Positions 1 to 64,000 of a stretch of 64,000 bases of DNA are shown here, piece after piece; the stretch's first letter is position 1, and every line of letters begins with the position of its first letter. Under the pieces are notes generated by a model. It did no database searches. It was not told the origin of the DNA and saw nothing but the letters and a program-made list of their open reading frames with translations. The stretch lies in contig NC_087081.1 of the NCBI RefSeq assembly GCF_026151205.1, positions 16,108,837 through 16,172,836 on the forward strand. The letters run 5' to 3'. The position numbers were made by a program, and so were the translations under genes. The DNA comes from Bolinopsis microptera (lineage: Eukaryota; Ctenophora; Tentaculata; Lobata; Bolinopsidae).

Positions 1-907
1 TGGTCTCTGATGTTTTGACTCACTGGCGGTTGTCCTGTCTGGTTGCTGGTACAGGTACATTCTCTTTGTGGTTTTTTGCTGTTCTTCTTGTTCGATGTAG
101 TGAACGTCTCGAGCCTCCATTCTCAACGATCTTGGACCACAGGATACCCTGTTCGCTTCCCTGTTCGTATCATCGACAGAGGCCGTGTGTCACGCCGGGC
201 GGGCTTGTGGTTCGCCGGAGGCTGTGGTGAACTGGCGAGGGCCTGCGTCAGACTCTCATGGTTTACTTCAAGTGCCTCGATTCGGGTCCTATTTGAGGAA
301 CTTACAGTTTCAAATGACTGAAAGGCTAGATTGAGCTCACCATTTAGCTCTTCAGCTGTGGCTTGTGACTGGTTCTTAGCAGTGTTTGCCACACTCTTGA
401 CTGCTTTCTTCAGATTGTCTTGGCCTAGCTCAAGTGTTTCGAACTGCCTTCTATTAGCGATATTCGTTGCTTCCAACTTGTCGAAGCAGTTAGCAAGCTC
501 AGCTCTTAAGTCTGGAGAGGACTGAGTCCTCGTGTTGGGCCACTAGGTCAGAGTATTGTTCTGTTCATCTACTGCCTCTCTAAGTAGGTTGAGGTCAGCT
601 CTTTGTTGGTTCACTTTGTCTTCAATCGGACTGAGCTTTTTCGCGACTAAGACTTCCAGCTTTTTGTCTGAGGCAGTAGGTGACGAGATGATCAGGTCAG
701 AGATTGCCTTTTGTTGCAGTATCTCTTCTTTAAGCGTAATAATACTGTCTTGTAGCACTGTCTCCGCCGCCTTTAACTCAGAGCATTGACTGCATTCGGT
801 ACTTATTAGGTGACCCTTGAGGGGCATATCGCCCGCAGTTTCCATGTCGTCGTTAATTTCAGTGGTTGGCCCGTTAGCGGATAAAAGGCTCCCGGTATCA
901 GGTGCGA
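1..907 (-). pseudogene. Decayed coiled-coil ORF chain, retroelement ORF1-like
   Basis: On the minus strand an open frame overlaps the end of the upstream 1066-codon ORF by about 45 bases. It runs through Met codon 845-843 to a TAG at 545-543, then stays open in the same frame to a stop at 125-123. A third frame is open across that stop (ATG at 120-118) to the window edge. Glu/Lys/Leu/Gln-rich heptad-like stretches dominate (for example KLSPIEDKVNQQ, FETLELGQDNLKKAV), as in coiled-coil ORF1 proteins of non-LTR elements. I see no zinc knuckle, endonuclease or RT, which would lie left of the window. One in-frame TAG plus two frame changes suggests decay. A spliced host gene or recoding cannot be excluded. 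Confidence 0.4.
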
Positions 908-3900
908 CTAAAGAATCTGATGAGGACCAAGGGGGACGCGAGGGGAGGTGTTGTTGCTACCCTTTTTTTTCCTTTTTCTTTCTGTGCGACTTTCCCTTTT
1001 TTTCTTCTTCGCACTTTTGGTGCAAGATTGATCCTTGGGGGTACCAAATTGAAATTTGGTATCAGTGTTACCAGACAGAGGTCCATCAGGGGTTACGTAG
1101 TCGCCCGAATCGTGTGGGCTCGGTTGGTCACGGAGAGACGGTGTGTTGTGCAACTGTAAGATGTTGCGGGTTGAATTACTCTGATCATCCTCACCTGGAT
1201 TTTCGAAAACTAGTCTAATCGCGTTACTGTTGCCACTACACTGATTACTACAAAACGAGATCAGAGCCTTTTTTCTTTCTTGGGCTGAAAGGCTCAAGGG
1301 AAGATAATTGGCAAGGAGTTCCATTCTGATCACTGTTTCTTCGAGTTTATTGATGAGATGAGTGAGTAATTTCACCGTGTTCTTGCTTCCTGTAGACTCA
1401 CAAGTTTCGAGTAGGTCACAGAGTTTCTTTTTGTTGAGAGAGACATTGTTGCTACCCTTGAGTCCGAGAGATGTCATCAAAGTGGACAGTGAAGACTTCT
1501 TGTTAGAATTGGCTGCTCTCTTCAGGAGATCAAGGGTGATGTATTTCAGAGTGATTGAGGAGCCCTTGTCGAGACTGGGATCAGTGTGGTCCACTTCTTC
1601 ATCGGCGAAGGACTCCTTGTGGCTGGTGTCGTCCGGGGTTGCTTTAGTTGTCTGTTTCTGCGTATCTTCGCTTTTCTGACTGCAGCTTGATATTCTTAGG
1701 GGCAGTGATTCGGCAGCAGTATTGTCTATCTCGTGTAGCGGAATCACCGGTTGGTCGAGTTGCACATCCAACGGCTTCATATCTGGCGATTCAGATAGCG
1801 GTGACTTGAGCTTGGTGGTGCTAGGCTCGGCAGTGGTGACTTCCTTCGTAGCAAGGTAGTCCTCCTCTATCCCCAGGGATTCAACCTTCGCTAGTGAGAT
1901 TTCTACTTTCGTTGTAACAATATCCTCGATTGAGGCTGGTGCAGCTGGGTTGCTGTGCTGCATGATCTGAGTCGGTAATTCGGCTGAGGTCTGCATGTCG
2001 ACATTCTTTTCGATGAAGGGCACTATCAGGACTTGCTCGTCCTTGCGACTGAGGGAGTTCATCTCGGGGGAAAAGAACAAGTGTAGATTTTGACTCGCCT
2101 CGGGGAACACAGTGATTAAACTGTAGTTACCGAGGCTGACATCACATACTTCAGTGACCTCGACAGCTGGGTTGAACCTCAGTGGGGTGATGCTGAGGTC
2201 TCTTGGTTTACCGATGTGTAGGATAACGAAGGGAAGGTTATCATTCTTGTGTCTATTCTTAAGTGGTATTCTAGAGGTTCTGTCGAATGAGTAGATTAGT
2301 TGAAGGCCATTGAACATTACCTCTTGCTTTGTGATGGCCCTGACATGATGGTTGATGCTTACCAACAAGTTTTCCATAGAGCCACCGTTCTCGGCTGCTG
2401 CAGTGAGAGGGGAACTTGTGGTTGTTGGTGACTGGGAAATTTTATTGTCATTGGTAAGCTTGTTGATGACATCGGGGCACCAGAATAGTTCAGTGGAGAC
2501 AGCTTTGGCATGACCGGGTGAGACATATGGTGATGCTTTGCGGAGGGTAGCTTTTATTTCGGCTTGCAGAGATTCCCGAGAGATTTCAGGTCCTCTGCCC
2601 AGAAATGAACAGTTACTTAGTTCAAAGAGATTTCCATCACATTCGTGAGGGCCAAGATCCCTGATCAGATACCGCTTGTACTGAAGACACCCGACATTGG
2701 CGTGTTTTGCTGAAATAGACGTGGCATCACCTTCGGACACGTGACGGGTTCTATCTGAAGTGACAACTAACTGTCCAGCCTTCGGTGTCGCTTCTGTGAT
2801 CCTATTTGTGAAGGAATGCCGCCTGTGCCGTTCCTGGATAATCTGGCGTGGGGAGAGTGACGGCGTGTGTAGAAAATTTTTCAGTGTTTGCTTCACGTTC
2901 CTCGATCTGATGCGTGGCACTGGAGTGATTTCGGGGTCACCATGTCCAGTGTAGAAAGCATCTTTATAAGGTTCAGAGACCATTGGAGTCGAGGGAGTAC
3001 CAGGGTCTTTCTTCGTGGTACTGTTGTCCTCCTCCAATGTGTGAATTAGTATAACTGGTATACTAGGACTAGGAGAAACTGCTGTCGGAGGGGCGTAATC
3101 GGCAATTGGCGAAGGAAATGATTGATGATCGGGCTCTTGATAGGACAGTGAATGAGTTTCACTGCTTTCGACAATCGTGTCATTATTGGTTCCAGCAATC
3201 CAACTTTTAGCATATCCCAAGATTTTGAAGAATGATGTTTCAGACATCATGCTAGTGTTCGGCTTGCTGTTGATATCTTCCGATGCGTCAGGAGAGTCAT
3301 CAGTCAGAAGTCTACCGGGAAGGCTGGTGCGTTTCTTTTTAGCCTTCTCCACCAACTCTGTGTCATCCTGCTCACAGCGAGTTGGTATCTTGTGACTACC
3401 TCTGCCTGATCCATCTTTGTCGTCGTCATCGTCATCGTCATCACCAGGTTTTTTAGATAACCTGTAGGGATGATGGCGGTTAGCAAGTGGTTTTCTACCA
3501 GTTATTTTCGATCTCTGCGAGCCAGTAGAACTGGTAGAGTCCGAGGATCGCTGTCTGCTTGTGGTGTTCTCACCGTCACATGGCTGGTGGGTGTAGGTGT
3601 AGCCCCGGGGCATTGATCGACGTGACGTGCTGGTATCGGTGTTGATTTGCATGTCACGTGACATACTGGTTGTATCGCGCTCAGAAGTTGGGTTCAAGTT
3701 TCTGATGATGGGGAGATAGCGTGCCGCTGTACCGACAGGCAGCACACTTCTCACATAGCATGTATATCCAATATTATACATAGTGTGTAATGTATAAGGC
3801 TGCTGCTGCTGAGCAGCATCTGCTCTCCCGGAAATAGCGGTTAATTTAGCAGGGTAAGTATTGCTAAATTCCCCACATGTTGAGAGGTGGTTAGCACAGG

Positions 3901-4108
3901 CTACCATCTCGGAGCCCAGGGTGCGAGAGGCTAGCTGTTCTGGCCTGCGCTGCGGAACTTTTTTACCATTGTCAGAGCTTACTTTAATATTTGCTTCTTC
4001 TAAGCAGTAAGCTAGACACGTCATGATGTTGGTAATTTTGTTAGCAGCACATATTATGTAAATAGCAAAATAGAACGTGTACACACAGGCGGATAACTCA
4101 GTGTACAA
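908..4108 (-). CDS. Unidentified large ORF, 1066 codons
   Basis: The longest non-repetitive ORF in the window; I do not recognise the family. The N-terminal ~150 residues look non-coding-like (Cys/Tyr-rich), so the real start may be Met149 (ATG at 3664-3662). What follows is polar and low-complexity, with an eight-Asp run near residue 222, Ser/Thr/Pro-rich stretches and basic patches. A more ordered region lies around residues 480-700. A Leu-rich C-terminal helical region precedes a Lys/Arg-rich tail (RTERKRKKKG) and the TAG at 910-908. No transmembrane segment or enzyme motif is evident. The next minus-strand ORF overlaps in another frame, so this could be a Gag/ORF1-type product of a large retroelement or a host nuclear protein. 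Confidence 0.45.
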   Translation of the reverse strand: MYTELSACVYTFYFAIYIICAANKITNIMTCLAYCLEEANIKVSSDNGKKVPQRRPEQLASRTLGSEMVACANHLSTCGEFSNTYPAKLTAISGRADAAQQQQPYTLHTMYNIGYTCYVRSVLPVGTAARYLPIIRNLNPTSERDTTSMSRDMQINTDTSTSRRSMPRGYTYTHQPCDGENTTSRQRSSDSTSSTGSQRSKITGRKPLANRHHPYRLSKKPGDDDDDDDDKDGSGRGSHKIPTRCEQDDTELVEKAKKKRTSLPGRLLTDDSPDASEDINSKPNTSMMSETSFFKILGYAKSWIAGTNNDTIVESSETHSLSYQEPDHQSFPSPIADYAPPTAVSPSPSIPVILIHTLEEDNSTTKKDPGTPSTPMVSEPYKDAFYTGHGDPEITPVPRIRSRNVKQTLKNFLHTPSLSPRQIIQERHRRHSFTNRITEATPKAGQLVVTSDRTRHVSEGDATSISAKHANVGCLQYKRYLIRDLGPHECDGNLFELSNCSFLGRGPEISRESLQAEIKATLRKASPYVSPGHAKAVSTELFWCPDVINKLTNDNKISQSPTTTSSPLTAAAENGGSMENLLVSINHHVRAITKQEVMFNGLQLIYSFDRTSRIPLKNRHKNDNLPFVILHIGKPRDLSITPLRFNPAVEVTEVCDVSLGNYSLITVFPEASQNLHLFFSPEMNSLSRKDEQVLIVPFIEKNVDMQTSAELPTQIMQHSNPAAPASIEDIVTTKVEISLAKVESLGIEEDYLATKEVTTAEPSTTKLKSPLSESPDMKPLDVQLDQPVIPLHEIDNTAAESLPLRISSCSQKSEDTQKQTTKATPDDTSHKESFADEEVDHTDPSLDKGSSITLKYITLDLLKRAANSNKKSSLSTLMTSLGLKGSNNVSLNKKKLCDLLETCESTGSKNTVKLLTHLINKLEETVIRMELLANYLPLSLSAQERKKALISFCSNQCSGNSNAIRLVFENPGEDDQSNSTRNILQLHNTPSLRDQPSPHDSGDYVTPDGPLSGNTDTKFQFGTPKDQSCTKSAKKKKRESRTERKRKKKGSNNTSPRVPLGPHQIL

Positions 4109-4426
4109 TATTACACATATGTGTATGATTAGTGATGTGATCCATCAGTAGAATTTTATTGACCTAGAAATGGGCTAGATACAGAGTAGAGTTCACATGT
4201 CAACTCTGTTCACATAATATTATTAGTTAAATTGTGTTAATACTTTACCATACTACACGTAATGAAACAAATAAACCCTGTTTACAATGCGATAACATCA
4301 CATGATCGAATCACGTGTTTTGATTACAAAACTAGAGACTAAGGGGTATGGAGCACACTGCTTTTCATGTGTTTTATAGACTGACCATTAGTTCTTTTAC
4401 ACAAATTGTACTACTAGTCTTAACTA
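4109..4426. other. AT-rich stretch, no gene seen
   Basis: No ORF, RNA gene or repeat is recognised between the large minus-strand ORF and the SINE block. It could hold a promoter for the minus-strand ORF, but no core element stands out. Confidence 0.4.
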
Positions 4427-4576
4427 TAATTATTATTATCACTTCGAGATGGCCAGGCCTACTCTCATGCTGTCTATATGTGATGATTAACTCTGAAAAA
4501 CTAGGGACAACTGGGGAATGATCCCAGAACCTCGAGATTTCGCGTCTCTTGCTCTACCAATTGAGCTACTGACCCT
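4427..4576 (-). mobile_element. tRNA-derived SINE, copy 1
   Basis: On the minus strand the head begins AGGGTCAGTAGCTCAATTGG, a tRNA-like acceptor/D-arm with an A-box match (TAGCTCAATTGG) and D-stem GCTC/GAGC. It continues with an anticodon-like stem (GAGA/TCTC) and a T-arm-like stem CTGGG/CCCAG. The 3' part ends in a short TAATAATAAT tail. The T-loop is not canonical and several acceptor pairs are broken, so this is a SINE head rather than a working tRNA gene. It is identical to the copy 345 bp to the right. Confidence 0.7.
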
Positions 4577-5144
4577 GATTCTCAGAGCGAAATCACCACT
4601 CATATACAGCACAATTTCATGCTTTGTGTGGAATATCATTTATCAGTTATTTAGAATATATATTCGCATGTATCCACACTATATTTACATTACACGTTCA
4701 ACGTGATATCGTTATCAGTGCAGTGTGTACAACACCAACTACACCGATCAATTGCCAATCTGCGAAACATTTAATTATTATTATCACTTCGAGATGGCCA
4801 GGCCTACTCTCATGCTGTCTATATGTGATGATTAACTCTGAAAAACTAGGGACAACTGGGGAATGATCCCAGAACCTCGAGATTTCGCGTCTCTTGCTCT
4901 ACCAATTGAGCTACTGACCCTGATTCTCAGAGCGAAATCACCACTCATATACAGCACAATTTCATGCTTTGTGTGGAATATCATTTATCAGTTATTTAGA
5001 ATATATATTCGCATGTATCCACACTATATTTACATTACACGTTCAACGTGATATCGTTATCAGTGCAGTGTGTACAACACCAACTACACCGATCAATTGC
5101 CAATCTGCGAAACATTTAATTATTATTATCACTTCGAGATGGCC
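4431..5144. repeat. 345-bp tandem duplication carrying the SINE
   Basis: The segment starting with the SINE tail (acttcgagatggcc at 4441) recurs at 4786 and, as a 14-bp stub, at 5131. Two full units of exactly 345 bp look identical on reading. Each unit holds the SINE plus about 190 bp of unrelated AT-rich DNA, so the duplication is of a locus, not two independent insertions. The near-identity implies recent duplication or an assembly duplication. Confidence 0.85.
4771..4921 (-). mobile_element. tRNA-derived SINE, copy 2
   Basis: Second copy of the tRNA-headed SINE, 345 bp from the first and carried in the same tandem unit. It has the same A-box-like and T-arm-like features and the same TAATAAT tail on the minus strand. 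Confidence 0.7.
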
Positions 5145-5205
5145 GTTGAACGTGTAATGTAAATATAGTGTGGATACATGCGAATATATATTCTAAATAA
5201 CTGAT
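5145..5205. repeat. Inverted copy closing the tandem block
   Basis: These 61 bases are the reverse complement of 4987-5047 inside the second tandem unit (and of the matching part of unit 1). The block therefore ends in a fold-back joined directly to the 14-base stub of a third unit. This looks like a rearrangement breakpoint. Confidence 0.85.
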
Positions 5206-6438
5206 TAACTATAATTCTAAAGGTTATCTTTTGTGGGGACCGAGGGCTCGTCGTCCGTGTATAAAGCTGACACTCCTGATCACTACGTTCATAGAAATAT
5301 TTCCTTTACCCTCATGAGATGTTGTCTTTATATATTGTCTTAACAATTGATCAATGTTCTCATTGTTCCAAATCTCATGGTTCAATTTCACTTAACAAAT
5401 TAACTCCTAACTAACCTTATGCCTAACTTACCTTATGCCTAACACGCATTACACATTATTTTATTTCCTCATCTTTGCCTTTGTTGATTGTTCATCTTCT
5501 CGCACAATTCCTTAAGTGGGTGAGTCATCGTCATGTGAATGTTTGCATAATGATCATTATGATCATTATGAGCCTAACATATTTTTTTCCGGTTTACTTG
5601 CTAAACGTTGCGATCAAAAGGGTGTGTCAAAGATTTACTTTACTGAAGCCCGTACCTTTTAGTAGTACCTACCTCTCGATATACGATTTTGGACTCGAAG
5701 CTTCCCCCTTGTAATGCGATCTCGGAATGCTGAAGTCCGTAAATACATTCGGAAGGCTGTGGATGTGATTGGTTCCATATACTTAGATTTATAAAGAACG
5801 TGATATTTGGCCTGCAGATTTAAAGGAGAATGCACGAATTTGTCGCGTAGAACTAAAATGATCGCAATCTTTGGCGAGGATCTGAGAACTACACACGCAG
5901 TCGGTTACTATGACCCTGCTTTCACATCACGTGTTACTGTTAACAAGTGTTACCTTGGTAACAGGTGCTACCTTGGTATTGACATACGTTGCATAACACT
6001 TTTCGCGCCATAATATCTCTGATGTTCGTGATAAGTGACATGTATAAACCTTGGTAACAGGTGCTACCTTGGTAACATGAGCTGCCATTATTTAAAACCT
6101 ATTATATATGGTGCGAAGCTCAAACTAACAGTTAATATACTGAAGCTTTAGTTTAGAGATCACTTCTAGTAAATATTTAGAACATTAAGTTTCGTAGTTT
6201 AATAGATTTACGTGGCTTTATAAGAATCAGCATTATCCGAATACCTTATCAACCTTAAGTTGAACCTGTTTCAAATTTGGTAACCACATTCGCTTGTTTT
6301 TTATTTTCTGGGTTACTACCATCACTTTTTATAAGCTTGTTTCTGCCTGATGTCAGATGTAAACAAAACGAAAAGCTCCTCAAATAAACACTGAGATTTA
6401 GTTTTGTACAGTCCTTGACTTGTTAGTAAAATAGTAAA
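5206..6438. other. Upstream region of the first zinc-finger gene
   Basis: No convincing ORF. From about 5886 onward this is closely similar to 11506-12095 upstream of the second zinc-finger gene, so it belongs to the segmental duplication. It contains GTTACCTTGGTAAC-type palindromes annotated separately. Confidence 0.6.
5949..6076. promoter_or_regulatory. RFX-like X-box palindromes upstream of zinc-finger gene 1
   Basis: GTTACCTTGGTAAC at 5949-5962 is a palindrome that fits the RFX X-box consensus (GTNRCC-NN-RGYAAC). A near match, GCTACCTTGGTAAC, lies at 6063-6076 with half-sites around it. Both are about 360-490 bp upstream of the ATG and are retained in the duplicated copy. Binding is inferred from motif match only. 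Confidence 0.4.
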
Positions 6439-8004
6439 ATGGAGCAGCAAAATGTTCCAGACTTTAAAGATGAGATGAAGATAGAAAAAGAAAGTGTTTC
6501 GCCGGAATTGATCAAGACAGAGATTAAGAAGGAGGAAGAGAATTTTCTTATTAAATCAGAATTAGTGTATTCGAATGCAGTTTCTCAGTTGGATTGTCCC
6601 AACCAGGACTCAGCATTGCTTCGCTACCAGTGGGTTCATCCCAATGAAAATGCTTACATTCGCTCTGAATGTTCCTACAATGCAAAAACAGCTTTAGTTT
6701 CACATCAACGGACTCATACCGAAGAAAAACCCTATATATGCTCTGAATGTTCCTACAGTTCAAGTCAAAAATCAACACTGGTTTGGCATCAGATGACTCA
6801 TACCGGTGAAAAACCGTATAAATGCTCCGAATGTTCCTACAGTTCAAGCCGAAAATCAACTCTAGTTAACCATCAGATGACTCATACCGGTGAAAAACCG
6901 TATAAATGCTCTGAATGTTTCTACAGTTCAAGCCGAAAATCATTTCTAGTTAACCATCAGATAATTCATAACGGTGAAAAACCGTATAAATGCTCTGAAT
7001 GTTCCTACAGTGCAAACGTAAAACAAAACTTAGTTCGCCATCAGATGACTCATACTGGTGAAAAACCGTATAAATGCTCCGAATGTTCCTTCAGTTCAAG
7101 CCGAAAATCAACTATAGTTAACCATCAGATGACTCATACCGGTGAAAAACCGTATAAATGCTCTGAATGTTCCTACAGTGCAAGCCGAAAAGCACAGCTA
7201 GTTAAACATCAGATGACTCATACCAGTGAAAAACCGTATAAATGCTCCGAATGTTGCTACAGTGCAAACGTAAAACAAAACTTAGTTCGCCATCAGATGA
7301 CTCATACTGGTGAAAAACCGTATAAATGCTCTGAATGTTCCTACAGTGCACACATAAAACAAAACTTAGTTCGCCATCAGATGATTCATACCGGTGAAAA
7401 ACCGTATACATGCTCTGAGTGTTCCTACAGTGCAAACCAAAAATCATCTTTGGTTTGTCATCAGATGACTCATACCGGTGAAAAACTGTATAAATGCTCC
7501 GAATGTTCCTACAGTTCAAGCCGAAAATCAACACTGGTTTGCCATCAGCGGACTCATACCGGTGAAAAACCGTATAAATGCTCTGAATGTTCCTACAGTG
7601 CAAGCGTAAAACAAAACTTAGTTCGACATCAGAGGACTCATACCGGTGAAAAACCGTATAAATGTTCTGAAAGTTCCTACAGTTCAATCCAAAGTTCGAC
7701 TTCCTTTCAAAAAGGTAGTGTTGGAGGACCCATTTTTGTTAAGCCTCTACCTTTCGTGAAGCCTCTCACATTTGTAAAGCCTTTGAACTTCGATGACCCC
7801 TTTCTTTCCAGTTCCAGCTTACCTCCCAGTTCCTTCTCCAGTAACCAACCAGAATCTCACAAGCCTCACCCTGCAGATCCTCTCACCTTCTCACCTGGTG
7901 GATCTGTTTTCAATCCTGCTCCCACTGTCACACCTACCTTATACTCTACATCATTTCCTTCCACCTTTCATATTTCCTGCCAGTTCAGCGACCATGGGGC
8001 GTAA
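6439..8004 (+). CDS. C2H2 zinc-finger protein, 11 intact fingers (paralogue 1)
   Basis: A single-exon 521-residue ORF starting at MEQQNVPDFKDE. The acidic N-terminus carries several SUMO-consensus-like sites (IKTE, IKKE, IKSE). A degenerate finger (first Cys replaced by Arg) is followed by eleven 28-residue Krüppel-type fingers, C-X2-C-X12-H-X3-H, with TGEKPYKC linkers. A decayed last finger (CSESSY) follows, then a Ser/Pro-rich tail with three VKPL repeats. Fingers fall into two helix classes, SSSRKS-type and SANVKQ-type, suggesting expansion by unit duplication. A nuclear DNA-binding regulator is inferred from family; the target is unknown. No KRAB, BTB or SCAN domain is visible. Confidence 0.93.
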   Translation: MEQQNVPDFKDEMKIEKESVSPELIKTEIKKEEENFLIKSELVYSNAVSQLDCPNQDSALLRYQWVHPNENAYIRSECSYNAKTALVSHQRTHTEEKPYICSECSYSSSQKSTLVWHQMTHTGEKPYKCSECSYSSSRKSTLVNHQMTHTGEKPYKCSECFYSSSRKSFLVNHQIIHNGEKPYKCSECSYSANVKQNLVRHQMTHTGEKPYKCSECSFSSSRKSTIVNHQMTHTGEKPYKCSECSYSASRKAQLVKHQMTHTSEKPYKCSECCYSANVKQNLVRHQMTHTGEKPYKCSECSYSAHIKQNLVRHQMIHTGEKPYTCSECSYSANQKSSLVCHQMTHTGEKLYKCSECSYSSSRKSTLVCHQRTHTGEKPYKCSECSYSASVKQNLVRHQRTHTGEKPYKCSESSYSSIQSSTSFQKGSVGGPIFVKPLPFVKPLTFVKPLNFDDPFLSSSSLPPSSFSSNQPESHKPHPADPLTFSPGGSVFNPAPTVTPTLYSTSFPSTFHISCQFSDHGA

Positions 8005-9077
8005 ACCAAAATTTATGTAATATGTTATGATGGGAAGAGGACGACGTTTCTGGTTCACATCAAATATCAATTAGCACAATGCTGACTTAAAGGGTCTAAT
8101 AAATCTTAGTAGTTTTACTATTAGTATTACAATGTATATTGGGGGGATATAACATGTGACAACGGATAAATTAAATTGTCTGGTTCTATAAAGTTAAGTA
8201 TATTATATTTATAATCAATAATCAGGGAATATTACAAAATCTATATTAATGTTATTAGAAGTTAGTGTAAATATAATACTTTATACCTTAATATTTTTGT
8301 TTTATTAAGTTTTCGAGCAACTACAAGGTGATTTACCTAACCTTGTTTTTATTTTTATTTCAATTTCATAGTCATACACTATTAATAATGTTTCATTTGA
8401 ATGTAGTAGTGGTTTAGAGATTAAACTTGCCGGTCCAGGATCAGATAACTGGAAGTTTAGGCAAGGTGTTTGGATATAGGACACACATAACTACCGTACC
8501 AGCCCTGTCTTATATAGTGGCGTAACGTTATAAATCAAGAGGCTTGCATATAATGAACATATTGACACGGATGCAGAGTTGAGTCTGTACGGAACCTAGT
8601 AGTTTCAGATCCTTGTTTAACTTGCCGTACAGCAAGGTCATCCACTACTTTAGCCCGGCGAGGCACATAACTCCCTCTACAACTCCATGACAAATGTTTC
8701 ATATATACTAGCCGAGTTCACAAGAATATATCCTTTATATAGGGTTCCGTTCAGGCCCTTCACACTTTGTTTCTCTCTGGTTCTGATTTAACGTTACAAT
8801 AAAGAATTTAATATATGTTGCCCGAGCCACTCCACGCTGGGTGGCTACTAAACGTTTAAAGAAAAATGCAAGGTATAACCAGCTAATAACGTTTCTTGAG
8901 AAAGCTGGCAGTACCCATGCCTTGAATATGACTTATGGACTATTGCCTAATTGATTGAGATTCTGAATTCAGTCTTCCGAGAGTGTAAAATTTGGGAAAA
9001 TTGAGAAAATTGGAAAAAATGTTTGTAAATTAGGATTAATATATAATTAAATTACCATTCTTACCTAGATCAGATAA
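8005..9077. other. 3' flank of zinc-finger gene 1, no gene seen
   Basis: Matches the 3' flank of the second zinc-finger gene in blocks (for example 8018-8100 against 13921-14010, 8395-8520 against 14085-14215, and 8820-8885 against 14322-14384). The duplicated segment therefore extends about 0.9 kb past the stop. Copy 1 has extra AT-rich DNA between blocks. No ORF is supported. Confidence 0.6.
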
Positions 9078-9240
9078 GGGGTCGTTCACGTATTAAGTAA
9101 TCAATTTTTAAACCCCTCCCCCTCCGTAATCAATTTTACACATAGCTATACATTGTGTAAAAATAACACAAGCGTAATCATTTGGAAAGCAACCTCACTC
9201 CCTCGGCTGACTTAATAATATGTGAAGTGTGAACGATCCC
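9078..9240. mobile_element. MITE, GGGGTCGTTCAC termini, TAA target duplication
   Basis: Begins GGGGTCGTTCACGTATTA and ends with the inverted form (tgtgaacgatccc), flanked by TAA at 9075-9077 and 9241-9243. The same termini bound a 450-bp copy at 17037-17486. A 3-bp TAA target duplication is usual for PIF/Harbinger. No transposase is encoded. Confidence 0.7.
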
Positions 9241-9644
9241 TAATCGAGTCATAAACTACAGCGATGATGGAATACGGGCCATGAGTGTCGTATTTTGGTT
9301 CTATATATGTCAGGCCTATGTATGAATATTGAATATGAGGCTGCATGCTTTCGATATTACATTCCGATATTACATTTGGCCACATGAACACCCCCATCGC
9401 GTGGGGACACATTTTCGCTAGTAGTTGGCGACGTTACTTTATGGGTATCGAATCTCGCGACTTCAACGAATTCCTGCGGACAAGTTTTCAATATTTCATA
9501 AACTTTTCACCCCCTATCATTTTAAGCATCGTTAGGGCTTTCCCAGAAACTAACTCTCATCATCCTAGGATAATCGTGTGTCGCATGACAGCAATTGTTT
9601 CGGCAGCGAGGCCGAGAGTAGTCGCCAGTACGCCAGAATGACGT

Positions 9645-10747
9645 CGGTCAGGGTCAGGGTCAGGGTCAGGGTCAGGGTCAGGGTCAGGGTCAGGGTCAGG
9701 GTCAGGGTCAGGGTCAGGGTCAGGGTCAGGGTCAGGGTCAGGGTCAGGGTCAGGGTCAGGGTCAGGGTCAGGGTCAGGGTCAGGGTCAGGGTCAGGGTCA
9801 GGGTCAGGGTCAGGGTCAGGGTCAGGGTCAGGGTCAGGGTCAGGGTCAGGGTCAGGGTCAGGGTCAGGGTCAGGGTCAGGGTCAGGGTCAGGGTCAGGGT
9901 CAGGGTCAGGGTCAGGGTCAGGGTCAGGGTCAGGGTCAGGGTCAGGGTCAGGGTCAGGGTCAGGGTCAGGGTCAGGGTCAGGGTCAGGGTCAGGGTCAGG
10001 GTCAGGGTCAGGGTCAGGGTCAGGGTCAGGGTCAGGGTCAGGGTCAGGGTCAGGGTCAGGGTCAGGGTCAGGGTCAGGGTCAGGGTCAGGGTCAGGGTCA
10101 GGGTCAGGGTCAGGGTCAGGGTCAGGGTCAGGGTCAGGGTCAGGGTCAGGGTCAGGGTCAGGGTCAGGGTCAGGGTCAGGGTCAGGGTCAGGGTCAGGGT
10201 CAGGGTCAGGGTCAGGGTCAGGGTCAGGGTCAGGGTCAGGGTCAGGGTCAGGGTCAGGGTCAGGGTCAGGGTCAGGGTCAGGGTCAGGGTCAGGGTCAGG
10301 GTCAGGGTCAGGGTCAGGGTCAGGGTCAGGGTCAGGGTCAGGGTCAGGGTCAGGGTCAGGGTCAGGGTCAGGGTCAGGGTCAGGGTCAGGGTCAGGGTCA
10401 GGGTCAGGGTCAGGGTCAGGGTCAGGGTCAGGGTCAGGGTCAGGGTCAGGGTCAGGGTCAGGGTCAGGGTCAGGGTCAGGGTCAGGGTCAGGGTCAGGGT
10501 CAGGGTCAGGGTCAGGGTCAGGGTCAGGGTCAGGGTCAGGGTCAGGGTCAGGGTCAGGGTCAGGGTCAGGGTCAGGGTCAGGGTCAGGGTCAGGGTCAGG
10601 GTCAGGGTCAGGGTCAGGGTCAGGGTCAGGGTCAGGGTCAGGGTCAGGGTCAGGGTCAGGGTCAGGGTCAGGGTCAGGGTCAGGGTCAGGGTCATGGTCA
10701 GGGTCAGGGTCAGGGTCAGGGTCAGGGTCAAGGTCAGGGTCAAGGTT
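9645..10747. repeat. (GGTCAG)n array, about 184 hexamers
   Basis: A near-perfect hexamer array over about 1.1 kb. In register it reads TCAGGG, one base from the telomeric TTAGGG hexamer. Variants (catggt, caaggt) are seen only near the right end. The long ORFs across it on both strands (Val-Arg and Leu-Thr dipeptides) are by-products of the repeat and are not genes. Confidence 0.97.
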
Positions 10748-10769
10748 AATTGTATTAAATTATATTTTC

Positions 10770-10862
10770 GGGGGGTCAATTGTCGGGGGTCAATTGTCGG
10801 GGGTCAATTGTCGGGGGGTCAATTGTCGAGGGTCAATTGTCGGGGGGTCAATTGTCGCCCAC
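10770..10862. repeat. Minisatellite, GGGGGTCAATTGTC unit
   Basis: About six copies of a 14-16-bp unit built around the palindrome TCAATTG, starting 22 bp after the hexamer array. Unit lengths vary by one or two G residues. Confidence 0.85.
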
Positions 10863-10927
10863 CCATGAGAGTTTAATCAGAATTGCAGTGTATTTTTGGA
10901 CGCTGATTGCTAATCACCCACATGCAT

Positions 10928-11510
10928 CATGACGTAGGGTAAAACTACTTCCCTGGAGAGTTACGGGCAAAAAAACTGTATTGGTCACGTGACGAATTTT
11001 ATTAATTAGGGCTCGGGTAAGGGTTATATAATATAGAGTTATTATGGTAAGGGTTATGGCATATGGATAGCTTCGGGGTTATCATGGTCACTGTTATATA
11101 TTAGGGTTAGGGTTGGAATAAGGGGTTTTGTATAAAAACCATTTTGTTTGCGGCGACATCTAGCGCCAAATAGGTCCCACTTAGCAACACGTTTAGCAAC
11201 ACGTGATTACAATATTATAACAGTTCCCAGAAAACCTTACTGACCAGGGCCTAACTTCAAAAGGGCCTAACTTCAACAGACTTTCTGTTTTTTGCAACAT
11301 GTTCATCTTATAAAAGTAACATTTACCCCCAGGGGGGGAATTTAAGACAACGTAGATTTTGAGTTATCTTCAAATTTCCAGAAAAGTGTCATTTTGGGCC
11401 GATCAAAAGTTTGCAACTTTAACTTTTCAGATTTCTGTACTCTGATCGGCTGAATTGTGTCACGTGCTAGCTGCTTGAAGATTGGAATTTTGCTGGGTTA
11501 ACTACATAAC
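10928..11510. repeat. Dispersed repeat, copy A
   Basis: Starts catgacgtagggtaaaa and includes TTAGGGTTAGGG-like runs, a CGGCGACATCTAG segment and a region beginning ccgatcaaaagtttgcaac. The first ~380 bp recur at 14993-15500, and the last part recurs at 16225-16370. Related pieces (aagtaaaagaaatagcgac) recur at 16147 and 16976. No coding capacity is seen; it may be a non-autonomous element mosaic. Confidence 0.6.
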
Positions 11511-11575
11511 TACACACGCAGTCGGTTACTTATACTATGACCCTGCTTTCACATCACGTGTTACTGTTAACAAGT

Positions 11576-11589
11576 GTTACCTTGGTAAC
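11576..11589. promoter_or_regulatory. RFX-like X-box upstream of zinc-finger gene 2
   Basis: GTTACCTTGGTAAC, identical to the site upstream of paralogue 1 and at a comparable distance (about 510 bp) from the ATG. It is retained in both copies of the duplication. Confidence 0.4.
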
Positions 11590-12095
11590 AGGTGCTACCT
11601 TGGTATTGACATACGTTGCATACCACTTTTTGCGTCATAATATCTCTGATGTTCGTGATACGTTCAACTTTGCAGATTTCTGTACTCTGATTGGCTGAAT
11701 TGTGTCATGATCCATGTATCAACCTTGGTAACAGGTGCTATCTTGGTAACATGAGCTGCCATTATTTAAAACCTATGGTGCGAAGCTCAAACTAACAGTT
11801 ATACTGAAGCTTTAGTTTAGAGATCACTTCTAGTAAATGTTTAGAACATTAAGTTTCGTAGTTTAATAGATTTACGTGGCTTTATAAGAATCAGCATTAT
11901 CCGAATACCTTATTAACATTAATTTGAACCTGTTTCAAATTTGTTAACCACATTCGCTTGTTTTTTTATTTTCTGGGTTACTACCATCACATTTTATAAG
12001 CTTGTTTCTGCCTGATGTCAGATGTAAACAAAACGAAAAGCTCCTCAAATAAACACTGAGATTTAGTTTTGTACAGTCCTTGACTTGTTAGTGAA

Positions 12096-13910
12096 ATGGA
12101 GCAGCAAAATGTTCCAGACTTTAAAGATGAGATAAAGATAGAAGAAGAAAGTGTTTCGCCGGAATTTATCAAAACAGAGATTAAGAAGGAGGAAGATAGT
12201 TTTCTTATTAAATCAGAAGTGTATTCGAATTCAGTTTCTCAGTCGGATTGTCCCAACCAGGAATCAGCATTGCTTCGCTACCAGTGGGTTCATCCCAATG
12301 AAAATGCTTACATTCGCTCTGAATGTTCCTACAATGCAAAAACAGCTTCAGTTTCACATCAACGGACTCATACTGGTGAAAAATCGTATAAATGCTCTGA
12401 ATGTTCCTACAGTTCAAGCCGAAAATCAAACTTAGTTCGCCATCAGATGAATCATACTGGTGAAAAACCGTATAAATGCTCTGAATGTTCCTACAGTGCA
12501 AACCAAAAATCATCTTTGGTTTGTCATCAGATGACTCATACCGGTGAAAAACCGTATAAATGCTCCGAATGTTGCTACAGTGCAAGCGTAAAACAAAACT
12601 TAGTTCGCCATCAGATGAATCATACTGGTGAAAAACCGTATAAATGCTCTGAATGTTCCTACAGTTCAAGCCGAAAATCAGACCTAGTGAAACATCAAAT
12701 GACTCATACCGGTGAAAAACCGTATAAATGCTCTGAATGTTCCTACAGTGCAAACGTAAAACAAAACTTAGTTTGCCATCAGAGGACTCATACCGGTGAA
12801 AAACCGTATAAATGCTCCGAATGTTCCTACAGTTCAAGCCAAAAATCAAACCTAGTTAAACATCAGATGATTCATACCGGTGAAAAACCATATAAATGCT
12901 CTGAATGTTCATACAGTGCAACCTTAAAACAAAACTTAGTTCACCATCAGATGACTCATACCAGTGAAAAACCGTATAAATGCTCTGAATGTTCCTACAG
13001 TGCAAACCACAAATCATCTTTGGTTTGTCATCAGATGAATCATACCGGCGAAAAACCGTATAAATGCTCTGAATGTTCCTACAGTTCAAGCCGAAAATCA
13101 ACCCTGGTTCGACATCAGATGACTCATACCGGTGAAAAACCGTATAAATGCTCCGAATGTTCCTTCAGTTCAAGCCGAAAATCAGACCTAGTTAAACATC
13201 AGATGATTCATACCGGTGAAAAACCGTATAAATGCTCTGAATGTTCCTACAGTTCAAGCCGAAAATCAGAGCTAGTTAACCATCAGGGAAATCATACCGG
13301 TGAAAAACCGTATAAATGCTCTGAATGTTCCTACAGTGCAAGCCGAAAATCAGAGCTAGTTAACCATCAGAGGACTCATACCGGTGAAAAACCGTATAAA
13401 TGCTCTGAATGTTCTTACAGTGCAAACCGAAAATCATCTTTGGTTTGTCATCAGATGACTCATACCGGTGAAAAACTGTATAAATGCTCCGAATGTTCCT
13501 ACAGTTCAAGCCGAAAATCAGAGCTAGTTAACCATCAGAGGACTCATACCGGTGAAAAACTGTATAAATCCTCTGAAAGTTCTTACAGTTCAATCCAAAA
13601 TTCGACTCCCTTTCAAAAAGGTAGTATTGGAGGACCCATTTTTGTTAAGCCTCTACCTTTCGTGAAGCCTCTCATATTTGTAAAGCCTCTGAACTTCGAT
13701 GACCCCTTTCTTTCCAGTTCCAGCTTACCTCCCAGTTCCTTCTCCAGTAACAAACCAGAATCTCACAAGTCTCACCCTGCAGCTCCTCTCACCTTCTCAC
13801 CTGGTGAATCTGTTTTCACACCTGCTCCCCCTGTCCCACCTACCTTATACTCAACAACATTTCCTTCCTCCTATCATATTTCCTGCCAGTTCAGCGACCA
13901 TGGGGCGTAA
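12096..13910 (+). CDS. C2H2 zinc-finger protein, 14 intact fingers (paralogue 2)
   Basis: A single-exon 604-residue paralogue of the gene at 6439. It has the same acidic, SUMO-motif-rich N-terminus, the same degenerate first finger, the same TGEKPYKC linkers and the same VKPL-repeat Ser/Pro tail. It has fourteen intact fingers instead of eleven; three extra 28-residue units (less one residue in the N-terminus) account for the 83-residue length difference. Helix positions -1, 2, 3 and 6 differ between paralogues (for example RKSDLVKH, RKSELVNH, LKQNLVHH), so target specificity has probably diverged. The flanks are co-duplicated. Confidence 0.93.
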   Translation: MEQQNVPDFKDEIKIEEESVSPEFIKTEIKKEEDSFLIKSEVYSNSVSQSDCPNQESALLRYQWVHPNENAYIRSECSYNAKTASVSHQRTHTGEKSYKCSECSYSSSRKSNLVRHQMNHTGEKPYKCSECSYSANQKSSLVCHQMTHTGEKPYKCSECCYSASVKQNLVRHQMNHTGEKPYKCSECSYSSSRKSDLVKHQMTHTGEKPYKCSECSYSANVKQNLVCHQRTHTGEKPYKCSECSYSSSQKSNLVKHQMIHTGEKPYKCSECSYSATLKQNLVHHQMTHTSEKPYKCSECSYSANHKSSLVCHQMNHTGEKPYKCSECSYSSSRKSTLVRHQMTHTGEKPYKCSECSFSSSRKSDLVKHQMIHTGEKPYKCSECSYSSSRKSELVNHQGNHTGEKPYKCSECSYSASRKSELVNHQRTHTGEKPYKCSECSYSANRKSSLVCHQMTHTGEKLYKCSECSYSSSRKSELVNHQRTHTGEKLYKSSESSYSSIQNSTPFQKGSIGGPIFVKPLPFVKPLIFVKPLNFDDPFLSSSSLPPSSFSSNKPESHKSHPAAPLTFSPGESVFTPAPPVPPTLYSTTFPSSYHISCQFSDHGA

Positions 13911-14439
13911 ATCAAAATGTATGTGATATGTTATGATGGGAAGAGGAAGACATTGCTAGTTCAAATCAAATATCAATTAGCACAATGCTGACTTAAAGGG
14001 TCTAATAAATCCTAGTAGTTTTACTATTACAATGTATATTTATTTCAATATCATAGCGTCATACACTATTAATAATGTTTCATTTGAATGTAGTAGTGGT
14101 TTAGAGAGTAAACTTGCCGGTCCAGGATCAGATAACTGGATGTTTAGGCAAGGTGTTTGGATATAGGACACACATAACTACCGTCCCGGCCCTGTCTTAT
14201 ATTGTGGCGTAACGTTATTATATAGTAACTATATCTATAGTTCCGTTCAGGCCCTTTACACTTTGTTTCTCTCTGGTTCTAATATACCGTTTGCCGTAAC
14301 AATAATAAATTTAACAATGGTGCCCGAGCCACTCCACGCTGGGTGGCTACTAAACGTTTAAAGAAAAATGCAAGGTATAACCAGTAACTGATGTTTTGAA
14401 TGGGCTTTTTCGGAGCTGTACTCATGCATAAGAGTGGTC
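13911..14439. other. 3' flank of zinc-finger gene 2
   Basis: Co-duplicated with the 3' flank of paralogue 1 but shorter, because blocks near 8110-8370 and 8530-8740 are missing or reduced. Shared sequence ends near 14384 (aaggtataaccag). No gene is seen. Confidence 0.5.
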
Positions 14440-14705
14440 ACTGGTACATGCGCCCCATTGTTCATCGGATTCCGGTCACTGCGGCCTTAACAAACACCTC
14501 CACACCATTTGCAAATCAAACACCAGTGCTTGTCATATGTGCGGCGACGGAGAGGAAACTGTCTCACACTTCTTGGACAGTCTCCGGCTATTACCCAAAT
14601 TAGAGGTCAATATTTCCAGGACTACTACCTCTCTGTCAACGACATATTCGACAACCAACACATCACCACAATTGTTAATTTCGCTATAACCGCACCAAAC
14701 GCTTA
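14440..14705 (+). pseudogene. LINE 3' fragment, C-terminal Cys/His knuckle
   Basis: One frame from about 14473 reads GHCGLNKHLHTICK followed by CHMCGDGEETVSHFL. This matches the C-X2-C-X(6-8)-H knuckle seen after the RT (or RNase H) region in I/R1-type non-LTR elements, where ET..H is typical. A frame change near 14573 leads into LRGQYFQDYYLSVNDIF up to a stop at 14706. It is only the end of an element and already frame-broken. No RT is nearby. Confidence 0.6.
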
Positions 14706-14967
14706 AACATGCCGGAAGAGCTGGATCAGACTGGGGTGACTTAGAGTACTAACTCATTTGCTGTCTCGTCTCTGATTACTCTTCCAAACCTAGCTGGCCT
14801 GGCATTTAAGCGTATTACTTTGAACCATGTCACTCTATAGACCATCCTCCACCAGTCACTCTGATTTCACCGGCAACCTCTCACAGGGTTGCCACACCCC
14901 AGAGGTAGGCAGAGCATCTCAATGCTATCCTTTCATGGGCCATCTCGGTCCAGCCTCTCTTTTAAAA

Positions 14968-14992
14968 CCCCCCCCCCCCCCCCCCCCCCCCC
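14968..14992. repeat. Poly-C tract, 25 bases
   Basis: Uninterrupted C homopolymer at the left edge of dispersed repeat copy B. Four similar tracts occur elsewhere in the window. Confidence 0.95.
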
Positions 14993-15500
14993 ATGACGTA
15001 GGGTAAAATTAAAAATGCTTCCCTGCCCTGGAGAGTTATGGGCAAATAACCGTTTTGGTCACGTGACAGGCTAGTAAAACATGAATTTGATTGTTTAGGG
15101 CTCGGGTTATGGTTAGGGTTGTGATTAAGGTTTTTTAGGGATTTAAGGTTACAAAAAAATTTATGTAAAACCGTTTTGTACGGCTGCAAAGCCAAAACCA
15201 TTAAAAATTAAGTCACGTAAAATTTTTTATATTTGGGCGAGCGAATTATAGTAAAGCCTTAGGGTTGTGGTATAGACTTGTATAGTAGTACAGGTTAGGT
15301 GTTAGGGGTAGGGTTGGAATAAGGGGTTTTTTAAAACCGTTTTGTTTGCGGCGACATCTAGCTATAGCACTAGATTGTAAATAGCTCCTACTTAGCAACA
15401 CTTAGCAACACTTATATTAGCATGTAAACACGTGATTACAATATTATATTTATAGCAGTTCCCAAAAAATCTTACTTACCAGGGCCAAACTTCAAAAGTT
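14993..15500. repeat. Dispersed repeat, copy B
   Basis: Collinear with 10928-11290: catgacgtagggtaaaa, then the TTAGGG-like runs, gcggcgacatctagc, cttagcaacac, and acgtgattacaatatta. It has small insertions relative to copy A. Copies A and B bracket the second zinc-finger gene. Confidence 0.6.
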
Positions 15501-16745
15501 CACCTAACCATGTGCTTTCGCGCCACTTCGGGCGCGCGCGCTTGTTTCACAAGTCAAGAAAAGCACATATCCACGAACCCCGATGGGAAGGTTCGTGCGC
15601 GCGTGCGCAGTGCTGACAACAGCGTCTATGTAGCGCAGGTAGTCTTGGCACTTCTCCCTCCAGTATGCAGTAACCACTTTTCAGGTTTCTATATAATAAT
15701 AGTGCATAGTGACAGTGTATAGGGGATAATTAGGTATAAACTACAGTACAGCTGTACTTACACTTACATTCACAAGCATGCAAGCTCACCTGGTCCAATG
15801 AGCGGGAAACGGAGGACAAGTTCTGGTGACATCATAGTCACGTGACCTCATAGGCTCATAATCACGTGACCTCAGACCCAATCAATGATTAATTAGGTTC
15901 GGGCATGGCCAGCCCCCTGTCACCCGATCTTGAGGTGACGTACGACACCTCGTTTACGCAATCAATGTCTGAAAGGCTACACACGTCGCATATGAGGACA
16001 AAAGCGCGGGTAATTTTGGCACCACTGTATAGTAGAGTGGTGCCAAAATCGTTGGGTGGGTTGATGGTTGATGGATAGAGCCCTTTTTACCGCCGTGAGG
16101 CGGGCGCGCGCTACTGCAAGCGCAAGGGCTCTGGATAGAGTAACTTCAAAAGTAAAAGAAATAGCGACATCCGGTTTTTGCAACATGTTCATTTCGTAAG
16201 TAACGTCCCTCAGAAAAATCTCATTTTGGGCCGATCAAAAGTTTGCAACTCTAACTTTGATTAACAATTAACTTTTTGCGACACTTTACGTAACATGTAT
16301 CAACACTTTGCAAATTTCGGTACTCTGATTGGCTGTCACGTGCTAGCTGATTGAACATTGAAATGCACCACGCGTTGCTCTAACCAGAGCCCTCTCGCTT
16401 GCAGTAGCGCGCGACCGCCGGAGGCTACTTGTGAAACAAGCGCGTCACGCAGTACGCGTAGGCACATGGCTATGTGAACACCACGCGTGCAAATCATGCT
16501 TAATGTCGCTGCGCGCGAGCTCAACTGCTCAAGCCGTCTGTTTACATTAAACCGCCTCATAGACGGATGTTACTCGTTTAAACTTCTTCGAAGTAGCGCG
16601 CCCGATGGCAAGTGCTACGAAGTAGCGCGCGCCGGGCCTGCAATCATTAACAATGGTCAAGTTTACAACCTACCAGTCCAAGACGCGCGCCGAGTTGGAC
16701 TCGTCGACGGTATATGGAACAGATATTTTACGAGTATCACCCGTT
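15501..16745. other. GC-rich island with CGCGCG blocks and inverted repeat
   Basis: Unlike its AT-rich surroundings this segment carries repeated GCGCGC blocks. Bases about 16095-16135 are the inverted form of 16384-16420 (ccagagccct...gcttgcagtagcgcgcg). The part between resembles the tail of dispersed repeat A. No ORF is convincing. It could be a CpG-rich mobile element fragment. Confidence 0.45.
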
Positions 16746-17036
16746 AAGGAAATTTAAGACGACGTAGATTTTGAGTTATCTCAAATCTTTATTATGCTTA
16801 ATATGAACATAATAGTCTGGGGCTCCCAGGTAACTTCTAGTAACACCGCCAGCCAGTAACTTTTGCTGGGGTAGATTGGCCTGAAATGCACCACTGGGCC
16901 TCGCGCGCACAGCCACGGATGATTGACATCGTGAATCAAATCCAGGAAAACTTACTGGCCAGAGCCTACCTTTAAAAGTAAAAGAAATAGCGACTTCCGG
17001 AATTTCGATTTTTTTTGCAAAATATTCTTTTTGTAA

Positions 17037-17486
17037 GGGGTCGTTCACATATTACGTAATCAGCCGAGGGGAGGGGGGGTTCCAAATGCTTACGGTTGAT
17101 TACGGGGGGGGGGGGGTTTCGGCCGTTGATTACGTAATCAAAATTTTCTTTTTTACCCTCTAGAATAATAACAATTTCACAATATTTTAATTCAAATTCC
17201 ACTCAATTTCACTCTGATAGTGATAAAATTTAGAAATTGATCGAATATCCGGCTATAGTAGTAAGTAGTTAAAAAGGTGATTGGCCAGATATCATAACAA
17301 TAATTTCGGCTCATCATGATAGCATGATCAGGGTAACATGAAACGTAGAGAAGAGTGTTTTCTAGGAAAAAAAAGTCAAGGGGGGGGGGTCAGGCCATGA
17401 TTACGTAATATTTTATTATTGCTGTCAGGAGGGGGGAGGGGGTAAAAATTGCTAAAATATTGATTACGTAATATGTGAACGACCCC
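17037..17486. mobile_element. MITE, 450 bp, same family as 9078-9240
   Basis: Near-perfect terminal inverted repeats, GGGGTCGTTCACATATTACG at the left and its complement at the right, continuing to ATCA (about 26 bp). TAA target duplications flank it at 17034-17036 and 17487-17489. The interior holds long G runs and no transposase. It is inserted into a copy of the dispersed repeat family. Confidence 0.85.
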
Positions 17487-17489
17487 TAA

Positions 17490-19163
17490 AAATAACGTTT
17501 CCTCCCCAGGAGGAAAATTAAGGACATTGTAGATTTTGAGTTGTATCAAAATCTCCTGCAGAAAATTCTTATTTTGGGCCGAAAAATGTGATCCTTCAAT
17601 TTTGGTACCAAAAGTTGCACCTGACCAAACTGATTAAATGACAATCCTACAAAAATCATTTCAAAAGGCATTTAACGCGAGAAATTATCAATTTTTTTCA
17701 ATTTTACACATTTGTAATGCACAGGAAGCCCATTTACAACTTTTTTAATCGTGTTGCAAGGTGATTTTGTATTTTCAATTTTAATTATTCACCCTTAATA
17801 TAAGGGCAACTTTTGGTGCTAAATTTATCCAAATTTAAGAAATGCAAAATTATTGATTATGGCGCTTTTTACATGAACTACCTTTATTTTCAACGAGATA
17901 ATTTAAACATAATATGCAAATAATTTAGAATTCCCTCGAATACATTATTAGCTATATGATATCATCACCAGGTGTCTGATTAATCATTATTCAAGCAACC
18001 ACTGAGCTGGACTGCCAAAGCCCTGTTGTGCCAAAGCCCTGTTATGTTGGGCGTTGGCCCATTTAGGTTTTCTTGTTGTTCTCCATCCTCAGCTTTGGTT
18101 AAGTAAATTATACTAAGTTTGTCGACCATGTTTTTAAAATTAATTAATTCATCAATTTCTTGTTTCGAGCATTTGCATTCATAATTATAATTTTGTTCAT
18201 TTTGATCTATTGTAACCAATTACTTAAAAATCACCTCTCATGGAGATTAAAAACTACAGTTTTCATGATTGGACCAACCATTCAACCAGTCGTTTTCTAT
18301 CATTGTATAAAAGAAATCTTGAATTTGTCTGATGTTTGTACTTTACCCTAGTGAAATGAAGTAAGGTGAATGTCTGGACTGTTAAGATCGTCATTTGGCT
18401 TTCATGTAGATGACAACTTTTGCAGATCCAACACTCTTTGATAGAAGGTGTTTGTGACCCTTACTTATGAAGCAGTTTGGACACGCTTTTGAGATTTGCT
18501 CTGGCTTGTATATGGTTAGGTGCAACGACCAGTATAAACTATAGTATGTCTAGAACACATAAAAGCTTATCGTATTTGGGAGCAAATGTTGGAATTCAAT
18601 CCCAGTGAACATAAGATATATAGAATGTACTGCCAAATTTTCACAATGTATAAAATCCTCATTTATGTTGGATGTAGTAAATGGTATCTCATCATATGGA
18701 ATAAACAATAGTTTTGACTATTTCTACACTCCAGCTCTGTGACAACAATAAGATGTTTTGGATTCTTTGATGAGATAGCAGGGTCCCCTGTGTATAAGTG
18801 CATTACTGACCAAACAAAATAAAATTCACAAAATTTGTATTTAAACTTTATTAAAAAAGAAGTATAGAACTGTATGCCTCTCTTACTTTTAACACTACCA
18901 TGACCAACCTGTTGTCATTTTACTCTAAAATGGTTTTATATACATCTCCAAAATTGTTATTCTGTAAATAATTGTACATAATTCTGACGAAATATCAAAG
19001 TGGGTATTGTATATATATATTTATTCCATTTTTGTAATAATTTAATAGTTACCTTCATGCCCACAGTTCAATGTTTTAACCCACCATACCACCTGTTACC
19101 ACTATAGCAGCCTTGCTAGCTCTTCTCTCATTTGTCATTGTTGCTATATCAACAGCTTAGGTT
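17490..19163. other. Intergenic, no supported gene
   Basis: AT-rich sequence between repeats and CTR9. A minus-strand ORF of 79 codons at 17980-18219 is plausible in composition but has no recognisable domain or splice context. The CTR9 promoter and any 5' non-coding exon should lie near the right end. Confidence 0.4.
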
Positions 19164-19312
19164 CAGGGACAAAAGGATTTCGCGGCATGTACGAAATCGC
19201 GAAATTTTCCATTCTCCGCGACAAATTTTATGTGTAGTTTAATGTATAGCCTGTTAAATTTCGCGGTACCGCGAAATTTGGCCAAAATAATCGTGAAATC
19301 CTTTTGTCCCTG
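19164..19312. mobile_element. hAT-type MITE, 149 bp
   Basis: Terminal inverted repeats CAGGGACAAAAGGATTTCGC and the matching complement. Perfect 8-bp target duplications CTTAGGTT flank it at 19156-19163 and 19313-19320. The CAGGG-start and 8-bp duplication are the hAT signature. It is non-coding, with internal GCGAAATTT palindromes. It lies about 320 bp upstream of the CTR9 ATG. Confidence 0.9.
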
Positions 19313-19634
19313 CTTAGGTTTAAGCCTTGAAGACTGAAGTGATTGAAATTGGTTCATCTTGACCAGGCAGCATCTAAACATCCAATTTCAATACTTTTTT
19401 AGTTAACGTTAATTTTATTGTACTACTCCTGATCCTAACTGCACTGTTCAGATAAATCTACTTACATTGCATCTACTCACGTCTTACATTATACTTCCTT
19501 ATGTTGCATACCCTAATTTAGTTATTTCAAATATGGGTTTTAAGTTACAGGTATTATCATGATGTCACCATGCCCAGGAATATCTATAGCTTATTATTTA
19601 ATTAATCATCAACATAATAAATACCTTATTAGGT

Positions 19635-20732
19635 ATGAAGTCAAAGAGCTTAGAGATTCCTTTGCGGGACACGGATGAAGTTATTGAACTTGACTTGGAA
19701 CAATTGCCGGAGGGAGAAGAGATTCTTGGAATCCTGCGGACTGAAAATGTTCCTTTACACATCTGGCTTACTTTAGCAAAGCATTATTATAAGCAGGAAA
19801 AAATGCATGACTTTGTGCTGCTTCTTGAAAACTGTCATAAAGATGCTGCAACTGACTACCGCGAGCAGGAGAAAGATAAAATGCTTGCCTTGGATACTTT
19901 GGCTGCTCATTATGTAAGTCTCGGCAGAAAAGAGAAAAATAAAGAAGCCAGAAAGAAACACTTTGGAAAAGCTACCTCCTTGTACACACAAGCTGATAAG
20001 ATCATTATGTATGACCAAAACCATTTGGTTGGTAGGGCTCACTTTTGCCTTCTTGAGGGTGACAAGACAGATCAGGCAGATGCTCAGTTCAACTTTGTGT
20101 TGGCTAAATCAGAGAAACACATTGCAGCTAATATGGGTAAAGCCTGTATTTTGTTCAATAAGAAAGATTACAAAGGTGCATTGGGACACTTCAAAAAGGC
20201 ACTAAAAGGCAATGACAACTGCCCTGCTTCAGTTCGTTTAGGCATGGGGCTATGCTTTTATAGACTTGGGAACACAGAGAAAGCCCAGATTGCTTTTGAG
20301 CGTGCCTTGGAACTTGATCCAAGGAGCACTGGTTCGTTGATTGGTTTAGCAATACTGCATTTGAATTCTGGTGACAAAGATAAGCTGATCAAAGGAGTAA
20401 AACTTTTGTCACAAGCTTATGGTATAGACTCTGCTAATTCAATGACTTTGAACCACCTTGCCAATCATTTCTTCTTCAAAAAAGACTATCAAAAAGTTCA
20501 GCATTTAGCCCAGCATTCGTTGCAAGGAACTGAGGTTGAGGTGATTCGGGCAGAGAGTTGCTATCAGTTGGCTCGATCATATCACAATCAGCAGAAATAT
20601 GACCAAGCATTTCAGTACTATTATCAGTCCACTCAGTTTGCTTCCCCATCATATGTTTTACCACACTTTGGGTTGGGGCAAATGTACATATTCAGAGAAG
20701 ACTATGCAAATGCTGCACTATGCTTTGAAAAG
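19635..20732 (+). CDS. CTR9: CTR9 exon 1: N-terminal TPR block
   Basis: One 366-codon exon beginning [20 protein letters not shown], which aligns with the conserved CTR9 N-terminus, so ATG 19635 is the right start. It carries the first TPR repeats (for example [34 protein letters not shown]). It ends at CFEK before gtacag. Reading past the donor gives a short non-conserved tail and a stop at 20835-20837. No start-proximal intron is visible. Confidence 0.97.
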
Positions 20733-23700
20733 GTACAGTTTTCTGCATGGTCATGCAGATTTTCTCAATTTACAATTCCAATATCTTTTAGCCATGAAAA
20801 TCGTTTCCTTATCATTGATGGATGGCTTTTAGACTAACAATTTGCTTTTAATCATAAAATATAATTTATTTAATTAAATGTATCCTTCAGGTGTTGAAGA
20901 TTCAGCCTAACAACAACGAAACAATGAAAATATTGGGCAGTCTGTACAGTCAAAGTGACGACAGTGACAAAAGAGATCAAGCAAAGATTCTCCTTCAAAA
21001 GGTTTAAAATAATTTAAATATTTAAACACTTAGTTTCCTGAATTTGGATTTTTTTAGTTTAGTTACTTTTGATGTGATTTAACGTTGGTCAACCAGCAAT
21101 CAGCATGAATTTGATAATTATGCTATAATTATGCTAATTATGATAAAATATAGTAGTAGTAAATCTTTCAAAGTACGAAATATCTCTTTAAAAGAGCATC
21201 CTAGGCACCTTATAGATATCAAAACGCATAAAAAAGAAAACAAAAAACATCAACCATCTTCTAACTTCTTCCACTCCTCCCTATCTAAAGCTAAAAATCT
21301 AAGGTCTTCGAAATCAGTCAAATTCTTAAGTCTAATATCAAGATTTCTACTAGTCAAGTCTTTTCTAATAACATCTAATAAGTTTAAACATGGTCTACCC
21401 CGTCTCCCTTCCATAAAAATATCAGAATTTATAGCAAATAACATAGAGGTGTATGCTGGTGAGTCTTCCTGTCCTCTTAAGATATGTCCTAACATTCTCC
21501 ATCGAAACTTATAGACTCTCACAGACAAGGGAGTGACATAACAACGAGCATAGAGTGCCTCATTAGAAATAACCCCAGTAGGCCATCTGATGTTGAGGAT
21601 TCTTCGGAGGTGTTTGCGATGAGCAATATCAAGTTCATTCAACGAAGCTAGTGGTGCAGCCCAGGAGTTGCAGTTGTAGAGTAGAATAGAGACTACTTGT
21701 GCCTCGTAGATTTTGATCTTCCTTTGGACTGAAATCTTGCTCTTCATCCAAACTTTCTGAAATTTACTAAAGGCAACATTACCAAGGAATATTCGATTCT
21801 TGATATCCTTAACAGTGCACATCAACGATCCTAAAGTTTTGTTAGAGCGCCACTCTTCATCACCTCTATACACTTTTCCAAACAATCACCTTGCGTTTAA
21901 CAGTGGGTTTAGGATCTGCTAAATAAAAATGGACAAATGATAAAATATATTTTTATTTAAATATTTAATAATTTAAAAGTAATAAATCCGTTCCTGATTA
22001 ACGTTGCCTGATTGTCTTTAACGCACATTTCATTCAGGTGACAACTCAATGTCCTGAAGATATTGAGGCATGGATTGAACTTGGCGGTATCCTACAAAAC
22101 AGTGACGTGACAGAAGCATTGAACGCTTACAACACTGCTGCCCAGATCATTAGGGATAACGTCCATGTAGATGTCCCTCCTGAGATACTCAATAATATTG
22201 CTTCTTGTTTGTTTCAGCTGGGAAAATATGAGGTAAGTTACTGTAAGCTTCTAATTAAAGAACTTATTATATAACTTTATTCAAATCAAAAATAGAACAT
22301 GAATGAACATCTTAAAGATCTGATAAGTAGCCAGAAAAAAATAAAAACTGATACACAAGCTATAACAACTTCTTCCATCCCGCTCTATCAGAGGCTAAAA
22401 GTCTTAAATTGTACAAATCGTCTGTATTTACAAATGGAATGTTCCTGCTACCTAAATCAAATTTAATAGTCTTAAGCAAGTTCGACTGGTGTCTACCTAC
22501 TCTACCCTTTTTAGTACTCTGACTCTCTACTGCAAAGTGTAATGCAAGCTGTGCAGGTGAGTTGTTATCACTGCGAAGGACATGTCCGAGCATCCTCCAT
22601 CGTGCACATATCATGCAACACGCTCACTGAGTGGAACCACTTCACATCTCTTGTAAAGGGTGTCGTTTTTGATTATATTAGGGTAAGTCATTCTGATGAT
22701 TTGCCTCAGATGCTTTCTGTGGCAAATATCCAGTTTACTCAGTAGCTGCTTTGAAGCTGCCCAGCAGCTACAATTATACATTAAGACGGAGACCACCTGG
22801 GCTTCGTAGATCTTAAGTCTGGTCTTAAGAGGTATGCGTTTACCTTGTTCCCAAACTTTCTTGTAGGTTTGGAAAGCAAGATTTGCCAGAATACATCGTC
22901 TTTTTATGTCCTCGTTGCTGCACAATTTGGAACCAAGTGAGATAGATGATCTCCAGGGCTCTCTTCCTCAAAGTGGCTCTCCTTTGTCATCAACTTCGTT
23001 CTTCTCGGCCAGATAGATATGTGTGAACTCTGTTTTTGATTCGTTGACAAAAAGATTCCACTCCTCCAATATCTCCTTGCATATTGGTAACATGGACTCC
23101 AAATTCTTTTTATCCACGTCTGTGAAGTCTGCGTCGTCTGCGTACTCCCACTCAAGAGGTAGCAGGTTTTCAGCAAACGGAGGGTTGGGTCTTAGATAAG
23201 ACATAAAGGCACGAAGGTGGTAAAGTGCGCCAGCCAAATACAGGGTGAAAAGGTTTCCAGACAAACTATCACCTTGGAACGCACCTATCGTGACAATGAA
23301 CTCCCCTGATACGGTAGACCTCACTTTAATCTTCAGTTTGGTACATGAGAGTAGGTACCTTACCAGTCGGATGTCGTCTTCACTACAACCAGCATCAGCA
23401 AGAAGTTCTAGCAAAACTGATCTCTTAATGGTGTCGAATGCAGATGACATATCAATACCCATTTTGTGTAGAGACCAGCGTTTCTCCTTTACAACTGAAA
23501 CTAGGATCCGTTGTGTCCAAACAATATTTGCACAGCTATGGCCAGGCTTGTAGGCATTTTGCCAAGGTCCAGTGTACTGAGAAACTTGTCTTTGAATGCG
23601 TCTAAGGACTATCATGGACAATATCTTCCTGGTGCCGTTTAAAAGACAAAGAGGGCGCAAACTTTTTAAAGGTCCACGTGGCTTACCAGGTTTTTGCAGT

Positions 23701-26700
23701 GGGGTAAGGAATCCTTCAGTGAATGAAGGTACATGTTCATGACGTTCAAAAGATTGATTGGTCAGTTGTGCAAATGTAGAATAGAAAATAGGTGGGGAGT
23801 GTTTAAGGAATTCGTTTGGTATACCATCAGGACCAACAGCCTTACCATTTCTTAGCTTTTTGGCAGCTTGTTCCACTTCAAAGGATGTTATGGGATTGTT
23901 TAGTGGCTGAGGACTGCCAACAAACGGCTCAAGTGGAGGTTCACTGTCTGGTCCTGTGTAGGGTTGCTCAAAATAGTTGCGTATAATGTCAGCTTTGTCA
24001 CTCTCATTATCTACCAGTTGATTCTTGTCATTAAAAACAGAGATGGAGTCTGATTTCTTGTTACCTGATAGTTGCCGGACAGCTTCAAACATTTTACGGC
24101 CGTCGTCTGTATTATTGATAGAGTCTGCAAGACTGTTTGCAACTTCTATTCTGAGAGTATTCAGTCGCTTCTTAATGTTATTTGAGAGTTTGTTAATTTT
24201 TGATCTCAAGTCTTTTCTGTCTCTGTATTCATTATTATTCAGAAGTTGTAGCAATCGTTTTCTTTCCTCTGACATTTCAACAACTTCACTATCAGAAGAG
24301 TGGTGTCTCTTTTGCTGTGGCTCGCGTAGACCCACAGTGGAGATGGCAGCAGTCTCAATACTTTTAAATAGTTTTCCGAACTGTTGACAAGTATCATTAG
24401 AAGAATAGTCAGGTTCAGATACAAGTTGGTTGATATTAACAGTAAGTGCAGATTTAAACTGTTGTTGCGCTGCAATGCTACCTACAAGAGTGGTTGTGTT
24501 GAATGCCTTCTGAGTAGTCCTCTTCTTCCTGTAGAAACTATAACGCAGGGAAAAATCTGCTTTTGCAACTACAAGCTTGTGGTCACTGCGGTGCTTAGTT
24601 CCCGCATATGACCTTGCATCAGTCAGTAGTGCTTTGCTCCTGGACTTGCAAAGTATATAGTCTATCTGTGACTACAGTTGGTGTTTAGTGTTTACCAAAA
24701 TATTTAAATTGTTCAACACATTATTGGTAAATAAGTAAAGCTTTACTCAATAAAGTAGAGTTTTGCAAAGTTTTGCTCAAGACAATCACTATCTACCTGT
24801 TTTCAAACAACTAAAAAACATTTCACCCTGGCAGGAGTGTCTGCAACACTACGAAACAGCACTGGATTACTGCAAGAGAGAGCTGCAGAATGACGAGGCT
24901 TACCTGAGCGCTATAACAGTCACTATAACTTACAACTTAGCCAGGCTCTACGAAGCCCTTCACGAGTTCGGAAAGGTTTGACTTTTTATTTAGTTGTTTC
25001 ACGGTGGTATTGTAGACATTTTAAGCGATTTTATATATAATTATATATAATATAATTATATAGGGAAAGCTAGCACTTGAAACTGAAAATATACCAGTCT
25101 TAGTGTAATTTGTTATCGACATCCATGTGGAGTGTGGGGCGTGGGGAACACGTGGGGAACACGTGGGGAGCACGTGGGGAGCACGTGGGGAACACGTGGG
25201 GAACACGTGGGGAGCTCGTGGGGAGCACGTGCTGTATATCTATACCCATCTGGCGGGCTAAATTAAATTAATTATTAAGTTAAATCAACACTATATAACT
25301 TAAACACCACCCCAGGCGGAGGATTTGTACAAGGCAGTGCTTAAAGAGCATCCCAACTACCTTGACTGTTACCTGAGGCTGGGATGTATAGCACGAGATA
25401 GGGAGCAGATATTTGAGGCTAGTAACTGGTTCAAAGATGCCCTTCAGATAAACCAGGTAAGTACTTTAGTAGCAGAGTGTTATACTGTTATAGTGCACAC
25501 TCAACTACACTCTGCTACTCTAGTAAAGGTGGTTATCTACTTTATATATCGTGGGGATGTAAATGAAGGGGACATAAGTTGAATTGTTACTGATAGCGAG
25601 ATAGAGTTCATAAAAGATCAGTAAATCCAAAGTGTCAAATTTTAAAAAGAGCTCCTGATGCGAATCTCCATTTCCTAGGATAACGCTGATGCTTGGACGT
25701 TGATCGGAAACCTCCACATTTCAAAACAAGAATGGGGCCCAGGCCAGAAGAAGTTTGAAAGGATTATTAAGACGACCAATGATAAAGATTCTTACTCTAT
25801 CCTCGCCATAGGTTAGTCACTTATCTGCAGATAAGTCAAATATGGGTATTTAACAGGGACGCTGATGTTACTTTCGAAGTTAGGTGCTTACTAAATAGTA
25901 AATGAATATTCATTTTACTACTATAGTAGTGTGCAAAAAGGGGGCTGGAATAGTAACTGTTCATGTTGAGTGTTATTGCATTAAGATAATAAGCCCTAAC
26001 CCTGAGGGTATACGTTAGTGTGAACTTGAGTGGTGTACCCAAATTACAATTCTGTGTTGTTCAGGTAATGTGTGGCTGCAGATGCTTTACCAGCCAACCC
26101 GGGACAGGGACAAGGAGCAAAAGTACCAGGAGCGGGCCCTGGCCTTCTTTAAACAGGTCAACTTACACTTTATCTTATAATTAATTAGCTAATTCATTAG
26201 TTAATTAATTTAATAATTCATTGATTAGTTTATTGATTTTATAATTGATTTGTTAATCGGTTTTAAAAGGATGTATGAAGTTTCCTGACATGTGGGCATA
26301 CATTGTAATTTATGTTGCCAAATTCCAAGAACTTTGGTACGTCCTGCAGAAGTTATAAAAAACGTAAAAAGAAATTTAAAAACTGAAACTGGTGCTGATA
26401 ATTACCCTTCTGTACAGGTGCTACGACAGGATCCAAGGAACATGTACGCGGCTAACGGTATTGGCTGTGTGCTTGCTGTCAAGGGACACATTCGGGAGGC
26501 GCGGGACGTCTTTGCACAGGTGCCATATCTCAAGAAATATTACTTTAGAAGCTCAGTAGCTCGGTATCCTAAGTTGACATGAATTGATCATTTTTCAGTC
26601 GGCGCGTTAAACTAAGCATGAAAATACAATTAATTATTATTATTAATTATTTAGGTACGAGAAGCTACAGCGGAAATGCCGGACGTGTGGATTAACCTGG

Positions 26701-29700
26701 CCCACATCTACATTGAACAGAAACAATACGTGTCTGCCATACAGGTTCTTATAGTCAATTTTAATGTTTAAGTTATATATAATAAATATAAAAGTCATAT
26801 TAAAGTTTATCTGGTCACGTTATCTCAGTTCTCATAGCGGTTCACTCTTAGCGGTAATAATATGTACAATTCATCTAACTGTTCACTCTCAGCGATAATA
26901 TTATGTAAAATTCATCAAACTGTTCATTCTCAGCGGTAATATGTACAATTCATCGAACTGTTCACTTTCAGCGGTAATAAACAATTCATCTAACTGTTCA
27001 CTTTCGTTTTTACACGATTAAAAGTTTATAAGCCTGAATTTAACAGTTGAATTAAACTACAATTTACAACTGCTTTCCATGTACAAGTAAAGCGCCTTTT
27101 CTCTCGAATCTATCTATTACTGGTGGTTAAGTGCCGGCTAGGTTCTCCGTGATTGTATGAAACCAGGTCACCGAAGAATAGAAAAAGAAGCTCGAAAGGC
27201 CTTAGACGAAGGAAGTGTCGTGGTACTAGTGGATGTGGGAGAAGAAATTCCACTTGAAGCAATAGCAGTGTTAAACAAAGGGCTAGGTTTTGTACCAACC
27301 CCAAAGGTTGACACGGAGGAGGCTCGTTTGGACATGCGCTTAACAATAAACAGAATCGTAACTGCCTCAACAAGAAGCCTCAACAGCTCACCTACAACAT
27401 CATGTGAGGACCTATCAACGCTTGATTTGGAACAGACCGCCCCAACTGGACTACCTCCACAACTATCAAGGAAGTATTACGGTAGAAAGCCCCCAAGTGA
27501 GGACCAATCCATCAATGAGATTACAAACACCATGGCAGCGGACTTAGATCAGCAACTCATTAGAGGACCTAAAACTAATCTACAGCCTAAAAACCTCAAC
27601 AAGATGGAGTCCCGTGGCCTCAAATGGTTAGAAAGAATGATCAAACATGAAAAACTTGCAATAGTTGCAGCTGACAAAGGTGGAGCCGTGTTACTAGTGG
27701 ACCCAGCTATGCTAAAGCGAAGAACACAGGAAAAGCTCGACAACCCCCTATTGTATAAAAAGCTCGCTAAAGACCCTACGCAAGACCTACACCAGGAACT
27801 ATTTGATTTATGGATCGAGGGAAAAAAGAAAAACTTTGTTACACCAAAAGAAGCTAAAGACATCATGGGTATTACCAACAATCTAAACATTGATGGTACA
27901 GTTACTAACAACAAGAGTACTTCTTCCCACTTCAAACCTGGTAAAGCTTATTTCTACCCCACCCTAAAGATCCACAAACTTCAAAAGGAAGACCTTAAAC
28001 CAGGAGTCGAACCCCCCTTCAGGCTCATCACGGCACTCCAGGATGGAATCACAAAACGCAGTGATGTTTTCCTCGCTAGCCAATACCTGAAGGATCTTGA
28101 AAAAGATTTCTGCTCTGACCTTTTGACTGATAGCACTGATGCCCTTCAATGGTTGGATTTCGTGGATAGTGAACATTCCCCAGTACAGAAGAAAGGCTTC
28201 AGATCATTTACCTACGACTTTAAGGCCCTCTATGATTCTCTAACACCACCCCTCGTCATAGAGGCCCTGAATTCCGCTATGTCATCATGCAGAGAAGATT
28301 GGTCTGAAGATTTCTGCAAATGGCTCACCAAATTGGTGGAATTGAGCCTTCGATCCTCTGCTGGGGTGTTCGATCAAAATTGGTTCATACAGCTCATCGG
28401 TATCCCTACGGGTGGATCACTATGTGTCCAAATCGCAAACATAGCAGTCTACTACCTAATGAACAAATGTGTTTATAGTAACCCAGAGCTCATGAATAAG
28501 ATCGTATCAGCCAGGCGTTACATTGACGACGGAGCAGGTTTGTTTGAGGGAACTACAGATGAGTTCAAAATTTGGATTGCAGATGTTAACAAAGCACTCC
28601 TCTCCCATGGCCTAATCATTGATGAATACCAAATAGAAGATCCTGGTAAATACGTATCTTTCCTTGACATAATGTTCACCTTCGATTCCTTAGGATCCCT
28701 CCAAACGGATTTGTTCATAAAACCAACAGACTCCCGTTCATATCTACATTTTAAAAGCTCCCACCCTAACCATATCTATTCCGGTATCGTGTACTCTCAA
28801 TGCCTTAGACTCAGAAGGATCATCAACTGCCAAGAACGCCTGGAAGGACATCTCAACAACCTCAAAAAAGCCTTCCTTGCCGCATGTTACCCTAGAAAAA
28901 TGATTGAGAACATCAGTAATAAGGTCCTCAACACAGCAAGATCACTGTCACGCAAAGTTCAGGCTCCGGATGACCAGACATCATTACATCTTCCAATCAG
29001 GGTCATATCTACTTATGGTAGTGATGATGATCTGGTGTCTGTGACTAAGAAGTATGAAGAACACCTCTCAAGAACGAGGAGTTTCAGTGAAAGTGACACT
29101 GCTGAAACATCCCAAGAGACCTCCTCAACATCCGCCATGCCTAGGAAGACAATTTTCAGTTACACAAAGAAAACAGGGCCAAGCCTAAAATCTCGCCTCG
29201 TCAAATTGAAAGAACTTGCTTTAGGAGCTCAACATGGCCCAACCAGCAAATGCAATGTGCCAAGATGCAAATGTTGTGAACTTGTCAAAGGCACCCGTGA
29301 ATTCAAAGTGAACGGCAAGAAGGTTAAAGCTTCCCCTGGAAACTGCCAGAGCTCAATGAAACTAATAAATCAATGAAACTAATAAATCAATGTTTTAGCT
29401 CATTTTACAAAGTCAAATATTTAAAACAATTAAAATTGTATAGTGCTCAATTTGTAAATGACTAGTTGATCTTTGCTATTGGAAGTTTGTCAAGGACTGG
29501 CAGCTAGCGGGGCAAGGAATGCACGGGCTTAGGGGCTTTTGTGCACACCAGAACACTAGCTCGGTAGATTTTTGGAAACTAGAAGGACTGAAAACTAAAA
29601 TTGTTTTTGATGGAGGCTGAGGCATGTTTTTGAGAGGGACGGTATAATAGCTTGTGGTAACAACTGGCCTTTACTTTAATAGGATGAAGTTTTAGTTTTA

Positions 29701-32700
29701 GGACAGGAAGAAGGCATTAAGAAGATTTGCTCTTTGTTTACAAGGCAGAATATAAGCAATGTTGGTTATAATATGTATCAATATCTAGATCTTCGTTTAT
29801 CAATTTTCACTAAATGGGTTTAAAAATTTTAATAGGGAGGGAAATTCATCAACTTTATTAAGTACCTATCAAAAATAAATCTTATATCAATGTAATATAT
29901 TAAAAATCATAATCCTAAGTCTAATAATAAATCTGTTAAAAACACTTTCTCACTACACTGCGCTCACACACGTTAGTAAGACAAAGGAAAATGCACACCC
30001 AGCTAATTTTCAATTTCAAGATAATCATTTTGGATGTGTGGACCCTAGGGTAGACTTAATGTCAAAATTTAGATTAGAGCATTCGAAATCTTTGTTTGTC
30101 CAATCAAGATCAGCATGGTTATGCTGGTTGACGAGCAGTGATTGCTTCATCCTAGACTTCAGGCAGGCCACACTTAGACAGTAGTCACGTATACCAAGCT
30201 TAGGCACAATTACGTTCCAAGTACGAGTCGTTCTGCTATTGAAGTTGTCAGGGGGGTCTGCTTGGCTTAGTATAAGGGTGGGTTTCCTACTTGAGCAGGT
30301 GAAATTTTCATGGAGGGAAATCGGAGCACGGAATTTCATGATTTTATAGAGCTCAAGGAAACAATGGTAAGTGTACAGGTTTTGGACGGCAAGTATTCCG
30401 TGTTCCTTGAACAAAGGTTTCGTGTGCTCTTTCAAGAAAAATTTTTTGTTCAGATTTTGGTTGCCAAACGGTCGAGCACGAGCACAGGTCTTAAATTTAT
30501 CTAGGTATGCCTCCCTGTCGCCAAACAGTACCCTGAGACAATATTTTTGTGCTTTGAATACAGAACTTATACGAGTTTTGGCTGCCCCACCCCAAACCGT
30601 GATACAATAGGAGAGGTGTGATTCAAATAGAGTGTAATACAACTGGCGGTGTAAGAAATCTGGGAGGGAGCAGCGTAGGCGGCAGAGAGTTGATGTTGCA
30701 TGGCTGAGAGAACGCCTAAGTGATTTTATATGTTCTTCCCAGGTTAGCTTTTCATCGATGACGACTCCCAGAAACTTAGCAGATGCAACTTGTTTTATTG
30801 GAAAGTTATCAATGGTTAGAGTATATTCAGAATTATTGTCAGTCTGGGAGGACGATGCTGGTTTAAAGTGAATGAAACAGCATTTAGACATGTTGACATG
30901 GAGTTTGTTTGCTCGCATGTAGGAATATAAACTAGCTAAAAGAGAATTACCACGCATGTATGCCTCCTTTTTAGATTTCCCAGTCACAAATACATTGGTG
31001 TCATCAGCGAAGGTGACAAATGATCCCAAACTGGAGCTGTTGGCGATATCATTAATATATAGGAGAAATAAGAGAGGTCCAAGAATCGAACCCTGAGGGA
31101 CTCCAAACTGTATTTTCAAGGCGTCAGATTTCTCACCAACAACTTCAGTATATTGTGATCTATTTGTTAAGTAACTTTTTATAAGATCATTTGCCACCCC
31201 ACGTATCCCATAGCCCTGTAATTTGACAAGTAATGTACCATGATCTATTGTATCAAAAGCTTTGCTAAGGTCTATGAATATGCCTAAGACATGATGCTTA
31301 AGTTTTAGAGATTCAGTTATAAGGTTTACTGAGTGATTAACTGCTACAGCATCAACAGCTACAACATCATTTATCTGTTCCAATGTAGTGTCTGTGGAAA
31401 GGCTTACGTCGGTCGCACAACTCGATCTCTACGGGTTAGGACTGGAGAACATAGGGTCAAATATTATAAACTTTTAAATGGTGATAAGGTAGATGAAACA
31501 AGTGATGAATATAGTTTGGGTTTACATTTGTTGGATCATGGTTTTAGACAAAGGGAAGATTTTAACAAAATTTTTAATGTGTCAATTATTGATAATTCTA
31601 GTCCTAAAACTTTGGATGTCCGTGAACATAAATATATTCAACTACTCAAGACTTTAAAACCTTTGGGAATTAACACTATAAATCCTTTTGGCCTTCCATT
31701 ACTCCTAACATCTTAATTTTAACTTTATAACCGTTTTAAGAGTGTTCAGATTTTTAAAGGAATTTTGGGTTTTACTAACTTTTTACAATTTCTAGGGCTT
31801 ATGTCACTGAAGATGACGCCTTGCAACATGTTTGACGATAGCCTGTAGATTGATAGTTTGATCTCAGTATTTACAACAATTCATCTAGTTTGATTGATTC
31901 AAAGGGAAACAAATTCCTCTGAAACCAGGTCACATGATGTGATGCTGGTTTCTGAGGGGCTTTATATAGATCTCACGGGTCAACTATTGTTCCCTGAACA
32001 CTTTGTGCGTGTAAAATGAAAAATATGAGATATGTTGCGAGTGTACTTGATAACTCACAGCTCTCAGGTAAGCAGCTATTGTACGAACATTGATTACTTT
32101 GACAAGCATGTTACTAGTTGATACAGTTAAAATTAGTACATTTTGTGGTGTATTTTTAGTGTCAGTATTCATTGTGAGACTTTGCGTAATGTCAGCTAAA
32201 AGTAGAAGACTTGAAGATATGTACTGTTTTTAGCTGGTAGATTGGAATATTATATAGTCTATATATATTATGAAAGGTGGTTCTTAGAGCTAATTTTACT
32301 AATTTTTAACTAATTTCACAACTAAAATTAAATACATTTATTGAGAATTATGTAATATATGTATGTGAGAAATTGTCATCAGTACAAACGGACTTTGTAA
32401 AGGTTAACAAATCCAATAACTCTATCGCTATTGGTTTTCCTGATTCAGAGGCAAGGCAAAATGCTACTCAGTTGATTGATGAAGATTCTTCAAAGGGATA
32501 TACTTTGCGTGAAGCAAAGAAGATGTATCCAAAGTTAACAATAGAGAACGTCCATAGGGACGATGCCTTCCGCAGACTTACAGCAGACGATGATGATAAA
32601 CTAAGAGATAAGTGCAGATCGCTACTGAAACCGTCCATCTTGGCCAAAAATGACGGAGTACGCAAGCTTGTGGATGCTGGTCACAAAGGGGGGGATGCAA

Positions 32701-35700
32701 CGTCAATTAATGTCAGTATTCCATAAAAACCCCAAACTGACATTGACATTAATTGACATTAATTGACATTAATTGACATTAATTGACATTAATTGACATT
32801 AATTGACATTAATTGACATTCATTTGTCTTGAAATTTGAGATTATCATTATTCGATAAATATTCAAGATATTCACGTCTATGTAAGTTAGACCGGTTCAA
32901 AAAAACAAAATGTCCTTGAATAATTATGAGTATGTTCTTATCTGTTGATCCTTAGGTTCAAAGACCACCAACAAAAATTTCAGCTTCAAACTCTTCCATC
33001 TTCGGTCCCCACCGGCCACGCCCATATTTTATTGGTTTCTTATACAGGTAAAATATCTAGAATCGGCTTTTTTAGTATGAAGGAGTAATGCTAGCTGTTT
33101 AAGATTCGTTATTCAAATATAAATGTCATGAAGGCATTTCGTTTAATGTGGGTTTTAAGTTCTGATGATGTTGAGAACTATGCCCTTGGATGGCCACGCC
33201 CATTTAAAGGATGAGGGGACCTTAGAAAAAGTTTTTTTCTCGTGCAAATCCTTTTATTACATTAATCGTATAAACCACTTTAGTGAAATCCGCAAAGTTG
33301 TATTTCATTCGCGCGCCGAGATATCCAGCCAAAACAATTTGAACCTGTGACGTCAATTATGTGAGTTGCTCTGATCCGCGCATATAGAAATACAGGTAAA
33401 ATGAGCGTGCGGGCCGACTAAATTACTAATTAAGAATAAATTAACAATTTACGATACTAACGAGCCTATAACCAATGGAGAGGAGACTTTTTATGACCGG
33501 TTGAAAAAAGAATTATCACCCTACGATAACCATGAGCCGAGATACACCTGGAATAAGATTGAAGTCACACAGAAAGGCATGTAAATTATGTATATTTATA
33601 GCTCCCAACGTAACACCTAGCAACTCCCTGTTTCGTACCACAGTTGATATATCAACATGTCATATCAACACAACACGGTCCTAATAAAAATGGACCGGGT
33701 AGGTATGAAATGCATTTCTTCATTCCAGTTGGACAAGCACCAAGCACCAAGCTTTTAAGTTCTAACTCACTATGTGACACTACTTCTAACGTAAGCAAGA
33801 TTTGCAACTATTACACCAAGCAATATTATACCAAGCATAGCAGACGAACACATCCACATTCGTTACGCTTTACACTCAAGTCACAGCAAACTAAAACGGT
33901 AAATTATAAATGAGTTTACAACTAAAGGCCGGTACACGCGCAGTGTCAAACCGCACGTGCGTACTCAGATAGGACTAGAGGCGCCAAGGGCCAGCTAGTA
34001 AAATGTCTTCTACTACATCATACATTCTTTTTAATTGTGTCCATATCGGGTTTCAAACAAGTCAAAACAAAATAGCAGTTTGTGGTTTAGTTAGCGGATG
34101 CTACTTATCTTAGCTATTTATAAATAGAAATACCTACTACAACTACAAGAAAGCCTTTCTGAGTTACATTTAACTATTATTATTAAAGAGAATTATTCGT
34201 AACTTAGACTAATTCAGTGCAACCAAAGATACCGCTCTCGCAAACGCCAAAGGTAACACGACGTAATTAAAACAGAACAGGACAAAATGTTGACACGAGC
34301 AAAGAGTGCGCGCGCACGTTGGTCTTAACACATAAGTGACGTCACAGCCCAAAATTGCTATCAGCCAATAGGAGCGCGGCGTGATATTGCACGAATTATC
34401 GATTTCACAGTCCGGCGTATTTTTTGATTCTACACACTTTCACAGGACTTAAACGCGAATATTTGGAAGTAAATTCTAAGGTCCCCTCATCCTTTAAGAA
34501 AATTAAATTTCGGAAAACCGTATTATTTTAGCTTTATTGTTTAATGATCTGAATTTTTTCACATTTCACATTTCCATATGTGATAGTAGTGAATAAATTG
34601 ATGATATAAACGTTCTAAAGTGCTAAAAATATGGTAGAACTACATAATCTCTGGTCGAAAAATATCGTGTCAATTAATGTCAGTATTCCAAAATTTTGCA
34701 AAACTGACATTGACATTAATTGACATTAATTGACATTAATTGACATTAATTCACATTAATTGACATTAATTGACATTAATTGACGTTGCATCCCCCGTCA
34801 CAAATTGGAGGTTGTGTACATGTCACGTTTTACTGAAAATAGCAAGTATTTCACATTTGCACTTAAAGTCTCTCCTGCTATCCGATCTTGCATCATGAAT
34901 GACCAAGGAAGAGCTCTTTATTTTGGAGATACCTGCCATCCTGTGTCCGATCGAGTTCATGTTGTTTCTTGTTACCATTGTCAAGGAATTGGTCACACTT
35001 CTACAAACTGTCCTACCAAGGTTGATGATCCAACTTGCTTCCGCTGCTCAGGAAACCACCTGTCTAAAGATTGCAATAACAAGTCCAAAAGTGAAGCAAA
35101 GTGCTGTGCCAGGTGCAAAAACTCGAAGAATCCCAGTGATAAAGCACAGCACAAGTCCCATAATGCAGCATCAATGAAGTGTCCAACCATTGCCAGAGAG
35201 ATACAGAGGCTAATGATGAATACAGAATATGACTCAAAAAACATGATGTGACACCAGGACACCATCACAGTCCACCCCATGCTCTGAAAATGGCAACCTT
35301 TAATGCAAGATCCATTTGCAACAAAACGGTATCTGTACTAGAGCTACTGAGAGAAGAGAACGTGGATATATGCTTCCTGACAGAGACTTGGCTGAGAGTT
35401 GATGATAAGGCCAAAATCGCTGAGGTGAAAGACCACAAATATGATATTATTAGTGCTCCAAGACGTGGGAGGGCCAGGGGTGGCGGTGTTGCCTTCATCT
35501 ATGACCCAAAGGTTGTCTCCCTGACAAGAAACAGTGTGAAGTTTAGTTCCTTTGAGGTTTTGGAAACTGTCTTCAGAGCAAAATCTCACTTGATCAGATT
35601 TTGTGTCCTTTATCGATCAACTCAAGTTTCTTCTCATAAGAAATATCAAGAAACCCGAAAAAAATTGTTTCTTGAACAGTTTTCTGATTACATGGATACC

Positions 35701-38700
35701 TTGATAACTAAATCTGGTATTCCTATATTAGCAGGGGATTTCAACTTTCATGTAGAGGATCCAGACTATTGGGCTAAACAATTCATGGCACTCTGTCATT
35801 CAAAAGGCTTGAAGCAGCATGTTTCCTCACCAACACACATCTCTGGCGGCACACTGGACCTAGTGGCTAGTGCTAACATTGGAATCACCGGCTGACAACT
35901 TAAACATCACAGAGCTTGAAATTGTGGAAGACACGGGCACAACGTCAGATCACTTCCTGGTTAAGTTTAGTGCACCCGAGATTGATGTGTCATCAAAGCA
36001 GCCAAGTAAGGAACAAAAAAACAGTTCGTGAGTTTAGCAAAATTGATATTGATGCTTTCAAAGCTGACATTGTACTCAACATGCCATCTCCATCCCAGCT
36101 AACTAGTTTAGATGACGCAGTCGACAAATACGATTCTGTTATATCCTCAGTTCTTAATAAGCATGCACCAGCTAAGAACATCTATTTTATACCTGGTCGT
36201 AGTGACTGGTGGAATGAAAACTGCAATGATGCCCGTAAAAAGCGCAGAGCTGCTGAAAGACTCTGGAAGAAGCATAAAGGTATGGCTGATGCTCAAGATT
36301 ATAGAGAAATCTACAGGGAAGCTTGTGTAGATACTACCTTAATCATCTCTAGAGAACGAAATCGCTATTATGAGAAACGACTTACAGATGCTAAAGGAGA
36401 TCCAAAAGCTACATACAGAATTATAAATAACCTTCTGGATAAAGATCTTTCTCGGAAGTCCCCTTCTGGGCCTACGCATCAAGCAGTTGCAGAAAGTCTC
36501 AAAAACTACTTTGACGATAAAGTAAAGAAGATTTATGGGTCTATCTCAGAGGAAAACCTGTCCAGTGCTGATAGTCAATCTGAAGACAAACCTTGTGTAA
36601 AAGAGTTAGAGATGCCTAATGATACACATAGTTCTCTACCATGCTCTGCTACAGCTTTCAGATTAGTTACTCGATCAGAGGTTCTTTCCCTGATTACTAA
36701 GACGATGAATAATAAGTCGTGTGAACTCGATCCTCTTCCAACATGGCTCCTCAAGCACTGTCTCGATGAATTGCTCCCTCATATCACCCTCATAGTTAAC
36801 CTATCCCTCCAAGAGGGCTATTTTCCACATGCTCTGAAGTCTGCTATAGTACGACCAGTCCTAAAGAAAGCCTCTCTAGATGCAGACGACTTGAAAAGCT
36901 ATAGACCTGTGAGTAACCTCAGTTTTATTTCCAAGGTTATAGAAAAGTGTGACCACTCACAGTTTTCCGAGTACCTAAATAAGAACAATCTTTTCGCAGC
37001 AAATCAATCAGGTTACCGGAAAAACATGAGCTGTGAAACTGCAGTGCTCAAGGTACATAATGATATTCTCCTCCAAGTTGACAAGAAGAGTCATACTGTT
37101 CTTCTTCTTCTTGACTTGTCAGCTGCATTTGATACCATCAATCACAAAAGACTTTTGAGACGACTCGAACATAGCTATGGATTTAGTGGTATTATTCTTC
37201 AATGGGTTGCAAGCTACCTGTCAAATCGATCCTTTATCGTTGGTGTTAAGGGTGAATATTCCTCTCTCTGTGACCTCGAGATTGGAGTTCCTCAGGGCTC
37301 AATTCTTGGTCCTATATTTTTCATCCTTTACACTAAACAGCTACAAGATATTGCAAGTATGCATGGTCTCCAAATCCATCTATATGCTGATGATACTCAG
37401 ATATACTTCTCATTTGATCCTAAAAAAGACATGGCCATTGAATCTATGAAGAGCAAATTGAAAGAATGTTTCGAGCACATCAAATCATGGATGAGTGAGA
37501 ACTACCTGAAACTCAACGACAATAAAAGTGAGATAATCGAGATCTCTACAAACTCCAAAGCCCCAAAACAAGTTGAATTCAATCTTGACAGCATATGCTC
37601 CATTAAACCTACCAAGTCAGCAAAGAATCTGGGATTCATTTTTGACAACCATCTCAATTTAGAGGCACAGATCAACAACGTTGTCAGAGTTTGCTATGTA
37701 AATCAGCGAAATCTTGGCAGAATAGGTTCCAAACTGAGTAAGGAGCTCAAAATCCAAATGGTACACGCTTCAATTCATTCCATTCTGGACAATGGAAATG
37801 CTACTTATGGTGCCCTTTCTGAAAGACTTCTCCAGAAACTTCAAAAAGTGCAGAATACTGCTGTGAGATTCATATTCGGACTTCACGGGAAGTTGAGACA
37901 GGAGCCCATCACACCCTATATGATTGAATTACACTTCTTACCTGTAGCAATGCGAATCAAATTCAAGATAGCGTTACTGGTTTTCAAGTGCCTAAACGAT
38001 TGTGCTCCTGATTATCTAAGGACAATGGTCAAAATTAGGGACACTAGTAAACATCATGTCAGAATGGACCATGACTTCTTCCTACTGGAACGCCCTCCTT
38101 TATCAAGGCTGAGGGCTACAGCTGGTGCTTTCTCCCACACTGCTCCTAAAATCTGGAATACACTTCCCTACTCACTACGCTCCATCTCTCGACTAGATGT
38201 TTTCAAGAAGGCTCTCAAGACCCATCTATTTCATCAAGCCTATCCTGTATGTGCGAACAGTATTTTTGGTGATTCAGTAGTCATGGACGCAGGACTTTAA
38301 GATCAATCTACAATTTATAAATTTGAATTTTTGATTAGAAACGGGACTACTAAGGTAAATTTATCTGCACCGCTTTGTTGGCCAGTATCAACTCCATTTT
38401 TTGGACTTTGGTCGCTTATACGGCCTAAGCGGTATACAAATAAAGCGTTATTATTATTATTATTATTATATAACGTGATGGAAATATTTTAAACGGGCAT
38501 ATCCTGTCCAAACCCGGGATGCACTAAATGAAGAATTCGTTGTAACTTTGTTTGAAAAGCATTAATACAGAACCTTCGAGAACTGCACTGGTAGATCTAG
38601 CGGTAAATCTCACTGTAACAAATTATGAAGCTGACTTGTGACAGCATCAAAATGTTTTCTTAACTCTTCTTGTTTGAGAGTTTGAGTTTTTGATATATCT

Positions 38701-41700
38701 GAAGTTAAGGTATTTTGAAAGTCTTTACATTGGAAATGTTAACATTGAACTGAACACTAGCTACACTGTGTGAAACGAGAGTACAATAGTTAAAACTGAA
38801 CAGGATTATAATACTCAACGTCTTAAGTACAGAAACATAGAACGTCAAACCACAAAACAATGTTTCTGGTACACTTGCACAAAGCCTAAAGGTTGATGTT
38901 ATAATGTTAGTTGGTTACTTAAAACTCTTGAAGCGTATTTTTATTTCAGAGGAAATCTGAGAGAAAAATGCAATAATGATTAACATAAATTATATAACAT
39001 AAATTATAAATTATAAAACTAACTTGGATCAACACATAGTGGTCGGGATATGTAGCTGTAAGTTATATCTTTATCACAAGTTATAACCTGTAGAAGTGCA
39101 GTGTTAGTTAGCAGGTTTTGCTAATTATTACCTCATTGCCATCATCAATCAAAAAGTCGGTTTCACAAATCTGACAAGTACAAGTTCAGTAAACTTACTC
39201 CTTCATAAATAAAAGACTCGCCTGATTGCCCTTAAGTTGAAGGCCCCCTTTGCAGAACACTGTGACGGGGGTACCGTATTTAACAGGGTATTTTGTGTAG
39301 GTTTCTAAGTCGTCCTCAAGTAGCATGTCAGTACACGTGTCTGAACGTTTTAGTTAATTAATACACTCTCAAATCTGTGAATTTACTACTGAATCTGTGT
39401 TTGACAATCAAATTTTATTTATCTCGATGCAGAATTTTCCAATGACGAAGGTGGCAACGAACTGTTTAAAACTAAAAAGAAGCTTGTATCATCTTGATAA
39501 GAAGCTGAAATCGTACCTATCTCACACGTAGGAGTTTCCTCAATAACAAAGGTTTTATCTTTAATACAAGTAATAACACTGCTGCCCACGAGCCGGTGCC
39601 CTGGAATGCAGCTGATGTCAAGCCTGGTTCCTACCACCACCGGGAATGCTATCTCTGTCCGGATATTCGGAATGTCCGGCATGGACACACATTTGTCTGG
39701 AATGTTGTTGAGCGTTAGAATACATGATCGTGAATTATTTATAAATATTAATAAAAACGTCCTGTTTAAAATAAAATATAGTGATTTAAATACCACTAGT
39801 TATATTTTTACACTGTCAAATGTTTATTAAAGCACTAAAAATATCACGCCAATATTCACTAACCTACAATACACTGCGGGGGGAGGGGGGGGGGCACTAA
39901 TAATATCACGCCAATATTCACTAACCTACAATACACTGCGGTGTTTGGTCATACTGGAATTTAGAACCCTTGACACAAGTCAGCACATTGTCTCCAATGA
40001 GGGTGTATTTTGGGATGCAGTTTATTGTAACTGTATCTCCATAGTTGACAGGAAGAGGAGCACTTGTCTGTATGTCTAGTATATCACTAGGTAGACTTGT
40101 ACAAGTATCTGATGGGTAGAGGATGTTATGTTGTTGTTATGTGGTTGTTATGTGGTTGTGAACACTACTAAAGCCTTCGTGTTATCAAGGCCTCTTCCAT
40201 GGTTGTGGTATTGCATGTCGCTCTCTCTAAAGTGATGATAAAAATCGAACTGTCGAAACAATCACTTATCTTGAATCAATGCTCGAGCAGGGAGCAATTG
40301 TACAGTTGATAGATTGATACATTTATTGATTAATACCTAGTTAAAATTAATCTTTTCTATGAACTCATTTTAAAGATCCTGAGAAAAAGTTCTCACCTAT
40401 AGTACAGACAGGTTCACTTTTATTAGTGAACTTGTTAAAAGTAACACAAGTCAACATTAAGCTTTAAGTTCTCACCTACAGCACAGACAGGTTCACTTTT
40501 ATTAGTGAACTTGTTAAAAGTAACACAAGTCAACATTAAGCTTTAAGTTCTCACCTACAGCACAGACAGGTTCACTTTTATTAGTGAACTTGTTAAAAGT
40601 AAGACAAGTCAACATTAAGCTTTAAGTTCTCACCTACTGTACAGACAGGTTCACTTTCATTAGTGAACTTGTTAAAAGTAAGACAAGTCAACATTAAGCT
40701 TTAAGTTCTCACCTACTGTACAGACAGGTTCACTTTCATTAGTGAACTTGTTAAAAGTAAGACAAGTCAACATTAAGCTCTAAGTTCTCACCTACAGTAC
40801 AGACAGGTTCACTTTCATTAGTAAACTTGTTAAAAGTAACACAAGTCAACATTAAGCTTTAAGTTCTCACCTATAGTACAGACAGGTTCACTTTTATTAA
40901 TGAACTTGTTAAAAGTAAGACAAGTCAACATTAAGCTTCCTGAAGTGAGAGTGTGACCAGGTTTACAGTTCACGTATACTTCACCCCCTCTTCTAACCGG
41001 GAACTCAGTGTCAGTCCACAGGTTCTTGTCAGCTGGGATATCCGTACAAGTATCTGTGTGAGGAGGTGTTATGTGGTTGTTATGTGGTTGTTATGTGGTT
41101 GTTATGTGGTTGTTATGCGGTTGTTATGTGGTTGTTATGTTGTTGTTATGTGGTTGTTATGTGGTTGTTATGTGGTTGTTATGTGGTTGTTATGTGGTTG
41201 TTATCTGGTTGTTATCTGGTTGTTATCTGGTTGTTATGTGGTTGTTATGTGGTTGTTATGTGGTTGTTATGTGGTTGTTATGTGGTTGTTATGTGGTTGT
41301 TATGTGGTTGTCAGCTGGGATACCCGTACAAGTATCTGGGTGAAAAGGTGATTTAACTGCTCTGTCAAGAAGGTATACAATTTCTAAAAGTTATCATTTC
41401 CCCAAAAAATCTTTTATGTTTATGTTAATAATCCTTAATCAATGATGAATTATTATCTCCCACCCAAAACTCTATCTTCATGGTCATCCGATCACTGTTA
41501 ACATTCCAGAAGGCAGGGAACTTAAAGAGTAAAACACACAAGGGTACATAAAGCTTAAAACCACAAATTGTAGTTCCAACCTGGTTCGAAACAAAGTGGT
41601 TTCTCCTCGAAAGTGTACGAAACATCCCTTTGACACGTGATCATATCGCTGCCCTTCTGTTCAACAATAGAATCAGGATGATGACAAGTAACAGTGACCA

Positions 41701-44700
41701 CGTCACCGTGAGTTACAGGGAATTGTTGGCTTGTCTTGAGGAATGTTATGTCTGGAGGTAATCCCGTACACTTGTCTGTGATGTTAAAAAGAGTTGTACT
41801 GGTCCTTAATTGTATTAAATCAAGGATTAATTGTATTAAATCAAGGATTAATTGTATTAAATCAAGGATTAATTGTATTAAATCAAGGATTTAAAGCAAT
41901 GCGGTGGTGATTAAGTAAATATCCACAACTATACAGTTTGTAAGTAATCAATGATGATGATATTGAAAAACCTTCCTTGATAATATTAATTCGATGGTAA
42001 TCTGTAAATCTGCCTTACAAATCATTTCACTAAGGGCACAACCTGCACTTGTCCAACTGTAGCAATGCAATTAACATAACGTGACTATCTTATAAAGAAG
42101 TATTGTTATTCCTGCCACTTAAAACTGAAAAGTCTACTCACGTTCAAGGCATTTAGGCTGTGTGTTATACTCTGTTCCCTTTATACACGTGATCACTTCA
42201 TCTCCCTCGACATAGTGCGCGTCTCCACAGGTCACTGTGACCACTTTACCATACTCTACAGGGAACTTAGTCGAGGTGGACAGGACTTCAATATCAGGAA
42301 GTGAAGTGCATGTTTCTGGGGGGGAATATTTAAATTAATTGCTAAGTATTAATTACTTTATTATCTAATTAGTTAATCGATTGGTGTTAACTGTTCGTTT
42401 ATGGCTGGGCAGTGGAACTTAGGCGGAATGCACTGAAGCTTTGTTAAGGCACACTAACGTAGTGTTATTATCACAACATATCAGAACATCGTTTGCAACA
42501 TTTTCCCTGCTATTTTCAATTACATACACTATCAAGTGGCCAGAAGAAGTTTACATCTGCAAAAAAACTGCATTTTAATGAAATAAATGAAAATCGCTCT
42601 TTAACCTAAGTTACATACCTGGCACACAAGCAGATTGCAGTTCATTTGGTTTGTTACCAGGTGAACATATTGAACATTCCGTCATATTATCACTACGGTA
42701 TGTCCCTACTCCGCAAGGATCTTAAGGAATTTGTTAATGCTATTTTTATTATTATGGTAATGCGTAGGTATACATTATGCAACATATTAATAATGTTGTC
42801 TTGCTCTAAATTTTAAGTGTCATCTCATTCGACTGAGTGATTGTAATTAGCATCAAACAACTTTTTCATTTCTTCTAAAATTCAAGAAAGTATTACATAC
42901 CACAGCCTGATTTATCTTTGTTGGAAACAGTGCCAGCTTTGCATTCAGAACATACCACAGCTGCACTACTTTTAGTAACGTAGGTGTTTACAGAACATGG
43001 AGTGCATTTACCATCGTCAGTTTTATAATATCCTCCGCTGCAAACCACTGAACAGGATTGTTCGGTTACGATACGAATAAAAATCATGAGTTTTAATGAA
43101 ATGTAAAATCCAGATTGGAATATTATTTATGATTCGCATATCTAAAATGTTTTCTTTTACTGAAATTGCAGTAAAATAAAAATTTAAGCGTAATGTAACA
43201 GTAATCGTTACTGTTGGATAAATTTATAAGTCAAATATAACATACTGAAAAATGGTTTGAATACAATAAATACAACATTGTAACTTGAGTTGATGTTGTT
43301 CATTGCGTCTAACCTACCAGGTTTTACTCTGTAGAAACCAGATAAGGTATCTGATTCAGCCACACTCAGTTTGGTTGCTTCCCCATTACTGACCCAGTAT
43401 TTCTCCCACTCGTTAGAGGTGCAGCTTTCATCAGAAAACACATAGTTCAGGATTTCAAGGTTCATGCATTGTATCAATACTCCTGCTTCAGTTCGAGTAA
43501 AGGTGCAGATATCGCTTTCACTTTTGGTGCCATCGAATGGTAGATTCTCCACTTTGTCACTATGACAATATTTCAGTTGGTAATCTACCTCCGTGGAGTA
43601 AAGACCTTCCAATCTGAGGTGTCCGGTCAACTCGTTCTTATCATTGCTGAAATGTAATTCCAGGATTGTCTTTACTTCATCAGCAACATTATTGAGTCTT
43701 ATTTGTAAAGGGGTCTGAGTCCAGGTTAGGTCTTGGAGGTTTGTGCGTCGAACAGGTATCCAACCTATAGGAGATTAATTGTGTGTTAATTGTTAAACAG
43801 TAAAACAAGTCAAGTAAACCCTTTTCAATACCACAGAATCTGGTTCAAAATTATTGTATAATTAGTATAATTAGTATAATTAGTATAATTAGTACAGGGT
43901 GGGCCAAAAGTCAGTACCCATACGTTGGCCTTAATAGCTCCGCCGTGTTTTATATTTGAGAGCTGTTGTTTTGCAGATGGCATACTGTACTTACTGGTTC
44001 GAGGATTCCGTCGTCAAAATTTGAAAATTCGAATATTTTAGACCACGCCCATTCAATATTAAAACCCCTATATTGTTTTCTCTGAACATGCTGAACGCCT
44101 AATTTTTTCAGAAACGGTAGATTATCAAATGTTGCATATGATCTGAAAACATGAGGCAAAACGGATTAGAAATGACGAAGTTATCAAGCATTTTCTGTAT
44201 CTCGTTAACAATATTGACTGGGTGATTATGTGACACCGTGACACGACACCTTAATTAGGCACCCTTAACAATTCCCATAATGTTTAACAGGGTAGTTAAG
44301 GGGGGGCACCTTATCACGTGATTAGGTAAACCAATCACCTGATCACACGTAATGAATAAACTCGTTATGCTTCATATCTCGGTCATCTGAGAAGCTACAG
44401 TTCTAATTCTTTCAGGACAAACGTAATTCGAATGGCCAAACACAATTCAATATCATTTAGCTTGATCCGACTATCCAAACTATCAAATAAATGTGAAAAT
44501 GAACCTCCATTTGAAAAAAATGAACGCGAATATTTTTCGAGTTGACAAATTCCTCGAACCAGTGGTGGTACTAAGTCATACCAGAAAGAAGTATTTAAAT
44601 TGGGCACTCGGTGACTGAGCTATAAAGGCCAACGTATGGGTACTGACTTTTGGCCCACCCTGTATAATTAGTATAATTAGTATAATTAGTAATACCAAAA

Positions 44701-47700
44701 GCGCAAGTTTGAAAACGCACAACATTGACAACATACCAGATTTTGGACGAAAGTAATCGGAGGTATCCAACGAATAACGCGCTATAATAGCCACTATGTT
44801 TCCTTCCCATAAAGACCTCCCATTTTTCCATGTGGAGTTCCACAAGGGGCACTCAGATATATCGTAATCTAAAACTTCCAACCCGTTGCACTCATATTTC
44901 ACCCCTTTTTCTGTTCGTGTGATTGTCCATATTTTCTCTTGCTCTGTAGGAAGCTCAACTGGAAATATTGTTGCATCTCCACAAGAACCTATCAAGTATT
45001 TAATCGGATTTGAGAAGAGCACTCGAACACTCCGTTGAGCTCCGTCCTCATTTTGCAGGAACACGGCGAGCCATTTGTTACTTCCTTTAGCAATGTTCGT
45101 TTTTATTTGCAGAGGTGTTGCTTCCAAATCAAAATTATAAGTTGTTCCTTTCTTGATTTCTAACCAATCTAATGAAATTAACAATGGTATTAATTAAATG
45201 ATTGTTTAACATCTTTATCTCTTGTCTTAAAAGGATTTAACAGCAACCACTTGGTAAACTAATAACAATTTTTGTTTCGCAATCTGGGCACATGTTTTTA
45301 AGCCAGCTAAGTGTCAAAATAATCGGTCTACAATATTGAAGTGAGAAGAAATATAAGAACCATCTTACCGCAGAAAGTGTTATCTTCGTTAACTGATGTT
45401 CCTTCAGCACATGGTATACATGAAGATGCTCCTTCATAACTGTAACTGTTATCAGGGCAAGGTGTACATTGTGACATTTCACCAGTCATGTATGTTCCAG
45501 CTTCACATGGTTCTGTTAATAAATACAGTTAGCTAAATCTTCAACCGAACATCAATTGTTACGATAATATAATAAAGAAAGGTTTTTCTGAAAATATATC
45601 CTTATTTTACAATTATACAAAAATTGTAAAATTTATTTATCAAATATAACAAACTAGAAACCCGCTAGTCGAAAGCTACAACTACAAATCCAAAGGGTAT
45701 AGAATCCTCTAAATCAAATAAAAATAGCATAGTACTCACTGACAAAGAAACAGGACCTGAAAGCGGTATACCAGCCACCATGCTCCGTGACACTAACAGT
45801 GTTCACCATGTAACATTTTCTAGTGGACATGTTAGCAGGACCAGTCACTACTGCCTGGCAATTCTGTTCTTTCTCACACCACGCAATACAGTCATCATCA
45901 TTGATTCTTGGTTTCTCAGCTATTATCGAAGATTCTGGAACCTTACCTAGATCAGGCTGCCAACAATCTGGAACGATTTAGTCGGTTTAAATGAAATATC
46001 ATGTTACAGAAATCTTTTAGAAGTATGATTATAATGATATATAATATAATCCATTTATAAACAAATTTATCGTTTAAACCAAGATCAAAACATCACACAA
46101 TATTATAAATTAAGAAGCCTATGTACCTTTGGCTGTAACGACAACCACTTCAGATACCGAGATAACTCCCTTAGCCTTCGTCAACATCACAACATCTCCA
46201 AACATATTGCAGACAATAGTGTAGATCTGATCTGTCTGCCTCAGTTTATAGCTGAGCTTTAGCAGTCCGCACAGTGTGACACTATCCTCTATCCCAACTG
46301 ACACATCCACATTGTTATGAGGATCCACACAGTCTTCTCTGAACTGTTCCTCGCTCTGTCCACAGTTTGAAGGAAACCAGTCCTTGTAGAACTGATAGTA
46401 GATAACCACCTGAGGAATTTGTTTCCTTTTGAATCAATCAAACTAGATGAATTGTTGTAAATACTGAGATCAAACTATCAATCTACAGGCTATCGTCAAA
46501 CATGTTGCAAGGCGTCATCTTCAGTGACATAAGCCCTCAAATTATTTGTTATATAGAAGTGTTGAAAGTATTAAAAGATAGATAACCACCTTGTTGATGA
46601 AGACTGGTGTATCAAATTCCAGTTTTAGCCAGCCTGCTCCATCGTTAGTTTCAGTGGCAGACATTGTGGCGATGTTCTGATCAGTAGCATAGCTACCCTC
46701 CTTATCATCCAGAGTTCTGCCTTGAGTTACTTTGGAGGGTACAACTTCTCCAGGTAATATCGCTCTAACTGAGGGGTTTCTGGTGTTATTCTCCAGGTAA
46801 TATCGCTCTAACTGAGGGTTTTGTAGTGTTATTCCCTAGCTCATGTGTTAGAAACCTTACACAGTTACTATGTCTCTATCATTATATTATGCTATATTGT
46901 CACGTGGTTTTGGAGAAACTATATTGTTTATATGGCATTTGGTTATTGGTAACATGATGCCTTTCAAAATCCTAGACAGCTCTTTTTCATAGAATAAATT
47001 CGTATTCACTACTCACTACTCACTACTCACTACTCACTACTCACTACTCACTACTCACTACTCACTACTCACTACTCACTACTCACTACTCACAACTCAC
47101 TACTCACTACTCACTACTCACTACTCACTACTCACTACTCACTACTCACTACTCACTAACCTAAATCAGAGTTAACACAGTTGTATCCTCCAATTGGGCA
47201 TCTAGTAAAAGCATTGTCTTTACAGTTGCGACTTTCGAACATTATCGGTCTGCACCCTGTTTCACATCCTGTGTTCTGCTTATTCGTTTTGCAGCAGTAT
47301 TCTCCACTTCTATAGACAAATGGGTAGTTGTCGGGGCAAGCTGAAATCAAAGTGTTTCCTAGTCTTTTTTAGTGTTATTTCATAATTTTGAAATTATCTC
47401 CCCATATATTTTAAAAATAATTAAAATCAATTTGAAACCAAAAATATTGAACTGTTATTATATTTTCTTGATTTCTGCTGTTAATGCACCAAATATTTCA
47501 AAGCTTTACCTCCAAACCCAAAGATCTCTATCTCGGCTATGGAGGGCGCATGTTGTCCCACCCCAGTCTTAGCTTGACCAGTCACCATCACCTGATCACC
47601 CACCACACCATCACAATCCAGTGTATATGTCTGAGCTGCTTCAGTGACTTCCGCTGCTACCTTTATCACGCCGCACTCTGTCACTTTCCCGGTTGCTGTC

Positions 47701-50700
47701 CTGACAACAGTTACCTGCGCGTTATCTAGCTGGGCTTGACATTCGGGACACTCATCTAAACGGTTTACTACCACTATCTTCGAGATAGCGTGAAGTTTGC
47801 CCAAGTTAAATTTTATCCAGGTTTCAACCCCTTCATTTGAGCTTTGTGGAACGTATACGGTAGTGATGTCGTTATCGTACGCACGCTCAGCTGTATAGTG
47901 CTTATTGTAAGGGGTAGTTGAGTCTGAGGACTGTATGTTGATTGTCTGACCTGAAATAAGATATGATGAGAAATGAGAAACCTATGATTAAAGGGATCAA
48001 ATTTTGGTTATTTCTGATATATCCTATATTCTAATTCAACCCCCATTACTTCAATAATAGTATCTACAATAAAGTGAATCCTCCTTCCTACAAAATATCA
48101 AATAAAAATCTGAGTTTTGATGGTTAAAAGTATATATTATTCTATTTAGTAAGTAAAACACGGCTAGAATTCGGAGATTTTCTTGATTTAGTCCTGTTTT
48201 TACTGATAACAATTGGAAATATAGTATTTAACTGAAATTACACCCCAGATGTACGAAAACTGTCTAAAGAAGTTCTACAGCTACCAGAACGTGGAGATCC
48301 TGTTGTACCTGGCTCGTGCTCACTTTGTGTGTGGCAAGTTGGAGGAGACTCGGCGCATTCTTCTTCAAGCCCGCCATATGGCTCCTCAGGTTTGACAACT
48401 CTTATTTTTGTATTTTAATATTTTATTTAACATTTTTTAGAAATTTATTTATTTATTTTTATTAAAAATTGAAAATATTTGTAATAACAAATAAAAAATG
48501 TAATCTGCCAGGTTGGAAAACTAGATTTTTGGGATGTTATTTTATAAGGAAAATAAAGGAGGATATTTTTATCGTGGGCTGCCACTTTTTATCATACATA
48601 GCCTGGATATGATTTTGACACGTGACACATGATTCAGATTAATTAATCAGACTACATGAACCTTCATACAATCCTTATCATATATATCATTATCTTCTCA
48701 TATCATTACAACATTACACTACACAGTACACCTGTACAACTTCCCCAGGATAATTTAATACTGTTCAACTTGTCGTACGTGTTACGTCATCTCGCTACAA
48801 ATACACTTCGTGACGAAAAGAGCGGGCTGGAGGATGTAGTGAGTGCCGTGAGGAATTTGGAGCTTGCGCAGCGCTTCTTCACTATGCTCAGGTAAATGGG
48901 GAACACGTGGGGAACACGTGGGGAGCACGTGGGGAACACGTGGGGAGCATGTGTGAGGCGTGGGGCCTACGTGCTCCCCACGTGTTTGGAGCTTGCGCAG
49001 CGCTTCTTCACCATGCTCAGGTAATTGGGAACTTTAGGTACTTTAATTGGGGGACTTTTAGCATACTTCTTGGGAAACATTGTCATAAAGTTGAGATGTT
49101 TTTTCGTTTTGCATATAGAACGATAAGGACCTCTATATTCAACAAGTACTACAGTAAAAACCCGATTTACCGCAAACACCGATTTACCGTAAACCCCGAT
49201 TCACCGCAAATCCCGTTTTACCGCGGCTTTTTCCTTTCTCCCAAACTCCGCGGTAAATCGCGGTATTACTGTACTACCCAAACAAAATACCAGATCTTTG
49301 CTTTAAAAATCATTTTAATTATAGTAAAGCAACAGAAAGACAGAAGTACGACATGAACCATGCCGGGGCGGAAGCGCGGCAGTGTACTGATCTGCTGTCC
49401 CAGGCGCAGTACCACGTGGCACGTGCACGTAAACTTGACGACGAACAGCGAGCTATCAGGTAATATCATATAATTAAATAGCTTAATGTCAAATAGTTTT
49501 TTGTACAAATTACCAGTATCATATAATTACTTGAACACTAGTACAAATCTATTACATTTATTGAGGATGATACAGAAGGAATGTATTTAATGTAGTTATT
49601 GAGGAGTCCTAAATCTCCTCATATCCTTAAATGGAGTTTTCTTTCTACCATATTATATGATTAAATAGCTTAATGTCAAATCTGTTTTGTTAATAGTGTC
49701 TCGGATTAAGTTTATTTATTTACGTCACATTACTAGCTATAAAAGGGTGTCCCAATTAATAACGATGTGATCACAATTGCAGAATGCAACAGGACAAGGC
49801 AAAGCAGGAGAGCGAGAACAAGAAAAGAGAAGTGCGGGAACGCCTGGAAAAAGAAAAAGAGGATAAGCACAAAGCAATGTTGGTACAGCGTGAAGAATTC
49901 CGTGAAAAAGCCAAGAACATTCTTATGTTTGCTGACGAACCTGAACCACCACGAGCTCCTAAAGGTAAATATTAATCCTTTTTTATGCTACGATTGCACG
50001 TGTTACTGTATTGGGTGTATTAGCTTTAAATATTGTTGCATTTTCCCAATTTTTGAACACCACGTTTCCGTAGAACGTCCAAATGTTCAGGAACCCCCCC
50101 CCCCCCCCCCCCCCCCCCTTGAAAATTTCAGAATATACACGTATTATGTAGCCAGAAATCGGAAGTATGCAGCAATAAATGTTGTCGTTATATAATACAT
50201 TGTAACGGTGTCTTATATCTCAGGACGAAGGAAGAAGGATGATGAACCACTATACAGCAGCGGAGAAGCTTCTTCAGATCCAGATAAGGATGGTTAGTCT
50301 ATCACCTGTTATAGTTAATAGTTTATCACGCGATCTTTTGAGAAATGTACAGTAAAACCCCGATTTACTGCGCCCCGATTTACTGTACATCTCGATTTAC
50401 TGCGGTTGTTTTTTTCCACTAAGTTTGAGTTTTACTGTACTAGCCAGAGACGTGGAATATTACATTCATTTCATTGATAATTTAATTTTGGGATGATCCT
50501 CTCCGAAATCAACCTCTTGGTAGTTGCCATTTTAAATTTAATTACAAAAAGAGCGCAGCCGTGCATTGTCGAATACTTTTTTGTTGATTCAGCGTTGTTA
50601 TATTCACTGGTTTGTAATTTGTAATGACTAATGGTATTAGTATTTAGAATAAACTGAATAATTTACCTTAGATGGGCTGAATGAGGAAGAGAAAGAAAAG

Positions 50701-52866
50701 AAAAAGAAAGATAAGGCAGAGAAAAAAGAGAAGAAGAAGCAGGCTCGAGCAGATAAGAAGAAAGCTAGAAAGGAGAGGGAACGAAAGAGAGTGAGTACAT
50801 AATATATCTTATATGAATTCATAACCTCAGCTAATCAGATATTATCAAAAACGTTATAATTTGATCAAATTCCTAAATTCATCATCTCTTTACCCCATCT
50901 GCATCATCCTTAACTGAATGCAATTAACTCTGATACTACAAACATACGTACCACTTATAAATTATAATATGTTTCAAGAACCCCCACCCCACCCTCCCAC
51001 CCCCCCCCCCCCCCCCCCCCCCCCCAAGTTGGAACTGATAATTACTTAATTATATAACACGGATGATCACGATATTGCAATAATACTTCAGCAACAACAC
51101 GAGAAAGAAGAAAAGTCCGGTAAATACACGAGCAAGGCGTTTATCTCCTCAGATTCTGACGGAGGTGAGGATGGTGACGATGCAGAACCGGTTGCTGTGG
51201 AGAACCAGTCACCGGTCAAGGCAGCTCCAATCAGCACGGGACTACTGGACAGTGATAGTAGCGATTTAGACGAGAGCCCTAGGAAGTGAGTTGATATTTA
51301 AGGAAAAAAAAACGTGATGATTATGTGAGGAAATAATCTTCATTTCAAGGGAAAAAAGTATTGATTTCCTTATTCAATCAGGATTGTTTGAACCTTTATT
51401 TTCAAGTTGTGAGTAAAAATTGCATTGACGTCTACAAAGATTTGATGAGTAACGTTTGACAACCAGGAAAGCAGCAAAGACCCGTAAACGCAAGCGCTTC
51501 TCTGATTCGGAAGATGACTCAGATGTACGTGACGAGATTGGAAAGGATGAGGAAGAGGAGGAGAAGAAGGAGACGAGCTTGACTAAGATTAGTGATATCA
51601 GTGAAGATGACGCTCCTCCTGCGGAAACTACCGTTGTAAAAGGTATTTTTGTTTGTTTGTTGCTTAGTGTTGTTAAATTCATAGTGAGGTCAATACAAAT
51701 GCATATAAACTAATAAATCATGCAAAACAAGTTGTGTTTCCAGTAAGTTAGTTAAAATCATTTACATATCTCTTTTTGATACCTGCCAAGCGGATAAGAC
51801 AAACCAAATAAATAAAATAATTCTCACTTTTTCCTCAGCTGTGAATAAGAACCCAATTATTGATGATTCAGACAGCGAAAATGATAAAGGTTAGAATGTT
51901 CACTTATTTCAATTATCCAGAATAAACTTTGTATATTATAGTTTTAGTAATTAGTATATTAAAAGTAAGTTAACTTTTAACCGCTCAACATACGTAGCAG
52001 TCAAAACGTTGAAAGCAAACTTCTAACTAAAAACACCAAATAAGAAAGCAAGTTGTAAGTCAGATCAAATGAATTATTCGACATAATCAAATTGTTGGCC
52101 TTATCTCAACATATAATAATACGTTATAGTACGTTTTATCTGATATCTGAGCTGTATTTCTGCAGATTTAGGAGGCGAAGGTCTGGAAACAGAAACAATG
52201 GAAAGCCAAGGTTTAGAAACAGAAACAATGGAAAGTCAAGGTTTAGAAACAGAAACAATGGAAAGTCAAGGTTTGGAAACAGAAACAATGGAAAGTCAAC
52301 CAGCGGAAGAAGAAACCAACATGCCAGTTTCTGAAACTGTATTCGAAGAAAAGCCGTCTGATGATGAAGAGGAGGAAGATGAGAAAAGTTCGGAGAAGAA
52401 GAAAGTTTCTTCCGACGACTCAGATAATCCGGGGCGGAAATCAAAGTCAGAAAAACGAAGAAAAGGCGACGAAAAGAAGAAATCAGACTCAAAGAAGAAG
52501 AAAAAGTTTGATTCTTCAGATTTAAGCTCTAATTCGGATGATGAAGCGTTGGTAGAGAAACGAAAATCGAAAAAGAAAAGCAAAACTTCGGAAGATAAGA
52601 AATCAAAGAAAAAATCTTCAAAAATGTCTGATAGTGAGAGTGATGCTCGATCGAAGGCCCGAAAGAAGAAAAGAAAAGACTCTTCCTCAGCACTCAGCTT
52701 AAGTAGTGACAGCGACTCCGAGGATGCAAAGAAGAAACATAGATCAAAGAAGAAGAAGTCCGACAAAAACAAAAAATCTGACAAAAGCAAGTCATCGAAA
52801 TCCAAGAAAGATAAGAAACGCTCTAAGAAAGTTGTTGATAGCCTCTCCTCGGATTCTAGTTCATAG
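19635..52866 (+). CDS. CTR9: CTR9, Paf1 complex subunit, 19 coding exons
   Basis: TPR scaffold of the Paf1 complex, which travels with RNA polymerase II and supports histone H2B ubiquitination and H3K4 methylation (family knowledge). Exons: 19635-20732, 20891-21001, 22038-22232, 24835-24975, 25316-25456, 25679-25811, 26065-26156, 26418-26519, 26655-26744, 48249-48389, 48749-48891, 49325-49459, 49783-49964, 50224-50292, 50672-50790, 51092-51285, 51467-51642, 51839-51889, 52166-52866. All use GT-AG and phases agree throughout, giving about 1337 residues. Landmarks collinear with animal CTR9 are [64 protein letters not shown] and an acidic/Lys/Ser C-terminus. Intron 9 is about 21.5 kb. Confidence 0.97.
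20891..26744 (+). CDS. CTR9: CTR9 exons 2-9: central TPR block
   Basis: Eight short exons carrying the middle TPRs: [81 protein letters not shown] and [13 protein letters not shown]-like sequence, each with clean acceptor and donor. Introns 2 and 3 contain antisense LINE remains. Intron 4 contains the GGGGAACACGTG minisatellite. The exon 6/7 junction splits a Gly codon (phase 1). Confidence 0.96.
21240..21900 (-). pseudogene. LINE fragment in CTR9 intron 2 (RT C-terminal region)
   Basis: A 212-codon minus-strand ORF (21885-21250) containing [56 protein letters not shown] and [14 protein letters not shown]. These are the conserved C-terminal segments that follow the RT of RTE-like and related non-LTR elements. 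It is 5'-truncated: no RT catalytic motif or endonuclease is present. It is related to, but clearly diverged from, the copy in the next intron. Confidence 0.8.
22265..24675 (-). pseudogene. 5'-truncated LINE in CTR9 intron 3 (endonuclease end, RT, C-terminus)
   Basis: Minus strand. From about 24673 it reads [12 protein letters not shown] and [14 protein letters not shown], the end of an apurinic-type endonuclease domain. It continues into an RT with motif [14 protein letters not shown], a B-like [11 protein letters not shown] and motif C EYADDADF (23100-23600). Then come [26 protein letters not shown] and WRMLGHVLR. Frameshifts near 22968, 22920 and 22614 break it. An AATAAA lies near the 3' end (about 22275). 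The clade is probably RTE-like, but that is uncertain. Confidence 0.85.
25139..25232. repeat. Minisatellite GGGGAACACGTG, CTR9 intron 4
   Basis: About eight copies of a 12-bp unit alternating GGGGAACACGTG and GGGGAGCACGTG, each with a CACGTG E-box palindrome. The same unit recurs after CTR9 exon 11 at 48893-48983. Confidence 0.9.
26835..27007. repeat. Tandem repeat of about 45 bp, CTR9 intron 9
   Basis: Four degenerate copies built from agcggtaat..gtacaattcatctaactgttcactctc, about 90 bp after the exon 9 donor. Confidence 0.75.
27157..29353 (+). pseudogene. Penelope-like element, RT part (split by a LINE)
   Basis: A long ORF (739 codons with its accidental tail) with Penelope-class RT landmarks: [41 protein letters not shown], a motif A-like [38 protein letters not shown] (catalytic YIDD), and [21 protein letters not shown]. 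Residues near the end (CNVPRCKCC) form the Cys cluster that precedes GIY-YIG in this class. The coding sequence is interrupted at 29353 by a minus-strand LINE and resumes at 31361. Met 27157 follows an in-frame stop. Confidence 0.93.
29354..31360 (-). mobile_element. 5'-truncated non-LTR LINE inserted in the Penelope-like element
   Basis: Minus-strand ORF 31383-30025 opens inside the [17 protein letters not shown] (motif A), [14 protein letters not shown] (motif B), TFADDTNVF (motif C), [18 protein letters not shown], then a C-terminal region. It fits CR1/Jockey-group RTs. About 670 bp of 3' UTR follow, ending in two copies of a 17-bp tail unit (aatgaaactaataaatc on the plus strand). Host sequence is interrupted at AGCT on both sides (29350-29353 and 31357-31360), the likely short target duplication. 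The ORF looks intact in its RT part. Confidence 0.85.
31361..31919 (+). pseudogene. Penelope-like element, GIY-YIG part and 3' end
   Basis: It continues the interrupted ORF with [19 protein letters not shown], the IYL..C..C..YVG form of GIY-YIG seen in Penelope-like elements. R-x3-R, EHR and a late Glu-bearing REHKYI follow; stop at 31714-31716. The 3' UTR (31794-31919) is almost identical to the fragment at 46410-46537. A 45-base palindrome closes the element at 31914-31959. Confidence 0.92.
31914..31959. repeat. Palindromic hairpin at the Penelope 3' end
   Basis: CCTCTGAAACCAG pairs with CTGGTTTCTGAGG around an inner near-palindrome TCACATGATGTGA. The phrase TGAAACCAGGTCAC also occurs at 27156-27169 at the start of the element, as expected if pseudo-LTR material is present at both ends. 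Confidence 0.7.
32373..32687 (+). pseudogene. LINE ORF1 N-terminal part
   Basis: Reads [35 protein letters not shown] and LVDAGHK. Removing the inserted element and one target duplication joins GHK directly to LEVVYMSRF at 34805, confirming one ORF. Confidence 0.8.
32688..34796. mobile_element. Non-autonomous DNA transposon, 8-bp target duplication
   Basis: Flanked by GTCACAAA at 32680-32687 and 34797-34804. The ends are inverted: GGGGGATGCAACGTCAATTA and its complement. Both arms carry subterminal tandem copies of TTGACATTAA (32745-32820 and 34705-34785) and a shared TAATGTCAGTATTCCA block. No transposase ORF is present. An 8-bp duplication fits hAT, P or Zisupton groups. It sits inside LINE ORF1 and itself holds a TTAA element. 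Confidence 0.9.
33208..34493. mobile_element. TTAA-flanked DNA element nested inside the 8-bp-TSD element
   Basis: Inverted termini AGGATGAGGGGACCTTAGAA are flanked by TTAA at 33204-33207 and 34494-34497. It is 1286 bp with no transposase. TTAA duplications are typical of piggyBac and Kolobok; the AGG start leans to Kolobok. Confidence 0.88.
38469..39023. other. No gene seen between LINE tail and last sushi exon
   Basis: AT-rich. I searched the minus strand for a further phase-1 exon (membrane anchor or tail) of the mosaic gene and found none with convincing splice sites. Confidence 0.4.
39024..39340 (-). CDS. Mosaic gene exons 24-26: sushi domain split by two short introns
   Basis: 39340-39261 ([11 protein letters not shown]...GTPVT), 39170-39132 ([13 protein letters not shown]) and 39087-39024 ([10 protein letters not shown]...PLCVDP) join in phase to make one complete CCP domain with GT-AG introns. 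If the first donor is ignored, reading continues [11 protein letters not shown]... to a TAA at 39197-39195, giving a possible short secreted ending. The gene is still open (phase 1) after 39024. Confidence 0.6.
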
Positions 52867-55800
52867 AATCATGTGACATATTACATGTGACATATTACAT
52901 GTGACATATTACATGTGACATATCACATGTGACATATTACATGTGACATATTACATGTGACATATTACATGTGACATATCACATGTGACATATTACATGT
53001 GACATATTACATGTGACATATTACATGTGACATATCACATGTGACATATTACATGTGACATATTACATGTGACATTTTACATGTGACATATTACCTGTGA
53101 CATATTACATGTGACATATTACATGTGACATATTACATGTGAAATATTACATGTGACATATTACATGTGACATATTACATGTGACATATTACATGTGACA
53201 TATTACATGTGACATATTACATGTGACATATCACATGTGACATATTACATGTGACATATTACATGTGACATATTACATGTGACATATTACCTGTGACATA
53301 TTACATGTGACATATTAACATTTTATAACGATTTAATATGGACATTTTTGAAGCATGATGACAAATGGTTTATAATGTTTGTGGCAAATTTATAAGAATA
53401 ACTGTTGATGTTTTTTTAATCATAATCACTAGTAATATTATCTTATTGACCGACCTTCAGCTTTTGCCACAAATCAAACATGTTTAACTGAAAATTATAT
53501 CTTATTTTAAATCAAATTAATTCCCATTTACTGACTTAGTGTTCCACTGTTACCAAAAATTGTTTCGGCTTTCTTACATTTTGCCAGCTAAGTTAAAAAG
53601 ATGGTCATTCATATTTCATTTTCATTTTCTTCGTTGCAATTTTTGGGTTTTAAAAAAATGTCTGGCTAATCTTTCGGAGCATAACAATAACGTTATTTTA
53701 AACACGATCACCATAAATGATTACATTGCAGTAGGGCTATGCAATTCCTGTGTGGTAAGTGGTAACTGCTTTATTTGTTCTACATCGCATCTGTAGATCT
53801 GATTGCTTAGATTCATAGAATTACGGTTGCCAAGGCTCACAAAAGCCAAGAAGTGCTGATAGTTCAGCCGGTCGCTTCTAAAAGGTTGTGTTATTGTGGC
53901 GCGCCATGTATTTATTTTGATAAAATTTGAAATTCAAAATCCGTTTCGCGCGTCTCTCTGTATGTTCAGCTATTAAAAAGTACGTAAGTACGTGCGTGCT
54001 TGTGGCTTTAGCTGGTACTGACATCTTGTATAGGCCTGTTTTCAAAACGAATTCACTGGCCACAAAAATCTTCCCTCACTACACAGCCTCCATTGTACTA
54101 GCGACAAGAGAAACGCCATTGTCGGACGTGAGTCGAGTGAGGACTCCTCAAACTACATTTAATATATATTCCTTCTGTAACATCCTCAATAAATATATTT
54201 AATTGTAGTTGTGGAAGTAGTTGAAAACGAACACTTCCTTTGATTGCCAGCTGATGTCACATGGGAAGTATTGGCAATACTCTAATAAACTGTATCTTAG
54301 AATTTCTCAAAATTACAGAAAAGATTTATAGCCCTAACCTGGATTGCAGATCGGTTTTTCGTCATATTCAAAGTCCTCAAAAAGATAAGTATTACAGGTG
54401 ACCCTGGTGTCTCCCTGTTGTTTGTAGCCTGGTGGACACGAGACTTCAAGTTCAGTGCCGTGGCTAACAGGCAGCGGCGTATCTGTCGTTACCCCGGGCC
54501 AGGTTACTGGGATTCGGGCACACTCTGAAATGATACAAATTATTATAAAGGAGCAGTTGCTTAAAACACTCTGGGAGAGATTGTGGTTAAATTTCCACGG
54601 TAAAATCACCGTTTGGTCAAATAAGGTTTGATGTGTTGCTTCCCATATTCTAGGAATTTTTTCTGAAATGGCACGATATTGTTTTTACCTATGCTCGATG
54701 AAGTTGCACAATTATTGTAACCTCACCTGTTGGCCTGTGTCTGAAAAGATCTGACGCATCATCTTGTTTATATTCTCCGTCATCATCTGACTTGAAAACT
54801 ATATGTGTAACTTCTCCAGCCCATCTGGCACATCTATCGCTACTGGAGTCTGAGTAGGTGAAATCCACGACACTTTCACCGTTGCACTTGATGGAGAATG
54901 CTGTTGAATAAAACTCGAAGGTCCAAACTCTAAGATTATTGGGGGCTGCTGGTAACGTGAATGTTGTTATATCATCGAAGCAATATGAATCTTTGAACCT
55001 AGGCCCTAGGAAATAGATACGAATTTTACTCTGAAATCCAGTAAATTTGAAGCGAACGTGAACAGTACTGTCCGTTCCGATTTCAGTGTCAGTTTTGATC
55101 TGCAGAGAAGTATCCGTGTTGAACTTGAAGGGTATATCAACATTCAAATTCTCTCTCGTTGCGGTCCAACCTGCGGGTTTTGGATGGTTCATTAATATGT
55201 GAGAAAGCAAGAGGTTAAATGCGGTTATGATAGGAGATCAAACTTACAAAGCCTAGAATAGTCAATGATTTTTCGAGCAGGGAATTTAAAGCCGGATTGT
55301 TGAATGTGTTTGTTGTTTGTTCCAAGAATAATATTAGAATTATCTTAATAATTTTACCGCGATGTTACCACTTTTTTCGAAAGTTAACAATTTTTCCTCA
55401 CAGAATGTATGTGATTTTGCTTCATCGAGACTCGGGTCATTATTACTCAGTATAATGTTACACTTGAATAGTAGTTGAAACCCGAATTCTAACCACACTA
55501 TTTGTTACAACGCACAATTAGTGTAACAATACATTACCCTAATTCTAATTCTAATTACCCGGACAGCATGTATCTGCTATGACGTCATCAAGACTTGCCA
55601 CACAGCAAATACCTGCCACAGTGGGCGGGGTCCGGTTCATATGGCGTGATGAAACTAATACCCTCGAGCAGATAGGGTGAGATATTGTTGAGAAAGTTAG
55701 AGATATTGTTGAGAAAATTAGAGATATTGTTGAGAAAATTAGAGATATTGTTGAGAAAATTAGAGATATCGTTGAGAAAATTAGAGATATTGTTGAGAAA

Positions 55801-58686
55801 ATTAGAGATATTGTTGAGAAGATTAGAGATATTGTTGAGAAAATTAGAGATATTTGATTCTTATATCGTGATCTTTTTTAATGTTAATTGCTTTTCATAA
55901 TTCTTTAAGTTATAGTTGGCAATGCAGTATCATTAATGCCTTTGGTTGCATAGTGCATTACTAAGTCGTATTCATAAGAAGTTGAAACAATTTGGTATTC
56001 ATGAATACAATACTTAAATTTAACTAGCTTGCGTCTTTCTACTGGATATCTTTTGATAAAGTTTAATTTTCAGGGGTTCCAATGTTTCCTTTACAGAGGG
56101 TGTGGGTTCAAGACAGCAGAGACGACAACGAGCCCCCGATAAGAGGAGAGATCGAGAGAGGTTAGTTTTTATAGAGTATATTTGAGAGTTACTTGGAGAG
56201 TAGTCTGCTACTATAATAGCAGAGTTTCTGTGCTGTTTGAGGCGGGGGGGGCGGGAGGGAGGTTATTAATACTCTTGACTCCCTGCCCCCCCCCCCCCCC
56301 CCCTGTTTGAGGTTATGTTGTCTGCTTATTAATAGTTAAAGACTTTACCTAAGCTATTGCACTTAAACGTACTTTGTAGGGGGAATTAAAGACATTGATA
56401 TGCAATCTCTATTCGGTAAAATCACTGATCTGTGGTAGTTTTCACATGAACAGCATTTGACTTAATATCGTTTGTCCCAAGTAATAACTAGTAGGAAATA
56501 TTATTATTAACACCGGGCCAGCTGAGTAGTAATTATTTGGATACACTAAATTCAAAACTATGCTCAACTGCAAAGAACTGGCAGCTAAAAGCTCAAAAGT
56601 ACGACAGAAGAACTCTTATAACGTGGAAATACCTTATTCGTTAAAAACTTCCTTTTAATGAGGATTAATTTGCAAGAAGGAAAGTATAAACTAACCGTAA
56701 AGACACTTGGTGTGAAGAGAATTGGAGTACTGTCCTTCCGGACAAGTAGTGCACCCTGCAGCGCCCATATCCCGGATGGTGTTTTCAGAGCACTTCTCAC
56801 ACGTGGTGTCGGACTTTATCCAACCAGCTGGGCACGCTTATGATGGAGGTGGTGGTTCAAAATTTAATGAAATACTTTTCAAATTTTACAGAGAAACTTA
56901 AATATTGCAGCGAACTCTTGCACAACCTTGGTATGAACCTTGGTAAGGACCAATCTACCAAAACACAGTGTTTACTTTAGTTACTTTTATACCGTAGGAT
57001 CTAGCTGCTAACCACTAATTAATAGTAAATAGTAAACATTAAATTAATGATGATAACATGAGCGAAATGGCTCGGGAAAAAATGTTTCTACTCACTTTCT
57101 GTAGCCACATCATAGCCTTCGTCATTTACACGAATAGACTTTGCATCTTCAATAGCAAAGTCATTTCGGTAGGGGAATCTTGATCCTAGTGCCTGAAAAA
57201 GAGAATTAAAAATTGCTATATAACTTTTTTTCCTCGGCTAATATTTGTCTCCTCAGCTAATATTTGGTTAAGATTTGTAAAATGGAGAGGCTCGTGATAC
57301 TAGCGGGGAGGTGACCCACGTTTGGATAATCGTAAAAAAGTATATTAAATACTCACAATGCCATCAACCATGATCTCAAACTCGCCCTCCCGGCATTTAA
57401 TTTCCACTTTGAAAAGCTTTCCTTCCTCAAAAGCAGGAAGATCGGTGATAATCTCCTCTTTATATTCGCCCTGCTCTTTGGAGTTCATAACAACCTGTGT
57501 GGAGATATTTATAATTATGTGAACATCTCCATACTAAGCAAGTTACTACAAACCGTTTTTAAATTCGGGTTTTCCCTTTACTCATACTGTAAAACGGGAA
57601 AACCCCGATTTACCGTGGAGTTTGGAAGGTTTCCAATGCTCATATAATGTATAGTGAGTTTGCCCCCCCCCCCCCCCCCCCAAACTTTGGGGGAAGAAAG
57701 TTGCGGCGATAAATTGCAGTTTGCAGTAGATCGGGGCAATCCAATTTGGGTGTTTTACCATGTACATTTGTACAACTTGTTAGCTTGTGTAACTTCTAAA
57801 CTGTACAATGTACATATGTTATGGATGAAAAGTCGCTCGTTATTTGTTAATCTCCAACACTTAAATTGGTTAGTAGCTATCGTTAATTGTTCAAAGCCAA
57901 AAGTTACGTTACTTCATCTGTGAAGCTTATTTCAGCCATGATTTCGTTCTGGAGTTCCATCTGCAGTTTGATGATGATAGGAGTTGCGGTCGTATAGGTA
58001 CCTTTCACTGAAATATTATAACTAATTAAAGTTGTATTATTTTGCCTTGTAGTAGATCAGTTCATCATTCTGAAAATCTAACGCCTATTTTTATTATATT
58101 TTCATTCATATTACCAGTGATTACTCTCATCGGCCTTAATGGCAAAAAAGCAAACTATTAAGAAAAGTATAACTCTTTAAAAAAATAAGCGATGAACACT
58201 TTATTCTTGTTAATTAAATAATTTTGATTGTACTGACCAACGATGACGTCTCCGAGTGCTAAAGGGCTTTCAATATTGTAGTCAGCCTGGACTCCTACAA
58301 AGAAAATAATGTTTTCATTAACTTACTTTAATTGAGAGATATAAATAGAATAAAAAATGGGACTCTAAATTTACCGAGATTATATTTAAGCGATAAATGA
58401 TCGTTTGAAGGTGCTGTTTTGGGTATCCGTTTTGATTGCTATATATCTGAATACTGGTGGAGACTTGCGCCATATTTGGGTCGACACGTGACATAAATAA
58501 TAGATTCTATGTTTTGACACGTGACATTAATAATAAATTCTATGTTTTGACACGTGACATAAATTCTAGGTTTTGACACGTGACATTAATAATAAATTCT
58601 ACGTTTTGACACGTGACATAACACGTGACAGAGATACCAGGCATCTTACCTATGAGAATGAGCAGCATGCTGAGCAGCAGTTTCAT
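39024..58686 (-). CDS. Secreted mosaic gene: galectin, Cys-rich, sushi, discoidin-like, PAN modules
   Basis: Minus-strand gene of at least 26 exons: 58686-58650, 58294-58238, 58007-57913, 57494-57357, 57192-57096, 56836-56696, 55170-54727, 54524-54339, 47950-47510, 47340-47161, 46768-46590, 46409-46127, 45967-45740, 45512-45369, 45168-44737, 43764-43318, 43047-42901, 42720-42619, 42315-42142, 41775-41581, 41053-40871, 40108-39926, 39696-39517, 39340-39261, 39170-39132, 39087-39024. Every junction is GT-AG and phase-consistent, and most modules are 1-1 exons. It starts with a signal peptide ([13 protein letters not shown]); no stop is found, so the 3' end is unknown. Linking exon 8 to exon 9 across CTR9 exons 10-19 is inference, supported by matching phase and by no start or stop codon found between. 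Role: extracellular carbohydrate or surface recognition, inferred from domains. Confidence 0.75.
39517..40108 (-). CDS. Mosaic gene exons 22-23: two sushi domains
   Basis: Exon 22 (40108-39926): [40 protein letters not shown]. Exon 23 (39696-39517): [38 protein letters not shown]. Both phase 1-1. The end and donor of exon 22 are duplicated 59 bp downstream (39839-39881) next to a G-rich run. Confidence 0.85.
40388..40938. repeat. 79-bp tandem repeat of an exon 3' end plus splice donor
   Basis: Seven copies at exactly 79-bp spacing (ctcacc at 40392, 40471, 40550, 40629, 40708, 40787, 40866). The rightmost copy is the real end of sushi exon 21 with its GTGAGAAC donor. The other six repeat the coding end, the donor and ~12 intron bases. 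All keep the donor intact. Confidence 0.93.
40871..41053 (-). CDS. Mosaic gene exon 21: sushi domain with repeated donor
   Basis: [47 protein letters not shown]. The last ~65 bases of this exon plus the donor are repeated in tandem through the downstream intron (79-bp unit). Confidence 0.85.
41063..41340. repeat. 11-bp VNTR (atgtggttgtt) with copied acceptor
   Basis: About 22 copies of an 11-bp unit end at about 41310. It is followed by gtcagctgggatacccgtacaagtatctg, a copy of the exon 21 acceptor and first ~25 coding bases. A shorter run of the same unit lies next to the exon 22 acceptor at 40125-40165. Confidence 0.9.
41581..42315 (-). CDS. Mosaic gene exons 19-20: two sushi domains
   Basis: Exon 19 (42315-42142): [39 protein letters not shown]. 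Exon 20 (41775-41581): [41 protein letters not shown] four-Cys spacing, phase 1-1. Confidence 0.85.
41818..41893. repeat. 21-bp tandem repeat
   Basis: Nearly four copies of aattgtattaaatcaaggatt in the intron upstream of sushi exon 20. Confidence 0.9.
42619..43047 (-). CDS. Mosaic gene exons 17-18: GCC2/GCC3-like modules
   Basis: Exon 17 (43047-42901) reads [16 protein letters not shown] and [17 protein letters not shown]. Exon 18 (42720-42619) reads [17 protein letters not shown] then CVPG. Ephrin-receptor-like Cys spacing; both exons are phase 1-1. Confidence 0.7.
43318..43764 (-). CDS. Mosaic gene exon 16: unnamed module, copy 3
   Basis: Begins GWIPVRRTN, with [37 protein letters not shown] and FYRVKPG. 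Third copy of the exon 7 and 15 module. Phase 1-1. Confidence 0.7.
43895..44662. mobile_element. Mariner-type non-autonomous element, 768 bp
   Basis: Terminal inverted repeats of about 46 bp, starting CAGGGTGGGCCAAAAGTCAG and nearly perfect, flanked by TA on both sides (43893-43894 and 44663-44664). It is inserted within a TATAATTAG tandem repeat that continues on each side. It lies in the intron between exons 15 and 16 of the mosaic gene. Only short ORFs; no transposase. Confidence 0.9.
44737..45168 (-). CDS. Mosaic gene exon 15: unnamed module, copy 2
   Basis: Begins DWLEIKKG, with [37 protein letters not shown] and SDYFRPKSG. It shares the skeleton of exons 7 and 16. Phase 1-1. Confidence 0.7.
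45369..45512 (-). CDS. Mosaic gene exon 14: GCC2/GCC3-like module
   Basis: [20 protein letters not shown] followed by [17 protein letters not shown], the C-x2-C ephrin-receptor-like pattern. Phase 1-1. Confidence 0.7.
45740..45967 (-). CDS. Mosaic gene exon 13: PAN/apple-like domain
   Basis: Reads [36 protein letters not shown] and GWYTAFRSC: the paired-Cys pattern of PAN modules (C..C...C..A, then CY, then C). Phase 1-1. PAN domains bind proteins or carbohydrates outside the cell. Confidence 0.65.
46127..46768 (-). CDS. Mosaic gene exons 11-12: second discoidin-like domain, split by a new intron
   Basis: Exon 11 (46768-46590) reads [19 protein letters not shown] and [15 protein letters not shown]. 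Exon 12 (46409-46127) continues [16 protein letters not shown] and ends [15 protein letters not shown]. Together they form one F5/8-like sandwich. The phase-0 intron falls inside the core strand FINK/VVIYY. It is made of Penelope-like DNA between 13-bp direct repeats, unlike the other 1-1 introns of this gene. Confidence 0.75.
46410..46537 (-). mobile_element. Penelope-like 3' fragment forming an intron
   Basis: On the minus strand it is almost identical to 31794-31919 (agggcttatgtcactgaag ... aaattcctc), with a single difference noticed over about 125 bases. TAGATAACCACCT flanks the inserted DNA at 46399-46411 and 46579-46591. Confidence 0.92.
46748..46834. repeat. 43-bp duplication copying an acceptor
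   Basis: ctccaggtaatatcgctcta and the following intron bases occur twice, so the 3' splice site of mosaic gene exon 11 has a second copy 43 bp upstream in the intron. The copies differ at a few bases. Confidence 0.85.
47006..47157. repeat. 7-bp array (CTACTCA)n abutting a splice donor
   Basis: About 21 heptamers with a single variant (cacaact). On the minus strand each unit reads GTGAGTA, a consensus 5' splice site. The array begins 3-4 bases after the real donor of exon 10. Confidence 0.93.
47161..47340 (-). CDS. Mosaic gene exon 10: short Cys-rich module
   Basis: About 60 residues with ten Cys ([47 protein letters not shown]), phase 1-1. I do not know its family name. The donor is immediately followed by a (GTGAGTA)n array. 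Confidence 0.7.
47510..47950 (-). CDS. Mosaic gene exon 9: discoidin/fucolectin-like (F5/8-type) domain
   Basis: A 146-codon phase 1-1 exon. Features are [17 protein letters not shown] (the A.DG...T position), [20 protein letters not shown] (the W..hdLg....I..h.h. core), a Cys pair, and [11 protein letters not shown] at the end, as in fucolectin-type F5/8 domains. Binding to sugars or phospholipids is expected from family; residues for fucose binding are not confirmed. Confidence 0.75.
48249..49964 (+). CDS. CTR9: CTR9 exons 10-13: last TPRs and coiled-coil start
   Basis: Exon 10 [20 protein letters not shown], exon 11 [20 protein letters not shown], exon 12 [19 protein letters not shown] and exon 13 [14 protein letters not shown] match the conserved CTR9 order. 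They pick up in phase after the 21.5-kb intron 9 and lie antisense inside the largest intron of the mosaic gene. Confidence 0.96.
48893..49022. repeat. GGGGAACACGTG minisatellite and copied end of CTR9 exon 11
   Basis: Immediately after the exon 11 donor (gtaaat) come five 12-bp CACGTG units. Then ttggagcttgcgcagcgctt...catgctcag/gtaatt at about 48986-49022 repeats the last 36 bases of exon 11 with its donor. Confidence 0.9.
49152..49271. mobile_element. Tc1/pogo-like MITE, 120 bp
   Basis: CAGTAAAAACCCGATTTACC at the left and a matching inverted end (ggtaaatcgcggtattactg), with TA on both sides (49150-49151 and 49272-49273). The interior repeats CCGATTTACCG-like segments. It lies in CTR9 intron 11. 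Confidence 0.75.
50094..50119. repeat. Poly-C tract, 26 bases
   Basis: C homopolymer in CTR9 intron 13. Further tracts of 25, 18 and 19 C lie at 51001-51025, 56286-56303 and 57663-57681. Confidence 0.95.
50224..52866 (+). CDS. CTR9: CTR9 exons 14-19: charged C-terminal tail
   Basis: Six exons rich in Lys, Glu, Asp and Ser ([47 protein letters not shown]), as in the disordered CTR9 C-terminus. Exon 19 opens with four copies of a 10-residue unit, [10 protein letters not shown], encoded by a 30-bp tandem repeat (52180-52300). Stop TAG 52864-52866. This lengthens the protein relative to the human one (1173 residues). Phases 1, 1, 0, 2, 1, 1 agree at each junction. Confidence 0.93.
50350..50437. 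mobile_element. Tc1/pogo-like MITE, 88 bp
   Basis: Same family as 49152-49271: CAGTAAAACCCCGATTTACT at the left, ...gttttactg at the right, TA on both sides. A degenerate relative lies near 57588-57620. Confidence 0.7.
52872..53316. repeat. 14-bp minisatellite starting at the CTR9 stop codon
   Basis: About 31 copies of acatgtgacatatt, starting six bases after TAG, hence in the CTR9 3' UTR. The unit holds the palindrome ACATGT and a few single-base variants (tatcac, ttttac, ttacct). Confidence 0.95.
53317..54338. other. CTR9 3' flank, no gene seen
   Basis: AT-rich and without a supported ORF; presumably holds CTR9 polyadenylation signals and, on the minus strand, intron 8 of the mosaic gene. 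Confidence 0.4.
54339..54524 (-). CDS. Mosaic gene exon 8: sushi (CCP) domain
   Basis: Four Cys in CCP spacing: [40 protein letters not shown]. Phase 1-1, as is usual for sushi exons. In the single-gene model the next exon downstream lies 6.4 kb away, beyond ten antisense CTR9 exons. Confidence 0.85.
54727..55170 (-). CDS. Mosaic gene exon 7: unnamed ~145-residue module, copy 1
   Basis: Single-exon module, phase 1-1. It starts GWTATREN, has [10 protein letters not shown], an aromatic W before [13 protein letters not shown], then [11 protein letters not shown] and [11 protein letters not shown] at the end. The same skeleton (LQI, W, GV.I.CNG..V.DY, C...W, F/YR.KPG) recurs in exons 15 and 16. 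I do not recognise the family; a lamin-G or FAMeT-like sandwich is possible. Confidence 0.7.
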
Positions 58687-61600
58687 CTTGTCAAACCTGC
58701 TTCTCTCCTCGCAAACCTTCAACTTTTATAACATGATATTTGTACTGAACATAATAAATCATCATAACATAAGATATTATTTAAAATTAGATGTGAATTC
58801 TAGATGTTAATGATACTATTTGATCAAAAATGTAAAATAAATAAAAAATAGCCAGATACTCTAACACAGAGAAGCAGCTCAACAAAACATTCCCATAAAT
58901 CTGAGCTACTCCCGAAATAGTAAACGGCCCGCTATCTCGTACTGGTCACCAGCCACACGCTAAGGACCTTCTAGTGGTCCTAATGTTACTATTACTACTA
59001 ATGTCATAGGTAATAGTGTTGTTTGCGGTGGTCAGGCGGTGCTCCCTGCCCCTCCGAGCCTGCTCTCGTTTCTCTCCCTGGTGTGAGCACTGAGCCAGTT
59101 TTGTGAGGTTAACGTTATCAGACATCCCACATTATTGTACATGCAAACTCTGAGCTGTATGTTCCAGGAAGATCACTAGGATTTAATCGATCTCCTCGCG
59201 CTCTCTCGTTGCACGTGCGGTACTTCAATCTTACACGTGCCATGCTGGTCAGGTGCTGGTATGGTATAGCTTAAAACTTGTATTTATTCAAAAAGATCCT
59301 AAAAGCTAGGGTACTGAATACTGAAAAAAAACCCCACCATTTAATTTTTAATACTTTTATACAATAAGGAAGGACGGTGGACTAGGAAAGAGGATGCCAA
59401 CTCTTACTATCTGCACTATAAGCATTAAGCAAGAGGACTAGCGGCTAAGCGGTGGCTTATCTCTGGATAAGTAGACCACCTCAGCTCAGATCATGAGCTT
59501 GACGTCTAAATACGAACTCATACTGGATGGTTTTAGTGTCATTGCTCCATATTCCTTAGTCGCGCCCTCTTACTTATGCTAGACATATGACAATGTCACT
59601 AGGTCACTAGACATGACAGATGACCTAGTGAAAACTGAGCTAGAGATTGTTGTACATGCCAAAGGAAAGGCTTTATAAAAACAATTCAGCTTAAACTGAG
59701 CTAAAGATTGTGGTCCTAACACTTCGTAAGTAAAGACTGATGGGAAAATAATAGGAAAAAAGAAGATTTTCAGAAGATAATTTGGTTAAGTGTAATTTAA
59801 GGTGTACAAAAATTAGTAAAATTTAATGTAAAAAAGTGTAATTTAGTATACATTTTTTCCTACACCATACACCAAAAAAGGCAAAAGTGTAGTGTAGAAA
59901 AGTGTAAAAAAATGTAAAAAAGTGTTGTGAACCCCCCAGGTCCATACAAAAAATAAGGTGTATATGGATGAAAACAAAATATGTACTATCAAGGTATCAT
60001 AACTAACAATGTAGGATAAACCTATAATAACCTATAAATGGAGTGTTATAAAGCTATATCTGTATTTCAAACATCTTTCTTATAATTAATGTTCAAAAAA
60101 AATGTAAAAAAGTGTTCAAGGGAACAATATATGTTAGTATTAACATGGGTACAGTAAAGATAATGTTAGTATTATTATGGGTACAGTAATGATAATGTTT
60201 AATTAATTAATTAATTAAGTGATTAAGTAATTAACATGGGTACAGTAAAGATAATGTTAGTATTAACATGGGTACAGTAAAGATAATGTTAGTATTATTA
60301 TGGGTACAGTAATGATAATGTTTAATTAATTAATTGATTAAGTGATTAAGTAATTAAAATGGGTACAGTAAAGATAATGTTAGTATTAACATGGGTACAG
60401 TATATGTCCCACCAGGTTGACGCAGTTTCCAGTGGGCGGGAACGTGCTGGGCTCCAACACTAACAGCTTCAGAGACAGTTACTCTAACCTCCCTAAATAC
60501 ATTACCATGCAGGATGTTAAAGGTGAGCAATGTTAACAATGCATGATGTTAAAGGTGAGCAATGTTAACAATGCAGGATGTTAAAGGTGAGCAATGTTAA
60601 CAATGCAGGATGTTAAAGGTGAGCAATGTTAACAATGCAGGATGTTAAAGGTGAGCAATGTTAACAATGCAGGATGTTAAAGGTGAGCTATGTTAACAAT
60701 GCAGGATGTTAAAGGTGAGCAATGTTAACAATGCAGGATGTTAAAGGTGAGCAATGTTAACAATGCAGGATGTTAAAGGTGAGCAATGTTTACAGTGCAC
60801 GTCTAAATCACACGGTTCATTTGTATTCACACGTGTGCTTTGCTGAGAACGGTAAACTTTGGCTTAAGATGCCGCCAACTGTAGCCTTGCCTATTAGATG
60901 CAGCCAACTGCAGCCTTGCCTATTAGATGCAGCCAACTGTAGCCTTACCTATAAGATGCAGCCAACTGCAGCCTTGCCTATTAGATGCAGCCAACTGCAG
61001 CCTCGCCTATTAGATGCAGCCAACTGCAGCCTCGCCTATTAGATGCAGCCAACTGCAGCCTCGCCTTTTAGATGCAGCCGACTGCAGCCTCGCCTATTAG
61101 ATGCAGCCAACTGCAGCCTTACCTATTAGATGCAGCCAACTGTAGCCGTGCCTATTAGATGCAGCCAACTGTAGCCGTGCCTATTAGATGCAGCCAACTG
61201 TAGCCTTGCCTATTAGATGCAGCCAACTGCAGCCTTGCCTATTAGATGCAGCCAACTGCAGCCTTGCCTATTAGATGCAGCCAACTGTAGCCGTGCCTAT
61301 TAGATGCAGCCAACTGTAGCCGTGCCTATTAGATGCAGCCAACTGCAGCCTTGCCTATTAGATGCAGCCAACTGCAGCCTCGCCTATTAGATGCAGCCAA
61401 CTGTAGCCGTGCCTATTAGATGCAGCCAACTGTAGCCTTGCCTATTAGATGCAGCCAACTGTAGCCGTGCCTATTAGATGCAGCCAACTGTAGCCGTGCC
61501 TATTAGATGCAGCCAACTGCAGCCTTGCCTATTAGATGCAGCCAACTGCAGCCTTGCCTATTAGATGCAGCCAACTGCAGCCGTGCCTATTAGATGCAGC

Positions 61601-62936
61601 CAACTGTAGCCTTGCCTATTAGATGCAGCCAACTGTAGCCGTGCCTATTAGATGCAGCCAACTGTAGCCGTGCCTATTAGATGCAGCCAACTGCAGCCTC
61701 GCCTATTAGATGCAGCCAACTGTAGCCTTGCCTATTAGATGCAGCCAACTGCAGCCTTGCCTATTAGATGCAGCCAACTGCAGCCTTGCCTATTAGATGC
61801 AGCCAACTGCAGCCTCGCCTATTAGATGCAGCCAACTGCAGCCTTGCCTATTAGATGCAGCCAACTGCAGCCTCGTCTATTAGATGCAGCCAACTGCAGC
61901 CTTGTCTATTAGATGGAGCCAACTGCAGCCTCGCCTATTAGATGCAGCCAACTGCAGCCTCGCCTATTAGATGCAGCCAACTGCAGCCTCGCCTATTAGA
62001 TGCAGCCAACTGCAGCCTTACCTATTAGATGCAGCCAACTGCAGCCTTGCCTATTAGATGCAGCCAACTGCAGCCTCGCCTATTAGATGCAGCCAACTGC
62101 AGCCTCGCCTATTAGATGCAGCCAACTGCAGCCTTACCTATTAGATGCAGCCAACTGCAGCCTCGTCTATTAGATGCAGCCAACTGCAGCCTTGCCTATT
62201 AGATGCAGCCAACTGCAGCCTCGCCTATTAGATGCAGCCAACTGCAGCCTTGCCTATTAGATGCAGCCAACTGCAGCCTCGTCTATTAGATGCAGCCAAC
62301 TGCAGCCTCGTCTATTAGATGCAGCCAACTGCAGCCTTGCTGTCACGGCAGTTAGCCGGTTGGCTGTTTCAATCTGCACGCTGCAGTTGAGCACTTGCAA
62401 CTTAACAATTATCCTAGTCCATTTTTTTTGCTCCATTTTCGAAAGGATAACCCTACATGATGGGTTAAAAATCGTTCTTCGTTCGAACAGCTGGATTAAT
62501 ACGTTAAGATTGATCTTAAATGTGTATTCGTAACTTTACAGTTTGCATGTTTTGTTAGATGAAAACAAGTCTGCATTATACATTTTTCATTTTCAGCGGT
62601 TGCTATCTCTAGATTGAGTACGGAGGGAGGGTCAAGTGACGATCTTTATGAGTAAGACACATCGATTTCAAACATCTTTCTTATAATGAATGTTACGGTT
62701 TTGAATTTAAATTATTCGATATTTATTTTAACGTAAGACATGCAAGCAAAATCTATTTTCAAGGTTTGATCACGACTAATGCCACTAATCGGGCTCTCAT
62801 CCTATCTCAATAAAATTATAAATTGTAGTATTTGTTTCAGTTCCCCGCTAGTAGACGAGATGATTGCATGTACTCTTAAGTTCTTCAATTGTTATTTCAA
62901 GATGGAAGAGAACAACAAGCCCCGCCCTATGATGGC
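55579..62936 (+). CDS. Unidentified spliced gene, 5' or internal part, runs off the window
   Basis: Five exons join in phase: 55579-55676 (or from acceptor 55567), 56074-56160, 60416-60522, 62597-62651, 62841-62936. The reading is [20 protein letters not shown]..., then [54 protein letters not shown], and SPLVDEMIACTLKFFNCYF up to a GTAAGT donor. I do not recognise the protein; composition is non-repetitive and looks like a conserved intracellular protein. ATG 55579 may be the start or an internal Met. Intron 2 (56161-60415) contains exons 1-6 of the minus-strand mosaic gene. Confidence 0.6.
55677..55855. repeat. 21-bp minisatellite starting at a splice donor
   Basis: About eight copies of gagatattgttgagaaaatta. 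The first copy begins inside the GTGAGATATTG donor of the preceding exon. Confidence 0.92.
56696..56836 (-). CDS. Mosaic gene exon 6: Cys-rich GCC2/GCC3-like module
   Basis: Encodes [19 protein letters not shown] and [17 protein letters not shown], the tandem C-x2-C spacing of ephrin-receptor-like (GCC2/GCC3) modules. It is a phase 1-1 exon with acceptor ATAAG and donor GTTAGT. Confidence 0.7.
57096..58686 (-). CDS. Mosaic gene exons 1-5: signal peptide and galectin domain
   Basis: Exon 1 encodes a hydrophobic signal peptide of about 13 residues and splices (ATAG/GTAAG) into a galectin-like beta-sandwich. Features are [13 protein letters not shown], then [20 protein letters not shown] (the galectin VVRNS..G region), [16 protein letters not shown] and [17 protein letters not shown] (the F.V.VNG..F.HR region). 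The canonical H-x-NPR strand is not clearly kept ([17 protein letters not shown]), so sugar specificity may differ. Galectins usually lack a signal peptide, so a secreted-by-leader galectin fused to other modules is unusual. Confidence 0.75.
58490..58632. repeat. Tandem repeat around gttttgacacgtgacat
   Basis: Four or five copies of a ~33-bp unit with CACGTG, about 20 bp downstream (minus strand) of the signal-peptide exon donor. Confidence 0.85.
58687..60130. other. Promoter side of the mosaic gene; no ORF supported
   Basis: Contains the 5' flank of the minus-strand gene (transcribed leftwards) within intron 2 of the plus-strand gene. It has A-rich repeats (agtgtaaaaaa) around 59815-59930. 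No core promoter motif is clear. Confidence 0.4.
60131..60410. repeat. Degenerate ~110-bp tandem repeat next to an acceptor
   Basis: Blocks of gttagtattaacatgggtacagtaaagataatg and runs of taattaat are repeated two to five times up to the acceptor of the exon at 60416. Confidence 0.8.
60509..60790. repeat. 32-bp minisatellite copying an exon end plus donor
   Basis: Nine copies of atgcaggatgttaaag/gtgagcaatgttaaca. The first copy contains the true last 16 coding bases of the exon at 60416-60522 and its GTGAGC donor; the rest repeat both. Confidence 0.95.
60868..62340. repeat. 29-bp minisatellite, about 50 copies
   Basis: Unit agatgcagccaactgcagccttgcctatt, with CTGCAG palindromes and C/T variants at a few fixed positions. 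It occupies most of the intron before exon 62597. Confidence 0.97.
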
Positions 62937-63414
62937 GTAAGTAATTTAGAATAATTACTCTAATTACCTGAGTACGGGGTTGGTAGCGGACCTGAAAACC
63001 TTTAAAAAACCTTAAAAATCGTGAAATTGCCAAAAAACCTTAAAAAGAGCGGTTTCAGCTCAAAAAACCTTAAAAAAGGAGAACAAAACCTTTAAAAGTT
63101 TTTGAGAACCTTAAAAAAGCGTTCAAAAAACCGGGATTGGCATCTTCTCAAATTATACCTAGCAAGGTGTATCTCGGATTGAATTTGAAATTATACCTAG
63201 CAACTTAGCAAGGTGTATCTCGGATTGAATTTGAAATTATACCTAGTAAGGTGTACCTTGGTTGGGCAAAAAAACCTGTGACCTTTTTTTCTTTTTTTTC
63301 TTTTTTTTGGTCTTCACAAATAAACTGTAGTTTATGTGTCAACTTTCTTTTTTTCTTTTTTTTTGCGATACGGAAAGAAAACTTGCAAAAAACAACCTTA
63401 AAAACAAGCAAGTC
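62937..63414. other. Intron with A-rich and T-rich runs
   Basis: Holds repeated aaaaaaccttaaaa blocks and three copies of aaattatacctag(ca)aaggtgta (63150-63255). No gene seen. Confidence 0.5.
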
Positions 63415-64000
63415 ACGTGGTGTAGGACACGTGGTAACTAATGGTAACTTGTAGGTCACGTGGTAACTAATGGTAACTTGTAGGTCACGTGGTAACTAAT
63501 GGTAACTTGTAGGTCACGTGGTAACTAATGGTAACTTGTAGGTCACATGGTAACTAATGGTAACTTGTAGTCACGTGGTAACTAATGGTAACTTGTAGGT
63601 CACGTGGTAACTAATGGTAACTTGTAGGACACGTGGTAACTAATGGTAACTTGTAGGACACGTGGTAACTAATGGTAACTTGTAGGACACGTGGTAACTA
63701 ATGGTAACTTGTAGGACACGTGGTAACTAATGGTAACTTGTAGGTCACGTGGTAACTAATGGTAACTTGTAGGTCACGTGGTAACTAATGGTAACTTGTA
63801 GGTCACGTGGTAACTAATGGTAACTTGTAGGTCACGTGGTAACTAATGGTAACTTGTAGGTCACGTGGTAACTAATGGTAACTTGTAGGTCACGTGGTAA
63901 CTAATGGTAACTTGTAGGTCACGTGGTAACTAATGGTAACTTGTAGGTCACGTGGTAACTAATGGTAACTTGTAGGTCACGTGGTAACTAATGGTAACTT
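63415..64000. repeat. 29-bp minisatellite with CACGTG, to the window end
   Basis: About twenty copies of gtcacgtggtaactaatggtaacttgtag, alternating taggtcacgtgg and taggacacgtgg. It continues beyond the window. Confidence 0.96.

What the first reader, a model, noticed from the sequence alone, without database searches (positions are those of the whole stretch)
46399..46591. An intron born from a Penelope-like insertion, with both splice sites made by the target duplication
The F5/8-like domain is split by a 180-bp intron. Its DNA is a Penelope-like 3' fragment almost identical to 31794-31919. The 13-bp direct repeat TAGATAACCACCT flanks it; on the minus strand this is AGGTGGTTATCTA. Splicing uses AAG/GTGG in the first repeat and AG/GTGG in the second, so removal restores the pre-insertion codons (FINK-VVIYY) exactly. 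This is the textbook model of intron gain at an AG/GT proto-splice site, rarely caught with the donor element so intact and nearby. The near-identity to the other copy implies youth.
Basis: partly seen in the sequence, partly recalled or inferred. Interest (0 to 1): 0.93.

Follow-up and report, generated by a model that had tools for sequence, protein, structure and literature searches.

The report
Intron born from trans-spliced retroelement copy
In what looks like a comb-jelly genome, a short RNA made by stitching a spliced leader onto the tail of a retroelement seems to have been copied back into a gene, where the duplicated target site supplied both splice sites of a new intron; a second conserved gene shows the same anatomy.

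Summary
On the minus strand a 167-bp insert (46412-46578) lies between identical 13-bp repeats, AGGTGGTTATCTA. Removing 46589-46410 (180 bp, GT..AG, phase 0) leaves one open frame over six modelled exons; retaining it gives six in-frame stops. Of 75 paralogous hits counted, 72 run through this position in one piece.

Only 124 nt are the Penelope-like 3' end. The preceding 41 nt are the genome's spliced leader (SL): 1,342 copies, clustered SL-RNA genes, and likeness to a published ctenophore leader. The window's element has TACTAAC..TTTCTAG, a 3' splice acceptor, exactly at the junction. The insert is therefore best read as a retrocopy of a trans-spliced element RNA, not a piece of the neighbouring copy.

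A second case exists (contig C8): a 162-bp SL+element insert between 13-bp AGGTTAAGACACT repeats splits an exon of UTP20. The joined protein matches human UTP20 without a gap across the join.

Splicing is inferred; no RNA data exist here. Two of 42 AGGT-adjacent SL sites split exons, so this is occasional, not a proven prolific introner. Verdict: very probable intron gain, a new variant of transposon-made introns.

The parts
46579..46591 (-). target-site duplication, copy at the 5' (gene-sense) end; holds AG|GTGG, the 5' splice site
46577..46578 (-). two extra bases TC between duplication and leader (origin unknown)
   Evidence: other copies have C, TC, ATC or nothing there
46536..46576 (-). 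spliced-leader (SL) sequence, 40 of 41 identical to the SL-RNA gene
46412..46535 (-). 3' end of a Penelope-like (GIY-YIG) retroelement, joined to the SL at its splice acceptor
46399..46411 (-). target-site duplication, copy at the 3' end; holds CAG|GTGG, the 3' splice site
46410..46589 (-). inferred gained intron, 180 bp, GT..AG, phase 0
   Evidence: splicing inferred
46590..46768 (-). host exon 3a (ends ..FINK)
   Evidence: model
46127..46409 (-). host exon 3b (starts VVIYY..)
   Evidence: model
47510..47960 (-). upstream host exon with a first F5/8-like domain (start not determined)
47161..47340 (-). host exon 2, cysteine-rich
   Evidence: model
45740..45967 (-). host exon 4 (weak PAN/MANEC-like similarity)
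45340..45512 (-). host exon 5, cysteine-rich (end not determined)
27142..29373 (+). 744-codon open frame of the window's element; read as reverse transcriptase from recalled motifs only (no family hit)
31333..31713 (+). GIY-YIG endonuclease-like frame of the same element (20.2 bits, cut-off 22.6)
31773..31795 (+). TACTAAC branch-like motif and TTTCTAG acceptor: inferred trans-splice acceptor
31796..31919 (+). element 3' end that follows the SL in the insert

Best explanation
A Penelope-like retroelement RNA was trans-spliced: the spliced leader replaced everything upstream of the acceptor TTTCTAG, leaving an RNA of about 165 nt (41 nt leader + 124 nt element 3' end). This RNA was reverse transcribed and inserted into a coding exon with a 13-bp target duplication, AGGTGGTTATCTA. 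The AG|GT in the two copies of the duplication became the 3' and 5' splice sites, so the insert is removed as an intron and the protein is unchanged. Shown: the joint structure, the leader, the acceptor, the duplication and the intact frame. Inferred: the RNA intermediate, the machinery, and splicing.
For: SL identity: 1,342 copies with at most 2 mismatches, 0 in the reversed control; 33 leader sites in loci L040-L069 precede 22 different sequence groups; 75 SL+GTRAG sites, 73 of them clustered on C3, C5 and C13, followed in the C3 array and two single copies by stem-loops and a T-rich ATCTTTTGG-type site; the Hormiphora leader also ends AATTTGAG and shares CAACACTACT (PMC8527503 section 37). 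Trans-splice join: of 97 element copies found at the junction, 86 have TAG and 10 GAG there. Intron: exact duplication, phase 0 among phase-1 introns, six-exon frame open; 72 of 75 counted paralog hits unbroken at the site. Recurrence: UTP20 case with 13-bp AGGTTAAGACACT repeats, 175-bp GT..AG, joined exon aligned without a gap to human UTP20 2178-2243, E=7.5e-13, flanking exons collinear at 2073-2164 and 2260-2344, single locus with no intact second copy.
Against: No transcript data. The 5' splice site AAG|GTGGTT lacks G at +5; an upstream AG (AAAAGG) lies 17 nt before the acceptor. The host gene has many paralogs, so a dead allele could persist. No relatives were available for the empty site. 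AGGT-containing duplications also occur in apparently non-coding places (e.g. L011). The reverse transcriptase frame has no family hit.
Confidence: 0.84

Rival explanations
1. The insert is not spliced: it is a recent, disruptive insertion in one allele or in a dispensable member of a large family, and the AGGT in the duplication is luck.
For: 72 paralogous exons exist, so loss could be tolerated; no RNA data; AGGT lies in 6 of 21 resolved repeats, but that sample was partly chosen for AGGT.
Against: The rest of the modelled gene is open. The same anatomy occurs in UTP20, apparently single copy and recalled as essential in other organisms.
Confidence: 0.12
2. The 41-nt module is part of the element itself (a terminal repeat), not a spliced leader, so no trans-splicing was involved.
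For: It lies at the 5' end of many element copies.
Against: It precedes 22 unrelated sequence groups in 33 sites, sits in clustered SL-RNA-like genes, resembles a published ctenophore leader, and in non-leader copies the junction is TAG.
Confidence: 0.02
3. An older intron already lay here and the element inserted into it, the repeat being coincidental or a later conversion.
For: SL retrocopies do sit just inside what look like existing donors (L095, L105, L107; judged by eye).
Against: Nothing of the intron lies outside insert plus duplication; 72 of 75 paralog hits have no break there; phase 0 differs from the phase-1 neighbours.
Confidence: 0.02

Closest known systems
Introners (introner elements), Gozashti et al. 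2022, PMC9860276 (section 7 and passages read)
   Same: Mobile element makes introns with flanking duplications; one class (Florenciella, Fig. 2E legend) takes both splice sites from the insertion site.
   Different: Those families are described with DNA-transposon hallmarks, 3-9 bp duplications and 5 to more than 2,000 introns per family; here 13-bp duplications, an RNA-derived insert with a spliced leader, and two introns from two element families.
Dinoflagellate retrogenes with DinoSL relics (PMC6050394, PMC12014239; search listing and abstract starts only)
   Same: Genomic leader sequence marks reverse-transcribed trans-spliced RNAs.
   Different: There the copies are genes; here a non-coding retroelement tail inside an exon serves as an intron.
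Ctenophore spliced leader (PMC8527503, section 37 and passages read)
   Same: Leader of similar length and sequence, hundreds of genomic copies (718 in Hormiphora, 491 in Mnemiopsis).
   Different: That section discusses the copies as shared first exons or mapping artefacts; here sampled copies largely head retroelement-like sequences.
Trans-spliced transposon transcripts of Hydra (PMC12220107, passages read)
   Same: About 30% of TE Iso-Seq reads carry the leader.
   Different: Shows RNA only in the passages read; here the DNA copies and an intron.
Penelope-like elements (recalled, no paper read)
   Same: GIY-YIG-like frame after a long frame, variable target duplications, head-to-head partial copies.
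   Different: The reverse transcriptase could not be confirmed by any search here.

Membership tests
Spliceosomal intron | GT..AG ends and restored frame | tested here: met
Spliceosomal intron | removed from the transcript | not testable with these tools
   no RNA reads held
Intron gain by insertion | target duplication coincides with the intron ends | tested here: met
   13 of 13 bp; also UTP20
Intron gain by insertion | homologues without the intron | tested here: met
   paralogs only: 72 of 75 counted hits unbroken; orthologues not available
Spliced leader | dedicated SL-RNA genes: leader + donor + Sm-like site | tested here: met
   Sm site judged by eye; no Rfam match
Spliced leader | found on ordinary capped mRNAs | not testable with these tools
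   published for related ctenophores
Retrocopy of a trans-spliced RNA | leader joined exactly at a splice acceptor of the source | tested here: met
   86 TAG versus 10 GAG (and 1 GAC) of 97 copies; acceptor at 31773-31795
Penelope-like element | GIY-YIG endonuclease | tested here: inconclusive
   20.2 bits, E=7.6e-4, below the cut-off 22.6
Penelope-like element | reverse transcriptase of the Penelope clade | tested here: inconclusive
   no Pfam, NCBIfam or PDB family hit; YIDD-like motif recalled; structure job failed
Introner | many introns in one genome from one element family | tested here: not met
   2 of 42 AGGT-adjacent leader sites split exons, from two different families; only perfect leader starts were searched

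The most novel reading that the evidence does not exclude
Spliced-leader trans-splicing feeds intron birth: it trims retroelement transcripts to about 165 nt and uses up their strong 3' splice acceptor, so the reinserted copies carry no acceptor of their own and become clean introns whenever the target duplication contains AG|GT. With over a thousand leader copies in this genome, such copies would be a continuing low-rate source of new introns in ctenophores.
Probability: 0.4. Interest if true: 0.9.

Novelty: new variant of a known kind. Interest (0 to 1): 0.77.

Why it matters
How new spliceosomal introns arise in animals is poorly documented, and the best-known mobile sources are described with DNA-transposon hallmarks. 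Here two introns can be traced to reverse-transcribed RNAs that had themselves been trans-spliced, with every joint still readable. It gives a concrete prediction (short leader-tagged inserts at AG|GT) that can be tested in ctenophores and other leader-using animals with long RNA reads and population genomes.

Tried and rejected
Rejected: that the window copy at 31794 is the donor (it lacks the leader). Rejected: that the 41-nt module belongs to the element. Rejected as SL-RNA genes: tandem leader units with 181-bp spacing on C2, which lack the GTAAG donor and repeat another sequence. Searches for further introns: exact element end + AGGT gave only the window; with up to 2 mismatches 38 hits against 21 in the control, the extra AGGT-like ones not examined. 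The shorter pattern gave 29 hits (control 188); its 12 new hits were chance, with one degenerate leader without a repeat. A first repeat search used fuzzy leader starts and misplaced repeats; it was redone (106 distinct leader sites, 21 with a repeat of at least 9 bp in reach, 6 with AGGT, only window and UTP20 evidently coding). The 106 sites are not a random sample: many were fetched because AGGT stood beside the leader, and short flanks hide long elements. Rows dropped before the paralog count: of 105 matches, 3 are the window itself and 27 start after residue 71; 75 were counted, of which 72 span the site (5 of these contain a stop) and 3 do not. No splice-site matrix was built. Rfam found nothing in the leader array. 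Pfam gave only sub-threshold F5/8, PAN and MANEC hits for the host and none for the 71-residue UTP20 piece. The Derelle 2010 leader paper is not held. Literature searches for a Penelope/trans-splicing link, leader + retroposition/intron gain, leader + ctenophore + transposable element, ctenophore + intron gain, and retrotransposon + target duplication + intron gain listed nothing that, by title and abstract start, describes this; listings only, open-licence papers only.

Full report
Setting. The window lies in a 264.65-Mb genome of 232 contigs. Contigs C1 to C13 are 15.2 to 26.2 Mb long (lengths) and sum to about 258 Mb. Thirteen chromosomes and the leader described below fit a ctenophore: the Hormiphora paper gives 1n = 13 (PMC8527503, passages). 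The species was not identified.

The observation. On the minus strand the exon coding ...FINK is followed by AGGTGGTTATCTA, a 167-bp insert, a second AGGTGGTTATCTA, and the exon coding VVIYY.... Cutting at AG|GT in both copies removes 46589-46410, 180 bp, phase 0. If retained, the frame meets six stops. My six-exon model from 47960 to 45340 is open throughout; the four flanking introns are phase 1. Donors in the model are GTAAAG, GTTAGT, GTGGTT (the new one), GTACAT and GTGAGT, so a donor without G at +5 is not unique here. The exon ends were set by me from splice motifs, not by transcripts.

Ancestral state. A protein search of the genome with the joined exons gave 105 matches. Three are the window itself, split at the insert. 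Twenty-seven start after the site. Of the other 75, 72 cross residues 50-71 (the join is at 60/61) in one piece; five of these contain a stop. The split is thus peculiar to this gene among those seen. No orthologue could be searched.

What the insert is. The last 124 nt (46535-46412) match window 31796-31919 with one difference. The first 41 nt match the leader TTTTAATACTTTCAACACTACTATATAACAAATAATTTGAG with one difference. The leader occurs 1,342 times in the genome with up to 2 mismatches, and 0 times in the reversed control; that total includes SL-RNA genes and tandem repeats. In loci L040-L069, 33 leader sites precede 22 sequence groups, including several element 3' ends and retroelement-like frames. 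Seventy-five sites read leader+GTRAG: 37 on C3, 12 on C5, 24 in two clusters on C13, and single ones on C1 and C2. In the C3 array and the two singles, the only ones whose downstream DNA I read, the leader is followed by GTAAGATTAAG..., two stem-loops and an Sm-like ATCTTTTGG or ATATTTTGG. The fold is moderately more stable than shuffles (z -2.4); Rfam has no match. The published Hormiphora leader, GAGTTTCAAACTTTTCAACACTACTTTAAACAAATTAATTTGAG, is plainly similar, and the same section says Mnemiopsis and Hormiphora leaders both end in AATTTGAG (PMC8527503 section 37).

The junction is a splice junction. At 31773-31795 the window's element has TACTAAC, a T-rich run and TTTCTAG, immediately before GGCTTATG. 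Of 97 genome copies found with the junction pattern, 86 have TAG before the element sequence, 10 have GAG and 1 GAC. The pattern began with six leader letters, so it favours leader-bearing copies and misses shifted ones such as L028. A first DNA search shows the same split: matches either end at the junction or run on through the leader (40 scored candidates). Several leader-bearing copies have their own target duplications, such as ATGATAGAAGC (L004), AGAAGTATAACTA (L002) and GTGACAATAAGACA (L005). The economical reading is reverse transcription of a trans-spliced RNA. That the element is Penelope-like rests on a sub-threshold GIY-YIG hit and recalled motifs; the long frame has no family or structure hit, and a structure job failed.

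A second birth. Searching AGGT within 5-13 nt of a perfect leader start gave 17 sites, and a variant pattern 25 more. All 42 were read (and the window). One, L096 (C8:3065984-3066434), has AGGTTAAGACACT on both sides of a 162-bp insert: the first 38 leader nt and the 3' end of another element family, about 75% identical to L031/L032 over a gapped 174 nt. The flanks join to ...LREYKDYSLSELE|VKTLLQYIADDIHNRNRQ..., aligned without a gap to human UTP20 2178-2243, E=7.5e-13. Neighbouring exons match 2073-2164 and 2260-2344. The genome holds only this locus, in two pieces. The intron is 175 bp, so retention would also shift the frame.

How common. Two of the 42 AGGT-adjacent sites split exons; coding status of the other 40 was judged by eye and by open frames, not by homology. 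Some (L095, L105, L107, perhaps L093 and L127) appear to lie just inside existing donors. AGGT-bearing duplications also occur where no gene is evident (L011, L098, L108, L112). This fits insertion without preference for genes, with survival in exons only where AG|GT lets the insert be spliced out; that inference was not tested statistically.

Mechanism. Shown: leader, acceptor, exact join, duplication, intact frames, two loci. Inferred: the trans-spliced RNA as template, the enzyme, and splicing of the two introns. One consequence deserves a test: trans-splicing uses up the element's strong acceptor, so the reinserted copy has no competing strong 3' site and the AG of the duplication is the natural acceptor. 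A weaker AG (AAAAGG) remains 17 nt upstream in the window copy.

Comparison. The introners of Gozashti et al. (PMC9860276, section 7 read) include a class that takes both splice sites from the insertion site, but those families are discussed as DNA-transposon-like with 3-9 bp duplications. Transposon transcripts carrying a leader are reported in Hydra (PMC12220107, passages). Leader-tagged retrogenes are known in dinoflagellates (listing only). My searches listed no paper joining these into intron gain; that covers only the open-licence library.

Noticed in passing
G000:C2:1844400-1845700 (L070), C2:5123300-5124700 (L071), C1:24530100-24530900 (L072): Leader sequences amplified in tandem, mostly 181 bp apart, joined to a repeated TCAGGGAAGCGGCACTGAG sequence; not SL-RNA genes.
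   Followed up: partly
L024, L025, L030, L049, L060: Leader-tagged element copies standing head to head, leader against leader, as if inserted as inverted dimers.
   Followed up: no
L010, L018, L110, L118, L120: Leader directly followed by open frames that look like retroelement ORF1 with a PHD-like cysteine pattern (by eye): leader-tagged LINE-like copies.
   Followed up: no
window 46761-46821: The acceptor of host exon 3 is duplicated 43 bp apart (CCCTCAG|TTAGAGCG); use of the upstream copy would run into a stop.
   Followed up: partly
L095, L105, L107: Leader retrocopies lying only a few bases inside what look like existing 5' splice sites of coding exons.
   Followed up: no
window 29374-31332: About 2 kb separates the two frames of the window's element and holds a minus-strand open frame (30025-31383), probably another insertion.
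   Followed up: no
window 32732-32841: Tandem 10-bp repeat ATTGACATTA just downstream of the element.
   Followed up: no
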